Shown here: one piece after another, positions 1-64,000 of the stretch
Numbering within the stretch: position 1 is the stretch's first letter
How the letters are laid out: each line of letters starts with the position of its first letter
Origin: Bartonella sp. TP
Lineage (GTDB): Bacteria; Pseudomonadota; Alphaproteobacteria; Rhizobiales; Rhizobiaceae
Length of the DNA: 64,000 bases
Direction: 5' to 3'
Assembly (NCBI RefSeq): GCF_030406085.1
Contig: NZ_CP129002.1
Location: 995,584 to 1,059,583, forward strand
Notes under the pieces: model-generated
The model's database searches: none
What the model was told of the DNA's origin: nothing
The model's input: only the letters and a program-made list of their open reading frames with translations
Position numbers and translations under genes: made by a program

Positions 1-107
1 TTGCAAGTGGTTACCCCTTTCGCTATACAGCAATTGTTGCTATGGTTACTACTTTATTAGGGTTGTTATTATTCTTATGGAGCTTAATCCAAAACCCAGC
101 TGTATGA
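1..107 (+). CDS. C-terminal end of an integral membrane protein (partial)
   Basis: Only the last 34 codons are inside the window, read in frame 3 and ending with TGA at 105-107. The visible peptide is hydrophobic (a run around AIVAMVTTLLGLLLFLW) and looks like the last transmembrane helix of a polytopic protein with a short polar tail ending NPAV. Such an end is seen in major facilitator type transporters, but 34 residues cannot establish the family. The gene runs toward clpP and stops about 130 bases before it, so it is probably a separate transcription unit. Confidence 0.45.
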   Translation, partial: ASGYPFRYTAIVAMVTTLLGLLLFLWSLIQNPAV

Positions 108-140
108 TGGCGTCGTGGTGCTGTGAATTGTATTTTTAGT

Positions 141-181
141 ATTCTTTATTAATACAGATTCGCACCTGTTATTAAAAGAAT
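141..181 (+). repeat. Imperfect inverted repeat, possible terminator of the upstream gene
   Basis: The arms ATTCTTT...ACAG (from 141) and CTGTTATT...AGAAT (to 181) are imperfectly complementary around a short loop. The element lies between the upstream membrane-protein stop at 107 and clpP at 236. It has no clean T-run, so it may be a weak terminator or a structure in the clpP leader. The sequence alone does not decide. Confidence 0.3.
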
Positions 182-235
182 ATTCATAAGTTATATTTAT
201 TTTGTCTATTTTAAAGGAAGTTTAAAAGGTAAAAA

Positions 236-862
236 ATGAACAATTCAATTAATACAGCGCTTAATCTCGTGCCAATGGTAGTAGAGCAGACTAGCCGTGG
301 TGAGCGCGCTTTTGATATTTTTTCACGTTTATTGAAAGAACGTATCGTGTTTGTAAATGGCCCAGTAGAAGACAATATGTCGATGCTTATCTGCGCGCAG
401 CTGTTATTTTTAGAATCTGAGGACCCGAAAAAAGAAATAAGTTTGTATATAAATTCTCCTGGCGGTGTTGTCACTGCTGGAATGGCAATTTATGATACTA
501 TGCAATTTATTCGTCCTCAAGTTTCTACTTTATGCATGGGGCAGGCGGCTTCGATGGGGTCGCTTCTGTTGGCTGCTGGTGCTAAAGGGCGTAGATTCGT
601 TTTACCAAACGCTCGCGTAATGGTACACCAGCCATCTGGTGGGTTCCAAGGTCAGGCATCCGATATAGAGCGACATGCTCAAGACATTATCAAAATGAAA
701 CGTCGATTAAATGAAATTTATGTAAAGCATACTGGCCAAGACTATGAAATTATAGAGAAAACTTTAGATCGCGATCACTTCATGACTGCTGAAGAAGCCC
801 AGATTTTTGGGCTGGTAGATGAGGTTTTAACGCGACCTCTTGAGTTAACTAATAAAGAATAG
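236..862 (+). CDS. clpP: ATP-dependent Clp protease proteolytic subunit ClpP
   Basis: ClpP forms the barrel-shaped serine peptidase that degrades proteins fed in by ClpX or ClpA in the cytoplasm. The 208-residue product has the family's usual length. The catalytic triad is visible as Ser106 in GQAASMGS, His131 in VMVHQPSGG and Asp180 in LDRDHFM, matching the spacing of the E. coli enzyme. The SPGG segment near residues 74-77 forms part of the active-site cleft. The ATG at 236 follows an AAAAGG-type binding site. clpX and lon follow on the same strand, the standard alphaproteobacterial order, although trigger factor, often just upstream, here lies 5 kb downstream. Confidence 0.97.
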
Positions 863-950
863 AGATCTTTTTGCAAAATAGATTTATTTGCAAAATGTTA
901 TAACTATGCTTATTTATATAGCATAATATACTATTGGGGGGTGTGAAGGC

Positions 951-2255
951 ATGGGCAAGAACGGTGACAATAACGAAGAGGCAAAACATGCGCTTTATTG
1001 TTCATTTTGCGGTAAAAGTCAACATGAGGTGTATAAGCTTATCGCCGGTCCTACCGTTTTCATCTGCGATGAATGCGTTGGCCTGTGTACAGAAATTATA
1101 ACTGAAGATAATAAAATCGAAGGTGCGAAGGCAAGTCAAGGAGCCCCTACACCGCATGAGATTATGAAATTTTTAGATGATTATGTAATAGGTCAGAAGC
1201 AAGCGAAAAAAATCTTATCTGTTGCAGTCCATAATCATTATAAACGTTTATCTCATTGCGCGAAGCCAGGTGAGTTAGAGCTTGCAAAATCTAATATTTT
1301 ATTAGTAGGGCCTACTGGTTGCGGAAAGACTTATCTTGCACAAACTTTAGCAAAAATTATTGATGTGCCTTTTACCATGGCTGATGCTACAACCTTGACC
1401 GAGGCTGGGTATGTTGGGGAAGATGTAGAAAATATTATTTTAAAATTATTGCAGGCTGCTGATTATAATGTAGAGCGGGCTCAAAGAGGCATAGTTTATA
1501 TAGATGAGGTAGATAAGATCACTCGTAAATCTGATAATCCTTCTATTACTCGGGACGTTTCTGGCGAAGGTGTGCAGCAAGCCTTGTTAAAAATTATGGA
1601 AGGTACCGTAGCATCAGTTCCGCCACAGGGTGGTCGCAAGCATCCTCAGCAGGAATTTTTGCAAGTTGATACTACAAATATTCTCTTTATTTGTGGCGGT
1701 GCGTTTGCTGGACTAGAAAAGATAATATCTTCTCGGGGTAGAAAGACCTCTATAGGATTTGGGGCTAATATTAAGGCAGCGGAAGAGCGTACTCTGGGAG
1801 AAATATATCAGACTATGGAATCTGAAGATTTAATTAAATTCGGTTTGATTCCTGAGTTTATAGGTAGATTGCCAGTTATTGCAACGCTAGAAGATTTAGA
1901 TGTGTCAGCTCTTGTCAGAATTTTGTCTGAGCCAAAAAACGCTCTTATAAAGCAGTATCAGCGTCTTTTTGAAATGGAGGATGTGAAATTACTATTTACA
2001 GAAGATGGTTTGGCGGCTATAGCGCAAAAGGCTGTGGATCGTAAAACTGGAGCCCGTGGTCTTCGTTCAATAATGGAACAAATTCTGATGGATACAATGT
2101 TCGATTTGCCTTCCTTGCAAGGTGTTGTAGAAGTTAAAGTTACGAAAGAGACGGTGGAGTCTAAATCTTCGCCTTTGTTAATTTATGCCGATAAGCCAGA
2201 TTCTGGTAAAAAAAATTGGACAACACAGAAAGAAATTGAAGATATTCCAGCTTAA
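951..2255 (+). CDS. clpX: ATP-dependent Clp protease ATP-binding subunit ClpX
   Basis: ClpX is the hexameric AAA+ unfoldase that recognises tagged substrates and threads them into ClpP. The N-terminal zinc-binding domain has Cys17, Cys20, Cys39 and Cys42. Walker A is GPTGCGKT (120-127), Walker B is IVYIDE (181-186), the pore loop GYVG is at 153-156, and the IGF loop that docks on ClpP is present in the KTSIGFGA segment. A sensor-2 motif (GARGLR) lies in the C-terminal small domain. The length, 434 residues, is normal. It starts 88 bases after clpP, behind a G-rich binding site, so the two may be co-transcribed. Confidence 0.97.
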
Positions 2256-2354
2256 ATTACAAAATATCGGTATAGCCAACAGATTAGCTTATGGTCTGCC
2301 GTTGTGTTTGGTTTTGTTTATATATAATAGCTTGCTAGGCGAAAGGATCTAGGT

Positions 2355-4781
2355 ATGATTGAAGAGTTTCTGAATTCTTCAGAGCCGTTGGTGTTGCATG
2401 ATGATATGATTTTTCCTGTAGTGCCGTTACGCGATATAGTAGTGTTTCCTAGTATGGTCGTTCCGGTTTTTGTTGGTAGGGAAAAATCTGTCTCTGCTTT
2501 AGTAGAGGCGGATAGAAATCGTAGCCATGTAGTATTGTTAACGCAAAAAGATGCCCTTAAAGATGATCCAATACCGAGCGATCTGTTTGAATATGGTACG
2601 TTGGCCAGCATTTTGCAGTTTTTAAAATTACCAGATGGCACTGTAAAAGTGCTTATGGAGGGGTTTAAAAGGATAAGAATAAAGAAATTTATTGACGAAA
2701 AATCTTTTTATGAAGCGCGTATTGAAATTTTAACTGAACCCGTAGAAGATGCAACTGAGATAGAGGCTTTGGCTAGATCTTTATTATATGATTTTGAGAA
2801 TTATGTTAAAATTAATCGAAGGATCCCAGTAGAACTTGTTCATTCTTTAGCTCATACGTATGATCCATCTAGGTTATGTGATACGATCATTGCCAATTTG
2901 GATATAAAGTTAACCGATAAACAAGAAATGTTTGAGATGCTTTCGGTTAAGAAGCGCCTTCAGCGAGCGTTGTCTTTTTTAGAAGGTGAGACCTCTATAA
3001 TAAATATGGAAAAACGCATACGCTCTCGCGTTAAGCGGCAAATGGAAAAAACTCAGCGTGAGTACTATCTGCATGAACAGATTAAAGCGATTCAAAAAGA
3101 ATTGGGCGAGGGTTCTGAGCAAGGTGATGAGATTGCAGAGTTTGAAAAAAGGCTGCAGACTGTAAAGCTTAGTAAAGAAGCAGCTACCAAAGCTCAAAGT
3201 GAATTAAAAAAATTGCGTTCTGCTTCCTCTATGGCTCCAGAAGCTGGTGTAATACGGAACTATCTTGAATGGTTGTTAAGTTTGCCTTGGGGGCAAAAAT
3301 CTAGAGTTAGCTTTGATTTAGCAAATGCGCAAAAAATCCTTGATGAGGCTCATTTTGGTTTAAAAGATGTTAAAGAGCGAATTATAGAATATTTAGCAGT
3401 ACAAAATAGAGCTAAAAAAGTTAAGGGCTCTATAATTTGTTTGGTAGGACCCCCGGGGGTTGGCAAGACCTCTTTGGCAAAAAGTATTGCGCAAGCAACT
3501 GGTCGAGTATATGTAAAAATGGCTCTTGGTGGAATGCGCGATGAGGCTGAAATACGTGGACATCGCCGTACTTATATAGGTTCTATGCCAGGCAAAATTA
3601 TACAGTCTATGAAGAAAGCTAAAAAATCAAACCCATTATTTTTGTTAGATGAAATAGATAAAATGGGTAGAGATTTTAGAGGCGATCCATCTTCTGCTCT
3701 TTTGGAGGTTTTGGATCCAGAGCAAAATGCAGCTTTTGTTGACCACTATTTGGATGTTGAATACAATCTTTCTGATGTTATGTTCATCACCACTGCAAAT
3801 AGTTTGGATATTCCAATGCCTTTGTTAGATCGCATGGAAATTATTCGTATAGCTGGTTATAGTGAAGAGGAAAAGTTAGAGATAGCAAAGCAGCATTTGC
3901 TAAAAAAGGTATTGCGAGAGCATGCTTTAACTGGCAAAGAGTTTTCTTTGGATGAAGAGGCTATCCGTTATATAATTCAATATTATACGCGAGAAGCCGG
4001 AGTGCGTGCATTAGAGCGTGAACTTATGAAATTGGCGCGCAAGGCTGTTATTAAACTTACGAAAGAAAAAGTAGATGCTGTCGCTATAAATAGGGATAAT
4101 ATAGAGGAATATCTTGGTGCTAAGCGATATAAATATGGACAAATACATGGAGAACATCAAATAGGGGTTACTACTGGTCTAGCTTGGACTCAAGTCGGAG
4201 GTGAATTGCTGACTATTGAGGGTGTGGTTATGCCAGGCAAAGGTAAAATGTTAATTACTGGTAATCTTAAAGATGTTATGAAAGAATCTATAAGCGCTGC
4301 TTCTTCTTATGTGCGTTCAAATGCGATTAGTTTTGGTATCGATCCAGATTTATTCGATAAGCGGGATATACATGTCCATGTTCCTGAGGCTGCTACTCCC
4401 AAAGACGGGCCATCTGCAGGTGTTGCTATGGTTACCTCGATGGTTTCTGTTCTTACAGGGATTGCCGTTCATAAGGATGTAGCTATGACTGGAGAAATTA
4501 CGCTTAGCGGGCGTGTTTTAGCTATAGGTGGGCTTAAAGAAAAATTATTAGCGGCAAAGCGTGGTGGAATAAAAAAAGTTTTGATTCCCGAGGATAATGT
4601 TAAAGACTTGGCTGAAATGCCGCCTTCTATTAAAGAAGATATCGAAATTATTCCAGTATATTCGTTAACTCAAGTGCTTGAGCATGCTTTGGTGACGTCT
4701 TTGCCAATATTAGAAAATCAAGTAGCCAATTCCATGTGGGCGGCTCCTGCAAAAAAAGATAGTAGTTTAGCTGTTAATTAA
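2355..4781 (+). CDS. lon: Endopeptidase La (ATP-dependent Lon protease)
   Basis: Lon is a cytoplasmic single-chain AAA+ protease that degrades misfolded and regulatory proteins. The 808-residue product has the LonA layout: an N-terminal substrate-binding domain (about 18-215), a coiled-coil linker, an AAA+ module with GPPGVGKT (365-372) and FLLDEID (429-435), and a C-terminal protease domain. The catalytic dyad is Ser687 in PKDGPSAG and Lys730 in GLKEK, 43 residues apart as in E. coli. The ATG at 2355 has AAAGGA eight bases upstream. No heat-shock promoter could be read with confidence in the 99 bases after clpX. Confidence 0.97.
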   Translation: MIEEFLNSSEPLVLHDDMIFPVVPLRDIVVFPSMVVPVFVGREKSVSALVEADRNRSHVVLLTQKDALKDDPIPSDLFEYGTLASILQFLKLPDGTVKVLMEGFKRIRIKKFIDEKSFYEARIEILTEPVEDATEIEALARSLLYDFENYVKINRRIPVELVHSLAHTYDPSRLCDTIIANLDIKLTDKQEMFEMLSVKKRLQRALSFLEGETSIINMEKRIRSRVKRQMEKTQREYYLHEQIKAIQKELGEGSEQGDEIAEFEKRLQTVKLSKEAATKAQSELKKLRSASSMAPEAGVIRNYLEWLLSLPWGQKSRVSFDLANAQKILDEAHFGLKDVKERIIEYLAVQNRAKKVKGSIICLVGPPGVGKTSLAKSIAQATGRVYVKMALGGMRDEAEIRGHRRTYIGSMPGKIIQSMKKAKKSNPLFLLDEIDKMGRDFRGDPSSALLEVLDPEQNAAFVDHYLDVEYNLSDVMFITTANSLDIPMPLLDRMEIIRIAGYSEEEKLEIAKQHLLKKVLREHALTGKEFSLDEEAIRYIIQYYTREAGVRALERELMKLARKAVIKLTKEKVDAVAINRDNIEEYLGAKRYKYGQIHGEHQIGVTTGLAWTQVGGELLTIEGVVMPGKGKMLITGNLKDVMKESISAASSYVRSNAISFGIDPDLFDKRDIHVHVPEAATPKDGPSAGVAMVTSMVSVLTGIAVHKDVAMTGEITLSGRVLAIGGLKEKLLAAKRGGIKKVLIPEDNVKDLAEMPPSIKEDIEIIPVYSLTQVLEHALVTSLPILENQVANSMWAAPAKKDSSLAVN

Positions 4782-4880
4782 GCATTTTCTTGTTGATTAT
4801 TTTATAAAAATGTATTTTAGTATAGTTTATCATCAACTCGTAAGAGTATTTAGACTAATTTAAATATGGATTGCACTGGC

Positions 4881-5156
4881 ATGAATAAATCAGATTTTAT
4901 CAACACTATAGCACAAAAAGCAAATATGAGTAAGGCTAACGCTACTGTTGCGTTAGAGGCAGTTTTGACCACTGTTGTTGAGACATTAGCAGCTGGAGAC
5001 GCTGTTAGGTTGCCTGGATTCGGTACTTTTGAGGTTTCGCATCGGTCAGCGACAAAAGGACGCAATCCTTCTACTGGTGTTGAGATTGTTATACCGGCTC
5101 GTAAATTGCCAAAATTTTCTGCTGGTAAAACTTTTAAAGAAGTAGTAAATAAGTAA
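4881..5156 (+). CDS. hupB: DNA-binding protein HU
   Basis: HU is a small dimeric nucleoid protein that bends DNA without strong sequence preference. The 91-residue product starts MNKSDFI as HU proteins do, has the GFGTF segment, and contains GRNPSTG in the DNA-binding arm with its conserved proline. An in-frame ATG at 4866 would add five residues (MDCTG). I prefer 4881 because family members begin MNKS; neither start has a strong ribosome binding site. The gene follows lon at 99 bases, a usual alphaproteobacterial neighbourhood. Confidence 0.93.
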   Translation: MNKSDFINTIAQKANMSKANATVALEAVLTTVVETLAAGDAVRLPGFGTFEVSHRSATKGRNPSTGVEIVIPARKLPKFSAGKTFKEVVNK

Positions 5157-5196
5157 GCTATATGTAACCATTAGAATCTAGCCCACTAAAAAATAC

Positions 5197-5225
5197 TTGA
5201 CTTGATTTATAGTTCTCGTTATGTT
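5197..5225 (+). promoter_or_regulatory. Predicted sigma-70-type promoter of tRNA-Leu
   Basis: A -35 box TTGACT (5197-5202) and a -10 box TATGTT (5220-5225) are separated by 17 bases. Transcription would begin near 5232, about 45 bases before the tRNA. This is the clearest promoter-like site I could find by eye in the window. Confidence 0.55.
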
Positions 5226-5277
5226 TATCTGGTCTGATGGTTTAGCATATTTTATGTATGCACATATAGATAATATC

Positions 5278-5360
5278 GCGGATGTGGCGAAATTGGTAGA
5301 CGCACCAGATTTAGGTTCTGGCGGGTGACCGTGGGGGTTCGAGTCCCTCCATCCGCACCA
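5278..5360 (+). tRNA. tRNA-Leu (anticodon UAG)
   Basis: A class II tRNA of 83 bases with a variable arm. The acceptor GCGGATG pairs with CATCCGC and the CCA end is encoded. The anticodon stem CCAGA/TCTGG encloses a loop with TAG. GGTTCGAGTCC supplies the T arm. Confidence 0.97.
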
Positions 5361-5512
5361 TAATTTCTTTACACACTTATTTCATTTGTAGTTGTTTGCT
5401 TTGATGCATGTTTCTGCTCTTAATTTGCTGGATGTACAGAGATTATACTAGTAAATATGTCGCTTATTGTTACAGCGCTCTATGTAAATTATGATATATA
5501 AAGGCATAAAAT

Positions 5513-6943
5513 ATGCAAGTTGTTGAAAAGTTAAATGAAGGTTTGAAACGTGAATTAGAGGTAGTTTTTTTTGCTTCTGATCTTTTTAAAGAGCTTGATG
5601 ATAAAATTGAGCAAGCAAAATCTACCGTGAGCTTAAAGGGATTTAGGGTTGGTAAAGTTCCAGCTTCTTATTTGCGTAAAAATTATGGTAAGTCTTTTAT
5701 GGCTGAAATTATTAATGAAAAACTTTCCTCATTGCCTGCAACTTTGTTAAATGATAGGGGCGAAAAGCCTGCTTTGCGACCTGAAATTTCTCTAGGGGAT
5801 GATGAGGCTTTTATCGAGCGTATTTTAAATAACAAGGAAGACGCAAAAGTTCTTTTAAAATATGAAATTTTGCCAAATATTGATATTAAGGATTTTTCAA
5901 AATTAGAAGTTAATAGGCTGGTTGCAGATATATCGCAGGCTGAAAAAGATAAACAGCTTGAAGAAATTTTTTCACAGGTTCGGGAATTTAAAGAAAAAAA
6001 ATCAGCTGCTGTTTTGGGCGATAGGATCACCATAGATTATTTAGGCAAAATTGCTGATAAGGTTTTTGAAGGTGGTGCAGATAAGGATGTGCAGCTTGTC
6101 TTAGGTGCCAATAAATTTATTCCTGGATTTGAAGAGCAATTGGTTGGGCTCAAAGCTGGTGCTGAAAAAGTTATAGCAGTAACCTTTCCAGAGGATTATG
6201 GAGCTAAGTCGCTAGCAGGAAAGGATGCTACTTTCGAAATAAAAGTGAAAAAAGTGGAAAAAGCTGGTGAATTTATTATTGATGATGAATCGGCTAAAAA
6301 ACTAGGGGCTGAATCGGTAGAGCAACTGAAGCAGTATGTAGATAGCCAGTTAGAAAGCAAATATGGAGCTATAACGCGTCAAAAAGTTAAACGTCAAATT
6401 TTGGATTTCCTAGATTCAGAATATGATTTTATGTTGCCAGGATCTTTAGTAGATATGGAAATTAAAAATATAGAGGCGCAAGTGCAAGGTGATAGCGCTA
6501 AAGACCATGATCATGATTGTAACGAGCATAATTGTACTGAGCATAATTTGCAATCTGATGAGTGGGAATCTCTGGCCAAACGGCGTGTAAAATTAGGTCT
6601 CGTATTAGCCAGCATAGGAGCATCTGCAAATGTTCAAGTGGGCCAAGAAGAGTTGCAGCGCGCTTTATTTCAACAATTGCAGTATTTTCCAGGTCAAGAG
6701 AAAGAGTTGCTGAATCTTTTCCAAAATAATCCCACCTTCGTAGAAAATTTAAAAGCTCCCATATTTGAAGATAAGGTAATTGATCATATTTTAGCTAGTG
6801 TTAAAGTTAATGATATATCAATTAGCCCTGAAAAATTAATGCATAATGATGAAGAACTTGAGATTAAACCGAAAGCTAAGAAAAAGGCGTCGACTAAGAA
6901 GGTTGCGCGTGATGATGTGTCTGTAGCAAAAAATAAGAAATAG
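5513..6943 (+). CDS. tig: Trigger factor (ribosome-associated chaperone and prolyl isomerase)
   Basis: Trigger factor binds at the ribosome exit tunnel and shields nascent chains. The 476-residue product has the N-terminal ribosome-docking signature GFRVGKVP (43-50), an FKBP-type prolyl isomerase domain (about 165-250, containing GDRITIDYLG and FEGG), and a helical C-terminal chaperone domain. Two features are unusual. Residues 331-345 contain a dense His/Cys/Asp cluster (His332, His334, Cys336, His339, Cys341, His344). The C-terminus carries a lysine-rich tail (KPKAKKKAS onward). The gene is flanked by tRNA-Leu and gatB rather than sitting next to clpP. Confidence 0.95.
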   Translation: MQVVEKLNEGLKRELEVVFFASDLFKELDDKIEQAKSTVSLKGFRVGKVPASYLRKNYGKSFMAEIINEKLSSLPATLLNDRGEKPALRPEISLGDDEAFIERILNNKEDAKVLLKYEILPNIDIKDFSKLEVNRLVADISQAEKDKQLEEIFSQVREFKEKKSAAVLGDRITIDYLGKIADKVFEGGADKDVQLVLGANKFIPGFEEQLVGLKAGAEKVIAVTFPEDYGAKSLAGKDATFEIKVKKVEKAGEFIIDDESAKKLGAESVEQLKQYVDSQLESKYGAITRQKVKRQILDFLDSEYDFMLPGSLVDMEIKNIEAQVQGDSAKDHDHDCNEHNCTEHNLQSDEWESLAKRRVKLGLVLASIGASANVQVGQEELQRALFQQLQYFPGQEKELLNLFQNNPTFVENLKAPIFEDKVIDHILASVKVNDISISPEKLMHNDEELEIKPKAKKKASTKKVARDDVSVAKNKK

Positions 6944-6980
6944 CATAAATAATTGGCAAGATAGTAAAGGCTAAGTGATT

Positions 6981-8480
6981 ATGGTAGCTGAGTTGGATTC
7001 TTTTTCAAATACCACCAAAAATTTTCTCTCTGGCGTTAGCGGTGATTGGGAAATAGTTATAGGTTTAGAGGTTCATGCTCAAGTTAAGTCTAAGTCAAAG
7101 CTTTTTTCTGGCGCTGCGGCAAATTTTGGGGCTAGCCCAAATGCTAATGTTTCCTTGGTGGATGCGGGTATGCCTGGCATGTTGCCGGTAATAAATGAAT
7201 TTTGTGTAAAACAAGCCATTAAAACAGGGCTTGGGTTGCATGCTGAAATTAATCTACTATCTTCGTTTGACCGTAAGAATTATTTTTACCCAGATCTTCC
7301 GCAAGGTTATCAAATTTCTCAGTTTTATTCTCCGATAGTTGGAGAGGGAAAGATAACTATAAATGTTGGGCCAGATAAAAACGGTGCTTTTGAAGATATA
7401 GAAATAGGTATAGAAAGATTACATTTAGAACAGGATGCTGGTAAATCTATGCATGATCAGCATCCTACTATGTCATATGTTGACCTTAACCGGTGTGGTG
7501 TGGCGTTAATGGAAATTGTATCGAAGCCAGATCTTAGATCAGCAGAGCAGGCGAAAGCTTATTTGACAAAGCTTCGCACAATAATGCGTTATTTAGATAC
7601 CTGTGATGGTAATATGGATGAAGGCTCTATGCGGGCAGATGTAAATGTATCTGTTCGTAAACCTGGAGGAAAACTTGGCGAAAGATGTGAAATTAAAAAT
7701 GTTAATTCTATAAAATTTGTGGGCCAAGCCATAAATTATGAAGCGCGTCGGCAAATTGATGTGTTAGAATCTGGTAATATTGTTTTGCAAGAAACACGTC
7801 TATTTGACCCTATTAAGGGCGAGACGCGCTCTATGCGTAGCAAAGAGGATGCTCAAGATTATAGATATTTTCCTGAACCTGACCTTCCTTGCTTAAGTTT
7901 ATCTAAAGACTATGTTGACGCAATAAAAGCTGATTTGCCAAAATTGCCGGATACTATAAAAAATGAATTAATTTATTCTCTGGGATTAAGCGCTTACGAT
8001 GCTTCCATATTGATTTCTGAAAGACAAATTGTCGATTTTTTTTATAAAGCAGCAAAAAACCATGATGCTAAATTAATTGCTAATTGGATAATTAATGATT
8101 TATTAGGTGCCTTGAACAAAGAAGGTCTTGATATTACGGGCTCACCTGTATCTCCAGAGCAGCTTGGGGAATTAGTTGATCTCATAAAAACTGGTGCTAT
8201 TTCCGGCAAGATTGCAAAAACGGTTTTTGATATTTTATGGCGTGATGGTGGGTGCCCAGCCCAAATAGTTGAGCAACATGGATTAATTCAAATTACTGAT
8301 ATAGCTAGTATTGAAAAGATTATAGATGATGTCATTGCTGCTAATCCTGAAAAGGTTTTGCAGCTTAAAACAAAGCCATCTTTAGTAGGGTGGTTCGTCG
8401 GGCAAGTTATGAAACTTAGTGATGGGCGCGCTAATCCACAAGTTGTTAATGATTTGCTAAAAAGGAAAATCGCTATTTAA
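6981..8480 (+). CDS. gatB: Asp-tRNA(Asn)/Glu-tRNA(Gln) amidotransferase subunit B
   Basis: GatB is the kinase/tRNA-binding subunit of the GatCAB complex, which converts misacylated Glu-tRNA(Gln) and/or Asp-tRNA(Asn) to the correct amidated forms. The signature regions [21 protein letters not shown] and [15 protein letters not shown] are present, with a C-terminal YqeY-like helical domain. An in-frame GTG at 6975 is possible; I chose the ATG at 6981 because AAAGG ends ten bases before it. gatA and gatC, often adjacent, are not in this window. Two GluRS genes elsewhere in the window fit an indirect route to Gln-tRNA. Confidence 0.95.
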
Positions 8481-8513
8481 CATGTAGCTAATATTTTAAT
8501 GGATGTATAATTA

Positions 8514-8909
8514 ATGTTAAAATTTTTTAAGCAGATTTTTATTTGGTGGGGTGGCAACACAATAAATACTCGTTTTTTTACCTGGCGTGCAGGAAAAAAA
8601 ATCGGTACTGATTTTTTAGGTAATACCTATTACGAAGGTGGATTGCACAAAGATGGCTATCCTCGTCGCTGGGTGATTTATAAAAATTATTCTGAGGCTT
8701 CTTTGATACCTGCTGGTTGGCATGGTTGGATCCATCATCGTGTTAATACACCTCCTGTAGATGAAATTTATCGCGCTTATGATTGGGAAAAAGCTCATCA
8801 ACCTAATTTAACTGGTTCACAATTTGCTTATTTTCCTAAGGGTTCTATAAATGTTAAAGGTAACCGCGATGCGGTTTCTAGTGATTATCGCTCCTGGCGC
8901 CCTAAATAA
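8514..8909 (+). CDS. NDUFA12-family NADH:ubiquinone oxidoreductase accessory subunit
   Basis: The 131-residue product resembles the 17.2 kDa complex I accessory subunit shared by mitochondria and alphaproteobacteria. Recognisable segments are GTDFLGNTYYE, RRWVIYK and the conserved IPAGWHGWIHH followed by a proline-rich turn. The protein would sit on the peripheral arm of complex I. It starts 33 bases after gatB and is followed by the DUF2155 gene, a pairing common in alphaproteobacteria. No nuo operon is present in the window. Confidence 0.9.
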   Translation: MLKFFKQIFIWWGGNTINTRFFTWRAGKKIGTDFLGNTYYEGGLHKDGYPRRWVIYKNYSEASLIPAGWHGWIHHRVNTPPVDEIYRAYDWEKAHQPNLTGSQFAYFPKGSINVKGNRDAVSSDYRSWRPK

Positions 8910-8918
8910 GAGATAGTT

Positions 8919-9317
8919 ATGGATTCAATCTGCAGTTTTGCAAAGTTATTAATTTTTTTAACTGTGGGGGCGTTAATCCTTTTTGATTTACCATTTGCCT
9001 CAGCTTCTTCGGCTCATTTGCAAGGCACGGAAGCTTCTTTTGTTGGTTTAGATAAAATTACTGGGCGTATTACCGGGTTTAAAATAAAAATTGGGGAGAC
9101 CTATAGTTTTGGTTCACTGCGTATAACTCCTCGTGTTTGTTATACAGGGGATATAGGTGAATCAGAGCTCACCGATAGTTTCCTGGACGTTGATGAGATT
9201 ATGCCAAACAATCAAATTAAACATTTGTTTAGCGGTTGGATGTTTGCTAATAGCCCTGGCTTGAATGCGTTGGATCACTCTATTTATGATTTCTGGCTTG
9301 CTTCATGTCGACTATAA
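8919..9317 (+). CDS. DUF2155 domain-containing protein, probably exported
   Basis: The 132-residue product starts with a hydrophobic signal-like segment (about residues 8-30, ending near ASA). Family segments follow: an RITPR region with a Cys, then FSGWMFANSPGLNALDHSIYD, which is highly characteristic of DUF2155. Its biochemical role is unknown. It follows the NDUFA12-like gene by nine bases, its usual partner. The last 34 bases overlap the end of rlmB, which runs the opposite way. The aat and accBC genes that often follow in relatives are absent here. Confidence 0.85.
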   Translation: MDSICSFAKLLIFLTVGALILFDLPFASASSAHLQGTEASFVGLDKITGRITGFKIKIGETYSFGSLRITPRVCYTGDIGESELTDSFLDVDEIMPNNQIKHLFSGWMFANSPGLNALDHSIYDFWLASCRL

Positions 9318-10156
9318 GTAAGTTTGTTGGTTGCAATATGTAGAGCTATAGCTGCGGCATTAGAAACATTTAGAGATTTTATTCTCCCTGGTATGTGTAG
9401 TTTTGCTAAATAATTAACTGTAATTCGTGTGCGTTCCCGTAGGCCTTTACCTTCAGCTCCTAATACGATAGCAATTTTAGAGATAGGCTTTTGTAGCAGC
9501 GTTGTTTCTAAATTTGTTGGCCCCTCTGAATCCAAGCCAATGCTTGTAAACCCTAGCTGATGTAAATCATTTAGGGCGTTGCATAGGTTTGGTATGATGA
9601 TATAATCCAGCATATCAAGCGCACCAGAAGCTGTTTTGGCAAGCACGCTAGTTTCACTAGGGCTGTGTCGTGATGTTGTTATTATTGCATCTACATCAAA
9701 AGCTACGCAGCTACGCATTATTGCTCCGATGTTATGAGGATCTGTTATTTGATCTAACAAAACAACGCAGTGAGCATTTTTGAGATCACATATTCGTTTT
9801 TTTTCTAGCGGACTTGCTATGGCAATAATGCCTTGGTGAATCACGATATGGTTAAAAATTTTGTTTAGTGCATGAGTATTTACAATTTCTGTCTCAACCT
9901 CATTGAGAGAATCATATGGTTTTATTTTTTCTAATGCATTTTTAGTTAGTAACAGTTTATATATTTTTCTGCTTTTGTTTGCCAAGGCAGCTAAAACAGT
10001 ATGTATTCCATACAAATATATAGAATCTTTAGCTGTATAATTGTGGTTAATAGCAAGTTTATCTGTTATTATAGCGGAATTATTTTTTTTAGCGAAGCTT
10101 GTTTCTCTGTAGGATCGGCGTAGCCTTGCATAGTGAGAGTCTTTTTTAGTATTCAT
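9284..10156 (-). CDS. rlmB: 23S rRNA (guanosine-2'-O-)-methyltransferase, TrmH/RlmB family
   Basis: This SPOUT-class enzyme transfers a methyl group from S-adenosylmethionine to a 2'-hydroxyl, in RlmB at G2251 of 23S rRNA. After a basic N-terminal extension of about 45 residues come an L30e-like RNA-binding domain (YGIHTVLAAL, from about residue 49) and the knotted SPOUT domain. That domain has its three motifs: DPHNIGAIMRS, VLGAEGKGLR and IPGRIKSLNVSNAAAIALH. Other TrmH paralogues cannot be fully excluded. The gene converges with the DUF2155 gene and overlaps it by 34 bases. Confidence 0.92.
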   Translation of the reverse strand: MNTKKDSHYARLRRSYRETSFAKKNNSAIITDKLAINHNYTAKDSIYLYGIHTVLAALANKSRKIYKLLLTKNALEKIKPYDSLNEVETEIVNTHALNKIFNHIVIHQGIIAIASPLEKKRICDLKNAHCVVLLDQITDPHNIGAIMRSCVAFDVDAIITTSRHSPSETSVLAKTASGALDMLDYIIIPNLCNALNDLHQLGFTSIGLDSEGPTNLETTLLQKPISKIAIVLGAEGKGLRERTRITVNYLAKLHIPGRIKSLNVSNAAAIALHIATNKLTYSRHEASQKS

Positions 10157-10293
10157 GATTGAAGCTTTGTATATTTATTTTTATGTCTTGGCAAGAATTT
10201 TTTTAAATATACTCTTGCTATAATTTTGAGATTGCTATATTAATGATGTCGTTCATGTAAAATCTATATATTATTGTATTTAGGTTTTAATGT

Positions 10294-10377
10294 GGAGGGG
10301 TGCCCGAGTGGTTAAAGGGGGCGGACTGTAAATCCGTTGCGTATGCTACGTTGGTTCGAATCCAACCCCCTCCACCA
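10294..10377 (+). tRNA. tRNA-Tyr (anticodon GUA)
   Basis: A class II tRNA of 84 bases. The acceptor GGAGGGG pairs with CCCCTCC and the CCA is encoded. The anticodon stem encloses the loop CTGTAAA, reading GTA. It lies 20 bases before tRNA-Gly, so the two are probably co-transcribed. Confidence 0.96.
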
Positions 10378-10397
10378 TGTAATTTACTTCGTTGTTT

Positions 10398-10471
10398 GCG
10401 GGTATAGCTCAGTGGTAGAGCAGCAGCCTTCCAAGCTGAATATGCGGGTTCGATTCCCGCTACCCGCTCCA
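10398..10471 (+). tRNA. tRNA-Gly (anticodon UCC)
   Basis: A 74-base tRNA. The acceptor GCGGGTA pairs with TACCCGC, and the loop CTTCCAA gives anticodon TCC. The CCA is encoded. It lies between tRNA-Tyr and tuf, an order seen in many proteobacteria. Confidence 0.96.
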
Positions 10472-10607
10472 ATAGGTTTATGGTATAAACGGTAAATTAT
10501 ATCGGAACAGCATTAGCTTTTCTATTATTGTGTTAATGGTAAGGCTGTGTTATTGAATTTTTTAGGATTTGTAAATTAATTTTCGCAATCTTTAAGGGGT
10601 CTGCATA

Positions 10608-11783
10608 ATGGCAAAAAGTAAGTTTGAACGTAATAAGCCGCATGTTAATATAGGTACGATAGGGCATGTTGATCATGGAAAGACCTCATTGACGGCGGCA
10701 ATTACGAAATATTTCGGTGAGTTTCGCGCTTATGATCAAATCGATGCAGCTCCAGAAGAAAGAGCTCGCGGTATAACTATTTCTACGGCTCATGTGGAGT
10801 ATGAAACAGAACAGCGCCATTATGCGCATGTGGATTGCCCTGGACATGCCGATTATGTAAAAAATATGATTACTGGTGCGGCTCAGATGGATGGAGCGAT
10901 ATTGGTTGTTTCTGCAGCTGATGGCCCTATGCCGCAAACGCGTGAGCATATTTTGCTTGCTCGACAAGTTGGGGTTCCTGCTATAGTGGTTTTTCTGAAT
11001 AAGGTAGATCAAGTTGATGACGCAGAGCTTCTGGAATTAGTTGAGCTAGAAGTTCGTGAGCTATTATCTAAATACGACTTTCCCGGCGATGACATACCTG
11101 TTGTGAAGGGTTCTGCTTTAGCTGCGTTAGAGGACAGTGATAAAACTATTGGAGAAGATGCTGTTAGACAATTAATGGCCGAAGTTGATAAATATATTCC
11201 AACTCCTCAGCGCCCGATTGATCAGCCGTTTTTGATGCCAATCGAGGATGTTTTTTCTATTTCTGGTCGTGGTACTGTTGTTACAGGGCGTGTTGAGCGT
11301 GGCGTGGTGAAAGTTGGCGAAGAAATTGAAATTGTGGGTATTAAACCTACTTCAAAAACTACAGTAACTGGTGTAGAAATGTTCCGCAAGCTTCTAGATC
11401 AAGGTGAAGCTGGTGATAATATTGGGGCTTTGTTGCGCGGGGTTGACAGAGAAGGTGTTGAACGTGGGCAGGTTTTAGCAAAGCCCGGAACAGTTACTCC
11501 ACATACGAAATTTCAGGCAGAGGCTTATATTTTGACAAAAGATGAAGGTGGTCGCCATACTCCATTTTTTACAAATTATCGTCCGCAATTTTATTTTAGG
11601 ACTACAGATGTCACTGGTATAGTTAGCCTTCCGGCTGATGTGGAAATGGTGATGCCAGGTGATAATGTTGCTGTAGATGTTTCGTTGATTGTTCCAATAG
11701 CAATGGAAGAAAAATTACGTTTTGCTATACGTGAAGGTGGTCGGACCGTCGGGGCTGGAATAGTGGCAAAGATAATAGAGTAA
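10608..11783 (+). CDS. tuf: Translation elongation factor EF-Tu
   Basis: EF-Tu carries aminoacyl-tRNA to the ribosome as a GTP complex. The GTPase motifs are visible: GHVDHGKT (19-26), the switch I ARGITIS region, DCPGHADY and NKVD. Domains 2 and 3 follow with an intact C-terminus ([13 protein letters not shown]). The length of 391 residues is typical for alphaproteobacteria. AAGGGG lies just upstream of the ATG. tRNA-Tyr and tRNA-Gly precede it and tRNA-Trp follows, so the unit may be transcribed with the tRNAs. fusA is not adjacent. Confidence 0.98.
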
Positions 11784-11836
11784 GAGTATATAGGAACTTT
11801 TCAATAGAATAGGTTTTTAGAGCTTTTATAAAATTT

Positions 11837-11912
<76 letters not shown>

Positions 11913-11948
11913 TTTGATGCTATTTTATTATGGGAAAATACAAGCTAT

Positions 11949-12161
11949 ATGAAAATGAATATAAAGCCTGGTTTGTTTATTAAGCAGGTGAAATCTGAAG
12001 CAAAAAAAATTGTTTGGCCAAGTCGTCGTGAAGCGACAATTTCGATGATATCTGTTTGTATGATGGTTTTTGTGTCTTCTATTGTTTTGTTTTTGATGGA
12101 TCGACTTATAGAGTTTTCTGTATGGCGGTTTATTGGATTATTAGAAGCTATCTTTGGTTAG
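11949..12161 (+). CDS. secE: Preprotein translocase subunit SecE
   Basis: SecE is the small membrane subunit that clamps SecY in the inner-membrane translocon. The 70-residue product is the short single-helix form. An amphipathic cytoplasmic stretch with EAKKIVWPSRREA (the conserved V-W-P-S-R motif) is followed by one transmembrane helix at about residues 29-51. It starts 36 bases after tRNA-Trp and is followed by nusG after 17 bases, the conserved secE-nusG pair. Confidence 0.95.
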   Translation: MKMNIKPGLFIKQVKSEAKKIVWPSRREATISMISVCMMVFVSSIVLFLMDRLIEFSVWRFIGLLEAIFG

Positions 12162-12178
12162 CTTGAGGGGTATAAGCT

Positions 12179-12709
12179 ATGGCTATGAATTGGTATATTA
12201 TTCAAGCTTATGCAAATTTTGAAAAAAAAGTTGCTGAGTCTATAGAGCGTGAGGCTAAGCGTAAGGGGTTAGATAGCTATATAGAGAAGATTTTGATTCC
12301 TGTTGAAAAGGTTGTGGAAGTACGACGTGGAAAAAAAATAAATACAGAGCGTAAATTTTTTCCAGGTTATGTTTTGATTCGTGTTGATTTAGTTGATGAA
12401 GTTTTTCACTTAATTAAAACTACGCCGCGTGTTAGTGGATTTTTGGGTTCAGAAACTACACCTACGCCTATTTCGGATAGCGAAGCCGACTATATTATGG
12501 GTAAAATGCATGAAGAACAGCAAAAACCAGTTTCTTCCGTTATCTATGAAATTGGTGAATCCGTGCGTGTGATAGATGGTCCTTTTGTTAGTTTTACCGG
12601 AATAGTACAGGAAGTAGAAGCCGAAAGATCTCGATTGAAGGTTGAAGTGTCTATTTTTGGCAGAGCTACTCCGGTTGATTTAGATTACTCGCAGGTCGAA
12701 AAGGGCTGA
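12179..12709 (+). CDS. nusG: Transcription termination/antitermination protein NusG
   Basis: NusG binds RNA polymerase and couples it to Rho or to the ribosome. The 176-residue product has the NGN domain (MNWYIIQAYANFEKKVAE, FPGYVLI, TPRVSGFLG) and a C-terminal KOW domain (GESVRVIDGPFVSFTG). The ATG at 12179 is favoured over the in-frame ATG at 12185 because GAGGGG ends eight bases before it. Confidence 0.97.
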   Translation: MAMNWYIIQAYANFEKKVAESIEREAKRKGLDSYIEKILIPVEKVVEVRRGKKINTERKFFPGYVLIRVDLVDEVFHLIKTTPRVSGFLGSETTPTPISDSEADYIMGKMHEEQQKPVSSVIYEIGESVRVIDGPFVSFTGIVQEVEAERSRLKVEVSIFGRATPVDLDYSQVEKG

Positions 12710-12722
12710 GGTAAATAAAATT

Positions 12723-12754
12723 AACAATTATGCTATAACGCTATTGTTTTTTTT
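12723..12754 (+). terminator. Weak possible terminator after nusG
   Basis: The arms AACAAT (12723-12728) and ATTGTT (12743-12748) flank a 14-base loop, and a run of T continues to 12754. The stem is short and AT-rich, so termination would be partial at best. It would separate secE-nusG from rplK. Confidence 0.35.
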
Positions 12755-12911
12755 ATTATTTTGTACTAGACTAATGTTAGTTTATGGTGGGAGATGATTT
12801 TGATTGTAGCCACTCAAATTATTCGAACCACCTTAATGCTGCTGGACTTAAATTGCGTATGTGATTTTTGCCGGTTAATTGTAGCGAAATATAGTTTAAG
12901 AGGCAGTTTGT
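12755..12911 (+). promoter_or_regulatory. Leader region of the rplKA operon
   Basis: These 157 bases before rplK contain no open frame of note. GGTGG (12786-12790) and CCACC (12828-12832) could pair to form a long-range stem. In bacteria the rplKA mRNA often carries a binding site for L1 that mimics 23S rRNA. I cannot confirm such a site by eye. Either a promoter or an autoregulatory leader would be expected here. Confidence 0.3.
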
Positions 12912-13343
12912 ATGGCTAAAAAAGTTATAGGTCAATTGAGGTTGCATGTTCCTGCTGGGACCGCGAATCCTTCTCCTCCAATAGGTCCAGCCTTGGGTCA
13001 GCGTGGGCTTAATATTATGGAGTTTTGTAAGGCTTTTAATGCTTCTTCACAAGATGTTGTTGATAAAGGTGTGCCTGTGCCTGTGGTAATTACTTATTAT
13101 CATGATAAATCTTTTAGTTTTTTGATGAAAACTCCGCCAGTCTCTTATTTTCTGAAAAAAGAAGCTGGTATTTCTTCTGGTTCTAAAGAACCTGGAAAGT
13201 CTTTTGTTGCTAAGCTTTCTCGTGAGCAGATAAGAAATATTGCAGAAATTAAGATGAAGGATCTTAACGCTAATGATTTAGATGCTGCCGCTCGTATAAT
13301 AGAAGGGTCAGCTTATTCTCTGGGGATAGAGGTGGTAGACTAA
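12912..13343 (+). CDS. rplK: 50S ribosomal protein L11
   Basis: L11 binds the GTPase-associated centre of 23S rRNA. The 143-residue product shows the proline-rich N-terminal segment [16 protein letters not shown] and the C-terminal rRNA-binding domain ([16 protein letters not shown]). AGAGG precedes the ATG. rplA starts two bases after its stop codon, so the two are translationally linked. Confidence 0.98.
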
Positions 13344-13344
13344 T

Positions 13345-14049
13345 ATGGTTAAGCTTACAAAAAGAATTCAAAAAATATCAGCGGACGTGAATAAGGATAA
13401 ATTTTATCCTTTGACTGATGCTGTCGCTTTGGTTAAAGAACGCGCTGTGGCTAAATTTGATGAGACTATTGAGGTTGCTGTTAATTTGGGTGTAGATCCT
13501 CGTCATGCTGATCAAATGGTGCGTGGTGTTGCTAATTTGCCTAATGGTACAGGTAGGACTGTACGTGTTGCGGTTTTTGCTCGGGCTGATAAGGCTGATG
13601 AGGCTAAGGAGGCTGGCGCTGATATTGTTGGCGCTGAAGATTTGGTGGAGTCTATAGCGAGTGGTAAAATTGAATTTGACCGTTGTATAGCAACTCCTGA
13701 TATGATGCCGCTTGTTGGGCGTTTGGGAAAAATTCTTGGGCCTCGTAATTTGATGCCAAATCCTAAGGTTGGTACAGTGACTACTGATGTGGCTGCGGCT
13801 GTGAAGGCTTCTAAGGGTGGAGCAGTAGAATTTAAGGTTGAAAAAGCGGGTATTGTTCATGCTGGTGTAGGAAAAGCCTCTTTTTCTTCTGATAAACTTA
13901 TAGAAAATATATCTGCTTTTGTTTCCGCTATTATTAGGTCTAAGCCTGTGGGGGCTAAGGGAGAATATATTCGTCGAGTTTCACTTTCTTCTACTATGGG
14001 GGTTGGAATTAAGGTGGATCCGTCAGAGCTTCGTGTTTCGAATTTATAA
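13345..14049 (+). CDS. rplA: 50S ribosomal protein L1
   Basis: L1 forms the stalk at the tRNA exit site and represses its own operon by binding mRNA. The 234-residue product has family segments [36 protein letters not shown] and [11 protein letters not shown]. Its binding site GAGGTGG lies inside the end of rplK. Confidence 0.98.
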
Positions 14050-14308
14050 GAGGTGTTTTTGTTAATCAGCTTTGGGCGTTAGCCTGAGGGCACCGTTTGG
14101 TGCGTTCTGTCCAAGAGTATGGGTGATGTTTAATCTTAATTTATGCCTATACGAGACGGATGAATACTTTGCATTTTTTTTGGCGAAGTGTTGTCCATAG
14201 CGCTTTTGATTATTCATGAGCGGGCAGATATTTCGCTGTTGTTAGTTGGTTTTGTGCCCGGCAACTTTTGTTTAATAGGTTTTTTAACCGTTATATGTGG
14301 AGAAAAAG
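14050..14308 (+). promoter_or_regulatory. Long leader before rplJL, likely L10 autoregulatory leader
   Basis: A 259-base stretch without a gene lies between rplA and the start of rplJ. It has several possible hairpins, the clearest being GCACC (14090-14094) with GGTGC (14099-14103) around a GTTT loop. The untranslated rplJL leader is the known site where L10/L12 represses translation in many bacteria. The length and position fit, but the kink-turn motif was not verified, and an internal promoter is also possible. Confidence 0.45.
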
Positions 14309-14821
14309 TTGAATAAAGAGGAAAAACGAATATTCGTAGCTTGGCTAAATGATGTTTTTCTTAAATCTGGCTCAGTTGTTGTAGCTCATTATTCTGGTCT
14401 TACGGTTAGCCATCTTTATAGTCTTAGATCTAAGATGCGTGAAGCTGGGGGGGGCGTTAAGGTAGCAAAAAATCGTTTGGCTAGAATCGCGCTTCAAGGT
14501 ACGGATTCAGAGGGATTAATTGATTTTTTTACTGGTCAAACTCTTATTGGATACGCTGATGATCCTATGGTTGCCCCCAAAATTTTGGTAAACTTTGCTA
14601 AGGATAATCCTAACTTGGTTATCCTTGGGGGTGGCATGGGTAGCAAGGCTCTTAAGGCTGAAGATGTTGGAGTCTTGGCTGCTCTTCCTTCATTGGATGA
14701 ATTGCGGGCAAAAATCGTTGGTGTTTGTGTTGCTCCTGCTGCAAATCTTGCTAGGATCACAAATGCACCTGCTTCTAAATTAGCTCGGGTTTTTTCTGCT
14801 TATGCTGAAAAGGCAGCTTGA
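14309..14821 (+). CDS. rplJ: 50S ribosomal protein L10
   Basis: L10 anchors the L7/L12 stalk dimers to the ribosome. The product has the family core [13 protein letters not shown] and [11 protein letters not shown]. The start is decided by a binding site. GGAG at 14299-14302 lies six bases before a TTG at 14309, which puts the initiator exactly where relatives have Met (M-N-x-x-E-K-R). The longer GTG frame from 14297 would place that binding site inside the gene. The resulting length is 170 residues, normal for the family. rplL follows at 57 bases. Confidence 0.95.
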
Positions 14822-14878
14822 AACTGAGTGAATTTATTTAATTACAAAATATAATATTAATTGAGGATATAATTAATT

Positions 14879-15250
14879 ATGGCTGATATAGCAAAACTTG
14901 TTGAAGAATTGTCAACTCTTACTGTTTTAGAAGCGGCTGAGCTTTCAAAGGCTCTAGAAGAAGCTTGGGGTGTTTCTGCTGCAGCTCCTGTTGCTGTAGC
15001 TTCTGCTTCTGGTGGATCGGCGGCACCTGTTGAAGAAAAAACTGAATTTGATGTTATTTTATTAGATGCCGGAGCGCAGAAAATAAATGTTATTAAAGAG
15101 GTCCGTGGTGTAACGGGTCTTGGATTAAAAGAGGCTAAGGATCTTGTAGAGGGTGCTCCTAAGCCAGTCAAAGAAGGTGTTTCTAAGGATGAAGCAGAAA
15201 AACTTAAGGCCCAACTTGAAGCTGCTGGCGCAAAAATTGAACTCAAATAA
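14879..15250 (+). CDS. rplL: 50S ribosomal protein L7/L12
   Basis: L7/L12 forms the flexible stalk that recruits translation factors. The 123-residue product has an N-terminal dimerisation segment, an Ala/Val-rich hinge (about 38-55) and the C-terminal domain with [20 protein letters not shown] and [17 protein letters not shown] precedes the ATG. A hairpin terminator follows before rpoB. Confidence 0.98.
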
Positions 15251-15279
15251 TCTAGTTCAGTATTCTGTATAAAATCTAC

Positions 15280-15311
15280 GAGTTGGCGATAATTTATTGC
15301 CAACTCTTTTT
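15280..15311 (+). terminator. Intrinsic terminator/attenuator between rplL and rpoB
   Basis: A perfect eight-base stem GAGTTGGC (15280-15287) with GCCAACTC (15299-15306) encloses an 11-base loop and is followed by TTTTT. It lies 30 bases after rplL and 78 before the rpoB start. A partial terminator at this position is known in E. coli, where it lowers polymerase-subunit expression relative to L12. The same role is inferred here. Confidence 0.8.
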
Positions 15312-15389
15312 GTTCAATTTATTTTTTATAGTCTTTAGCTTATAATATAAATTTTGTTAATATTAATAAATCAAAATCGAGGGGCAGGC

Positions 15390-18300
15390 ATGGCGTATAG
15401 CCTATCATTTCATGGTCGCGAACGTATCCGTAAAATTTTTGGTAAAATTCCTGAAGTAGCTAAGATGCCGAATCTTATTGAGATTCAAAAAACGTCTTAT
15501 GAAAAATTTTTGATGATGCACGAGCCTGAAACAGCTAGGCCGGATGAGGGTTTACAATCCGTTTTGAGCTCTATTTTTCCTGTAGAAGATTTTTCTGGGA
15601 CGGCTCGCTTGGAATTTGTTAAATATGCATTTGATAAGCCAAAATATGATGTTGAAGAGTGTCAGCAGCGCGATTTAACTTACGCTGCTCCGCTTCGTGT
15701 TACCTTGCGTTTGATAGTTTTTGATGTAGAGGATGATGTTAAGTCGCGTTCTATTAAAGATATTAAGGAGCAGGACGTTTATCTTGGCGATATGCCTCTT
15801 ATGACGGAGAAGGGCACTTTCATTGTTAATGGTACTGAGCGTGTTATTGTATCTCAGATGCATAGGTCGCCTGGTGTTTTCTTTGATCATGATAAAGGGA
15901 AAACTCATGGTTCTGGTAAGGTTTTGTTTGCCTCGCGTGTTATACCGTATCGTGGATCTTGGCTGGATATAGAATTTGATCCCAAGGATCTTATTTATGT
16001 TCGGATTGATCGTCGTCGTAAACTTCCTGTTACTACCTTGCTTATGGCTTTGGGCATGGACGCACAAGAGATTTTTTCTGTATTTTATAAGGTTGTTACG
16101 TTTTCTTATTCTAAAGGGCAATGGGTTATGCCCTATGTTGCTAATAAATTTAAGGGCACCAAGCTTACTTATGATCTAATTAATGCAAAAACAGGTGAAG
16201 TTGTTGCTTCCGTGGGAGAAAAATTAACAGCTCGTATGGCAAAGCAGTTAGCTGAAAATGGTTTAGGCTCTATAATAGTGCCAGCAGAAGAACTTTATGG
16301 TGCTTATCTTTCTGAGGATTTAGTTAATGCAAAAACGGGTGAGATTTATTTAGAGGCTGGTGAAGAGTTAGATGCAAAAATTGTCGATTCATTGCATGAG
16401 CTTGGAATAAAAAAAGTTAATGTTTTAGATATCGATCATGTTAATGTTGGTGCTTATTTACGTAATACATTAGTTGCAGATAAAAACTCTTCATATCAAG
16501 AAGCTTTGTTTGATATTTATCGTGTTATGCGTCCAGGCGAGCCTCCTACGCTAGAGGGCGCTGAGCTTCTGTTTCGGTCATTATTTTTTGACCCTGAAAG
16601 GTATGATCTTTCGGCGGTAGGTCGTGTTAAAATGAATATGCGCTTAGGCTTAGAATGTCCAGATGATGTTCGAACGTTGCGCAAAGAAGATATTATTGCA
16701 GTTTTGCAAACGCTTATAGCTCTTCGTGATGGAGAAGGCTTAGTAGATGATATTGACAATTTGGGAAATAGGCGCGTTCGCTCGGTTGGTGAGTTGATAG
16801 AAAATCAATATCGTCTTGGTTTGGTGCGTATGGAACGTGCAATTAAAGAACGGATGTCTTCGGTAGAAATTGACACTGTTATGCCGCAAGATCTAGTTAA
16901 TGCAAAGCCTTCTACTGCAGCGATTAGAGAGTTTTTTGGTTCTTCTCAGCTTTCACAGTTTATGGATCAAACAAATCCTCTTTCGGAAATTACGCATAAA
17001 AGGCGTGTTTCTGCTTTGGGGCCAGGTGGATTAACTAGAGATAGAGCTGGATTTGAAGTACGCGATGTGCATCCGACGCATTATGGCCGCATATGTCCTA
17101 TTGAGACGCCGGAGGGACCAAATATAGGCTTGATTAATTCATTAGCAACTTTTGCTAGAGTTAATAAATATGGCTTTATAGAAAGTCCTTATCGTAAGAT
17201 TATTAATGGCAAGGTTACTAATGAAGTTGTGTATCTTTCTGCAATGCAAGAGGCAAAATATTATATAGCTCAGGCTAATTCTACAATTGCGGAAGATAAT
17301 TCTTTGTCTGATGATTTTGTAGTTTGTCGACATGCAGGTGAAGTTTTGATGTCTCCACGGGAGAATATTGATCTTATGGATGTATCCCCGAAACAAGTTG
17401 TGTCTGCAGCGGCGGCGCTTATTCCGTTTTTGGAAAATGATGATGCAAACCGTGCTCTTATGGGGTCCAATATGCAACGGCAGGCCGTGCCACTTTTGCG
17501 TTCGGAGGCGCCGTTTGTGGGTACAGGTATGGAAGCTATTGTGGCTAAGGATTCTGGCGCAGCTATCTCTGCGAAGCGAGATGGTGTAGTTGATATGGTT
17601 GATGCAAATAGAATAGTTATTAGAGCAACAGAGGCTGTTGATCTATCGCATTCTTTAGTGGATATTTATCGTTTGCAAAAATTTCAACGCTCAAATCAGT
17701 CTACCTGTATAAATCAAAAGCCTATTGTTAAAGTTGGTGATATTGTTAAAAAGGGCGATATTATTGCTGATGGTCCTTCCACCGATTTGGGTGATTTAGC
17801 ATTGGGGCGGAACGTTTTAGTAGCCTTTATGCCATGGAATGGTTACAATTATGAAGATTCTATATTGTTATCCGAAAAAATTGTGGCTGATGATGTCTTC
17901 ACTTCTATACATATAGAAGAATTTGAGGTTGTGGCTAGAGACACGAAGCTTGGTGCAGAAGAAATTACTCGTGATATACCTAATGTTTCTGAGGAAGCTT
18001 TGCGCAATTTGGATGAAGCTGGTATAGTGCATGTAGGGGCTGAAGTTCATCCTGGAGATATCTTAGTTGGCAAGATTACTCCAAAGGGCGAAAGTCCTAT
18101 GACGCCAGAAGAAAAATTGCTGCGTGCCATTTTTGGTGAAAAAGCTTCTGATGTCCGTGATACTTCTATGCGTATGCCTCCCGGAAACTTTGGAACAGTT
18201 GTAGAAGTGCGCGTTTTTAATAGACACGGCGTTGAAAAAGATGAGCGTGCATTGGCTTTAGAGCATCAACAAATAGAAACCTTGGTTAAAGATCGTGATG

Positions 18301-19526
18301 ATGAACGAGCAATTTTGGATAGGAACATCTATAAGCAACTTTATGATATGATCCTTAACAAAAAAGCTATTAAAGGACCTGCTGGTTTTAAGGAGGGCTC
18401 TAAGCTGACGAGCAGTTTGCTACAGAGTATACCAAGGTCCCAATGGTGGCTGTTTGCTTTTGAACAAGAAAAATTTCAAGGTGAAATTGAGGCTATACGC
18501 AAGCAATATGATGAATCTAAGTCATTATTGACGCAGCGTTTCGAGGATAAGGTTGAGAAAATTCGCAAGGGTGATGATATGCTGCCTGGTGTTATGAAAA
18601 TGGTAAAAGTTTTCGTAGCGGTTAAGCGAAAAATTCAACCTGGTGATAAAATGGCTGGCCGCCACGGTAATAAGGGGGTAGTTTCTCGCATTTTACCCGT
18701 GGAGGATATGCCTTATCTTGAGGATGGTACGCACGCTGATATAGTTCTAAATCCTTTAGGTGTGCCTAGTCGTATGAATGTGGGGCAAATTTTGGAAACA
18801 CATTTGGGCTGGGCTTGTAAGGGTTTAGGAAAGCAAATCGATGTTTTGCTTAGTCAGTATCGCGTCTCTAATAGCATTGACGAGTTGCGCTCAAAACTCA
18901 CACATATTTTGCCTGAAAATGGACGTAATGTAGCTGTTGATGAATATGATGATGATTCAATTGTTCGTTTAGCAGAACAAATGAAGGACGGCGTTTCTAT
19001 TGCAACTCCGGTTTTTGACGGAGCTCATGAAGCAGATATTAATGATATGCTTAGTGAGGCGGGGTTAAATACATCCGGGCAGGTAACTTTATACGATGGT
19101 CGTACAGGCGAAGCATTTGATAGACCCGTAACCGTTGGTTATATTTATATGTTGAAATTACACCATCTTGTGGATGATAAAATTCATGCTCGCTCCATTG
19201 GACCTTATTCGCTTGTGACACAGCAGCCATTGGGCGGTAAAGCGCAATTTGGTGGCCAACGATTTGGTGAAATGGAAGTATGGGCTTTAGAAGCTTATGG
19301 GGCTGCTTATACTTTGCAGGAAATGTTAACGGTAAAGTCTGATGATGTAGCCGGAAGAACTAAGGTTTATGAAGCTATAGTTCGTGGCGACGATACTTTT
19401 GAGACAGGAATTCCTGAAAGCTTTAATGTTTTGGTAAAAGAGATGCGCTCTCTTGGCTTAAATGTTGAATTGGATGATATAAATAAACTAACATTGCAAC
19501 AGCAAATAATAGAGGATAATAGCTAA
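15390..19526 (+). CDS. rpoB: DNA-directed RNA polymerase subunit beta
   Basis: RpoB forms one claw of RNA polymerase and contributes to the active centre and the rifampicin pocket. The 1378-residue product carries the expected blocks: the rifampicin region [58 protein letters not shown]-like sequence and [21 protein letters not shown]. The frame is open from a TTG at 15354, but the ATG at 15390 ([15 protein letters not shown]) is clearly the start. It matches relatives and has GAGGGG five bases upstream. Confidence 0.98.
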
Positions 19527-19570
19527 GTGCTATTTTACTACGTTTTACTTAACATGATTAGGAGATAAGC

Positions 19571-22500
19571 ATGAGTCAAGAAGTTATGAATCTTTTTAAT
19601 TCGAACTCTTCCGTGCCCACATTTGATTCTATAAAAATTTCCATAGCCAGTCCTGAAAAGATACGCTCATGGTCTTTTGGTGAAATAAAAAAGCCAGAAA
19701 CTATTAATTATAGAACCTTTAAGCCAGAGCGTGATGGGCTTTTTTGCGCGCGTATTTTTGGTCCTGTGAAGGACTATGAGTGTTTGTGTGGCAAATATAA
19801 GCGTATGAAATATAAAGGGGTTATTTGTGAAAAATGTGGTGTTGAGGTTACTCTAGCCAAAGTTCGACGTGATAGGATGGGGCATATTGAGTTAGCCGCT
19901 CCAGTTGCCCATGTTTGGTTTTTGAAATCTTTACCAAGCCGTATTGCTACACTATTAGATATACCTCTTAAAGACATTGAAAGGGTATTATATTTTGAAA
20001 ATTATATGGTGACTGAGCCTGGATTGACTGCTTTAAAAATGCATCAATTGCTTAGTGAGGATGAATATATAAAATGTGCTGCTGAGTATGGTAAAGACAG
20101 TTTTACAGCAATGATAGGCGCTGAAGCTGTTTATGAAATTTTGTCTACTTTAGATTTAGCTAATTTGGCTGAGCGGTTGCATGAAGAGCTAGCTGTTACT
20201 ACCACTGAGCTTAAGCAAGCAAAATTAATGAAGCGCATAAAGCTCGTTGAAAATTTTATTGAATCTGGTAATAAGCCGGAGTGGATGGTTTTAAAGGTAG
20301 TACCAGTTATACCACCAGATTTAAGGCCTTTAGTTCCTCTGGATGGTGGCAGATTTGCTACTTCGGATTTAAATGATTTGTATCGCCGTGTTATAAATAG
20401 AAATAATCGCTTGAAACGTTTGTTGGAGCTAAGAGCTCCTGGCATTATTGTTCGCAACGAAAAACGTATGTTACAAGAGGCGGTTGATGCGTTGTTTGAT
20501 AACGGGCGCAGAGGCAGAGTAATTACTGGTGCTAACAGGCGTCCGCTTAAATCTTTGGCTGATATGTTGAAGGGGAAGCAAGGGCGTTTTCGTCAGAATT
20601 TATTAGGTAAGCGTGTGGATTATTCCGGCCGCTCTGTTATTGTTACAGGGCCAGAACTTAAACTTCATCAATGCGGGTTGCCGAAAAAGATGGCGTTGGA
20701 ATTGTTTAAGCCTTTTATCTATGCGCGACTTGATGCTAAGGGATATGCATCTACAGTAAAGCAAGCTAAAAAACTGGTAGAAAAAGAAAAGCCAGAAGTT
20801 TGGGATATATTAGATGAGGTTATCCGCGAGCATCCAGTATTGCTTAATAGAGCACCGACCCTGCACCGCTTAGGAATTCAAGCGTTTGAACCAATATTGA
20901 TTGAGGGAAAAGCTATACATTTGCATCCCTTGGTTTGTACAGCATTTAATGCAGATTTTGACGGAGATCAGATGGCTGTTCATGTGCCATTATCGTTAGA
21001 AGCTCAGCTAGAAGCTCGTGTACTTATGATGTCGACTAATAATGTGCTGCATCCTGCTAACGGTGCTCCTGTTATTGTTCCTTCACAAGATATGGTGCTT
21101 GGCTTATATTATCTTTCTTTGTTATATGACAATGAGCCAGGTGAAGGTATGGTGTTTAGCGATATGGCTGAGTTGCAGCATGCGTTGGAAACTAAAGTAG
21201 TAACTTTGCATTCAAAGATAAAGGGTCGATATTTTAATTTAGATGAAAAAGGAAATATGAAATCTAAATTATATGAAACTTCCCCAGGTCGCTTGTTGAT
21301 AAGTGAGCTTTTGCCAAAGAATGCTGATCTTTCTTTTGATATTGTAAATCAAGAAATGACTAAAAAGAACATTTCAAAAATGATTGATAAGGTTTACAGG
21401 CATTGCGGACAAAAGGAAGCTGTTATTTTTTGTGATCGAATCATGCAGTTGGGTTTTTCTCATGCTTGTCGTGCCGGTATATCTTTTGGTAAAGATGATA
21501 TGGTTATACCTGCTATGAAATCAAAATTAGTGGAGGAAACCGAAAATTTAGCCAAAGAATATGAGCAGCAATATAATGATGGGTTAATTACCTATGGGGA
21601 AAAATATAATAAGGTTGTCGATGCTTGGGGTAAATGTACGGATAAAGTGGCAGATGAGATGATGCAGGCTATTCAGCATGTAGAGTTTGATAAAGCCACA
21701 GGCCGTCGTAAACAAATGAACTCTATATATATGATGTCTCATTCTGGCGCTCGTGGCTCTGCGAATCAAATGCGACAATTGGCTGGCATGCGGGGATTGA
21801 TGGCTAAGCCTTCTGGCGAAATTATTGAAACTCCTATTATTTCGAATTTTAAAGAAGGTCTAACGGTTAATGAGTATTTTAACTCTACGCACGGTGCAAG
21901 AAAAGGGTTGGCCGATACAGCATTAAAAACTGCTAATTCTGGATATCTTACGCGTCGGTTAGTGGATGTTGCTCAAGATGCTATAATTTCGCAACTTGAT
22001 TGTGGGACCGATAAAGGTTTAATGATGCAAGCTATAGTAGATTCTGGGCAAGTGGTGGCATCTTTGGGTCAGCGCATATTAGGTCGTACAGTGCTACATG
22101 ATGTTTACCATCCTACAACTAAGGAAGTGATTGTTGAAGGTGGACGTATGCTAGAGGAATCGGATGTTTCTGCGATAGAAGCTGCTTCGATTCAATCTAT
22201 ATATATTAGATCGCCTTTGACATGTGAAACTCGTTTTGGTGTTTGCGCAAAATGTTATGGTCGTGATCTTGCTCGTGGCACAATAGTTAATCAGGGAGAG
22301 GCAGTTGGTGTGATTGCTGCGCAATCTATAGGAGAGCCAGGAACTCAGCTTACTATGCGTACATTTCACCTTGGAGGAACTGCTCAGGTAGTAGATACCT
22401 CTTATCTTGAGGCTTCTTACGATGGTTTGATTGAGATAAGAAACCGTAATGTTATTCGAAATTCTGACGGCATTTATGTTGTCATGGGTCGTAATATGGT

Positions 22501-23773
22501 GGTGGTCATTAAGGATGAGAGTGGTAAAGACCGTTTCTCACAGAGAATAAATTATGGCGCGCGACTTTTCGTTGATGATGGTGATGCGGTTCGGCAAGGG
22601 CAACGTCTGGCTGAGTGGGATCCATATGCTAGACCTATTATGACTGAAATAGATGGATATATTGGTTTTGAGGATTTGGTTCCTGGTGTATCAATTTCTG
22701 AAATTGCGGATGAAGCTACAGGTATAATTAAGCGTCAAATTATTGATTGGCGCTTAAATCCTAGGGGTAGCGATCTTAAGCCAGCTATTGTAGTAACTGA
22801 CAAGGAAGGTAATATTTTAAAATTGCCTAAAGGTTCTGATGCGCGCTTCCCGCTGTCTGTTGATACGATACTTTCAGTTGAGCCAGAATCTTATGTGAAT
22901 GCTGGGGATGTAATTGCCCGTAGTTCCTTAGAAAGTGCAAAAACGAAAGATATTACGGGAGGCTTGCCTCGGGTTGCCGAGTTATTTGAAGCTAGGCGGC
23001 CAAAGGATCATGCTATAATAGCTGAAATTGATGGGGTTATAAGATTCGGTAAGGATTATAAAAATAAACTTAGAATACTTATAGAACCTAGTGATAAAGC
23101 TCTGGAGCCTATTGAATATTTATTACCTAAAAATCGTGCTTTCCACTGGCAAGATGGTGACTACATAGAACGTGGCGATTACCTTCTAGATGGTAATCCA
23201 GCACCGCATGATATTTTGGCAATAAAAGGCGTTGAAGCATTGGCCTCTTATTTGGTAAATGAAATACAAGAAGTATATAGGTTACAGGGTGTGCTTATTA
23301 ACGACAAGCACATAGAGGTTATTGTGCGGCAAATGTTGCAAAAAGTAGAAATTATAGATACAGGGGATTCTAGTTATATAATAGGGGATCATGTTGATCG
23401 GATAGAGCTTGAAGAAATAAATGAAAAATTGCTATCAGCGGGTAAAAAAATTGCAGTTGGTACGCCAGTTTTATTGGGTATTACTAAAGCTTCTTTACAG
23501 ACGCCTTCGTTTATTTCTGCTGCTTCTTTCCAAGAGACTACTCGCGTGTTAACTGATGCTGCCGTAGCTGGCAAAATTGATGCTTTGCAAGGCCTAAAAG
23601 AAAATGTTATTGTTGGTAGATTGATTCCCGCAGGTACTGGTGGTGCTATGAGGCAAGTTCGTACTATTGCTTATAATAGAGATAAGACTATAGTCGATAG
23701 CTTTAAGGATGGTTCTGCTATTAATGATGAAGCATCTTTATTAACTGATTTTCGTAATGCGACTGCCGTTTAA
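19571..23773 (+). CDS. rpoC: DNA-directed RNA polymerase subunit beta'
   Basis: RpoC is the largest polymerase subunit and holds the catalytic magnesium through Asp462, Asp464 and Asp466 of NADFDGDQ. The N-terminal zinc ribbon (CLCG...CEKCG, about 71-90) and the second zinc site near the C-terminal half ([13 protein letters not shown]) are intact. The length, 1400 residues, is normal. AGGAG precedes the ATG, 44 bases after rpoB. A strong terminator follows at once. The rpsL-rpsG-fusA genes that often follow are not here. Confidence 0.98.
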
Positions 23774-23797
23774 TTGATAATAATTTTTTAAGTAAAG

Positions 23798-23838
23798 GGC
23801 AGCGGCTCTGCAATATGCATGGGTGCTGCCTTTTTTTT
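23798..23838 (+). terminator. Intrinsic terminator of the rpoBC operon
   Basis: GGCAGC (23798-23803) pairs with GCTGCC (23825-23830) around a 21-base loop and is followed by eight T. It starts 25 bases after the rpoC stop codon. Confidence 0.8.
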
Positions 23839-23875
23839 AAAACCATGTTTAAAGTTTGGCATAAACGCGGCTGAT

Positions 23876-24790
23876 TTATTGATTAAACTTACTTTTGCAT
23901 AATTTTACAGCTTGTTCTATCGGAGATAGAGCTTGCGTGGTTTTTAATTTATTTTGCATGCATTTACAGTAGGTTGGACATATTTTTTGGTTATTATTTT
24001 CGCTGCATTTCGTTATGCAGTTTTGTATAAAATCGATTTTGTTCTGCATGTAAATCATATTTTTATTGAAATATAAGGCACCGAATAATATTGGTTGATG
24101 CACAAGATAGATAAGTAGGCTGTACTCACTTAATATTAGTATTATTTTTTTTCCAAGATAGCGTTTTTTTGGGTTATTGGTGCTGGTTAGATTGTTTTTC
24201 AAATATAGCTTAGCCACTGCACTACCTAGTACAGCAAAAGCTGACCAGGGAAAAATTGGAACAAAATCTACCGAAGATTTTACATTTTTCGCGAGTCCTA
24301 AATAGGGTAAGACGTTATTAGCTGGATTCGTATCTTGCAGCCTATAGCTGAGGATAATAATTGCTGCAGCTATCAAAAAATCTATTACAAAATTGGCTCG
24401 CAATAGGCAGGCTATGAGTAATGAAGATATAGCGATTTCATGTAATATGCCAAAATAAATAAAATCTTGTGGAAAAATTATATAAGTCATGTAACTTATG
24501 GCAAATGCTGCAGATAAAATTTTTCCCAATCGCCATAAAAATTTTTTAACGAAGTTATTTTTTTGCGATGAGATAACAATGCTAAATCCAGCAACAAATA
24601 GAAAACCTACTGCAATAGTATGCGCAAATACGCGACTTAAGTATGTTTGATGCGCAGTTTCATGTATTATCTGAAAATAAACTAGATCCCAATAAAAATG
24701 ATAGCCAATCATGGCTAAAACAAGGCCAGCACGAATAAGATCTAACCAATATAGGCGATGGCAGTTGGTAGTTGATTTAGCTCTTATCAT
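23876..24790 (-). CDS. DUF1624/heparan-alpha-glucosaminide N-acetyltransferase-like membrane protein with Cys-rich tail
   Basis: The 304-residue product has several transmembrane helices and begins with the DUF1624 signature YWLDLIRAGLVLAMIGYHFYWD (about 14-35), with the Arg and His of the acyltransferase-like family. Further matches are the HEIAISSLL helix and VPIFPWSAFAVLGS. The substrate is unknown; distant relatives acetylate sugars across a membrane. After the last helix the protein continues into about 55 polar residues containing six cysteines (258, 262, 271, 275, 277, 298), which I do not recognise from the family. It converges with rpoC and diverges from sdaA. Confidence 0.75.
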   Translation of the reverse strand: MIRAKSTTNCHRLYWLDLIRAGLVLAMIGYHFYWDLVYFQIIHETAHQTYLSRVFAHTIAVGFLFVAGFSIVISSQKNNFVKKFLWRLGKILSAAFAISYMTYIIFPQDFIYFGILHEIAISSLLIACLLRANFVIDFLIAAAIIILSYRLQDTNPANNVLPYLGLAKNVKSSVDFVPIFPWSAFAVLGSAVAKLYLKNNLTSTNNPKKRYLGKKIILILSEYSLLIYLVHQPILFGALYFNKNMIYMQNKIDFIQNCITKCSENNNQKICPTYCKCMQNKLKTTQALSPIEQAVKLCKSKFNQ

Positions 24791-24868
24791 ATTATTAGTT
24801 GCGCTTAAAAAATAATTCCTATATTATCATATATATTGTAGTCTAAAAATGTAAAGTTGGAGGTGTAT

Positions 24869-26269
24869 ATGTTCTTATCCGTTTTTGATCTTTTTAAGAT
24901 AGGCATAGGCCCGTCTAGCTCTCATACTATGGGCCCTATGGTTGCATCTAATATGTTTTTGGATAAACTTAAAGCTTATGCTTTAGAAACAAATACTATT
25001 ATTGTATCTGTGAAGGTTTCCTTACATGGTTCCTTAGCTTTTACTGGTAAGGGCCATGCTACAGACGTTGCTGTTATTTTGGGCTTATGCGGTGAACATC
25101 CCGCAACTATAGATTTGGATGCAAGCGCTGATCAATTGAAGAGAGTATACATTCAAAAAATTATTGAGCCAGACGGTTATAAAGCTTATAGATTTGATCC
25201 GACAAAAGATTTAATGTTTGATTACAAAAATGAATTACCAGGACATCCAAATGGGCTTCGCTTTGAAGGACTTACTGCTGAAGATGAAACAGTAATAACG
25301 CAGGTCTATTATTCCGTAGGCGGTGGATTTGTAGTTACAGAGGAAGAACTTTTAGAAACTGAAAATATAGACTCCAGTGCTGATATGGCAGAATCATTAA
25401 AGGTGCCTTATCCATTTGCTACAGCTGCGGAAATGCTAGAAATGGCTAATAGCAGTGGTTTAACAATTGCAGAAATGAAGCGTCTTAATGAACAGTGCTT
25501 TATGCCCGATACTGATTTAGATGATCGTTTAGATAAGATTTGGAAAACTATGGATGACTGTATTGAACGCGGCTTAAAGATGGACGGCGTATTGGAGGGC
25601 GGGTTGAACCTTAAGCGTAGAGCAAAAGTTTTAAAATCTCATCTCGATAATCGTTCAAAGAAAAAGCAAGGACCATTTAATGCCAGTGATTATTTATCGC
25701 TTTTTGCTATCGCAGTAAATGAAGAAAATGCAGCGGGAGGGCGCATAGTTACTGCCCCTACCAATGGTGCTGCTGGTGTAATTCCAGCTGTTATAAAATA
25801 TTATATAAAATTTTATGCGCCTACTAAGATAGAATCTATACGAGAGTTTTTGTTGACTGCCGCTGCTATAGGCGGGTTGTTAAAACACAACGCTTCTATC
25901 TCTGGAGCTGAGGTTGGATGCCAAGGAGAAGTTGGCTCCGCTGCTGCTATGGCTGCTGCTGGGCTGGCTTGTGTACTAGGCGGTACTCCGCAGCAAATAG
26001 AAAACGCCGCAGAAATTGCTTTAGAGCACCATTTGGGCCTTACTTGTGATCCTGTAGGTGGATTAGTTCAGGTTCCATGCATTGAGCGCAACGCTATAGG
26101 TGCTGTTAAGGCTGTTGCGGCAACCTCGTTGGCTTTATTAGGAAATGGCGATCATTTTGTATCTTTAGATGCCTGCATTGCTACCATGAAGCAAACGGGC
26201 ATGGATATGTCTACCAAATACAAAGAGACTAGCCAGGGCGGGTTGGCTGTTAATGTTATTAATTGTTAG
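24869..26269 (+). CDS. sdaA: L-serine ammonia-lyase (iron-sulfur type, single chain)
   Basis: This enzyme converts L-serine to pyruvate and ammonia using a [4Fe-4S] cluster. The 466-residue product fuses the beta domain ([20 protein letters not shown] at the N-terminus) to the alpha domain. The likely cluster ligands are Cys351 in [10 protein letters not shown], Cys393 in GLTCDPVGG and Cys404 in VPCIERNA. The frame is open from a TTG at 24857, but GGAGG lies five bases before the ATG at 24869, which is the better start. It stands alone and could feed pyruvate into central metabolism from amino acids. Confidence 0.95.
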
Positions 26270-26537
26270 CAGCTTTTTTTTGTAGCATCTTTATAGGGTA
26301 AGAATTTTTTGCCATACCGATTCGTAAATGAATTTTGGATACTGGGAATGCTCGTCTTTTATTTCTTTTTATTTGACAGCTTAATAAGGCAAATAAATCG
26401 TGAACTTTTAGTTTATTTATAGTTTTTTTGCGCTTGCTTAATTTTGCTATAGCATTCGCAAACGAGAGTGCTATTTTTTTATGCACTCTCGGCGAAGCTG
26501 GGCTGAGCTTTTTGTTATTATCTGGACGGTAAAACAT
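26259..26537 (-). CDS. Hypothetical small basic protein, doubtful
   Basis: A 92-codon frame fills most of the gap between sdaA and dacA. The predicted peptide is rich in Lys and Arg with no membrane segment, signal peptide or motif I recognise. It overlaps the end of sdaA by 11 bases, has no ribosome binding site before its ATG, and contains the strong inverted repeat at 26463-26491. It may be chance or a decayed gene. I keep it only as a candidate. Confidence 0.2.
   Translation of the reverse strand: MFYRPDNNKKLSPASPRVHKKIALSFANAIAKLSKRKKTINKLKVHDLFALLSCQIKRNKRRAFPVSKIHLRIGMAKNSYPIKMLQKKAANN
26463..26491. repeat. Perfect 9-bp inverted repeat (hairpin) between sdaA and dacA
   Basis: CGAGAGTGC (26463-26471) is followed by an 11-base loop of mostly T and then GCACTCTCG (26483-26491). 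The stem is perfect and GC-rich against an AT-rich background. Neither strand has a T-run after the stem. It lies between converging sdaA and dacA, where a bidirectional 3' structure or terminator would be expected. Confidence 0.5.
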
Positions 26538-26584
26538 AATTATATTAAAACAAAAGTTTATTAAAGAATGGTTATACGGTCAGC

Positions 26585-27832
26585 TTATTGGATTACATAA
26601 CAATTAAATTTTTCTTTTTTTAATATTTGACATGCAGATAGCCCAGCATCTTGGCTAGAAAAATTGGTTATTCTTACACGGTAATATTTTCTTTTGTTTT
26701 TTGTTATGCTTGAAATTTGCTGCTTTGTGTTAGCAAATAAGTTTTTATGGTGCTTGATGGCCTTGCGATAAATAGCCTTAGCACTTGCTAAGCTCGTTGT
26801 GGCACCAATTTGAATAGCATAAGTATGATTGCTTTTTGCTGCGTCTGCAGATTCTTGTGACGCCTGCAAAGCGCTAACCAAGGCTAAAGGTTGGGCCTTT
26901 TTTAAACTTGGCGTTGGTATTTGCTCCGCAATTGCCAGCTGATTCTCTGATGATAATAACGTTTTAGCTTGTGGAACAAATTTATGGAGCAAAGTGGCCA
27001 TTCTAGCATCTCTTAATAAGGGAGAACGAGCGCCCATTATTACGGCAACTACATTTTTTCCATGTGCATAGTAAGAAGTTGCTAAATTATAGCCAGACAT
27101 TTGTGTATAGCCAGTTTTAATACCATCCACGCCTTGCATAGTTTTTATCAATTTGTTGTGTCCATGTATTATTTTGCCTTTTATACCAAAGCTGGTTATT
27201 TTAAATAAGTAATAAAATTTAGGAAAATGCCTACGTAAGCTAAGAGCTAACGTAGCTAAATCGCGCGCTGTAGTATAATTATTTATGTCTGGTAACCCGG
27301 ATGCGTTATTAAAATGTGTGTTCATCATACCTAATTTATGAGCTTCAGAGGTCATCATTTCTGCGAAATTTTTTTCATCTCCACCTAGATATTCTGCAAC
27401 TCCAACAGCTACATCATTGGCTGATTTAATGATAATAGCTTCTGCGGCGTCTTGTACCGTAATAGTTTGGCCGGGGGTAAATCCAATCTTTGTAGGTGGG
27501 CGGGTGGCCGCAAAATGCGAAATTGGGATAGGGGTATTTGGTGAAAGACGGCCAGCTTGTAAGGCGTTAAATAATAAGTAAAGCGTCATCATTTTAGTAA
27601 GTGAAGCTGGATAACGGCGTGCGTTCTCATTAGCAAAAAATAATGTTTTACCACTATTAGCATCTATAACTATTTCTGCATATCGGTCTGCGAAAGCGCT
27701 TTTTGGCGCTGCAGTGACGTAATTTATTAGAGGCAGAGTGAAAATTAGATATAGGCTTATTAATTTTCTTAGCTGCTTTGTAGGCTGATAGATTTTGCTT
27801 AGAAGATAGAGATTTAGCTGCATTGAAGTCAT
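26585..27832 (-). CDS. dacA: D-alanyl-D-alanine carboxypeptidase (PBP5/6 type) with SPOR domain
   Basis: A periplasmic penicillin-binding protein that trims the terminal D-Ala from peptidoglycan stem peptides. The 415-residue product has a signal sequence (hydrophobic core about 25-41, cleavage near TAA-APK). The active-site triad motifs are S77-L-T-K80, S137-A-N139 and K239-T-G241. A C-terminal SPOR domain (about 330-415, YAIQIGATTSLASAKA) would bind denuded glycan at division sites. SPOR in place of the usual PBP5 C-terminal domain is common in alphaproteobacterial DacA. An in-frame ATG at codon 4 is an alternative start. Confidence 0.92.
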   Translation of the reverse strand: MTSMQLNLYLLSKIYQPTKQLRKLISLYLIFTLPLINYVTAAPKSAFADRYAEIVIDANSGKTLFFANENARRYPASLTKMMTLYLLFNALQAGRLSPNTPIPISHFAATRPPTKIGFTPGQTITVQDAAEAIIIKSANDVAVGVAEYLGGDEKNFAEMMTSEAHKLGMMNTHFNNASGLPDINNYTTARDLATLALSLRRHFPKFYYLFKITSFGIKGKIIHGHNKLIKTMQGVDGIKTGYTQMSGYNLATSYYAHGKNVVAVIMGARSPLLRDARMATLLHKFVPQAKTLLSSENQLAIAEQIPTPSLKKAQPLALVSALQASQESADAAKSNHTYAIQIGATTSLASAKAIYRKAIKHHKNLFANTKQQISSITKNKRKYYRVRITNFSSQDAGLSACQILKKEKFNCYVIQ

Positions 27833-27949
27833 TACCGAGTTAAAAATTTTATAATATTTGCTTATTTAATATTCTATGTAGGTTACAGTCTTCATCATTA
27901 AAGGCTGTTGGTTAATAAAATATTCTCAGTAATGATTTAAATTAATTTA

Positions 27950-28381
27950 TTAGGCTTCTAATATAGCTTTTAAAGATTTCGCTTGTGCGTTTAATAAATT
28001 TAAATCTACGGCCTTGGAGTTGTGTAAATTTAAGGTTTTATTATTAAAGCGAGGGATAATGTGAAAATGCAAATGAAAAATAGTTTGTCCCCCAGCTTTT
28101 TCATTATATTGCATTATAGATATGCCATCAGCTTTAAAGGTTTTCATACACGCGCGGCTTGTTTTTTGTATTAACAGGATTATTGTTCGTAACACTTCTG
28201 GTGAAACGTCTAAAATATTTCTTGCTTTTGCTTTGGGCAAAATTAAACAATGTCCATTAGATTCTGGCATAATGTCCATTATTCCTAAGGCCTGTTGGTC
28301 TTCATAAAACTTTATGCTATCAAGCTCGCCTCGTAAGATTTTAGCAAAAATATTATTCTCGTCATAAATATGTGCAGTCAT
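27950..28381 (-). CDS. HIT family protein (histidine-triad nucleotide-binding hydrolase)
   Basis: The 143-residue product has the histidine triad as H103-L-H105-F-H107-I-I, preceded by the GGQTIFHLH context typical of HinT-like purine nucleoside phosphoramidases. The N-terminal IFAKILRGEL segment and LILPKAKARNI also fit. Substrates in the cell are not known with certainty for the family. Its start lies three bases before the Rid-family stop upstream, so the two genes form one unit. Confidence 0.92.
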   Translation of the reverse strand: MTAHIYDENNIFAKILRGELDSIKFYEDQQALGIMDIMPESNGHCLILPKAKARNILDVSPEVLRTIILLIQKTSRACMKTFKADGISIMQYNEKAGGQTIFHLHFHIIPRFNNKTLNLHNSKAVDLNLLNAQAKSLKAILEA

Positions 28382-28384
28382 TAT

Positions 28385-28849
28385 TTATTTTTCCTTTATG
28401 TTGAAAATTGTTTCTACCTCTACAGCGGCATTTAATGGCAGTGCTGCTACGCCAACCGCAGATCTAGCGTGCTTTCCTTTTTCTTCCCAAAGCTGTACGA
28501 ATAAATCTGAAGCGCCGTTAGCAACTTTTGCTATATCATAAAAATTATTGGCTACTGCAACAAATACAGTAAGCTTTACTACCCCACCTATCAGGCTTAA
28601 ATCTTTTATATATTCTTTGAGCTGAGCTATGCTATTTAAGGCGCAGTTTTGAGCGCCAATTATAGCTTCTTCGATACTTACATCGGTGCCAACTTTTCCT
28701 ATAGGATTTAGCTTTCCTTCTTCAAATGGTAATTGACCTGACACAAATAATAAGTTGTTACTGCGTTGTACTGCTACGTAAGTAGCTAAAGCAGAAGGAG
28801 CTACGGGCAGTGTTAAGCCTAGGTTTTTCAATTTATCTTCGATTAACAT
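28385..28849 (-). CDS. Rid family (RidA/YjgF-like) protein
   Basis: The 154-residue product shows the family core NNLLFVSGQLPFEEGKL and a C-terminal ARSAVGVAALPLNAAVEVE with the conserved Arg. RidA-type proteins hydrolyse reactive 2-aminoacrylate and other enamines, which arise from serine and threonine dehydration. The size is slightly longer than classic RidA (about 128 residues) and closer to the subgroup found in alphaproteobacteria, so enamine deaminase activity is inferred. Its presence a few kilobases from serine dehydratase may be coincidence. Confidence 0.88.
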   Translation of the reverse strand: MLIEDKLKNLGLTLPVAPSALATYVAVQRSNNLLFVSGQLPFEEGKLNPIGKVGTDVSIEEAIIGAQNCALNSIAQLKEYIKDLSLIGGVVKLTVFVAVANNFYDIAKVANGASDLFVQLWEEKGKHARSAVGVAALPLNAAVEVETIFNIKEK

Positions 28850-28984
28850 GTTATTTAACCCTTAATTAATATAATTTTGCCTAGCGTATGTTATCCAAAT
28901 CTTTTTGGTATGTAAATTAGAAAAGGCTTGTATTTAAGTAAAAAATTTGCTAATTGCTTGTACTATACCGCACACTTAAAACAG

Positions 28985-29025
28985 GGTGGCTAAGAGTTTA
29001 GCTGTCCACCGGTGGAGCTTGCTCC
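28985..29025 (+). promoter_or_regulatory. Tandem hairpins in the rpsB leader
   Basis: Two neighbouring stem-loops lie 42-82 bases before rpsB. The first has GGTGG (28985-28989) with CCACC (29006-29010) and an inner CTAA/TTAG pairing. The second has GGAG (29014-29017) with CTCC (29022-29025) around CTTG. S2 represses its own operon through a leader in other proteobacteria. A similar role here is inference. There is no T-run, so these are not terminators. Confidence 0.4.
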
Positions 29026-29066
29026 TATTTTAAGTGGAGGATAAAACCGGAAAGGATCTACTAAAA

Positions 29067-29870
29067 ATGGCATTGCCTGATTTTACTATGCGTCAGCTTT
29101 TGGAGGCTGGCATTCACTTTGGTCACCAACAACATCGTTGGAATCCTAAAATGGCTCCTTATCTTTTTGGGGTTAGAAATAATTTACATATCATTGATTT
29201 ATCGCAAACAGTACCTTTGCTTCACACTGCTTTAAAAAAGGTGTCTGATACTGTTGCTAATGGCGGTAGAGTTTTATTTGTTGGAACAAAAAGACAATCA
29301 TCAGATATTATAGCGGAGTCGGCAACCAACTGTGCTCAGTATTATGTTAATTCACGTTGGTTAGGAGGTATGCTAACTAACTGGGGCACTATCTCTAACT
29401 CTATTAAGCGTTTGCGTAAATTAGAAGAGCTTTTGGTGTCTGAACAGCAGGGCTTTACTAAAAAAGAACGCTTAAATATAGAAAGAGAGCGTGAAAAATT
29501 AACGAGAGCCTTGGGTGGTATTAAAGATATGGGCTCCTTGCCCGACCTTATGTTTATAATCGATACTAATAAAGAAGCAATTGCCGTGCAAGAGGCTAAA
29601 AAACTTGGGATACCAGTGGTAGCGGTTATAGATAGTAATTCCAATCCTGATGGCATTGACTATCCTATCCCTGGCAATGATGACGCTTCTCGATCTATAG
29701 CGCTTTATTGCGAGCTTGTAGCTAGAGCGGCTATTGATGGAATTGAACGGCAGCAGAGAAACTTAGGAACAGATTTAGGCGCCCAAGAGTTGCCTTTGCA
29801 AGAGGCTCTTGTAGCAGAAAAGCTTGAAAATATGGATGAAAATAAAACAGATTCCAATTTGGCTGGGTAG
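29067..29870 (+). CDS. rpsB: 30S ribosomal protein S2
   Basis: S2 joins the small subunit late and helps recruit S1. The product matches the family from [21 protein letters not shown], through [12 protein letters not shown] and [24 protein letters not shown]. The frame is open from a GTG at 29034, but the ATG at 29067 is the family start, with AAAGGA ten bases upstream. The length is 267 residues. tsf follows at 63 bases. Confidence 0.97.
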
Positions 29871-29933
29871 CATTTTGTAATTTGATTGATAGTATTTTTA
29901 TAGCACATGACTTATTTTAGAAGGGTATAGATA

Positions 29934-30854
29934 ATGATAACTGCAGAACAGGTTAAAGAACTGCGTAGTTTAACTGGTGCTGGTTTAATGGATTGCAAAG
30001 CTGCTTTGAAAGAAAGTGCTGGTGACATAGAAGCTGCAATTGATTGGTTGCGTAAAAAAGGTATAGCTAAGGCGGATAAAAAAGCAGACAGAACTGCTGC
30101 AGAAGGTTTGGTTGGAGTAGCTAGCCATGAAAATACAGCTATAATGGTTGAAATAAATTCCGAAACAGATTTTGTAGCTCGTAATGGGGATTTCCAGAAT
30201 CTAGTTCGGAATGTTATGCATGCTGCGCTTCAGTCAGATAGGCCATATGAGGATTTGGGCAAGGCTAAATATGATGCTGATGGAAAAACTGTTGATGAGG
30301 CTATGCGTGATGCTGTCGCTACCATAGGTGAAAAGATTTCTTTGCGTCGTAATGTGCGCTTGCAAGTAGATAAAGGGCTTGTGGCGACTTATGTGCATAA
30401 TAGTGTTGCTGAAGGTTTAGGAAAAATTGGAGTACTTGTTGCAATTGAAACAAGTGGCGACAAAGCCGCTGCGGTTAATTTTGGGCGCCAAGTCGCTATG
30501 CATATTGCAGCAATAAATCCGTTGGCGCTTAATCAAAATGAGCTAGATGCAGAGGTTATAGCCAGAGAAAGAGCTATATTTTCTGAGCAAGCTAGGGCGT
30601 CTGGCAAACCAGAAAATATTATTGAAAAAATGGTCGAAGGTCGTATTCGTAAATTTTATGAAGAAGTGGTTTTGCTTTCACAACCTTTTGTGGTTAATCC
30701 TGATTTAACTGTGAGCGAAGCTTTAAAAGAAGCTGAGAAAACTGTTGGGGCTCCAATGGTTATTAAATCTTTTGTTCGTTTTGCTTTAGGTGAGGGTATT
30801 GAAAAAGTAGAGACGGATTTTGCCGAAGAGGTCGCTGCCGCAGCAAAAGCTTAG
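29934..30854 (+). CDS. tsf: Translation elongation factor EF-Ts
   Basis: EF-Ts recycles EF-Tu by exchanging GDP for GTP. The 306-residue product has the N-terminal UBA-like segment ([18 protein letters not shown]) and the core signature TDFVARN used for binding EF-Tu, followed by the C-terminal subdomain. AAGGG precedes the ATG. It sits in the conserved rpsB-tsf-pyrH-frr order. Confidence 0.97.
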
Positions 30855-30878
30855 TCTATTATTTTTGGAGACCTCGCT

Positions 30879-31595
30879 GTGTCAATAGATACAACCTATA
30901 AACGTGTGTTACTTAAAGTTTCTGGCGAAGCTCTTATGGGCGAAAAGGGATTTGGTATTGATGTTGACGTTGTTGACCGTATAGCTGCAGATATAGCTAA
31001 AATGCGAGCGATGGGAGTTTGTATTGCTATCGTAATTGGTGGTGGCAATATAGCTCGCGGTGTAACTTTGGCCGCAAATAAACAAGAGCGCGTTACTGGC
31101 GATCATATGGGGATGCTTGCAACTGTTATAAATGCTTTAGCTTTACGCAGTGCATTGATGCGCTTGCAGGTTGATGCGATGATTTTATCTGCTATATCTA
31201 TGCCTCAAATTTGTGAGGCATTTAGCCAACAGCGAGTTTTAAAAAATTTAGATGCTGGCAAAGTAGTGATATTCGCTGCTGGCACTGGAAACCCGTTTTT
31301 TACCACAGATACTGCTGCTGCTTTGCGAGCGGCAGAGATAGGTGCTGATGTGCTTATTAAGGCAACACAGGTGGACGGTATTTATGATGCTGATCCCAAA
31401 TTATATAAGGATGCTAAAAAAATTGCTGCTGTAAGCTATGATGAAGTGTTAAAGCATAATTTTTCTGTAATGGATATGACGGCTATATCGTTGGCTAAAG
31501 AAAATAGCATTCCAATAATTATATATTCTATAATAGAGGTGGGTGGATTAGAAAAAATATTATCTGGCTCGGGTAATTTTTCCATAATTAGTTAA
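30879..31595 (+). CDS. pyrH: UMP kinase
   Basis: PyrH phosphorylates UMP to UDP with ATP, a step toward all pyrimidine nucleotides. The 238-residue product belongs to the amino-acid-kinase fold: KVSGEALMG, GGGNIARG, DHMGMLATVINALAL, and the nucleotide-binding TDTAAALRAAE. The GTG at 30879 has GGAG nine bases upstream. It lies 24 bases after tsf. Confidence 0.97.
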   Translation: MSIDTTYKRVLLKVSGEALMGEKGFGIDVDVVDRIAADIAKMRAMGVCIAIVIGGGNIARGVTLAANKQERVTGDHMGMLATVINALALRSALMRLQVDAMILSAISMPQICEAFSQQRVLKNLDAGKVVIFAAGTGNPFFTTDTAAALRAAEIGADVLIKATQVDGIYDADPKLYKDAKKIAAVSYDEVLKHNFSVMDMTAISLAKENSIPIIIYSIIEVGGLEKILSGSGNFSIIS

Positions 31596-31633
31596 CATTA
31601 AATTTTGCCATTTAAGACAAAGAGAGATTAACA

Positions 31634-32194
31634 ATGAGTGATGTTTTTACTACTGTAGATTTAAAACGCCGTATGGAGGGTGCCCTTTCGGCGCTTTCAC
31701 ACGAGCTATCTGGTTTGCGTACAGGGCGTGCCTCGGCAAATTTACTAGACCCTATAAAAGTTGAATCCTATGGATCGCAAGTTTCGCTTAATCAAGTAGC
31801 AAATATTACCGTGCCTGAACCCCGTATGATTTGTGTTGCTGTTTGGGATAAAACGCAAGTTTCGGCCGTAGATCGTGCTATTAGAGAGTCTAGGCTTAAT
31901 TTGAATCCTATCATAGATGGTACCTTATTGCGTATCCCTCTGGCTGATTTGAATGAGGAACGACGTAGAGAATTAGTAAAGATTGCACAACAATATGCAG
32001 AGCAAGCGCGTATAGCTATACGGCATGTGCGTAGGGATGGGATGGAGCATATTAAAAAATTAGAAAAGGATAGTGCAATTAGCAAAGACGATAGCCGCAT
32101 TTTTTCTGAGCAAGTGCAATCTTTAACAGATAATATGGTAAAGCAAGTGGATGTATTATTAGAAAAAAAAGAAGCGGAAATAATGCAGGTATAA
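31634..32194 (+). CDS. frr: Ribosome recycling factor
   Basis: RRF splits post-termination ribosomes together with EF-G. The 186-residue product has the two-domain tRNA-like form with [30 protein letters not shown] and the C-terminal helix [20 protein letters not shown] precedes the ATG. It is followed by uppS 22 bases on. Confidence 0.97.
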
Positions 32195-32216
32195 TTTGGC
32201 TGCATAAGGATTTTTT

Positions 32217-32909
32217 ATGACAGAGTTACGCCATATAGCTATTATAATGGACGGTAATGGCAGATGGGCAGAGCGTAAATTTTCTTCACGCAAGCTAGGT
32301 CACGCGGAAGGTGTCAAAATCGTTCCACGTATAATTGAGCGAGCCTTGAAAATTGGTTTGCCTTGCTTAACTCTTTTTGCTTTTTCGTGTGAGAATTGGA
32401 CGCGGCCAGAAGATGAAGTGTCGAATATTCTAGAATTAATAAAGCGCTTTATTTCACATGATCTACAAACTCTGCACGAAAAAAATGTTAGGTTAAAGAT
32501 TCTTGGTAGAAGAGATAATCTTGATGATTCGTTGGTAGCTTTGTTTGACCAGGCTGAATCTAAAACGAGTGAAAATACTGGTCTTATGTTGAATATAGCT
32601 TTTAATTATAGTGGGCGTGATGATATTATACGTGCTGTAAATAAATTGATTCTAGCCGATGATTTGGAAGTAACAGAGGAAAAATTTGCAACCTACTTGG
32701 ATACTTCAATATTTGGTGACCCTGACCTTATAATTCGGACTAGTGGTGAAATGCGTTTATCAAATTTTTTGCTTTGGCAAGCGGCTTATTCTGAACTATA
32801 TTTTTGCGATTGTTATTGGCCTGACTTTGGTGTAAAGCATTTCGATGCGGCGATAAAAGAATATAAAAAACGAAAGCGTACTTTTGGGCGGCTTAGTAAT
32901 TCTAACTAG
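32217..32909 (+). CDS. uppS: Isoprenyl transferase (undecaprenyl diphosphate synthase)
   Basis: UppS adds isopentenyl diphosphate units to farnesyl diphosphate to make the C55 lipid carrier of cell-wall synthesis. The 230-residue product has the catalytic MDGNGRWA (Asp12), the SxENWxRP segment (CENWTRPEDEV) and the C-terminal RTSGEMRLSNFLLWQAAYSE block. AAGGA precedes the ATG. It is followed by cdsA. The isoprenoid gene dxr, usual next but one, is absent here. Confidence 0.96.
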   Translation: MTELRHIAIIMDGNGRWAERKFSSRKLGHAEGVKIVPRIIERALKIGLPCLTLFAFSCENWTRPEDEVSNILELIKRFISHDLQTLHEKNVRLKILGRRDNLDDSLVALFDQAESKTSENTGLMLNIAFNYSGRDDIIRAVNKLILADDLEVTEEKFATYLDTSIFGDPDLIIRTSGEMRLSNFLLWQAAYSELYFCDCYWPDFGVKHFDAAIKEYKKRKRTFGRLSNSN

Positions 32910-32936
32910 TACTTATTTTATTTATTTGGATTAATT

Positions 32937-33767
32937 ATGCATAATTTATTATTACGCCTAGTTACGGGGTTTATTTTAGCTTTTTTTGCGGGTTTATTGA
33001 CCTACTTTGGTGGAGTATGGTTTAATCTTTTTATAATCTTGTTATGTGGATTAGTTTATTTTGAATATCAAACTATAGCTAATACTTATTATTCGCTTTT
33101 ATTAAAGTCATGTGCTTGGTTTTTTTATGCAATAGTTGCAATTTTAATATTAGCAAATATTTCAATATATGTTGTGCTACAATTGATAGCGTTTTTGTCT
33201 GTTTTGACTGGGATTTTAGCTTATTATGATTCTTTTTTTATAGCGGTAAGAAAAAAAATAAGTATTGAAAATATTTTTTGGCCATTTTTTGGTTTTTTAT
33301 ATACTGTTCTACCTTTGTTGTGTTTAAGTTATTTAAGAACAACCGTTGTTTTTGGTGATGTTATTGTTTTCTATTTATTTGCTGCTGTATGGGGTAGTGA
33401 TATAGGTGGGTATGTTGGAGGCAAATTAATAGGCGGCGTTAAATTAGCCCCCAGTATATCGCCAAATAAAACCTGGGCTGGAGCATTTTTTGGTGGTTTT
33501 TTTGCTATAATTTTTGTAGGACTATTAGGGATTTTTATAAAAAAACTTAGCTTTACTTTTATTTGGCCTGCTTTATTGCTGGCCAGCTTTGCACAGTTAG
33601 GCGATTTATTTGAATCTATGATCAAACGAAGATTTTCTGTAAAGGATTCTGGTAGCATTTTGCCTGGTCATGGTGGAGTTTTAGACAGAGTAGACGGGTT
33701 GTTATTTGCTGTTGTTGCTTGGTCGGTGCTCCTTTTATTTACTAAGGACCTAATGGAGCTATTTTAG
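32937..33767 (+). CDS. cdsA: Phosphatidate cytidylyltransferase
   Basis: CdsA makes CDP-diacylglycerol from phosphatidic acid and CTP, the branch point of phospholipid synthesis. The 276-residue product has multiple membrane helices, and the family signature is in the last third: KRRFSVKDSGSILPGHGG followed by LDRVDG. After it the expected dxr and rseP genes are missing and a 142-base gap leads to bamA. Confidence 0.95.
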   Translation: MHNLLLRLVTGFILAFFAGLLTYFGGVWFNLFIILLCGLVYFEYQTIANTYYSLLLKSCAWFFYAIVAILILANISIYVVLQLIAFLSVLTGILAYYDSFFIAVRKKISIENIFWPFFGFLYTVLPLLCLSYLRTTVVFGDVIVFYLFAAVWGSDIGGYVGGKLIGGVKLAPSISPNKTWAGAFFGGFFAIIFVGLLGIFIKKLSFTFIWPALLLASFAQLGDLFESMIKRRFSVKDSGSILPGHGGVLDRVDGLLFAVVAWSVLLLFTKDLMELF

Positions 33768-33909
33768 TTTGCTAACCAAGGCCTGAGTAGGTATTAAACT
33801 TATAGAAAAAATTTCTTGCATAATAAGCATATTTAGGTTATCTAGATAATGGATTTGATGCAAATCACGCTTGTGATTAAATAAATATAGTAGGGGTAGG
33901 AGCTAGAAT
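33768..33909 (+). other. Gap where dxr and rseP usually lie
   Basis: No coding frame is visible. A short hairpin AATCAC (33863-33868) with GTGATT (33873-33878) lies near the end and AGGAG precedes bamA. In most alphaproteobacteria this interval carries dxr (MEP isoprenoid pathway) and the site-2 protease gene rseP. No remnant of either could be recognised. Confidence 0.6.
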
Positions 33910-36318
33910 ATGCTTGCAAAGAGAACTAGTATTACAGGTAAAAAAGCTAGATGTGATCTGGCTGTTATCTCAAGGATAGCATTACTCGCAGGCGCTGTAT
34001 ATTTTTCTGCTTCAGTTTCTTCTAATGCTGCTGTTGTGCATAATATTTTTGTGCATGGGAATAATAAAATAAGCCAGCAAGAAATTATAGATCATTTAGG
34101 AATTAGTATTAATCAAGATTTTTCTAGTACCGCTATTGATACTGCTGTGAAGAATTTATTTGCTCTTGGCTTTTTTTCGGATGTACATGTTAATCAAGTT
34201 GGCGACAGACTTATAGTTTCAGTTAAAGAATATAATTTAGTTAACGGAGTTTTTTTTGAAGGTAATAAAAAAATTCCTTCTAAGAATTTACAGTCACTCT
34301 TGTTAATTAAGCCTAGGCAGTCTTTTAATTCGTCAAACTTGGCGGCGGATGTAAAGACTATAAAGGATGCTTATAAAGCAGCTGGTCTTGATAATGTGAA
34401 TGTAACTACGCGCACTATGAATGTAGGTGGTGGTAGTGTTAATGTAGTGTTTCATATAGATGAGACAAAAGAACTAAAAATTAAAAAAATTATCTTTGTA
34501 GGTAATAATAAGTTTTCGCCAAGGCGCTTGGGTGAAGTTATACATATGCAGTCTACAGGATTGTTTACTTGGTTAACGCATGCCGATGTGTATAATCAAG
34601 ATAGATTAGCAGTTGATGAGGAAGCGCTCAGGCATTTTTATTTTACGCATGGTTATGCTGATTTTAATGTAGTTTCTGCAAAGGCCGTTTTGGATCCTCA
34701 AACTAATAGTTATACTGTTACTTTTGTGCTTTCAGAAGGCCCTAAATATAAATTTGGTAATATAAAAATTGAAAGTACGGTAGATCAAGTCGCCGTTAAG
34801 CCACTGTATAATGTCGTAAAAACTCGTACAGGGCACGAATATAATAGCGATAAAGTAGAGGACAGCCTGAGTGCTATAAACGATGCCATTGTTAATTCTG
34901 GTTATGCTTTTGCAAAAGTCGATGCTCATACAGATCATGATTTTAATAACAAGACTATTTCTATGATATATAGTATTAATCGTGGTGAAAGGGCTTATAT
35001 TGAGAGAATAGAAGTTTCCGGGAATAGTAAAACTAAAGATTATGTTGTTCGTAGAGAATTTGATTTAAGTGAAGGTGATGCACTTAACGCTACTCTAATC
35101 AGGCGGGCAAAGCGTAGATTGGAAGCATTAGGGTTTTTCCAATCTGTTGATATAACGACTAAACCTGGGGATGCTCCAGATCAGGTAGTGCTAGTAGTAA
35201 ATGTGGTAGAAAACGCTACCGGAGAGTTTTCCGTAGGTGGTGGTTATACCACTGGTGGTGTTAGCCCAGGGGCTTCATTGGATTTGTCTGTTGCTGAAAA
35301 TAACTTTTTAGGTAGAGGTCAATATATCCGTGTGGGCGCAGGCGCAGGCCGTGATTCTGCTCGTAACTTCAATTTTTCTTTTACTGAGCCTTACTTTTTT
35401 GGCCATCGCTTGCCAGTAGGTATAGACTTGTTTCGTACTACTTATCGTATGGATAATGATTATGGTGTTATGGAAATGGGGGGAAGTCCTAGGATTGTTA
35501 TTCCTCTATCAGAAAATTTAGCTGCTAATCTATCTTATAATCTAGTAAAGGAGCGCTATAGTTTGGGCGCTGGAATAAAACCAGAAGCTCTTAAGCAACA
35601 GTATGCTGGTGCCATTGCCAAAGCGGCTGAGAAACCTTGGTTACGCTCATCATTAGCGTATGGTTTAGTCTATAATAGCTTAGATAACATGCGCATTCCT
35701 AGAAGCGGTTTGTATATTAAAGTTGCTCAAGAATTTGCTGGCTTGGGCGGTGAGGCCAAATATTTGAAGACTTATGGTAAGGTGATGTCTTATACTACTT
35801 TGTCTGACCAGCATGATATTATCGGACTTCTTTCTGCTGGAGCGGGCTTTATGCATCAAAGCGATGCAGGTGGGGCTCGTGTATTTGATATGTTTAAGAA
35901 TGATAATGATATGGTACGTGGATTTAAATATAATGGTATGGGCCCAAGACAGAAATCACTTGGTGGCTCTACTTATTTTATCGGTGGTTCTAAATATATG
36001 AACGCTACAGCGGAGTTACAATATGCTATTCCTGTGTTAACGGATAGTTTAGGAATGAGGGGAGCTGTGTTTGCTGATGCTGGTACTGTATACGACAATC
36101 CTTACTTGCCTACCACTCCTTGTAGTGCTCCAAACACCCCTAAGAGCTGCGAGCCTGGTGTAACGAATAATAAAATGTTTTTACGCTCTTCCGTTGGTGT
36201 AAGTTTGATGTGGGCTTCTCCTATAGGGCCGTTGCGGTTTGACTACGCCGTTCCAATTAGAAAAGATAAGGGAGATTTGATTGAGGCCTTTAACTTTGGT
36301 GTTTCGAGTAAATTCTGA
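33910..36318 (+). CDS. bamA: Outer membrane protein assembly factor BamA
   Basis: BamA is the central subunit that folds beta-barrel proteins into the outer membrane. The 802-residue product has a signal peptide (hydrophobic stretch about 22-43), a series of POTRA domains (starting [10 protein letters not shown], about 45-430) and a C-terminal 16-strand barrel with [11 protein letters not shown] and the conserved loop-6 region ([10 protein letters not shown]). It ends in a terminal phenylalanine, the signal for barrel assembly. Two cysteines lie close together in a late loop ([11 protein letters not shown]). AGGAG precedes the ATG. Confidence 0.96.
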
Positions 36319-36326
36319 GGTGCCTT

Positions 36327-37361
36327 GTGAGCTCTCCCCGCTTTTATAATTTAGCTTCACCCATAACTTTGGGTGAAGCTGTTGAGCTTAGCGGCGCTAA
36401 GCTGTTGAATGAAGGTTATAGCGAGCGGCTTATAAAGAATCTTTCTTCCTGTGAAAAGGCCTCGAAAGATTCTTTGATATTTATTGAGAATAAAAAATAT
36501 CTTTTAAATATTAAAAATCTTAGTGTTGCGGCTGTGTTGTGTACTGCTGAAATAGCTGAGGCGATACCTTCTCATATAGCTGTTTTAGTAGCAAAGCGAC
36601 CTTATTATAGTTTTTGTATTATAGCAAATTTCTTGTACCAAGTTCCATTAACTAGCGACAACAGCCACTTAGATAGCAATTTTCCTAATAGCTATGTCGA
36701 TAAAACGGCGATTCTAGAAGAAAATGTGATAATTGAAGCTGGTGCACATATTGGCGCGCATGTTCAAATAGGTAAGAATACTATAATCAAAGCTTTGGCT
36801 ACTATTGGTCCTAATTGCACTGTAGGAAGAGATTGTTTAATAGGATATGGGGTCACCTTGCAATTTGCTATGTTAGGGGATAAGGTAATTCTGCATCCTG
36901 GAGCTCGTGTTGGGCAGGATGGGTTTGGTTATTTACCAGCTAGCGATGGTATTACGAAAATACCTCAATTGGGTCGTGTAATTATACAAGATAATGTAGA
37001 AATTGGTGCCAATTCTACTATTGATCGCGGTAGTCTTGATGATACGATAATTGGAGAAGGAACAAAGATTGATAATTTAGTGCAAATTGCACATAATGTT
37101 CGTTTAGGTAGGTTTTGTGTTATTGCTGGCCATTGCGGTATTTCTGGTAGTGTTACTGTTGGCGATCAGACTTTATTAGGTGGACATGTAGGTATAAAAG
37201 ATCATATTAAAATTGGTTCAAGAGTGGCTATAGCTGCTGCGAGCGGCGTAATGAATGATATCCCCGACGGTGAAACTTGGGGCGGGGTGCCAGCTAGACC
37301 CGTTAAACAATGGTTTCGTGAAGTTATCACCTTACGAAATTTGGGAATTTCAGGAAAATAA
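36327..37361 (+). CDS. lpxD: UDP-3-O-acylglucosamine N-acyltransferase
   Basis: LpxD adds the second hydroxyacyl chain in lipid A synthesis. The 344-residue product has an N-terminal uridine-binding domain and a left-handed beta helix made of hexapeptide repeats (I-G-x-x-x-x). The catalytic-region segment [10 protein letters not shown] and the C-terminal [13 protein letters not shown] are present. Start is GTG at 36327 behind GAGGTG. bamA ends nine bases upstream; in alphaproteobacteria lpxD regularly follows bamA. Confidence 0.96.
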
Positions 37362-37372
37362 TAGGTTTTTTT

Positions 37373-37840
37373 ATGAGTGATAAAACTCGTCTTTCTCATG
37401 CAGATATTTTAAAAATTTTATCGGTGTTGCCGCACCGTTATCCTTTCTTATTGATTGATAAAATAACAGCAATTGATGGGGACAATAGTGCTATAGGAAT
37501 AAAAAATGTTACTTTTAACGAGCCATATTTCTTAGGACATTTTCCGGGGATGCCAATAATGCCTGGTGTGCTGATTATTGAGGCTATGGCTCAAACGGCA
37601 GGGACTATTTCTTTATTAGCAAATTTTGAGCAAAGCAAACCGGGAACCGTTTATTTTCTAACTATCGATAAAGCAAAATTTAGAAAACCAGTTGTTCCAG
37701 GAGATCAGCTGGAGCTGCATGTACATAAAATAAAATATAGGGCTGGCGTTTCAAAGTACGCATGTATAGCTCAAGTTGATGGCCAAAAAGTTGCTGAAGC
37801 TGAGGTTTCTGCAATGATAGGCTTAAGCGAAGAAAATTAA
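37373..37840 (+). CDS. fabZ: 3-hydroxyacyl-ACP dehydratase FabZ
   Basis: FabZ dehydrates 3-hydroxyacyl-ACP in fatty acid elongation and competes with lipid A enzymes for the same substrate. The 155-residue hot-dog-fold protein has HRYPFLLID and the catalytic His56 ([13 protein letters not shown]) and Glu70 (IIEAMAQ). It is sandwiched between lpxD and lpxA as in most Gram-negative bacteria. Confidence 0.97.
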
Positions 37841-37881
37841 ACTTTGGGGCAAAGCGTATAGCTGGTAAAAAGGATATTTCT

Positions 37882-38676
37882 ATGTGCGCGCAAAATATAC
37901 ATAGCACGGCTTTTGTCGCTCCTGCTGCAAGGTTAGGAAGCAATGTAAAAATTGGTCCGTTTACTGATATTGGACCAGAGGTTGAAATTGGCGACGATTG
38001 CGAAATAATGAGCCATGTAGTTATAACTGGTACGGTTAAAATAGGGGCTGGTGCAAAGATATATCCGCATGCTGTTCTGGGATGTGAGCCACAAAATAAT
38101 CGCCATAGAGGGGGTAAGACTGCTTTGGTAATTGGTCGTAATTGTACGATACGTGAAGGGGTGACCATGCATAGGGGCTCTGATGATAGTAAAGGTATTA
38201 CGGTAATAGGTGATAATTGCTTATTTTTAGCTTATGCTCATGTGGCCCATGATTGTATAATTGGTAATAATGTTACTTTTGCTAATAATGTTATGGTAGG
38301 TGGACATGTAGAAATTGGTGATCGTGTAATTATAGGCGGCGGTGGTGCAGTTCATCAATTTGTAAGGGTTGGCCATCATGCGTTTGTTGGCGGGCTGGCC
38401 GCTTTAGTTAACGATTTAATTCCATATGGTTCAGCTATTGGTGTAAATGCACATTTAGGGGGGCTTAATTTAATAGGTATGAGGCGGGCAAATATGCCCC
38501 GTAGCGAAATACATAATGTGCGGCATGCAGTTGAGATGTTATTTGATAGGACAAAAACGTTAAGTGACCGAGTTATTGATGTGGGTTGTCTTTATGAGGG
38601 ATCGCCTGCAGTACAAGATTTACTAGCTTTTCTTAATATAAAAACAAAAAGATCTTATTGTACTCCGTTAGTGTGA
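37882..38676 (+). CDS. lpxA: UDP-N-acetylglucosamine O-acyltransferase
   Basis: LpxA starts lipid A synthesis by moving a hydroxyacyl chain to UDP-GlcNAc. The 264-residue product is a hexapeptide-repeat beta helix followed by a helical C-terminus. His123 in AHVAHDC corresponds to the catalytic base of E. coli LpxA. The REGVTMHRGS and GGGGAVHQFVRVG segments are typical. AAGGA precedes the ATG. Confidence 0.97.
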   Translation: MCAQNIHSTAFVAPAARLGSNVKIGPFTDIGPEVEIGDDCEIMSHVVITGTVKIGAGAKIYPHAVLGCEPQNNRHRGGKTALVIGRNCTIREGVTMHRGSDDSKGITVIGDNCLFLAYAHVAHDCIIGNNVTFANNVMVGGHVEIGDRVIIGGGGAVHQFVRVGHHAFVGGLAALVNDLIPYGSAIGVNAHLGGLNLIGMRRANMPRSEIHNVRHAVEMLFDRTKTLSDRVIDVGCLYEGSPAVQDLLAFLNIKTKRSYCTPLV

Positions 38677-38684
38677 CCTTTTAA

Positions 38685-39542
38685 ATGACATTAACGGGAT
38701 TTGAAAATATAGCTGTTGTCTGTGGTAATGGATTGTTACCGTTAACAGTCATACGGGCTTTATTGAGTTACGGGCATAAGCCCTTGATAGTATTACTGCG
38801 TGGTAATGTAGATAAAAGCTTGTATGAGCCATATATACTTAAGCATTGCGCTGTAGTTGAGATATCAATCTCTGAACTTTCTGTGTTCGTAAATACGTTA
38901 CGAAAACACGATGTCTTTAAGGTAGTATTAGTTGGTGGGGTGAGCTCGCGTCCGAGAGCTAAAGATATAAAACTTGATTGGATTAACTTACTAGCTCTGA
39001 AAGAGTTATTACCAGCTTTTAAAAGCGGTGATGATGCTTTATTACGTAGTTTTATTAGATTTTTAGAAAAATTTGGTTTTACAATATTAGGGCCGCAACA
39101 AATTGTTCCGGATTTGTTAGCTCCCCCAGCTGCTACTTTAACAAAAACTTGCCCAAATACAAATGAAAAACGTAATTTATCAAAAGCGATAGAAGCTGCA
39201 AAAGTGCTAGGCGCTTTGGATATAGGTCAGGCTGTTGTAGCTGTTGGCGGACGTGTTGTAGCCGTAGAGGGAGCTGAGGGGACTGATAATATGCTATTAC
39301 GTATCAAACAAATACGGTGTGAAAAACGCATTGAAAATTATGGTGGGGTATTAGTAAAAGCTGCTAAGCCAAATCAAGAATTGCGCATAGATTTGCCGAC
39401 TATCGGGCTGAATACTCTATATAACGCTTATCAAGCTGGTTTAAAGGGTATAGGCGTAGAGGCTGGATGTAGTTTTATTTTAGACAAAGCACAAGTTATC
39501 CAACAGGCTAATGAATATGGTATGTTTATCAGCAGTTTTTAG
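38685..39542 (+). CDS. lpxI: UDP-2,3-diacylglucosamine pyrophosphatase LpxI
   Basis: LpxI (formerly DUF1009) hydrolyses UDP-diacylglucosamine to lipid X and replaces LpxH in alphaproteobacteria. The 285-residue product has an N-terminal Rossmann-like domain and a C-terminal catalytic domain with ALDIGQAVVAVGGRVVAVEGAEGTDNML and the final GIGVEAG segment. It lies eight bases after lpxA, and its stop is eight bases before the lpxB start, as expected for an lpxA-lpxI-lpxB unit. Confidence 0.95.
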   Translation: MTLTGFENIAVVCGNGLLPLTVIRALLSYGHKPLIVLLRGNVDKSLYEPYILKHCAVVEISISELSVFVNTLRKHDVFKVVLVGGVSSRPRAKDIKLDWINLLALKELLPAFKSGDDALLRSFIRFLEKFGFTILGPQQIVPDLLAPPAATLTKTCPNTNEKRNLSKAIEAAKVLGALDIGQAVVAVGGRVVAVEGAEGTDNMLLRIKQIRCEKRIENYGGVLVKAAKPNQELRIDLPTIGLNTLYNAYQAGLKGIGVEAGCSFILDKAQVIQQANEYGMFISSF

Positions 39543-39550
39543 GAGTAGCT

Positions 39551-40747
39551 TTGCGAAAAGTTTTTAATTTAGCTATAATTGCAGGGGAAGAATCTGGAGA
39601 TTTATTAGGCGCTGATTTAGTTGCTTGTTTAAAAAAAATAGCACCACATTTAGAGCTGCGATTGATTGGTATTGGAGGAGAGCATTTAGCCAAACAAGGT
39701 TTACAAAGTTTTTTTCCCATTTCTGAGATTTCTTTGATGGGAATAGGTGAAGTATTAGTTAAATTACCTAAGCTGTTATATTATATTAATCGCTTAACAA
39801 AATATCTTCTTAAGCAAGAATTAGATTGTTTATTAATAATAGACAGTCCAGATTTTACTCATCGTGTTGCTAAAAAGATAAAAAGAATCCTCCCTACTTT
39901 ACCGATAATCCAATATATTGCACCTTCAGTTTGGGCTTGGCGAGCAAAAAGAGCGCAAAAAATGCGATTCTTTATAGATCATCTCTTGGTTATTTTGCCC
40001 TTCGAAGTAGAATGTATGAAAAAGCTTAACGGTCCAGATTCAACTTATGTAGGGCATAAATTACTCTATAGCGAAGATATAAAAAAAGTACTTATAAGTA
40101 GGGGCGCAAGGGAACATTATGACGTTTTGTCATTTCCGACGTTGCTGTTATTACCAGGGTCGCGGCGCTTTGAGATAAAAAGGCTTATGCCTTTATTTGG
40201 GAAAATGATTGATAATCTTTTAACCCAAGTACCTCTGCTTCAAATTAAGATTGTAACCTTACCTCGTTTATATGAAGAAATATCTAAATTAGCAAAAAAT
40301 TGGCAAGTTAAGCCTATTATAGAGTATACGGAGGCAGAAAAATGGAAAACACTAGCTCAGGCAGATATAGCTTTGGCAGCTAGTGGGACCGCTTTACTTG
40401 AATTAGCTTTGTGCGATGTACCCTCTATTTCTGTTTATAAAATGGATTTAGTTGCTAAGGTGATTATTAAGCCGCAGATTAAGATTTGGAGCGCTGCTTT
40501 GCCAAATATCATTGCTGGTAAACCAATAATTCCAGAATTTTATAATGATTATGCTAGAGCGGAGAATTTGGCCCATCAAGTGCAGTATTTATTAGAAAAT
40601 AAATATGCCAGAAAAGCTCAATTAGCCAGCTTTGCTGATATGCGTACAATTATGCAAACACCAGAACCAGCTGGCGTGTCCGGTGCCAAGGCTCTTTTAA
40701 AAATATGTGGTGAAAACTTGGAGAGTAGCCTTGTTAAAAAAACGTAG
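39551..40747 (+). CDS. lpxB: Lipid-A-disaccharide synthase
   Basis: LpxB joins lipid X to UDP-diacylglucosamine to form the lipid A disaccharide. The 398-residue GT-B fold protein has AGEESGDLLGADLV at its N-terminus, the IDSPDFTHRVAKK and YIAPSVWAWRAKR blocks, LLPGSRRFEI and AASGTALLELAL. Start is TTG at 39551 with AGGAG five bases upstream. It converges with gltA, with the two stops 16 bases apart. Confidence 0.95.
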   Translation: MRKVFNLAIIAGEESGDLLGADLVACLKKIAPHLELRLIGIGGEHLAKQGLQSFFPISEISLMGIGEVLVKLPKLLYYINRLTKYLLKQELDCLLIIDSPDFTHRVAKKIKRILPTLPIIQYIAPSVWAWRAKRAQKMRFFIDHLLVILPFEVECMKKLNGPDSTYVGHKLLYSEDIKKVLISRGAREHYDVLSFPTLLLLPGSRRFEIKRLMPLFGKMIDNLLTQVPLLQIKIVTLPRLYEEISKLAKNWQVKPIIEYTEAEKWKTLAQADIALAASGTALLELALCDVPSISVYKMDLVAKVIIKPQIKIWSAALPNIIAGKPIIPEFYNDYARAENLAHQVQYLLENKYARKAQLASFADMRTIMQTPEPAGVSGAKALLKICGENLESSLVKKT

Positions 40748-40755
40748 GCTACTCT
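40722..40755. terminator. Hairpin between converging lpxB and gltA
   Basis: AGAGTAGCC (40722-40730) and GGCTACTCT (40747-40755) form a nine-base stem with a 16-base loop. The structure includes the last codons of lpxB. Only a short T-rich tail follows on the plus strand, so it may serve as a shared weak terminator or protect 3' ends. Confidence 0.4.
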
Positions 40756-40762
40756 TGGTTAA

Positions 40763-42052
40763 TTAACGTTTTTCTATATCAACATAGTTACGCTTGGTTG
40801 ACCCTGTGTAAAGCTGACGAGGTCGGCCAATTTTCTGTGCTGGATCTTCTATCATTTCTTTCCATTGAGCTACCCAGCCAACGGTTCTAGCCAATGCAAA
40901 TAGCACTGTAAACATTTCTGTAGGAAAGCCCAGTGCTTTTAAAGTAATTCCTGAGTAAAAGTCTACATTTGGATATAGTTTTTTCTCAACAAAATATTCA
41001 TCATGTAGGGCTATATGCTCAAGTTCTATTGCTATATCGAGTAGTGGATCGTCTTTAATCCCTAACTCACTTAGTACTTCATGGCAGGTTTTTTGCATTA
41101 TTTTAGCACGTGGATCATAATTTTTGTATACTCTATGTCCAAAGCCCATTAAACGGAACGGATCGTTTTTGTCTTTTGCTTTAGCTATATAAGTGGGTAT
41201 ATTTTCTACGGAACCTATTTCTTCTAGCATTTTTAGGCATGCTTCATTTGCACCGCCATGGGCAGGCCCCCATAGGCAGGCTACGCCTGCAGCAATTGCA
41301 GCAAAAGGATTCGCCCCTGAAGATCCGGCTAATCTTACCGTAGAAGTAGATGCATTTTGTTCATGATCTGCGTGTAGCGTAAAAATACGATCCATAGCTC
41401 TAGCTAATTTTGGTTTAATTTTATATTCTTCTGTTGGAACAGAAAAACACATGTGTAGAAAATTAGAAGCGTAGTCCAAATCATTTCGTGGATAAACAAA
41501 TGGTTGACCAATACTATATTTGTAAGCCATTGCTGCTAAAGTTGGCACCTTGGCGATCAAGCGCATAGAAGCTATCATGCGTTGACGTGGATCTGTGATA
41601 TCAATAGAGTCATGGTAGAAAGCAGACATTGCTCCCAGGCAACCTATCATCACCGCCATTGGGTGTGAATCCCTTCGAAATCCATGAAAAAACCTAGCAA
41701 ATTGTTCGTGTACCATGGTATGCTCACGCACTCTTTGATCAAAATCGGCTTTTTGTGCTTTATTAGGTAGCTCGCCATGCAATAATAGATAGCAGCATTC
41801 AAGAAAATCTCCACCTTCGGCAAGCTCATCAATTGGATAGCCGCGATAAAGTAAAATCCCTGCTTCGCCATCTATATATGTTATCTTAGATTCGCAGGAG
41901 GCCGTAGAAGTAAAGCCTGGATCGTAGGTAAACATACCTAACTCTTTATTAAGCGGTGCTATTTCTATCACAGCTGGTCCAATAGTGCCTTGTTTTATAG
42001 CAAATTCAGCAGTCTTGTTCCCTACGCTAATTTTTGCAGTATCTTGTGACAT
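40763..42052 (-). CDS. gltA: Citrate synthase
   Basis: Condenses acetyl-CoA and oxaloacetate at the entry of the TCA cycle. The 429-residue type I enzyme contains [10 protein letters not shown], the active-site His in [13 protein letters not shown] and [11 protein letters not shown], and a C-terminal GRPRQLYTG region. The length matches hexameric Gram-negative enzymes. It is transcribed in the same direction as gltX upstream of it, with 75 bases between. Confidence 0.97.
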
Positions 42053-42127
42053 TATATCCCTTCCTTTGTGATATTAGTATGAGCATATTAAAAAACAAAT
42101 TTATAGCTTTTGCAAGTCAAATTTGTT

Positions 42128-43543
42128 TTATTCTAATTGGTCTTTGATGCGTGCTATAGCTTCTTCTTTCGTTAGTATCGTTAAAAGATCGCCGATGCCT
42201 AACGCTTTTTCTTGGCCAGTTAACGCTGCTCTGATTGGTTGTGCGATGGTTGGCAATTTGACATTATTATCTTTAGCAAAATTTTTTACTAGATTGTTTA
42301 AATTTTCCTTTGACCAATCATTGCAGCTTATCAAAATTGGCAAAAAGCTTTTAAGTAATTGCTTGTTTTCAGCGTTTAATATGCATAAACTTTGTGCATC
42401 TAAAATTATAGGTCTTTGTTTAAGAATAAACGCTGCATCTTGTAGTAAATCGAGTAATGTTTTTGCGCGATCCTTTAATACAGGCAGGGCCTGTTTAAGC
42501 TGTGTTTTTTGTTGCTCGCTAATTTGATGTGTCGCCTCTAATCCGATCTGCGGTAAGAGGCTTGGGAAATTTTCTATTAATAGTTTCAGTAGTTGTTCAT
42601 TTTCGCTATGCTTTATGTAATAACCATTAATATGATTGAGTTTTTGAAAATCAAATTTTGCAGCGCTTTTATTAACATCTACTATGTCAAACCACTTTAC
42701 GATTTGTTCTAACGACATAATTTCGTCATCGCCATGGCTCCAGCCTAGTCGCATTAGGTAGTTTATTAAGGCTGGCGCTAAATAACCCATATCTTTATAA
42801 TTATTTACGCCTAAGGCTCCATGGCGTTTTGAAAGTTTTGCTCCGTCTGCTCCGTGTATTAATGGTATGTGGGCTGTTTGGGGCATTTCCCATTTCATAG
42901 CTTGATATATAATTGCTTGCCTGGCTGTATTTGTTAAATGATCATCACCCCTTATGATATGCGTAATCCCCATATCATGATCGTCGACAACTACAGCATG
43001 CATATAGGTTGGTGTGCCGTCTGATCTTAAAATTATAAAATCATCAAGGTCTTTATTTTGAAAGGCAATTTCCCCTTGCACTAAATCTTTGATTATAGTA
43101 GTGCCACTAAGCGGTGCTTTAATCCGTATAACTGGCTTAATATCTGTCTGTGTTGGGGCCTTAGTTTCATTGCGCCATGGGCTAGCATAGCGATTTGTGG
43201 TAGTATCTGCCCTGACAGCAGCAATTTCTTCTTTGCTTGCATAGCAATAATAAGCTCTACCTTGTTTTACGAGTTCTATTGCTATTTCTTGATGCCTTGA
43301 TTTTCTTGAAAATTGTGAAATCGGCTCGCCACTCCAATCTATGCCTAACCACTTAAGTCCAGAAATAATAGCATCCACCGCTTCTTGTGTAGACCTCTTT
43401 AAGTCTGTATCTTCAATACGTAATAGCATCTTGCCGCCCATGTGTTTTGCGTAGGCCCAGTTGAATAATGCTGTGCGTGCACCGCCAATATGTAGAAATC
43501 CAGTAGGTGAGGGCGCAAAACGTGTTATAATAGGTTTGGACAT
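42128..43543 (-). CDS. gltX: Glutamate--tRNA ligase (first copy)
   Basis: Class I synthetase that charges tRNA-Glu and often also tRNA-Gln in bacteria without GlnRS. The 471-residue product has the HIGH-type motif as HIGG (18-21) and the KMSKS-type motif as KLSKR (236-240). It has the family segments [10 protein letters not shown] and [16 protein letters not shown] second, more distant GluRS is encoded at 51675. Its place next to gltA and divergent from comEC is conserved in alphaproteobacteria. Confidence 0.96.
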
Positions 43544-43604
43544 GGTTATTCCTATCTTTTAATTTAGAGCGATTTAGTGTCAGGATATATAAACATATTA
43601 TAAA

Positions 43605-45974
43605 ATGCAAAGAAAATTCTTTAAGTTTATCAAAGCTAAACCAAAAGCAACACTGCAAAATCTACGTCCGGTTGTTTATGTTCCTATAAAATTGCCTCCC
43701 AAAACCTATACTTCACCAGCTGAAGCTATTTATAACGTTGTGCGCATTAAAAATGCTGTTGCTCATTCTAAAACTAAATATGCTTCGTTTCTCGAAGTAT
43801 TGTTAAAGCGATATAGTTTTTTAGAAAGCTTTATAAATGCCATAAAAGAAGAAAAGCGATATGGGGCATTTTTCTTAATCGCTTCCTTGTTGTCGGTAGT
43901 AGGAGCAGTAATATATTTTTGGCTTGATTACGAAATAGCTATTAAATCAATATTAGCTGTAGCAGGCATAGCATTATCTTTAGCCTATTTATCTCGCCGT
44001 TTAAAGCCAGTTGCTTCTATATTTTTACTATTATTAGCTTTGTTGACTGGGGTAGCTGCTGCTAAATTGGAAGATTTGCGCTATAGTACTAAGATGTTAC
44101 CAAAAGATACTGTAACTTACATAAAAGCAAAAGTTTTATTCCTTGAGCAGCAAAAAGCACATAAATATCGCTTGTTGCTAAAACTATTAGATACACAGCA
44201 TCCGCATTTGGACGGCGCTCCTGATATAATTAGGCTATCAGCGCGTATAATACCTAATGATTTGGGTGTTGGAGATAATATAGAGGGTCGAGTATTTTTG
44301 CGTGCTTTGTCTGGGCCAGTACGGCCAGATAATTATGATTTTGCGTTTTATAATTATTTTCAAGGCATTGGTGCGCAAGGCTTCTTTTTACGTGCGCCTC
44401 AGCTTTATGCCACAAATGATAAGTTCGATATTATTACAACTATATCCTTAAAAATTTCTAGATTGCGCTTTGCATTATTGCAGCGTATAAAACAACATGA
44501 TGGTAGCGAAAATGGGGCTATAGCCGCGGCATTAATTGCTGGTACGCACGGTGGTATTAGTCAGGAAACTAATAATGCTTTGCGTATTGCTGGGCTTGCG
44601 CATGTTTTAGCTATTTCTGGGTTACATATGTCTATGATTACTGGAATTGTTTTCTTTACCATTCGCGGCATATTGTCCCTTTTTATGTCTTTTGCATCGT
44701 ATTTTTCTATTAAAAAAATTTCGGCTTGTGTTGCTTTAGTAGCTGCTAGTTGTTATTTTTTACTTTCTGGCTCCAGCCCTTCTGCTCAGCGCAGTTTCAT
44801 TATGGCGTCGATTATCTTTTTGGCTATTATTTTAGACCGTCGCGCTATTACTTTACATAATTTAAGTTTAGCTATTTGGGTCGCAGTGCTTATTTATCCG
44901 CATCAAATATTAGACCCTAGCTTTCAAATGTCATTTTCTGCCGCTGGCGCATTAATAGCTGCCTATGGATTTTATACACGTTGGAAAAGCGAGGAAGGTC
45001 TAGGTCATATACCAGGGCCCCAAATTGGCTCTGTTTGGCTTGCTGGGTTTATGTATATAAAAAATATGTGGCAGGCTTTGTTTGCTGCCGCAACATCTTC
45101 GTTGGTTGCTGGCGCTGCGAGTGGTATTTTTGCTGCCTATCATTTTGGTAATACGGCTCCGTTTGGCGTTATCAGCAATGCTTTGATATTTCCGGTAATA
45201 ACTTTTATTATAATGCCTTTTGCTGTGATTGCAGTTTTGGCTATGTTATTCCATTTGGAGGCTGGGCCCATTTTTATAATGTGCAAAGGCATAGTTTTGC
45301 TAAAGTATATTGCTTTTTGGGTGGTTTCTTTTTCACCTCATATACAAGTTAAGTATATTTCTTCTTTGACATTAGCTGTTTTGTCCCTTGGATTTTGTCT
45401 CTTAATAATTTTGCGTACAAAGCTACGGCTGATAGGGTTTTTTATAATGCTTTTGGGAGCTTTGATGTATTATTTGGAGCCTATACCAATTGCGTTGATT
45501 TCAGAAAATGGTAAGATGGTGGCGGCTATAAATAAAGATAGATCTCTTGCTTTGGCTTATAAACGACCTTCGAATTTTACGTTAACAAATTGGCAAAAAG
45601 CTTTTGGTATAGAGCATATTCTTTTGCCAGTAAGCGATGCAGAATCGCATAGCCGCTTGCAATTTATTTGTAATGCCGATGTTTGTTCTCATCGCTTGGT
45701 GAATGGAGAGATGTTATATGTAGCCGCAAATGAGCGTGGCAAAAATTTGGCGTTACAAGCGCAGGCTGCGTCAAAAATTATCTTTTTAAATTATAAAAAT
45801 TATGATATGCCACAAACAGAAATAAGTAATAATTATCATATGCTAATTATTAAGAAAGAGAATTTGGCAGCACGCGGTGCGCTAGAGATTTTTGCTGATC
45901 ATAAATTAGCTTGGGCAATAAATCATCCGGTGCGATCTTGGAATGCTTATAGAATATCTTCAGCTAGGGATTAA
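43605..45974 (+). CDS. comEC: ComEC/Rec2 family competence protein
   Basis: ComEC forms the inner-membrane channel through which single-stranded DNA enters in natural transformation. The 789-residue product has several N-terminal helices with a DUF4131-type soluble region (about 160-270). The competence domain follows with AHVLAISGLHMSMITGI and GSSPSAQRSFIMASI, then further helices. The C-terminal region (about 640-789) is soluble but does not show a metallo-beta-lactamase HxHxDH signature, as in many alphaproteobacterial homologues. rpiA starts 16 bases downstream. Confidence 0.92.
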   Translation: MQRKFFKFIKAKPKATLQNLRPVVYVPIKLPPKTYTSPAEAIYNVVRIKNAVAHSKTKYASFLEVLLKRYSFLESFINAIKEEKRYGAFFLIASLLSVVGAVIYFWLDYEIAIKSILAVAGIALSLAYLSRRLKPVASIFLLLLALLTGVAAAKLEDLRYSTKMLPKDTVTYIKAKVLFLEQQKAHKYRLLLKLLDTQHPHLDGAPDIIRLSARIIPNDLGVGDNIEGRVFLRALSGPVRPDNYDFAFYNYFQGIGAQGFFLRAPQLYATNDKFDIITTISLKISRLRFALLQRIKQHDGSENGAIAAALIAGTHGGISQETNNALRIAGLAHVLAISGLHMSMITGIVFFTIRGILSLFMSFASYFSIKKISACVALVAASCYFLLSGSSPSAQRSFIMASIIFLAIILDRRAITLHNLSLAIWVAVLIYPHQILDPSFQMSFSAAGALIAAYGFYTRWKSEEGLGHIPGPQIGSVWLAGFMYIKNMWQALFAAATSSLVAGAASGIFAAYHFGNTAPFGVISNALIFPVITFIIMPFAVIAVLAMLFHLEAGPIFIMCKGIVLLKYIAFWVVSFSPHIQVKYISSLTLAVLSLGFCLLIILRTKLRLIGFFIMLLGALMYYLEPIPIALISENGKMVAAINKDRSLALAYKRPSNFTLTNWQKAFGIEHILLPVSDAESHSRLQFICNADVCSHRLVNGEMLYVAANERGKNLALQAQAASKIIFLNYKNYDMPQTEISNNYHMLIIKKENLAARGALEIFADHKLAWAINHPVRSWNAYRISSARD

Positions 45975-45990
45975 GGAGAGGCGGCTTTAT

Positions 45991-46740
45991 ATGGACCAAG
46001 ATTTTTTAAAAGCTAAAGCCGCAAAAGCGGCGTTAAATTATGTGCATGATGGTATGTGTCTAGGGCTAGGTACCGGATCTACAGCTAATAAATTCATTAA
46101 ACTTTTAGCTAAGCGTATTGAGGCCGGATTAAATGTACAAGCTGTGTCTACGTCACAGGCTACCTCGGACTTATGCGCTGATTTAGGTATCAAATTATAT
46201 GAAGTCAATGATATACCGCGCTTGGATTTAGTAATAGACGGCGCTGATGAGCTTACTGCAGATTTGCAATTAGTAAAAGGCGGAGGGGGAGCCTTGTTGC
46301 GAGAAAAAATCATAGCTCAATTTAGTAATAAATTGCTTATAATAGCTGATGAAACTAAACTAGTTTCGCATTTGGGGGCTTTTCCCTTACCTATAGAAAT
46401 TAACCAATTCGGCGCGCAACTAACAGCGTCGATGTGTCAGCAACTGTTTGAAGGCTATGGGCTAGAGCCAAAGCTTGCTTGGCGCAAAAATCAGCAAGGA
46501 GAGCTTTTTATAACAGATGGAGGGCATTATATATTAGATGTTTTGTTAAAATCTATAGGTAAGCTTGGTGAGTTGAATGAAAAACTGCTTTCTATTGCTG
46601 GTGTTGTTGAGCATGGTTTGTTTTTAAATATGGCTGATTTAGCGCTTGTTGCAACTAGAAAAGATGGTTTAGTGCTATTGAAGCGAGTAGATAATAGTGT
46701 TATATCTACTTATTATGATTATAAAAAAATCGATTTATGA
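45991..46740 (+). CDS. rpiA: Ribose-5-phosphate isomerase A
   Basis: Interconverts ribulose 5-phosphate and ribose 5-phosphate in the pentose phosphate pathway. The product has the phosphate-binding GLGTGSTA, the DGADEL segment and KGGGGALLREK with the catalytic Glu/Lys region. The frame stays open upstream to 45943 inside comEC, but the ATG at 45991 is preceded by AAGGAGAG and gives the usual family length (249 residues). Confidence 0.96.
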   Translation: MDQDFLKAKAAKAALNYVHDGMCLGLGTGSTANKFIKLLAKRIEAGLNVQAVSTSQATSDLCADLGIKLYEVNDIPRLDLVIDGADELTADLQLVKGGGGALLREKIIAQFSNKLLIIADETKLVSHLGAFPLPIEINQFGAQLTASMCQQLFEGYGLEPKLAWRKNQQGELFITDGGHYILDVLLKSIGKLGELNEKLLSIAGVVEHGLFLNMADLALVATRKDGLVLLKRVDNSVISTYYDYKKIDL

Positions 46741-46749
46741 GGAAGATAG

Positions 46750-47268
46750 ATGTTATTTTTACGCTCGCTTGTATTTGCCCCCCTTAGTGTTTTAGTTACG
46801 CTGATTAGTTTTAATGTATATGCTGCTCAAGGCGCTTCGTCTGACAAAGATTTGTCTTTGGCAAAAAGAGCTGTGGCCGCAATACATGCTACCGATCAAT
46901 TTGACAATTTTTTGCCTGGTGCGGCTAGTGAGCTTAAATCGCAACTAGTAAGTAAAGATCCAAACAGCGCTAGCCTTATTTCTAAAATAGTTGATAAGCA
47001 AGCCATGGCTTTGGTATCTCGCCGAGCAGATTTAGAAGAATCGGCGGCTAAGATTTATATGAAAAATTTTACTACTGAAGAGCTGCAAGCAATCATAGAT
47101 TTTTATACAGGCCCAGTAGGCAAAAAATTATTATCAACTGGTCCAGAAACAATAGCTGAGTTGATGGCGACTTTTAAAAGTTGGAGTATGGATTTGGTTC
47201 GAGATTTAGCAGCGAATGTTAATAAAGAGCTTGAAGCGAAAGAGACATCTTCGAAGAGTCATAAATAA
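46750..47268 (+). CDS. DUF2059 domain-containing exported protein
   Basis: The 172-residue product begins with a signal peptide (hydrophobic about 4-24, cleavage near VYA-AQG). It then carries a helical DUF2059 domain with the typical IYMKNFTTEELQAIIDFYTGPVGKKLL (about 107-133). Function is unknown; the domain is found in periplasmic proteins. It lies nine bases after rpiA, a common alphaproteobacterial arrangement (rpiA-DUF2059-gor). Confidence 0.88.
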   Translation: MLFLRSLVFAPLSVLVTLISFNVYAAQGASSDKDLSLAKRAVAAIHATDQFDNFLPGAASELKSQLVSKDPNSASLISKIVDKQAMALVSRRADLEESAAKIYMKNFTTEELQAIIDFYTGPVGKKLLSTGPETIAELMATFKSWSMDLVRDLAANVNKELEAKETSSKSHK

Positions 47269-47334
47269 ACTTTTCTCTTATTTAAGTTTATATCCTGCTT
47301 TAATTATTAGAAATTCTGTAGGTGGGAGAGAGTT

Positions 47335-48714
47335 ATGTATGCTTATGATTTAATTGTAATTGGTGCTGGATCTGGTGGCGTGCGCGCAGCGCGCTTAGCT
47401 GCAAATTTAGGAAAAAAAACAGCCCTCATCGAAGAATCTGTGCTCGGCGGCACTTGTGTTAATCGTGGCTGTGTGCCTAAAAAGCTTATGGTGTATGCTA
47501 GTGAATACAATGAGAGTTTTTCTGCTAGCCGCGGTTTTGGTTGGAATATTTTGCAAGCTCCTAGCTTTGACTGGGCTAAATTTATGCAGGTTAAAGCGGC
47601 TGAGCTGCTTCGCTTGCAAGGTTTATATCAATCTAGTGTAGAAAAAAGCGGTGTTAATTTGTTTCGTGCTCGAGCAAGTTTCGTGGATGAACATACTGTA
47701 GAGCTTGATGATGGTTCTAGGCTTAGTGCAGATAAGATTATTATAGCCGTTGGTGCTAAGCCAAACTTGCCTGACGATATTATTGGTATAGAACATTGTA
47801 TTACCTCTAGGGATGCTTTGGAGTTAAAAACTAAACCTGATCACCTAGTTATTTATGGTGGAGGATATATAGCTGTAGAATTTGCTAATATTTTTCACGC
47901 GCTAGGAGTAAAGACGACCATTGTGTGCCGCAGACCATTAATTCTCCGAGGTTTTGATAATGATCTACGAGTACAATTATCAGATTATATGCAACAAAAG
48001 GGTATAGAGTTAATATATAATTCAGAAATTATAGAAATTAAAAATCACGGGGCTACGAAAGAGGTACATTTAAAGGATACACGAACTTTAAATGCACAGC
48101 ATGTATTGCTTGCCTTGGGACGTAAGCCGAATGTGGAGGGGTTGGGCTTATCTTTGGCTGGCGTGCGGCTTTCTTCTAGCGGTAGAATAGAGGTTAATGA
48201 ATATTTGGCTACTAGCCAACCGCATATTTATGCTGTAGGCGATGTTGCTAGTGAGTTGCAATTGGCTCCAGTAGCTATACATGAGGCTATTTGCGTTATT
48301 AAGACTATCTTTGAAGGAGAGCAAACTAAGCCAGATTATAATATGGTTGCTAGCGCTGTATTTTCACAGCCTGAGATCGGTGTGGTAGGGCTTTCGGAGG
48401 TAGATGCGGCTAGCCTTTATACTAATTTAGAAGTATATAAAATTTCTTTCCGTCCTATGCGTAATATTATTAGCGGCTCTAGTGAAAAAATGTTTATGAA
48501 ATTACTGGTAAATGCAGAGACGCAAGTGATAGTTGGAATTCATATTTTAGGGCCAGGGGCGGCTGAATTGATTCAGCTTCTTGCTATTGCGGTAAAAGCT
48601 GGTGCTACTAAACAGGATTTTAATAAAACCATGGCTGTGCACCCAACAGCATCAGAAGAGCTTGTGTTAGCATATCTTCCAACTTATACATATCTTAATG
48701 GCATCAAGCAATAA
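47335..48714 (+). CDS. gor: Glutathione-disulfide reductase
   Basis: An FAD enzyme that reduces oxidised glutathione with NADPH. The 459-residue product has the FAD motif GAGSGGVRAA (10-19), the redox pair Cys41-Val-Asn-Arg-Gly-Cys46, an NAD(P)-binding motif (YGGGYIAVEFA), and the active-site His of the partner subunit in HPTASEE (436-442). GGGAGAG precedes the ATG. The last 17 bases overlap the DAHP synthase gene, so expression is probably coupled. Confidence 0.93.
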   Translation: MYAYDLIVIGAGSGGVRAARLAANLGKKTALIEESVLGGTCVNRGCVPKKLMVYASEYNESFSASRGFGWNILQAPSFDWAKFMQVKAAELLRLQGLYQSSVEKSGVNLFRARASFVDEHTVELDDGSRLSADKIIIAVGAKPNLPDDIIGIEHCITSRDALELKTKPDHLVIYGGGYIAVEFANIFHALGVKTTIVCRRPLILRGFDNDLRVQLSDYMQQKGIELIYNSEIIEIKNHGATKEVHLKDTRTLNAQHVLLALGRKPNVEGLGLSLAGVRLSSSGRIEVNEYLATSQPHIYAVGDVASELQLAPVAIHEAICVIKTIFEGEQTKPDYNMVASAVFSQPEIGVVGLSEVDAASLYTNLEVYKISFRPMRNIISGSSEKMFMKLLVNAETQVIVGIHILGPGAAELIQLLAIAVKAGATKQDFNKTMAVHPTASEELVLAYLPTYTYLNGIKQ

Positions 48715-49918
48715 ACATGCTGTAACAGCGGATAACGATTGGTTTGCTGCTTCCTGGCGAAATAAACCAATAAAGCAGGCTGCTTGTTATAGAAATTTAG
48801 ATGAATTATTAGCAGTAGAAAAGACGCTAAAAGCTTCTGCTGCATTACTGCCCTATAGTGAAATTGTTGAGTTTAAAAAACATCTACAACAGGTAGCCTG
48901 TGGAAGAGCCTTATTGTTGCAAGCCGGGGACTGTGCAGAAGTTATAAGATTGCCAACAGAAATACAAGCTTACATAGCTTCGTTTCATGCTTTTTTCCAA
49001 GAGCTATCTACAACTATCGAGCAGAAGATTGGTAAAAAAATTATAAGCTTAGGACGTATAGCAGGCCAGCTTTCTAAGCCGCGTAGCTCTAAGTTAGAAA
49101 ATGGCTTTGATGATTTACCGTCTTATCGTGGCGATTTAATTAATGATATAGCTTATAATAGCAATGCGCGCCAGGTTGATGCAAAACGAATGTTGCTTGG
49201 CTATAGCTATAGTGCTGCTGCTATAAAATATTTGCAACAGCTTAAAAATATTACCCGGCATAGTGTTTATACTAGTCATGAAGCTTTGTTGTTACCTTAT
49301 GAAGAGGCGCTAGTTAGGCAGGTATCTGCTAGCAACATATATTATGCTTCATCAGCTCATATGCTGTGGATAGGGGAAAGAACAAGGCAATATGATCATG
49401 CGCATGTAGAATTTTGTCGAGGTTTACTAAACCCTATAGGCATAAAGCTTAGTAGACATATAGATATAGCAGAGTTATTGGATCTAATTGAAAGACTTAA
49501 TCCTTTTAATGAAACAGCTAAAATAATTTTAATAGCTAGATTTGGCGCAAATTATATTGATAAATATTTACCGCAAGTTATAAAAGCGGTAACTCAGTCA
49601 GCAAAAAATGTTATTTGGTTATGTGACCCTATGCATGGTAATAACTTTACTATAGAAAATCAGAAAATACGATATATGACAGACATAAAACAGGAGACAA
49701 AAAGTTTTTTTGAGATATGCCAAGAGCTTGGTGTTTATGCTGGAGGAGTGCATTTTGAAGCTACTTATGAAAATGTCGCTGAGTGTATAGATGATTCTTT
49801 TGTGCAGTCGATAAATGACGTAAGAATAGGTTATAAAAGTTATTGCGATCCTAGGCTAAATAATTTGCAAGCTAGGGATTATGTTCGGTTTTTAAGTCAA
49901 ATAATAAAAGAGCAATAG
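48698..49918 (+). CDS. 3-deoxy-7-phosphoheptulonate synthase, class II
   Basis: Class II DAHP synthase condenses phosphoenolpyruvate and erythrose 4-phosphate, the first step of aromatic amino acid synthesis. Recognisable blocks are GDCAE (metal-binding Cys), GRIAGQLSKPRSS, LPSYRGDLIND, SHEALLLPYEEAL, WIGERTRQ, LCDPMHGN, GGVHFEAT and YCDPRLN. Together they supply the Cys, His, Glu and Asp metal ligands. At 406 residues it is shorter than the usual 450-470, mostly through a shortened N-terminus and C-terminus. It overlaps gor by 17 bases. Confidence 0.9.
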   Translation: MASSNKHAVTADNDWFAASWRNKPIKQAACYRNLDELLAVEKTLKASAALLPYSEIVEFKKHLQQVACGRALLLQAGDCAEVIRLPTEIQAYIASFHAFFQELSTTIEQKIGKKIISLGRIAGQLSKPRSSKLENGFDDLPSYRGDLINDIAYNSNARQVDAKRMLLGYSYSAAAIKYLQQLKNITRHSVYTSHEALLLPYEEALVRQVSASNIYYASSAHMLWIGERTRQYDHAHVEFCRGLLNPIGIKLSRHIDIAELLDLIERLNPFNETAKIILIARFGANYIDKYLPQVIKAVTQSAKNVIWLCDPMHGNNFTIENQKIRYMTDIKQETKSFFEICQELGVYAGGVHFEATYENVAECIDDSFVQSINDVRIGYKSYCDPRLNNLQARDYVRFLSQIIKEQ

Positions 49919-49926
49919 AGATTATT

Positions 49927-51621
49927 ATGAATGAGTTTAAACTTGCTATTTCACAAGCTAATCCTACTGTCGGTGATATTGAGGGAAACTTTGCCTTAGC
50001 CAAGAAAGAAATTTTATCTGCGCACGAGGCAAAAGCCGATATAATATTATTCACAGAATTATTTTTATCTGGGTATCCGCTAGAAGATTTGGCACGCAAA
50101 CCTGTATTTTTACAAGCTTGCAAGAATTCGATAACTAAAATAGTTGCGCTCACGAGCTCTTTAGATATCGCTGTTATAGTTGGCGCTCCTTTGTTTGAAG
50201 ACAAACGGATATATAATGCAGCTTTTTTTATAGCTGGCGGTACGGTTTTAGGCATAAGTTATAAAAGAGATTTACCAAATTATGGAGAGTTTGATGAAAA
50301 GCGTATTTTTTCTACAATAAAAAAGCCACAAACAATTTTTTATAAAGGAATATGTTTTGGCATACCTATCTGTGAAGATATCTGGAATGATATGGACATA
50401 TGCAAAGAATTTATGGAAGCGAGTGTGGATATTATATTGGTGCCTAATGCTTCGCCCTATCAAAGAAATAAATTAAGCTTGCGTAAAAAAGTAGTTAATA
50501 ATTATACTAATAGATTGCATTGCCCTGTTGTATATGCAAATCAAATTGGTGGCCAGGATGGGTTGATATTTGATGGCAGCTCTTTTGCCTTTAACGCAGA
50601 TGGAACTAGCATTCTACAAATGCCACAATTTACTGCTTCTTTGTCCTATATAAAGTGGCAAAAAATCGAAAATAAATGGCGTGGAGAAAGCGCCGATGTT
50701 AGTGTCGATCTTTTAGCCAGTGAAGAGGCTACAGATTATTCCGCTTGCGTGCTTGGACTACAGGACTATGTGCGAAAAAACAATTTTACCTCTGTCATGT
50801 TGGGCTTGTCTGGGGGGATTGATTCAGCTTTGTGCGCGGCCATTGCTGTCGACGCTTTGGGGGCTTCAAATGTTTATTGTTTTATGTTGCCTTATTATTA
50901 CACTAGTGAAGCTTCGCAAAGAGATGCAGTTGCTTGTGCTAAAGCTTTGGGTTGCTTTTACGATAAATTGCCTATTGCAACAATTATGGAAGCTATATCG
51001 CCAATTTTACTGCAAAGCTTTGGAAAAATCGAAGCGGTTAATCACCGTGAACAAGGCTTATGGCATGAAAATTTACAAAGTAGACTGCGCGGCACTATAT
51101 TAATGGCTATATCAAATAAGCTTAATTATTTATTGCTTACTACTGGTAATAAATCTGAGTTGGCGGTGGGTTATTGTACTTTATATGGAGATACAAATGG
51201 TGGATTTAATCCTATAAAAGATTTATATAAAACCGAAGTTTATAAGCTCGCCAAATGGCGTAATAAAAACTTTATTAATTGGTTTAAGGGTAAGCCATCT
51301 ATTGTAATAGCCGAAAATATTTTAAATAAGCCAGCCAGTGCGGAGTTGCGTCCTGGACAAAAAGATGAAGATTCTTTGCCTCCTTATGATGTTTTGGATA
51401 AAATATTGTATGAATTATTAGAAAATGATGATTCTGTAGCAACGTTGCTAAAATTTGGCTTTGAAGTAGAGTTGATAAAAAAAATAGAAAATTTAATTTA
51501 TAACTCTGAATATAAAAGGCGTCAGGCGGCACCTGGTGTTAAATTAAGCTTGAAAGATTTTAATAAGGATAGAAGGTATCCAATAACAAATAAATTTCGC
51601 GATAATAATTCTTTGTTCTGA
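49927..51621 (+). CDS. nadE: Glutamine-dependent NAD+ synthetase
   Basis: Makes NAD from nicotinate adenine dinucleotide, using ammonia released from glutamine. The 564-residue product joins a nitrilase-type glutaminase domain (catalytic Glu44, Lys113, Cys149) to a synthetase domain with the ATP pyrophosphatase loop SGGIDS (295-300). TTGNKSELAVGYCT and a C-terminal RRQAAPGVK block complete it. It lies eight bases after the DAHP synthase gene. NAD kinase, the next step to NADP, is encoded a few kilobases away. Confidence 0.95.
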   Translation: MNEFKLAISQANPTVGDIEGNFALAKKEILSAHEAKADIILFTELFLSGYPLEDLARKPVFLQACKNSITKIVALTSSLDIAVIVGAPLFEDKRIYNAAFFIAGGTVLGISYKRDLPNYGEFDEKRIFSTIKKPQTIFYKGICFGIPICEDIWNDMDICKEFMEASVDIILVPNASPYQRNKLSLRKKVVNNYTNRLHCPVVYANQIGGQDGLIFDGSSFAFNADGTSILQMPQFTASLSYIKWQKIENKWRGESADVSVDLLASEEATDYSACVLGLQDYVRKNNFTSVMLGLSGGIDSALCAAIAVDALGASNVYCFMLPYYYTSEASQRDAVACAKALGCFYDKLPIATIMEAISPILLQSFGKIEAVNHREQGLWHENLQSRLRGTILMAISNKLNYLLLTTGNKSELAVGYCTLYGDTNGGFNPIKDLYKTEVYKLAKWRNKNFINWFKGKPSIVIAENILNKPASAELRPGQKDEDSLPPYDVLDKILYELLENDDSVATLLKFGFEVELIKKIENLIYNSEYKRRQAAPGVKLSLKDFNKDRRYPITNKFRDNNSLF

Positions 51622-51674
51622 ATTGATTATAGTGTAGAGTTGATAAAAAGTTATATTAAGAATTTGGGGGAACT

Positions 51675-53048
51675 GTGGTAAGAGTTCGTTTCGCGCCGTC
51701 GCCAACTGGGTATATTCATATAGGAAATGCGCGCATAGCCTTGTTTAACTGGCTTTTTGCAAAAAAGAAAAATGGTATCTTTGTATTGCGTTATGACGAT
51801 ACTGATACGGAGCGCTCTCGACAAGAATACATTGATTCTATAGCAGAAGATTTACAATGGCTTGGAATTGAGCCAGAAGAAATATATTATCAATCTAAGC
51901 GCTTTGAGCGCTACGGACAGATTACTGAGCAATTGAAAGCCGATGGGCTATTATACCCGTGTTTTGAAACAGCTCAAGAGCTTGAACTACGGCGTAAAAT
52001 AAAATTGGGCCAAGGCTTGCCGCCTATATATGACCGTGCCGCGTTAAAGTTAACAGAAGAGCAAAAAGCAGAATATATAAAAATGGGGCGCAGCCCACAT
52101 TGGCGGTTTTTGTTGCCGAATTTTCTTGACGATCCTTTTCGCATGAAACCAACAACAGTAAGTTGGTTAGATGAAGTTAAAGGCGCGCAATTAATAGACC
52201 TTTCATCTTTGTCGGATCCGGTTTTAGTAAGAGAAGATGGCACTTATTTGTATACATTACCTTCCGTTATAGATGATATTGATATGGAGATAACCCATAT
52301 TATTCGTGGTGATGACCATGTAACAAATACTGCTGTACAGCTTGCTATTTTTAATGCTTTGAATGCAGAGGTGCCAATTTTTGGGCATATAAATTTATTA
52401 ACTACGGTTAATGGCGATGGTCTTTCAAAAAGAAAAGGTGACCTTTCTTTGCGCTCGCTTCGTGAAACTGGGTTTGACCCCATGGCAATAGCTTCTTTAG
52501 CTGTACTTATAGGTAGTTCAGAAAATGTTATGGCTTATAGCGATATGCAACAATTGGGTGAGCATTTTAGTTTAACTAGTACCTCTAAATCCGCAGCAAA
52601 ATTTGACCCTGAAGAATTGACGCGTTTAAATAGTACGATAATGCATGAAAAGTCTTATAGTGAAGTACAGGATAAATTAGAAAAAATAGGTGTTACAGGT
52701 CCGAAAGCAGAACAGTTTTGGCAAATTATACGCCACAATATAGAAAAATTAACAGATATAGAATATTGGTGGGCGGTTATAGAGGACAAAGGGCTTGCAT
52801 TTCATGACATGGTGAATAGTGATAAAGAGTTCCTAAATACTGCTTTTGAATTACTGCCACATGAGAAAATTGATGAAAATAGTTGGAAAAAATGGACTAA
52901 AATTATAGCAAATGAAACTGGCCGTGCAGGTAAAGCTCTCTTTGCCCCATTGCGCTTAGCTTTAACAGGTCGCTCACATGGCCCCGAGTTGGCTAAGCTT
53001 TTACCTTTTATAGAAATATCAACTATTAAGAATCGTCTGGTCTGGTGA
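51675..53048 (+). CDS. gltX: Glutamate--tRNA ligase (second copy)
   Basis: A second class I GluRS of 457 residues. The HIGH-type motif reads HIGN (15-18) and the KMSKS-type motif GLSKR (249-253), with RYDDTDTERS and [13 protein letters not shown]. It is clearly diverged from the copy at 42128-43543. In bacteria with two copies, one is often specialised for tRNA-Gln, with GatCAB finishing the reaction. Which copy does this here cannot be told. The start is GTG at 51675. It converges with the helicase gene, with six bases between stops. Confidence 0.94.
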   Translation: MVRVRFAPSPTGYIHIGNARIALFNWLFAKKKNGIFVLRYDDTDTERSRQEYIDSIAEDLQWLGIEPEEIYYQSKRFERYGQITEQLKADGLLYPCFETAQELELRRKIKLGQGLPPIYDRAALKLTEEQKAEYIKMGRSPHWRFLLPNFLDDPFRMKPTTVSWLDEVKGAQLIDLSSLSDPVLVREDGTYLYTLPSVIDDIDMEITHIIRGDDHVTNTAVQLAIFNALNAEVPIFGHINLLTTVNGDGLSKRKGDLSLRSLRETGFDPMAIASLAVLIGSSENVMAYSDMQQLGEHFSLTSTSKSAAKFDPEELTRLNSTIMHEKSYSEVQDKLEKIGVTGPKAEQFWQIIRHNIEKLTDIEYWWAVIEDKGLAFHDMVNSDKEFLNTAFELLPHEKIDENSWKKWTKIIANETGRAGKALFAPLRLALTGRSHGPELAKLLPFIEISTIKNRLVW

Positions 53049-53054
53049 CGAAGC

Positions 53055-54335
53055 TTATGAGGTTTTTATCAGCATAAAAGCGGGGATATGTTCGCCAAAT
53101 CCAGCCACAGATTTTTCCTGGTTATGTACTTTATGCCGGGTTGCAGGGTGGTGAACAATCTTTTTTGCAGGGGTTAGTGATAGCCACGGTATCTGATCTC
53201 CGCTCATTTCTTGAATAGCTTCAATTTGTTTAGTTTCTTTTGGTGTTACCAGCGTAAAGGCCTTCCCTAAACGTCCTGCTCTTCCGGTGCGTCCTATCCG
53301 ATGTATATAATCTTCTTTATTATTTGGGATATCAAAATTAAATACATGACCAATTTCGGCTATATCGAGACCACGTGCAGCAATATCAGTGGCTACTAAA
53401 ATTTGAATATTGCCAGCTTTAAATTCTTCTAAGATATGCATGCGTTGTTTTTGGCGTATGTCTCCATGCAGAGCGCCAGCTTGATAGCCTTCTTCTACTA
53501 ACCATTTATAAATATCACTACTATCAGTTTTGCGATTACAAAAAACTATAGCGTTTACTAAAGTGGTTTTTTCCTGTTCCAATAATTTCTGTAGGGCTTG
53601 ACGCTTGGCACTTTTATTTGGCTCAACATGAATTAGATATTGTTTTATTGTTTGGGCGCTAGACGAGAGGCCAGCAATTTGTATATGTATAGGGTCTCTT
53701 AAGTAATTATGCGCTAGGCTTTCTATTTGCGGGTCCATAGTTGCTGAAAAAAGTAATGTTTGCTTGCGCTTTGGCAAAAATTTTAAGATTGATTCTATGT
53801 CAGGAATGAAACCCATATCTAACATGCGATCAGCTTCATCTATTACTAAAATTTCTATAGCTGTTAATAAAATTTTTCCACGATTAAAATGGTCTAGCAA
53901 CCGTCCAGGCGTAGCGATTAAAATATCGGCGCCAGTTTCTAATTTTTTTGACTGATTTTCAAAAGAGACACCACCTATTAACAGCGCTATGTTTAACTTA
54001 GATATTGTTTTATATTTGTTAAAATCGTCTGCTACCTGAGCCGCGAGTTCTCGGGTAGGCGCTAAAACTAGCGCGCGTGGCATTCTTGCTCTGCTTCTAC
54101 CTTTTTCTAAGAGACTTAGCATAGGCAATACAAAAGAAGCAGTTTTTCCTGTTCCTGTTTGTGAAAGCCCAATTATATCCTTACGATTTAATATTTGGGG
54201 TATAGCTAATTGTTGTATTTCGGTAGGAGCCGTATAGCCAGCTTCAGCTATAGCCGCTACAATTTTTTCTGTTAAGCCCATATCTGCAAATGACATAATT
54301 TTTGTCTCATTTGCGTTTAATTTTTCGCTAGTCAA
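53055..54335 (-). CDS. DEAD-box ATP-dependent RNA helicase (RhlE-like)
   Basis: The 426-residue product carries all helicase core motifs: Q motif (PTEIQQLAIP), SQTGTGKT (58-65), PTRELAAQV, TPGRLLD, DEAD (166-169), SAT, and in the second domain ATDIAARGLDI and HRIGRTGRAGR. The tail after the core is short. RNA helicases of this type act in ribosome assembly and RNA turnover, and cold sensitivity is a common mutant trait. The specific substrate is unknown. nadK lies 24 bases upstream on the same strand. Confidence 0.92.
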   Translation of the reverse strand: MTSEKLNANETKIMSFADMGLTEKIVAAIAEAGYTAPTEIQQLAIPQILNRKDIIGLSQTGTGKTASFVLPMLSLLEKGRSRARMPRALVLAPTRELAAQVADDFNKYKTISKLNIALLIGGVSFENQSKKLETGADILIATPGRLLDHFNRGKILLTAIEILVIDEADRMLDMGFIPDIESILKFLPKRKQTLLFSATMDPQIESLAHNYLRDPIHIQIAGLSSSAQTIKQYLIHVEPNKSAKRQALQKLLEQEKTTLVNAIVFCNRKTDSSDIYKWLVEEGYQAGALHGDIRQKQRMHILEEFKAGNIQILVATDIAARGLDIAEIGHVFNFDIPNNKEDYIHRIGRTGRAGRLGKAFTLVTPKETKQIEAIQEMSGDQIPWLSLTPAKKIVHHPATRHKVHNQEKSVAGFGEHIPAFMLIKTS

Positions 54336-54359
54336 AAAAGACCCCTTATTCTGTAGTTA

Positions 54360-55022
54360 TTAAGAGCTAAATTGCTCTGCTAATATACGCTCATCCCAAG
54401 AATGATCTGCATCAAATAATATTTTTGCTTCTAAATTTTTTGCCGTTTCGATAACAACCGATGTGACTGACTTTATCTCTACCATATCAGCAGATACATT
54501 TACAGGCCTTTTTTGCGCTTCTAAAATATCAAATTGTACTTTTGAATTATTATGTAATAAGGCTCCACTCCATCTTCTAGGGCGAAATGGGCTTACCGGG
54601 GTTAGCGCCAATAGTGGGGCTTCCAAGGGTAAAATAGGCCCATGAGCTGAAAGATTGTACGCGGTAGACCCAGCAGGTGTAGCAAGCATGATGCCATCGC
54701 ATATTAGTTCTTCCATCCTTATTTTATTATCTATAGAAATACATATTTTTGTTGCTTGATGCGATTGACGGAATAATGAAACTTCATTTACTGCAAGAGC
54801 AGTTTTTGTGTGTCCGGTCTTTGTAGTAGCGACCATTTTTAGTGGGGCGATTTTTTCGCATATGGCGTTTTCTATGCGTGAATATAAATTTTCTGTATTG
54901 TAGTTATTCATCAAAAAGCCTACAGAACCCCGATTTAGCCCAAAAATACATTTACCTTTGTAAATCGGATTTTCCAAGATTTCATGCAGTAATTTCAGCA
55001 TAGTCCCGTCGCCACCAAGCAC
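54360..55022 (-). CDS. nadK: NAD kinase, start codon uncertain
   Basis: NAD kinase phosphorylates NAD to NADP. The open frame from the GTG at 55022 begins immediately at LGGDGTML, the family's Gly-Gly-Asp-Gly motif, so it lacks the first strand and helix. Reading on upstream without a stop gives NRLHFINAS, ARKELTALYPHYPIEEA and TTIIVLG, which match the N-terminus of alphaproteobacterial NAD kinases. That extension has no ATG, GTG or TTG. An ATA at 55134-55136 lies ten bases after AAGG and sits where family members start. NDE-like sequence (AVNEVSLFR) and GSTAYNLSAHGPI are intact. The true gene probably extends to about 55136. Confidence 0.85.
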   Translation of the reverse strand: MLGGDGTMLKLLHEILENPIYKGKCIFGLNRGSVGFLMNNYNTENLYSRIENAICEKIAPLKMVATTKTGHTKTALAVNEVSLFRQSHQATKICISIDNKIRMEELICDGIMLATPAGSTAYNLSAHGPILPLEAPLLALTPVSPFRPRRWSGALLHNNSKVQFDILEAQKRPVNVSADMVEIKSVTSVVIETAKNLEAKILFDADHSWDERILAEQFSS

Positions 55023-55274
55023 TATTATAGTCGTGGCTTCTTCAATAGGGTAGTGGGGGTATAGAGCTGTCAGCTCTTTGCGCGCAGCCTTTGCAATGGT
55101 AGTGCTGGCATTTATAAAATGTAGTCGATTAGCTATAGTTTTATTACCTTCATTAAGCTGTTAATATAACTTTCATAGTATATCTTAAAGATTTGTACAA
55201 TATGATAGAGAAATTATTATAGTTTTTAATTGCTTTTTCTCATTAAACTGTGTATTTTGCATAAATAATCCTTT

Positions 55275-55364
55275 GGAGGGGTGGTCGAGCGGTTTAAGGC
55301 ACCGGTCTTGAAAACCGGCGTGCAGGGAACTGTACCGTGGGTTCGAATCCCACCCCCTCCGCCA
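55275..55364 (+). tRNA. tRNA-Ser (anticodon UGA)
   Basis: A 90-base class II tRNA with a long variable arm. The acceptor GGAGGGG pairs with CCCCTCC and the CCA is encoded. The anticodon loop CTTGAAA gives TGA. Directly after it GCCAGA (55361-55366) and TCTGGC (55380-55385) could form a hairpin with a very short T tail. tRNA-Ser genes are common integration points, and the accessory genes downstream fit that, but no repeated 3' end was found. Confidence 0.96.
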
Positions 55365-55418
55365 GATTTTGAAGAGAGCTCTGGCTTTGGCCTACATCTC
55401 CGATATTTGATATAGACC

Positions 55419-56699
55419 ATGACAATCACTTTTAAAGCACTACATGAATCAGATTTTCCGTTGCTGTTAAAGTGGCTGAAGGCGCCACACGTAAAAAAAT
55501 GGTGGGATCAGGATGTGATTTATACAATGGGATTGGTGAAAGAAAAATTTGGCAAATACATTCATGGCATTGCTTTTTCAAAAAACTTAAGCCATAAAAC
55601 ATATGCCTATATTATCTGTGTACACGAAGAAATGGTAGGTTATATACAGGTTTATAATGCTCGTGATTTCTCTAATGAAAATGGCTTAGATTTAAGCACA
55701 ATTTCTGATTCTATATGTGGCGTAGATTTATTTATCGGAGAACAAGCGTTCTTACATAAAGGATGGGGAACAAGAATTTTAAATGAATTTTTAAACCAAA
55801 TAGTAACACCGCATTTTGATTGTTGCCTGATTGATCCAGCAAAAGATAATTTAGTTGCACTTAAAGCATTTAAAAAGGCCGGATTTAAAATATTAGAGCA
55901 ATTTCAAATAGAATCTAATATTTGGATGTTGAAGGAGTTATCATCAAGAATTGTTCCTTTACCAACCATTCAAAAGCTTATAAAAGAACGCTATGGTTGT
56001 GCTAAAGCCGTATTCTGGGCGGGATCAGTTGCAGCGAATCATGGAACAAAGACCTCTGACCTTGATCTTGTAATTGTGTATGAAGCATTGCCACATGCTT
56101 ATCGTGAGGCATTTATTTATGATGATTGGCCAATTGATGCCTTTGTCCATGATCTAGATACATTGCGATATTTCTGTGGTAGAGTAGAGGCAAGTGATGG
56201 TAAGCCTGCGCTTATTAATATGATATCGCATGGCCAGGAAATATTAGCACAAAACTCGGTAAGCATAAAAGCCAAGGCTATTGCTGCTGAAGCTTTAGTA
56301 AAAGGTCCGGATAGTTGGACGCAGTCTCAAATTGCCAAAGAGCGTTTTATCATCACAGATATCTTGGACGATATTAAATCTTCTAAAAACAAAGAAGAGC
56401 AAATAATATCGATAGTTAATTTGTTTGAACCCCTGTTACAATTTTATTTTAGAGCGCAGAAAAAATGGACTGCTAGCGGCAAATCGTTGATACGACTTTT
56501 TAAACAAGAAAATCCAGAGCTTGCGAAGGAATGGATTGCGGCTTTTGAAAGCTTGATACAAACGGGGGATGCTTCCGGCATTGAATGTGTGATTACAAAG
56601 ATATTGGCGCCTTATGGTGGTTATTTGTGGGATGGCTTTAGGTCTGATGCGCCTGCAGATTGGAAGGAAGCTGAATTTACAACAAATTTTAAGGGTTAA
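55419..56699 (+). CDS. Fusion of an AAC(6')-like GNAT acetyltransferase and an aminoglycoside-type nucleotidyltransferase
   Basis: The 426-residue product has two domains. Residues about 1-175 resemble 6'-N-acetyltransferases of the AAC(6')-Ib group: LLLKWLKAPHVKKWW, GVDLFIGEQ, the acetyl-CoA loop HKGWGTRILNEF, and DPAKDNLVALKAFKKAGF. Residues about 185-426 begin a nucleotidyltransferase fold with Gly202-Ser203, Asp214-x-Asp216 and a likely third acidic residue Asp240 in PIDAFVHD, as in ANT and MNT-type enzymes. A helical C-terminal part follows. Modification of aminoglycosides by acetylation and adenylylation is inferred, not shown. No ribosome binding site is evident. It lies 54 bases after tRNA-Ser, which suggests acquisition. 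Confidence 0.75.
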   Translation: MTITFKALHESDFPLLLKWLKAPHVKKWWDQDVIYTMGLVKEKFGKYIHGIAFSKNLSHKTYAYIICVHEEMVGYIQVYNARDFSNENGLDLSTISDSICGVDLFIGEQAFLHKGWGTRILNEFLNQIVTPHFDCCLIDPAKDNLVALKAFKKAGFKILEQFQIESNIWMLKELSSRIVPLPTIQKLIKERYGCAKAVFWAGSVAANHGTKTSDLDLVIVYEALPHAYREAFIYDDWPIDAFVHDLDTLRYFCGRVEASDGKPALINMISHGQEILAQNSVSIKAKAIAAEALVKGPDSWTQSQIAKERFIITDILDDIKSSKNKEEQIISIVNLFEPLLQFYFRAQKKWTASGKSLIRLFKQENPELAKEWIAAFESLIQTGDASGIECVITKILAPYGGYLWDGFRSDAPADWKEAEFTTNFKG

Positions 56700-56760
56700 T
56701 AAAAAAATCTATGAACAGGGGCAATATGTTCACATTCCTAACCAAGATGAGTTTATGCTT

Positions 56761-57239
56761 ATGAATACAAAAAATAGAAATTACCTTATCTTAATTATGT
56801 GGATCGTAGCGCTAATTGTAATTGGTGTAGCGATAGGCTCTTTAACTAGACCAGAAATTGGCACTTGGTATAGTCACTTAAACCGTTCGCAGCTGACTCC
56901 ACCAAATTATCTATTCCAGTAGCTTGGACTATTTTATACGGCATTATTGGCGCTTGTGGCTGGCTCATTTGGCGCATATATTCTATCCCTAAGTTAAATA
57001 TTATCAAAATCCTATATTTGACGCAGTTAATTTTAAACTGGAGCTGGACACCTTTATTTTTCTATTACCATTTAACTGGGCTTGCACTTGTAGTTTTAGT
57101 CGCTATGGATATTTTGGTCTTGGCGCTCATTTGCTTAGCTCGTCAAAAAATGAAGACAATTTCGCTGCTGCTGGTTCCTTATTTGTTGTGGATTCTGTTT
57201 GCGAGCTATTTAAACTTTTACATATGGCAGTATAACTGA
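56761..57239 (+). pseudogene. tspO: Frameshifted TspO/MBR family membrane protein
   Basis: The first half (MNTKNRNYLILIMW through QLTPPNYLF) ends at a TAG at 56920-56922. Translation continues in another frame from 56916 as PVAWTILYGIIGACGW, NWSWTPLFFYYH and PYLLWILFASYLN to a TGA at 57239. Together the pieces make a full five-helix TspO, which binds tetrapyrroles or related ligands in membranes. Relatives read LFGPVW at the break, so about four bases appear to be lost. An in-frame ATG at 56755 is an alternative start. It follows the acetyltransferase fusion at 61 bases and converges with purN. Confidence 0.8.
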
Positions 57240-57246
57240 ATTAATA

Positions 57247-57891
57247 TTAGCAATGTTGGCCAAGCATTTTGACAATTGGAGTTGGCTCGGCTGAGGTAAA
57301 TTGCTCTATGCTATTATTCGCTATAAATTGGTCTAAGGCGCGGGGATATAGTTTATGTTCTTGTAGCAGAATCCTTGCGCTTAGCGAATTTACATCGTCG
57401 GTTTTTAATATTGGTACTTTTGCTTGCGCTAAGATAGGGCCGCGGTCAAGCTGCGCTGTGACCAAGTGAACGGTGCATCCCGTAATAGCAGCGGCAGCTT
57501 TTAAGGCTTGGTCTGGAGCGTTCAGGCCTGGAAAATTCGGCAATAAAGATGGATGTATGTTTAATATTTTATTTTCATAATGCGCTAAAATCTCAGCTCT
57601 TAAAATAGATAAATATCCAGCTAAGCATATTAGCTCTATGTTATATTGCTGTAACTTAGCTAATATGGCTTTTTCGTATAAGGTTTTGTTGGTATATGTT
57701 GCTTTTTCAATTATTGCTATAGGAATTTGGTGTTTTTTTGCAATTTCTATGCCCTTAGCTTGGCTATTATTACTTATTATCAAATTTATGCTAGCTGGAT
57801 AATTAGGCTTTTTGGCAGCCAAGATTAAGGCTTGCATATTGCTACCCCGCCCTGATATTAAAATAGCTACTCGCTTTTTATTATATTGCAT
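57247..57891 (-). CDS. purN: Phosphoribosylglycinamide formyltransferase (PurN)
   Basis: Transfers a formyl group from 10-formyltetrahydrofolate to GAR in purine synthesis. The 214-residue product has ISGRGSNMQALI at its N-terminus, the folate-binding NIHPSLLPNFPG and the catalytic His and Asp in TVHLVTAQLDRGPI. Its start overlaps purM by 25 bases, so the two are translated as a unit. Confidence 0.96.
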   Translation of the reverse strand: MQYNKKRVAILISGRGSNMQALILAAKKPNYPASINLIISNNSQAKGIEIAKKHQIPIAIIEKATYTNKTLYEKAILAKLQQYNIELICLAGYLSILRAEILAHYENKILNIHPSLLPNFPGLNAPDQALKAAAAITGCTVHLVTAQLDRGPILAQAKVPILKTDDVNSLSARILLQEHKLYPRALDQFIANNSIEQFTSAEPTPIVKMLGQHC

Positions 57892-58946
57892 AAGGAATTT
57901 TTTATAATTACTTGCTCTGGGGTGGCTGTTTCGACTAATTTGCCTATTATATGCACTGTTTCATTTTGATCTTTGAAAAAGTCTTTTATTTTTTCTGCAA
58001 GCTCTGCTTTTACAATAATAGCCAAACCTATACCACAATTGAATATGCTAAGCATAGCCTCATCGCTTAAAGATAATTTTTGCGCTATCCAGTTAAATAT
58101 TGGTAATTTAGGAAAATTGGCAAGATCGATCTGCGCACTAAGCTCATGAGTTAAAATTCGTGGTAAGTTACCAATTATTCCGCCGCCAGTTATATGGGCG
58201 ATGGCTTTTATTTCAGGAAATTTTTTTAAAGCTGCCAGTACTGACTTGACGTAAATGCGTGTCGGTGTCAATAAAGTCTCAGCTAGATTTAGATCATTTT
58301 TATGCTCTAATTTTATTAATGGCTGTAGCAAAGAAAATCCGTTTGCATGCAATCCGCTTGAAGCTAACCCTAATATTATATCTCCAGCTTGTAGGTTATT
58401 TTTTGGCATCAACTGCTCTTTTTCTACAGCCCCTAGCGCAAAGCCGGCTAATTCATAACTATCTTTTTTATAAAAATCTTTTAATTGCGCTGTTTCCCCG
58501 CCTAATAAACTACAACCAGCGATTTTGCATCCTTTAGCTATGCTGCTTAGGATTTGCTTGTCTCTATCTGGCGCTAATTTATTAACGCCAAAATAATCCA
58601 AGAAAAATAGTGGTGTTGCGCCTTTTACGAGTAAATCATTAACGCACATTGCTACTAGATCTATGCCAATAGCACTATGTTTATTTGTGGCTGTAGCTAG
58701 TTTGATTTTACTACCCACTCCGTCACTACATGCTACTAAGATCGGGTTGTTGAAGTTTGTTTTTTGCAAATCGAATAGCCCGGCGAAATCGCCGATATTT
58801 GCTTGAGCGGCTGCACCATTTGTACAGCTAGTTAAGTTTTTAATAAAACTGGTGAAATTACCGCCAGCTGCTTCATTTACGCCTGCTTTAGCATATAGCT
58901 TTAGCGCTTCGTGTCTATTTAGAATTGTTTTTGACTTCTGTACCAT
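57867..58946 (-). CDS. purM: Phosphoribosylformylglycinamidine cyclo-ligase (PurM)
   Basis: Closes the imidazole ring to form aminoimidazole ribonucleotide. The product has YAKAGVNEAAGG, ACSDGVGSKIKLA, the DLVAMCVNDLLVKGATPLFFLDY block and ITGGGIIGNLPRIL. I chose the ATG at 58946 (MVQKSKTIL) because the family has few residues before the YxxAGV motif. A longer start at 58982 is possible. It forms an operon with purN and diverges from the permease gene, a conserved alphaproteobacterial arrangement. Confidence 0.95.
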   Translation of the reverse strand: MVQKSKTILNRHEALKLYAKAGVNEAAGGNFTSFIKNLTSCTNGAAAQANIGDFAGLFDLQKTNFNNPILVACSDGVGSKIKLATATNKHSAIGIDLVAMCVNDLLVKGATPLFFLDYFGVNKLAPDRDKQILSSIAKGCKIAGCSLLGGETAQLKDFYKKDSYELAGFALGAVEKEQLMPKNNLQAGDIILGLASSGLHANGFSLLQPLIKLEHKNDLNLAETLLTPTRIYVKSVLAALKKFPEIKAIAHITGGGIIGNLPRILTHELSAQIDLANFPKLPIFNWIAQKLSLSDEAMLSIFNCGIGLAIIVKAELAEKIKDFFKDQNETVHIIGKLVETATPEQVIIKNSLCNIIKSE

Positions 58947-59003
58947 ATATACTATAGTAGCATATTTTAATAAAATTATCATGCAAGTGGAACGGATTTA
59001 TTG

Positions 59004-60179
59004 ATGGATCGAGAAATTAAGCCGACTAAAAACTTAGCAAGTTATACGGCAAAAAAGAGGTTAGGCTCCACTATACAGGGGCATGCAAAGCAAAGAGAGG
59101 CTAATAAAAACGTAGCTTTAGCACAAAATAATTTTTGGAAATTGGCATTAGTGATTTTGCTTTTATTGCCATTATTATTTAGCTCTATATTATTTCCCTT
59201 CTTTATTGGCTTGTTGATTGCTTATTTTTTGAATCCTCTTATCGGCTGGCTGTCTAAAATTGGCATATCAAGACTTTGGGGAACTGTATTGATAACTATT
59301 TTCATTTTATTGTTTTTAGCAGTCTTATTAACCTTTATTGTTCCCGTACTTGTGTGGCAACTTCAGCAATTTGTTACCAAAGGCCTTCCTATGTATCTAG
59401 AGGATATAAGAGATTTATTGAAGACGCATAATTTTTATTGGATAAAAAAATATTTTGGTAGCGATCCACAGCATGTAGAAAACAGTATTCAAACTTTATT
59501 TAGCTCTAGTAGTGAGCTGACTAAATCTCTTATGTCCTCCTTAGTTAGTTCGGGAAAATCGATTGTTGGTGCTTTTAGCTTATTTATTATAGCTCCGGTT
59601 GTTGCTTTTTATTTATTATTAGATTGGGATCGTATGATAGCTAATGTTGACGCTCTGATTCCTAGATATTATTTAACCACAATACGCACGATAATGCATG
59701 ATATAGATAGGGCTGTTGCTGGGTTTGTCCGTGGTCAAGGAACAGTTTGTTTGTTATTGGCAATTTATTATATTGTGGGGTTGAGCTTATGTGGGCTTAA
59801 TTATGCAATATTAATTGGATTATATATAGGGTTTGCAAGCTTTATTCCATATATTGGTTCTTTTAGTGGTTTTTTGCTTTCTTTTGTGGTGGCTTGGGCG
59901 CAGTACTATCAAGGCGAGTGGTTCTGGATGGGGGTAGTTGTGGCAGTGTTTTTTTGTGGGCAGTTCTTAGAGGCTTATATATTACAGCCAAAATTGGTCG
60001 GCAACTCCGTGGGCTTGCACCCGGTATGGTTAATGTTTGCATTATTTGCTTTTGGGTCCTTGTTTGGTTTAACAGGAATGCTTATCGCCGTCCCATGCGC
60101 CGCAGCATTAGGTGTGCTGGTTCGTTTTGCCATAGCACGTTATGTTAATTCGCCTATATATAAGTACCCAGTTAGATAG
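59004..60179 (+). CDS. AI-2E family (PerM-like) transporter
   Basis: The 391-residue product has about eight transmembrane helices and the AI-2E family pattern. Paired N-terminal helices (LVILLLLPLLFSSILFPFF, LNPLIGWLSKIGISRLW) are followed by a soluble central part and then a C-terminal helical block with GFASFIPYIGSFSG and EAYILQPKLVGNSVGLHPVW. Substrates are undefined for most members. A TTG at 59001 is one codon upstream of the ATG used here. hdaA follows at 11 bases, the usual alphaproteobacterial neighbour. Confidence 0.9.
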   Translation: MDREIKPTKNLASYTAKKRLGSTIQGHAKQREANKNVALAQNNFWKLALVILLLLPLLFSSILFPFFIGLLIAYFLNPLIGWLSKIGISRLWGTVLITIFILLFLAVLLTFIVPVLVWQLQQFVTKGLPMYLEDIRDLLKTHNFYWIKKYFGSDPQHVENSIQTLFSSSSELTKSLMSSLVSSGKSIVGAFSLFIIAPVVAFYLLLDWDRMIANVDALIPRYYLTTIRTIMHDIDRAVAGFVRGQGTVCLLLAIYYIVGLSLCGLNYAILIGLYIGFASFIPYIGSFSGFLLSFVVAWAQYYQGEWFWMGVVVAVFFCGQFLEAYILQPKLVGNSVGLHPVWLMFALFAFGSLFGLTGMLIAVPCAAALGVLVRFAIARYVNSPIYKYPVR

Positions 60180-60190
60180 AAATATATTAG

Positions 60191-60898
60191 ATGGTGGGCA
60201 GTGCAGAACAATTATCCTTACCATTTGAAAATAAGCCACTATATCATAGAGATGATTTTGTAATTGCACCAAGCAATATAAGCGCTTATCATTTGGTAAA
60301 TAATTGGCCAGATTGGGGCTTTGCTAGCGCTTGCATTATAGGCGCGAAGGGGGCAGGCAAAACTCACCTTGCTTCTATTTGGCAAAGCAAAAGTCAAGCT
60401 TATAGGGTTAGCGCAAAAAACATTGGCGAGGGCTTTGCTTTACTGACTGCGGGCTCTAATATTTTACTTGAGGATCTCACCTATGGTGATTTTATTGAGA
60501 AAGAGCTTTTCCATTTATTCAATAATGTCGTTCAGGCGCGTGTGGTTTATCCGCAAGTTAGTTTACTGATTACAGCCCAAACTTCCCCGCTAAATTGGCC
60601 CATGGAGCTAAAGGATTTATTATCACGCTTTCGAGCTATACCGAAAATAGCTATAAACCCTCCTGAAGACATGGTATTAGCGGCAATTATGGGTAAATTA
60701 TTTAGCGATATGCAGGTTAGAGTAGATAGCAAGCTGATAGATTATGCGGTTAGTCGAATGGAGCGATCTATTGAATTTGCCGTAGATTTTGTTAATCGCT
60801 GTAACGTTAAAGCTCTTGCTGAAAAAAGTAAAATTACGAAAACGATAATCGAAGCAGTTTTAACTGAATTGATGACGAAGGCTGGCAGAAATCAATAA
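60191..60898 (+). CDS. hdaA: DnaA-related regulator HdaA
   Basis: HdaA couples the sliding clamp to inactivation of DnaA after initiation. The 235-residue product starts with the clamp-binding hexapeptide QLSLPF (7-12), followed by an AAA+ domain with Walker A GAKGAGKT (51-58), a Walker B-like NILLEDL and an arginine in LLSRFRA. It lacks the DNA-binding domain IV of DnaA. The gene lies next to the permease and purMN, as in other alphaproteobacteria. Confidence 0.92.
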   Translation: MVGSAEQLSLPFENKPLYHRDDFVIAPSNISAYHLVNNWPDWGFASACIIGAKGAGKTHLASIWQSKSQAYRVSAKNIGEGFALLTAGSNILLEDLTYGDFIEKELFHLFNNVVQARVVYPQVSLLITAQTSPLNWPMELKDLLSRFRAIPKIAINPPEDMVLAAIMGKLFSDMQVRVDSKLIDYAVSRMERSIEFAVDFVNRCNVKALAEKSKITKTIIEAVLTELMTKAGRNQ

Positions 60899-60972
60899 AA
60901 TAAGAAATTTTCTAAAAAAGTGTTTTTTTACTTGCACTAAACTAAAAAACCTTTTAGATATTATAAGTAATT

Positions 60973-61049
60973 CGGAGCGTAGCGCAGCTTGGTAGCGCAC
61001 CTGATTTGGGATCAGGGGGTCGTAGGTTCGAATCCTATCGCTCCGACCA
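60973..61049 (+). tRNA. tRNA-Pro (anticodon UGG)
   Basis: A 77-base tRNA. The acceptor CGGAGCG pairs with CGCTCCG and the CCA is encoded. The anticodon loop TTTGGGA gives TGG. Its 3' end lies 20 bases before the NDUFS4-like gene. Confidence 0.97.
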
Positions 61050-61069
61050 TATTTTGGGAGGATAGTTTG

Positions 61070-61375
61070 ATGTTGGCTCGTATTTATAGCCCTGCAAAGA
61101 ATGCTATGCAGGCCGGCAAGGCTAATAATAATAAATGGATCTTGGAATATATTCCCGATGCTCCTAAAATGATTGAGCCTTTGATGGGTTATACTTCTTC
61201 TGATGATATGTTGCAACAAATTAAGCTTTTTTTTGCTACTAAAGAAGAAGCTGTTGCGTATGCTCAACGTGAAAATATAGATTATACAGTAGAAGAAAAA
61301 CCAGCCGCTAAAATTAGCAAAAAATCCTATGGCGATAATTTCGCTTTTGATCGTACACAGCCTTGGACGCATTAA
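61070..61375 (+). CDS. NDUFS4-like ETC complex I accessory subunit
   Basis: The 101-residue product resembles the complex I subunit of 18 kDa shared by mitochondria and alphaproteobacteria. Landmarks are ARIYSPAKNAMQAGK, WILEYIP, the GYTSSDDMLQQIKLFF block and the C-terminal YGDNFAFDRTQPWTH. An open frame extends back through tRNA-Pro, but GGGAG lies eight to thirteen bases before the ATG at 61070, so I start there. It sits between tRNA-Pro and tRNA-Arg, away from any nuo operon. Confidence 0.92.
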   Translation: MLARIYSPAKNAMQAGKANNNKWILEYIPDAPKMIEPLMGYTSSDDMLQQIKLFFATKEEAVAYAQRENIDYTVEEKPAAKISKKSYGDNFAFDRTQPWTH

Positions 61376-61388
61376 TAAAGGAAAATAT

Positions 61389-61465
61389 GGTCCCGTAGCT
61401 CAGTTGGATAGAGCAACAGCCTTCTAAGCTGTGGGTCAGAGGTTCGAATCCTCTCGGGATCACCA
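61389..61465 (+). tRNA. tRNA-Arg (anticodon UCU)
   Basis: A 77-base tRNA. The acceptor GGTCCCG pairs with CGGGATC, including one G-U pair. The anticodon loop CTTCTAA gives TCT, and the CCA is encoded. It starts 13 bases after the NDUFS4-like gene. Confidence 0.97.
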
Positions 61466-61488
61466 ATTTTGTCTTTTAAAATAATTTC

Positions 61489-62658
61489 TCAAAGCAAAAT
61501 TCGCAAAGCGGGGCTGCCGTCTTTACGTCGCGTGATTTTTCCTGCCAGTTCTAAAATCAATAACGCATCTTTAACTTCTTCAATAGTAGTTTGCGTTAAA
61601 AAAGCTAATGTTTTTATATTTATGCCACTATAGGTTAAGTTGTTTAGAACTTTTTCTATTATTGCGGCATCACACTCTAAGTCATTTTCTTTGTGTTTGA
61701 TTGGCTCTGTTGGCACTAAGTTAGTGCTTTCAGATTCTAGTAAATATAATTGTCCTGGTAAGGGTTTGGCCGATAATGGCAATAGACATTCAATTACGTC
61801 TTGTGGTGATGTAGCTACCATAGCTCCAGACTTTAATAAGTCATTATTTCCCTGTGTTTGTGGGTGTAACAAATTTTGTGGGGTTGCGAATACTAAACGG
61901 TTATATTGTGCGGCGAGTCTTGCTGTTATTAGCGTACCAGATCTTCGTGTAGCTTCTATTACGACCAAGCCTAAGCTTAGTCCAGCAACAATACGGTTTC
62001 GCTTTGGAAAGTCCGCTCCAGTTGGTGTATAATTAAAGCTATGTTCGCTAATGATAAGACCATTATTGTCGATGATTTCATGATAAAGTTTATAATTTTC
62101 TTGTGGATAAATGTGGCCAGCGCCACCAGCTAAAACTACTACAGTGCCTGTTTTTACTGCGGCTCTATGGGCCGCTGTGTCGATGCCAGAAGCGAATCCA
62201 GAAATTATGGTAAAGCCTGCTTCGCCAAGGTGCTCAGCGAAACTAGCTGACAATTGTAAGCCTGCATTGGTAGCGCGGCGCGAGCCAACAAGCGCAACAG
62301 TTGGCTTTGTCAATTGGGCTATATTGCCATATATGGCCAATACAGGTGGGGAGTAGGGCATTTGATACAAGAGAGCTGGATAATTTTCTTGACCAGCAAA
62401 GATATATTCTATGCCATTTTCTGTAGCCTCTTCTAGCTCTTGCTCAATAGTATTTAATTCAGCTATTTTGATTTTAGCCTTCATGCCGCCTTTTTTTGCT
62501 AATATTGGCAAAACTTGCAATGCATTTTGTGGGCTACCATAGCGTTTTAATAACTGCCAAAATACCGCATCGGAAACATTTTCACTACGTATTAGCCTTA
62601 GCCAGCTACATTTTTCTTCATAGCTAAGCAATACTGATTTTTGTTTATTGAGAATCAT
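61489..62658 (-). CDS. dprA: DNA-processing protein DprA
   Basis: DprA binds incoming single-stranded DNA and loads RecA in natural transformation. The product has an N-terminal SAM-like region, a Rossmann domain with GSRRATNAG, GFASGIDTAAHRAA and VVLAGGAGHIYP, SEHSFNYTPTGADFPKRNRI, and a C-terminal winged-helix-like part (residues from about 330). The ATG at 62658 is used here. A GTG at 62685 would overlap plsY by 41 bases instead of 14. It lies downstream of plsY, as in most alphaproteobacteria. Confidence 0.92.
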   Translation of the reverse strand: MILNKQKSVLLSYEEKCSWLRLIRSENVSDAVFWQLLKRYGSPQNALQVLPILAKKGGMKAKIKIAELNTIEQELEEATENGIEYIFAGQENYPALLYQMPYSPPVLAIYGNIAQLTKPTVALVGSRRATNAGLQLSASFAEHLGEAGFTIISGFASGIDTAAHRAAVKTGTVVVLAGGAGHIYPQENYKLYHEIIDNNGLIISEHSFNYTPTGADFPKRNRIVAGLSLGLVVIEATRRSGTLITARLAAQYNRLVFATPQNLLHPQTQGNNDLLKSGAMVATSPQDVIECLLPLSAKPLPGQLYLLESESTNLVPTEPIKHKENDLECDAAIIEKVLNNLTYSGINIKTLAFLTQTTIEEVKDALLILELAGKITRRKDGSPALRILL

Positions 62659-63283
62659 GCTTTTTTGTGCCAATTTTATTTTCACACCCTGTGATTAAGC
62701 GTTTTATATTTTCACGATGACAGTAGCTAATTAATACTGCAATAAGCATAAATAATATAGAAATTGGCAGATTTGTGTATCTTATAGCTGTAATGTCGCA
62801 GCATATCCAAATAGAGATTAACGCGGCCAGAGAAGAATATCGTGATATAAAGGCTATTATTACCCAGCAACCGATGAAAATCAATGCTAAGCCTGGAGAA
62901 AATCCAGCTAGGGCTCCAATAAAGGTAGATACGCCTTTGCCTCCATGAAATTTTAAAAATATAGGAAAAATATGGCCTATTATTGCTAAAGCTCCGTGCA
63001 ACATCACAATAAAGGCAGCTTCTGTTGGCCATGGCAAAATTACTCCGTGAGCGTAAGCAATACGGCCCAGCCAAACCGCGGCAAGGCCTTTCGCTGCGTC
63101 AGCCAATAGAGTAAATATGGCTAATTTGCGACCTCCTACTCTTAGGGCATTAGTTGCACCTATATTGCCGGATCCTTTTGTTCGTAAATCGCCAAGTCCA
63201 TATAGCTTGGTAAAAATATAGCCAAAGGGGATGCTGCCTAATAAATAGGCTAATGATAAAGTAAATATAATCTCATACTTCAC
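62645..63283 (-). CDS. plsY: Glycerol-3-phosphate acyltransferase PlsY
   Basis: PlsY uses acyl phosphate to make lysophosphatidic acid, the first membrane-bound step of phospholipid synthesis. The 212-residue product has several helices and the conserved loops GSIPFGYIF, DLRTKGSGNIGATNALRVGG and KFHGGKGVSTFIGAL. It lies between the pyrC-like gene and dprA. Its end overlaps the start of dprA. Confidence 0.96.
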   Translation of the reverse strand: MKYEIIFTLSLAYLLGSIPFGYIFTKLYGLGDLRTKGSGNIGATNALRVGGRKLAIFTLLADAAKGLAAVWLGRIAYAHGVILPWPTEAAFIVMLHGALAIIGHIFPIFLKFHGGKGVSTFIGALAGFSPGLALIFIGCWVIIAFISRYSSLAALISIWICCDITAIRYTNLPISILFMLIAVLISYCHRENIKRLITGCENKIGTKKHDSQ

Positions 63284-63344
63284 GTAATGGTAAACCTTTC
63301 TTAAAAAACTAATTTCGCATTATTGCTGGACTATGGTGTCAGAT

Positions 63345-64000
63345 TTAAGCGAATATTAGTTTGCCATTTACAAAACTAGCTTGCACTTTGCCCTGTACTG
63401 CTCTACCTTCGATCTGCCAGGGTTCGTATAAATCTACGATAAGAAAGTCTGCGCTATGTTCGCGTCGTAATGTACCAGCATTAATTCCTAATATTTTAGC
63501 AGGATTGCAAGTAAGGGCGGCTATAATGGTAGAAAGTGGCAATGCTTCTGCATGGTATAATCTTAGACTAAGGGGTAGTAGGCTTTGTAAGTTCATAGAA
63601 GCAAACGGAGCGTGAGAAAATATCTCAGGGCTAGAATACTTGCTAAGCTTATTGGGCGCGCAGCTAATAGCATCTATGGTACCATTGTTAAGTGAAGCTA
63701 CCAAGGCTTGGCGTTCTTCCTCAGCACGCAACGGGGGATGATACTTATAGTTAGTTGAAAAATTTCCAATATCATTTTGGTTGAAAGAAAGATGTGCTAT
63801 AGAGGCTGCTGCTGAAATGTTTTGATTGTCAGATTTAGCGCGCTCTAAAGCTTTGCATGACGCGTTACAGCTTATATTCATAGCATGATATCTAGTTTGG
63901 GTCATGGAAGCCAGGCGCAAATCACGCTCGAGTCCAATAATTTCGGCTTCTTTAGGCGAAGTAGTTAGGCCAAGCCAGCTAGCCAATTGTCCTTCAGCTG
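63345..64000 (-). CDS. pyrC: Dihydroorotase-like protein, C-terminal part, possibly non-catalytic
   Basis: The frame runs off the window edge; the visible part covers roughly the last 218 residues. It follows the PyrC pattern (WLGLTTSPKEAE, YHPPLRAEEE, NGTIDAI, LLPLSLRLYH, TCNPAKILG, ADFLIVDL). The usual metal and catalytic signatures are replaced: the DHAP segment reads SCAP, the HxxH of IAHVS reads MNIS, and TPHHL reads SIAHL. In some bacteria a dihydroorotase homologue without activity (PyrX) supports aspartate transcarbamoylase. The neighbourhood with plsY and dprA fits the pyrBC locus. Confidence 0.8.
   Translation of the reverse strand, partial: AEGQLASWLGLTTSPKEAEIIGLERDLRLASMTQTRYHAMNISCNASCKALERAKSDNQNISAAASIAHLSFNQNDIGNFSTNYKYHPPLRAEEERQALVASLNNGTIDAISCAPNKLSKYSSPEIFSHAPFASMNLQSLLPLSLRLYHAEALPLSTIIAALTCNPAKILGINAGTLRREHSADFLIVDLYEPWQIEGRAVQGKVQASFVNGKLIFA

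Follow-up and report, generated by a model that had tools for sequence, protein, structure and literature searches.

In Bartonella sp. TP, one gene appears to encode a bifunctional two-domain modifier of small molecules, whose substrate is most likely an aminoglycoside-like amino sugar, and to have been acquired as a single module; we give this reading a probability of about 55 %. The N-terminal half, an acetyltransferase of the GNAT type, would use acetyl-CoA to acetylate an amino group, while the C-terminal nucleotidyltransferase (NTase) would attach a nucleotide, taken with the help of Mg2+ from a nucleoside triphosphate, to a hydroxyl group. The module would have come out of a recombining pool of antibiotic-modification-like genes that intracellular bacteria maintain and share, and would have landed between tRNA-Ser and tspO. 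We infer that the protein is produced, that both halves are active, that the substrate is an antibiotic and that the enzyme would be of benefit against compounds encountered inside the host or in its surroundings.

The window, i.e., the whole stretch of 64,000 nucleotides analysed here, carries this gene at 55419-56699 on the forward strand (Table 1) as a single intact frame of 426 amino acids, with an ATG start and no internal stop; the opposite strand of the same interval has many stops. The genome, a single contig of 1,157,064 bases, contains one copy. An earlier note, made from the letters of the DNA, had claimed that one polypeptide joins the motifs of an acetyltransferase to those of a nucleotidyltransferase, and both sets indeed lie where it placed them, with a Pfam match to each half. 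Residues 1-175 form the AAC(6')-like GNAT half (WWD at 28-30, HKGWGTR at 113-119, DPxxDN from D139) and residues about 181-417 the NTase half (GS at 202-203 and DLD at 214-216, spaced as GS-x10-DLD, and D240). Acetyltransf_8 is matched over residues 10-163 (E 9.2e-19, 67.9 bits, cut-off 27), NTP_transf_2 over residues 184-226 just above its cut-off (E 2.6e-4, 21.8 bits, cut-off 21). Taken from single proteins, the NTP_transf_2 assignment is borderline: two of the fused relatives described below, L003 and L013, score 19.8 and 19.2 bits, both under the cut-off of 21, and for the third, L002, no match is listed at E 0.01. Among 15 aligned relatives of the NTase half, 14 match the model at E <= 0.1, the strongest at 5e-8; none of the 15 rows departs from G, S or the first Asp, the second Asp is kept in at least 90 %, and the third acidic position is Asp or Glu in the printed alignment. 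Membership in the pol-beta-type nucleotidyltransferase superfamily can be considered well supported by these patterns, and the assignment of the C-terminal half to nucleotidyltransferases has survived the profile check.

Table 1. Features of the fused gene and its immediate flanks (positions in the window).
Feature	Positions	Strand	Evidence
tRNA-Ser(TGA), immediately upstream, bordering the insertion	55275..55364	+	ARAGORN
AAC(6')-like GNAT half, residues 1-175	55419..55943	+	Acetyltransf_8, NCBIfam, predicted fold
Fusion junction, residues 176-180; similarity between islands repeatedly begins or ends here	55944..55958	+	Fused-versus-split alignment, break points
NTase half, residues 181-417: G202 S203, D214/D216, D240, then helical C-terminal part	55959..56669	+	NTP_transf_2, motifs
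Short unrelated tail and stop codon; relatives run on into DUF4440 here	56670..56699	+	End of DNA similarity, junction sequences
TspO/MBR gene, downstream flank, outside the enzyme; readable in two frames only	56761..57239	+	Two Pfam TspO_MBR pieces

For the first half, sequence, predicted fold and active-site residues agree on the AAC(6') likeness proposed in the earlier note. The best solved relatives by sequence are AAC(6')-Ie (4qc6, E 6.6e-13) and AAC(6')-Im (E 1.3e-12). An AF2 model of residues 1-175, with ten-residue pLDDT means of 67-90 except for 44 at residues 51-60, has as its nearest fold AAC(6')-Im (6bfh; Z 21.1, rmsd 1.9, 160 residues aligned), followed by AAC(6')-Ib (20.3) and AAC(6')-Ie (20.2). 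The margin to other folds is small, the best non-AAC row being the uncharacterised 2qml at Z 18.9; two other AAC rows (3f5b, Z 17.6; 2pr8, 16.6) fall below some non-AAC folds, siderophore- and polyamine-type GNATs follow at Z 16-18, and spermidine and N-terminal acetyltransferases at 16-17. Q77, Y79, D103 and D139 are common to AAC(6')-Ib, IIa and Ie; W29 is common to Ib and IIa and replaced by Tyr in Ie, and D30 is Gly in Ib and IIa. Of the six residues W29, D30, Q77, Y79, D103 and D139, five are thus found in Ib and IIa and five in Ie. In AAC(6')-Im, Asp99 orients the N6' amine, Tyr34 packs on the ring and Trp54 packs on the C ring of kanamycin (PMC5722643). D103 aligns with Asp99 and W29 with Tyr34, given a presumed numbering offset of one, and the position of Trp54 is occupied by Leu57 in the window protein.

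The nearest NCBIfam model is that of the AAC(6')-Ie family, at 61.4 bits against a cut-off of 340, and all 12 AAC(6') models listed stay below their cut-offs (others at, e.g., 54 of 260 and 53.1 of 280 bits). A GNAT tree joins AAC(6')-Ib, IIa and Ie to an iucB-labelled row (93/86) to the exclusion of the window row, in a topology with few reference rows and a backbone that is not resolved. Since the iucB-labelled sequence (L080) groups with AAC(6')-Ie and has most of the residues listed above, it is unfit as a control of the siderophore type. The GNAT half plausibly works like an AAC(6'), yet it is not classed as one.

The second half had been called ANT-like. This holds at the level of the superfamily, through NTP_transf_2, but at E 0.1 the window half is matched by none of the ANT models. 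ANT(4')-II was the only ANT model to match at all, in three of the 15 relatives (best E 0.0011), the window row not being one of them. Sixteen of 72,556 plasmid records match the NTase half, none of them labelled ANT and several without annotation; two plasmids examined for their annotated aadA6 and ANT(4')-Ia are absent from these 16. A profile match to kanamycin nucleotidyltransferase is weak (8e-4), and hhalign gives the NTase family a probability of 50 % with ANT(4')-Ia and 42 % with AadA6. The top three Foldseek rows are ANT(4'')/KNTase, again weak (E 0.08-0.3, best 0.076). The NTase-only model is poor (pLDDT 56), and its likeness to LinB (Z 8.9) and ANT (Z 7.8) concerns the helical part only, at values where Z < 13 can mean little; the structure search with the full model was uninformative on this half. 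ANT(4'), the kanamycin nucleotidyltransferase, and LinB both combine an NTase core with a helical domain at the C-terminal end, an arrangement that the window half would share, but at the family level there is no sequence match to either. Profile, hhalign and fold comparisons thus lean to a kinship with ANT(4')/KNTase and LinB, each of them weakly. The best PDB profile match of the NTase half, a nuclear envelope phosphatase, was judged spurious. As far as these comparisons go, the NTase half is a member of a wide uncharacterised family rather than a recognised ANT, and 'ANT-like' applies at superfamily level only.

The gene starts 54 bases after the end of tRNA-Ser. Downstream, the two tspO pieces lie in different frames, and tspO is therefore probably a pseudogene, unless a sequencing error is involved. 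The further neighbours are housekeeping genes (glutamyl-tRNA synthetase-like, DEAD helicase, NAD kinase, formyltransferase and AIR synthase). The host had been taken for an AT-rich alphaproteobacterium, which agrees with a window GC of 0.38 and with RpoC (19571-23773), 79 % identical to that of Sinorhizobium and Shinella and 72 % to that of Methylobacterium; these identities make Rhizobiaceae likely. A family search for 16S rRNA found none in the genome, and the same search was positive in only nine of 14 control genomes. By composition the gene does not stand out as foreign, its GC3 (0.296) resembling the values of five neighbours (0.27-0.33). No attachment-site repeat of the tRNA-Ser 3' end was found downstream of the gene in the window; the search returned the tRNA itself and one match with two mismatches at 10355-10374, within an annotated tRNA-Tyr. 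The interval 54900-57300 yielded no terminator-like site, and its promoter-like sites are near chance (13 versus 9.5 expected, sd 3.4).

A scan of 84,980 species, with one genome per species and a reach limited to close relatives, found 12 loci, of which three have GNAT and NTase in one frame. L002 of Holospora curviuscula (6001-7635, 544 aa) is 78 % identical, aligned over window residues 1-417; L003, on a 3.8-kb contig of a Legionellales MAG (535 aa), and L013 of H. obtusa (697 aa) each share 52 % identity with the window protein across almost its full length. All three have the domain order and the junction of the window protein, but they end in DUF4440 whereas the window copy stands alone and ends before it. 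A second H. curviuscula copy, L008, is fused but interrupted. In L004 and L009 the modules are adjacent separate genes, interrupted in L009; in L006 a 47-base NTase-like stretch starts where the contig ends. At L005, L007, L010, L011 and L012 the GNAT is present, and the NTase half is unmatched within the locus stretch examined; the L012 genome has an NTase relative elsewhere (51 %). Unfused versions occur in islands of Midichloriaceae and gammaproteobacteria. In L002, His stands at the position of GNAT D139 and Tyr at the second NTase Asp (D216), two positions at which the window copy is intact, and this H. curviuscula fusion may be partly inactive. L003, L004, L006 and L007 are gammaproteobacterial MAG contigs, and L005 and L010-L012 are MAG contigs as well; some of these could be misbinned, a risk that is smaller where two Holospora species and a complete Legionella plasmid are concerned.

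In broader samples, matches were found in 27 of 289 genomes of the class (E <= 1e-5), 21 of 61 relatives (E <= 0.001) and three of 398 genomes of the phylum (E <= 1e-20), own genome included each time; a single match spanning both halves was seen in these samples in the own genome only. Among 4180 matching plasmid records and 14 matching phage records, there is none in which a single place accounts for 80 % of the protein. The phage matches, 14 among 50,697 records, concern the GNAT half only, and viral contigs gave no confirmed match. Relatives of the NTase half are in many cases uncharacterised chromosomal genes that stand alone, and stand-alone forms occur in alphaproteobacterial genomes and in records of Streptomyces, Rhizobium and Bacillaceae. 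GNAT relatives likewise occur outside islands, one of them within an NnrD-like protein.

The two-domain gene was very probably acquired horizontally, as judged from the trees of its halves. Among the 31 rows of the GNAT tree, that of the window belongs to a clade of six (support 98/99) with Holospora, Midichloriaceae (Jidaibacter, Anadelfobacter) and gammaproteobacterial MAGs (Legionellales, Francisellaceae), and the five GNATs of its own family in the tree lie apart from it. In the tree of the NTase half, with 18 rows, it joins L002 and L004 (98/96) inside a clade of seven (100/99), at a distance from the two own-family NTases included. Many inner forks of both trees are weak. At the DNA level, the window gene and L002 are 81 % identical from the start codon to 56669, where the similarity to L002, and likewise to L004 and L009, stops. 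A chimeric query of 13 cluster protein stretches matched only the gene itself in its own genome (E <= 0.001), a query that represents a subset of the island genes and that weak or short genes could escape. The end of similarity at 56669 and the lack of the cluster partners tested indicate a single GNAT + NTase module without the DUF4440 tail. By these comparisons, the gene is very probably a transferred member of the mosaic islands that intracellular bacteria carry.

These islands have a recurrent make-up. Upstream of the GNAT in L002, L004, L005, L008, L009 and L013, a MarR-type regulator is accompanied by a gene resembling either CPT or CatB/Vat, with interruptions in some of these genes; in L003 and L006 the regulator directly precedes the GNAT. 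Family searches were run at one locus each (MarR in L002, CatB/Vat in L005, CPT in L004), the genes elsewhere being named from the likeness of their translations. Farther along follow RibD-C, methyltransferase and APH-like genes. The CPT-like, CatB/Vat-like and APH-like genes and a GNAT-APH fusion score above Pfam cut-offs and below NCBIfam ones, e.g., 104.6 of 250 for CPT and 256 of 350 for CatB. The L002 and L013 fusions are located in long islands, and in L013 a second GNAT precedes DUF4440.

Stretches of more than 200 bases shared among nine island loci are 68-96 % identical. Compared with L002, each of the eight other loci has a shared stretch that starts or stops at the GNAT/NTase junction (6505-6529), and in L005 and L013 another starts at 7263, where DUF4440 begins; in L004, L008 and L009 the similarity continues through the DUF4440 border. 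The islands would thus be mosaics that often break at domain borders. Within the fused gene, the GNAT core is divergent in L003 and L013, and synonymous differences point to recombination. Between L002 and L003/L013, pS is 0.24-0.26 at codons 169-251 and 0.41-0.46 at codons 1-43 versus 0.67-0.91 in three other segments; the window gene shows a weaker trend against the same two loci (0.47-0.52, 0.40-0.53 and 0.71-0.78 elsewhere). Between the window and L002 the pattern is reversed, codons 169-251 being the most diverged (0.64 vs 0.38-0.60), as expected if this segment was replaced in L002. The segments were picked after viewing the alignment and compared without a formal test.

Several other fusions were noticed. 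The H. obtusa island of L013 also encodes a GNAT-APH fusion (L013:9626-11179, Acetyltransf_8 + APH), with the layout of AAC(6')/APH(2''), and a GrpB-GNAT fusion (L013:2422-3402). In Jidaibacter, a YCII domain is fused to the DUF4440 module that terminates the Holospora fusions (L005:6912-7640), and in a Rickettsiales MAG an AAC(6')-like GNAT lies in frame within an NAD(P)H-hydrate dehydratase (Carb_kinase) protein (L012:5395-6756). A conjugative plasmid of Legionella hackeliae carries a fusion in NTase-GNAT order, then DUF4440, among a series of GNAT genes and phosphotransferase genes (L063:9998-11173), and another protein of this plasmid is annotated as a GNAT/phosphotransferase fusion.

How far the enzyme acts on an antibiotic is where the readings part. 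It is rather unlikely, in our estimate, that the substrate is instead something like a polyamine, a host metabolite, a tRNA or a protein, the AAC(6') resemblance then reflecting a shared GNAT branch. Such a role would suit two halves that both score below the curated resistance cut-offs, an NTase family that is widespread and chromosomal in the samples, GNAT relatives that occur outside islands, and a fold shared with spermidine and N-terminal acetyltransferases. However, the active-site residues and the best fold matches favour AAC(6'), and in the islands both modules neighbour several antibiotic-modification-like genes. A defence-type or toxin-antitoxin AMPylator as the NTase half, hinted at by MntA (E 0.049) and by PDC-S09, a candidate defence family (E 0.004-0.008), both matched weakly, is very improbable: the MntA match reaches 13.5 bits against a cut-off of 60, the half is about 240 residues long with a helical C-terminal part while the MntA model has 106 positions, and no HEPN was found among the neighbour genes searched (NAD kinase, tRNA-Ser, TspO and formyltransferase).

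The gene may also have landed by chance and be decaying, with one half or neither active. We consider this distinctly improbable, even though the island partners tested are absent from the genome, the adjacent tspO is split over two frames, the H. curviuscula copy carries His in place of D139 and Tyr in place of D216, and no strong ribosome-binding site is seen by eye. As to the latter, AGGAG is missing before the window ATG, but equally so, by eye, in five of eight relatives, being present in L004, L009 and L013. Moreover, the frame is intact with all motif residues kept, and dN/dS against L002 is 0.149 for the whole frame (GNAT half 0.225, NTase half 0.113), which suggests selection on both halves, as a pairwise value that mixes both lineages with the time before transfer and in which selection in the own genome is inseparable from that in the donor. 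That the fusion is an assembly artefact is scarcely credible, since the genome is one contig and the identical junction recurs in independently sequenced organisms; nothing was found in its favour. A bifunctional modifier of an aminoglycoside-like amino sugar remains our preferred reading.

Fusions of this general kind are known. In AAC(6')-Ie/APH(2'')-Ia, a related GNAT half likewise comes first of two modifying domains in one chain, but the second is a kinase rather than a nucleotidyltransferase. ANT(3'')-AAC(6')-IId of Serratia combines a nucleotidyltransferase and an acetyltransferase in one chain with the AadA-type ANT first, i.e., in the opposite order to the window protein. The Legionella hackeliae plasmid protein WP_011212578 (P0002), with a DUF4440 gene after it, shows 53 % identity in its NTase half, across 57 % of the query, but its order is NTase-GNAT and its GNAT best matches other Pfam models. 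The earlier suggestion that the acetyltransferase-first order may be new holds in part only: the order recurs outside Bartonella sp. TP in L002, L003, L013 and the interrupted L008, and the layout is, on present sequences, common to Holospora and relatives. Searches of open-licence papers, by titles and abstract openings, gave nothing recognisable on GNAT-NTase fusions or the islands, nor any such fusion already characterised with another function. Another intracellular alphaproteobacterium, Rickettsia buchneri, carries aminoglycoside-related genes on mobile DNA in its AGAB cluster; the portions of the papers cited here describe mainly biosynthesis genes in it and mention no such fusion (PMC8770908, PMC6300072, PMC9111745). 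A Rickettsia-type reading as antibiotic biosynthesis was dropped, since the gene content described for Rickettsia in those portions differs.

If the enzyme works as inferred, it would be a GNAT-first acetyltransferase/nucleotidyltransferase fusion for which we found no description. It would also suggest that bacteria living inside protists or other cells hold a reservoir of drug-modifying enzymes that are fused and have gone unrecognised, which would include Holospora, Midichloriaceae and a Legionella plasmid. The members scored in this analysis stay below the NCBIfam resistance cut-offs that NCBI uses for naming such genes. The most interesting part is the mosaic pool of origin. Tentatively, and on the doubtful side, we propose that a recombining pool of modules for antibiotic modification, swapped at domain borders, is common to intracellular bacteria from different classes. 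Bifunctional enzymes (GNAT-NTase, NTase-GNAT, GNAT-APH and GNAT-NTase-GNAT-DUF4440) would arise in it repeatedly, and the window gene would be one such module, which entered a new lineage by itself. If this is true, the shared pool could be the building place of fusions like AAC(6')/APH(2'').
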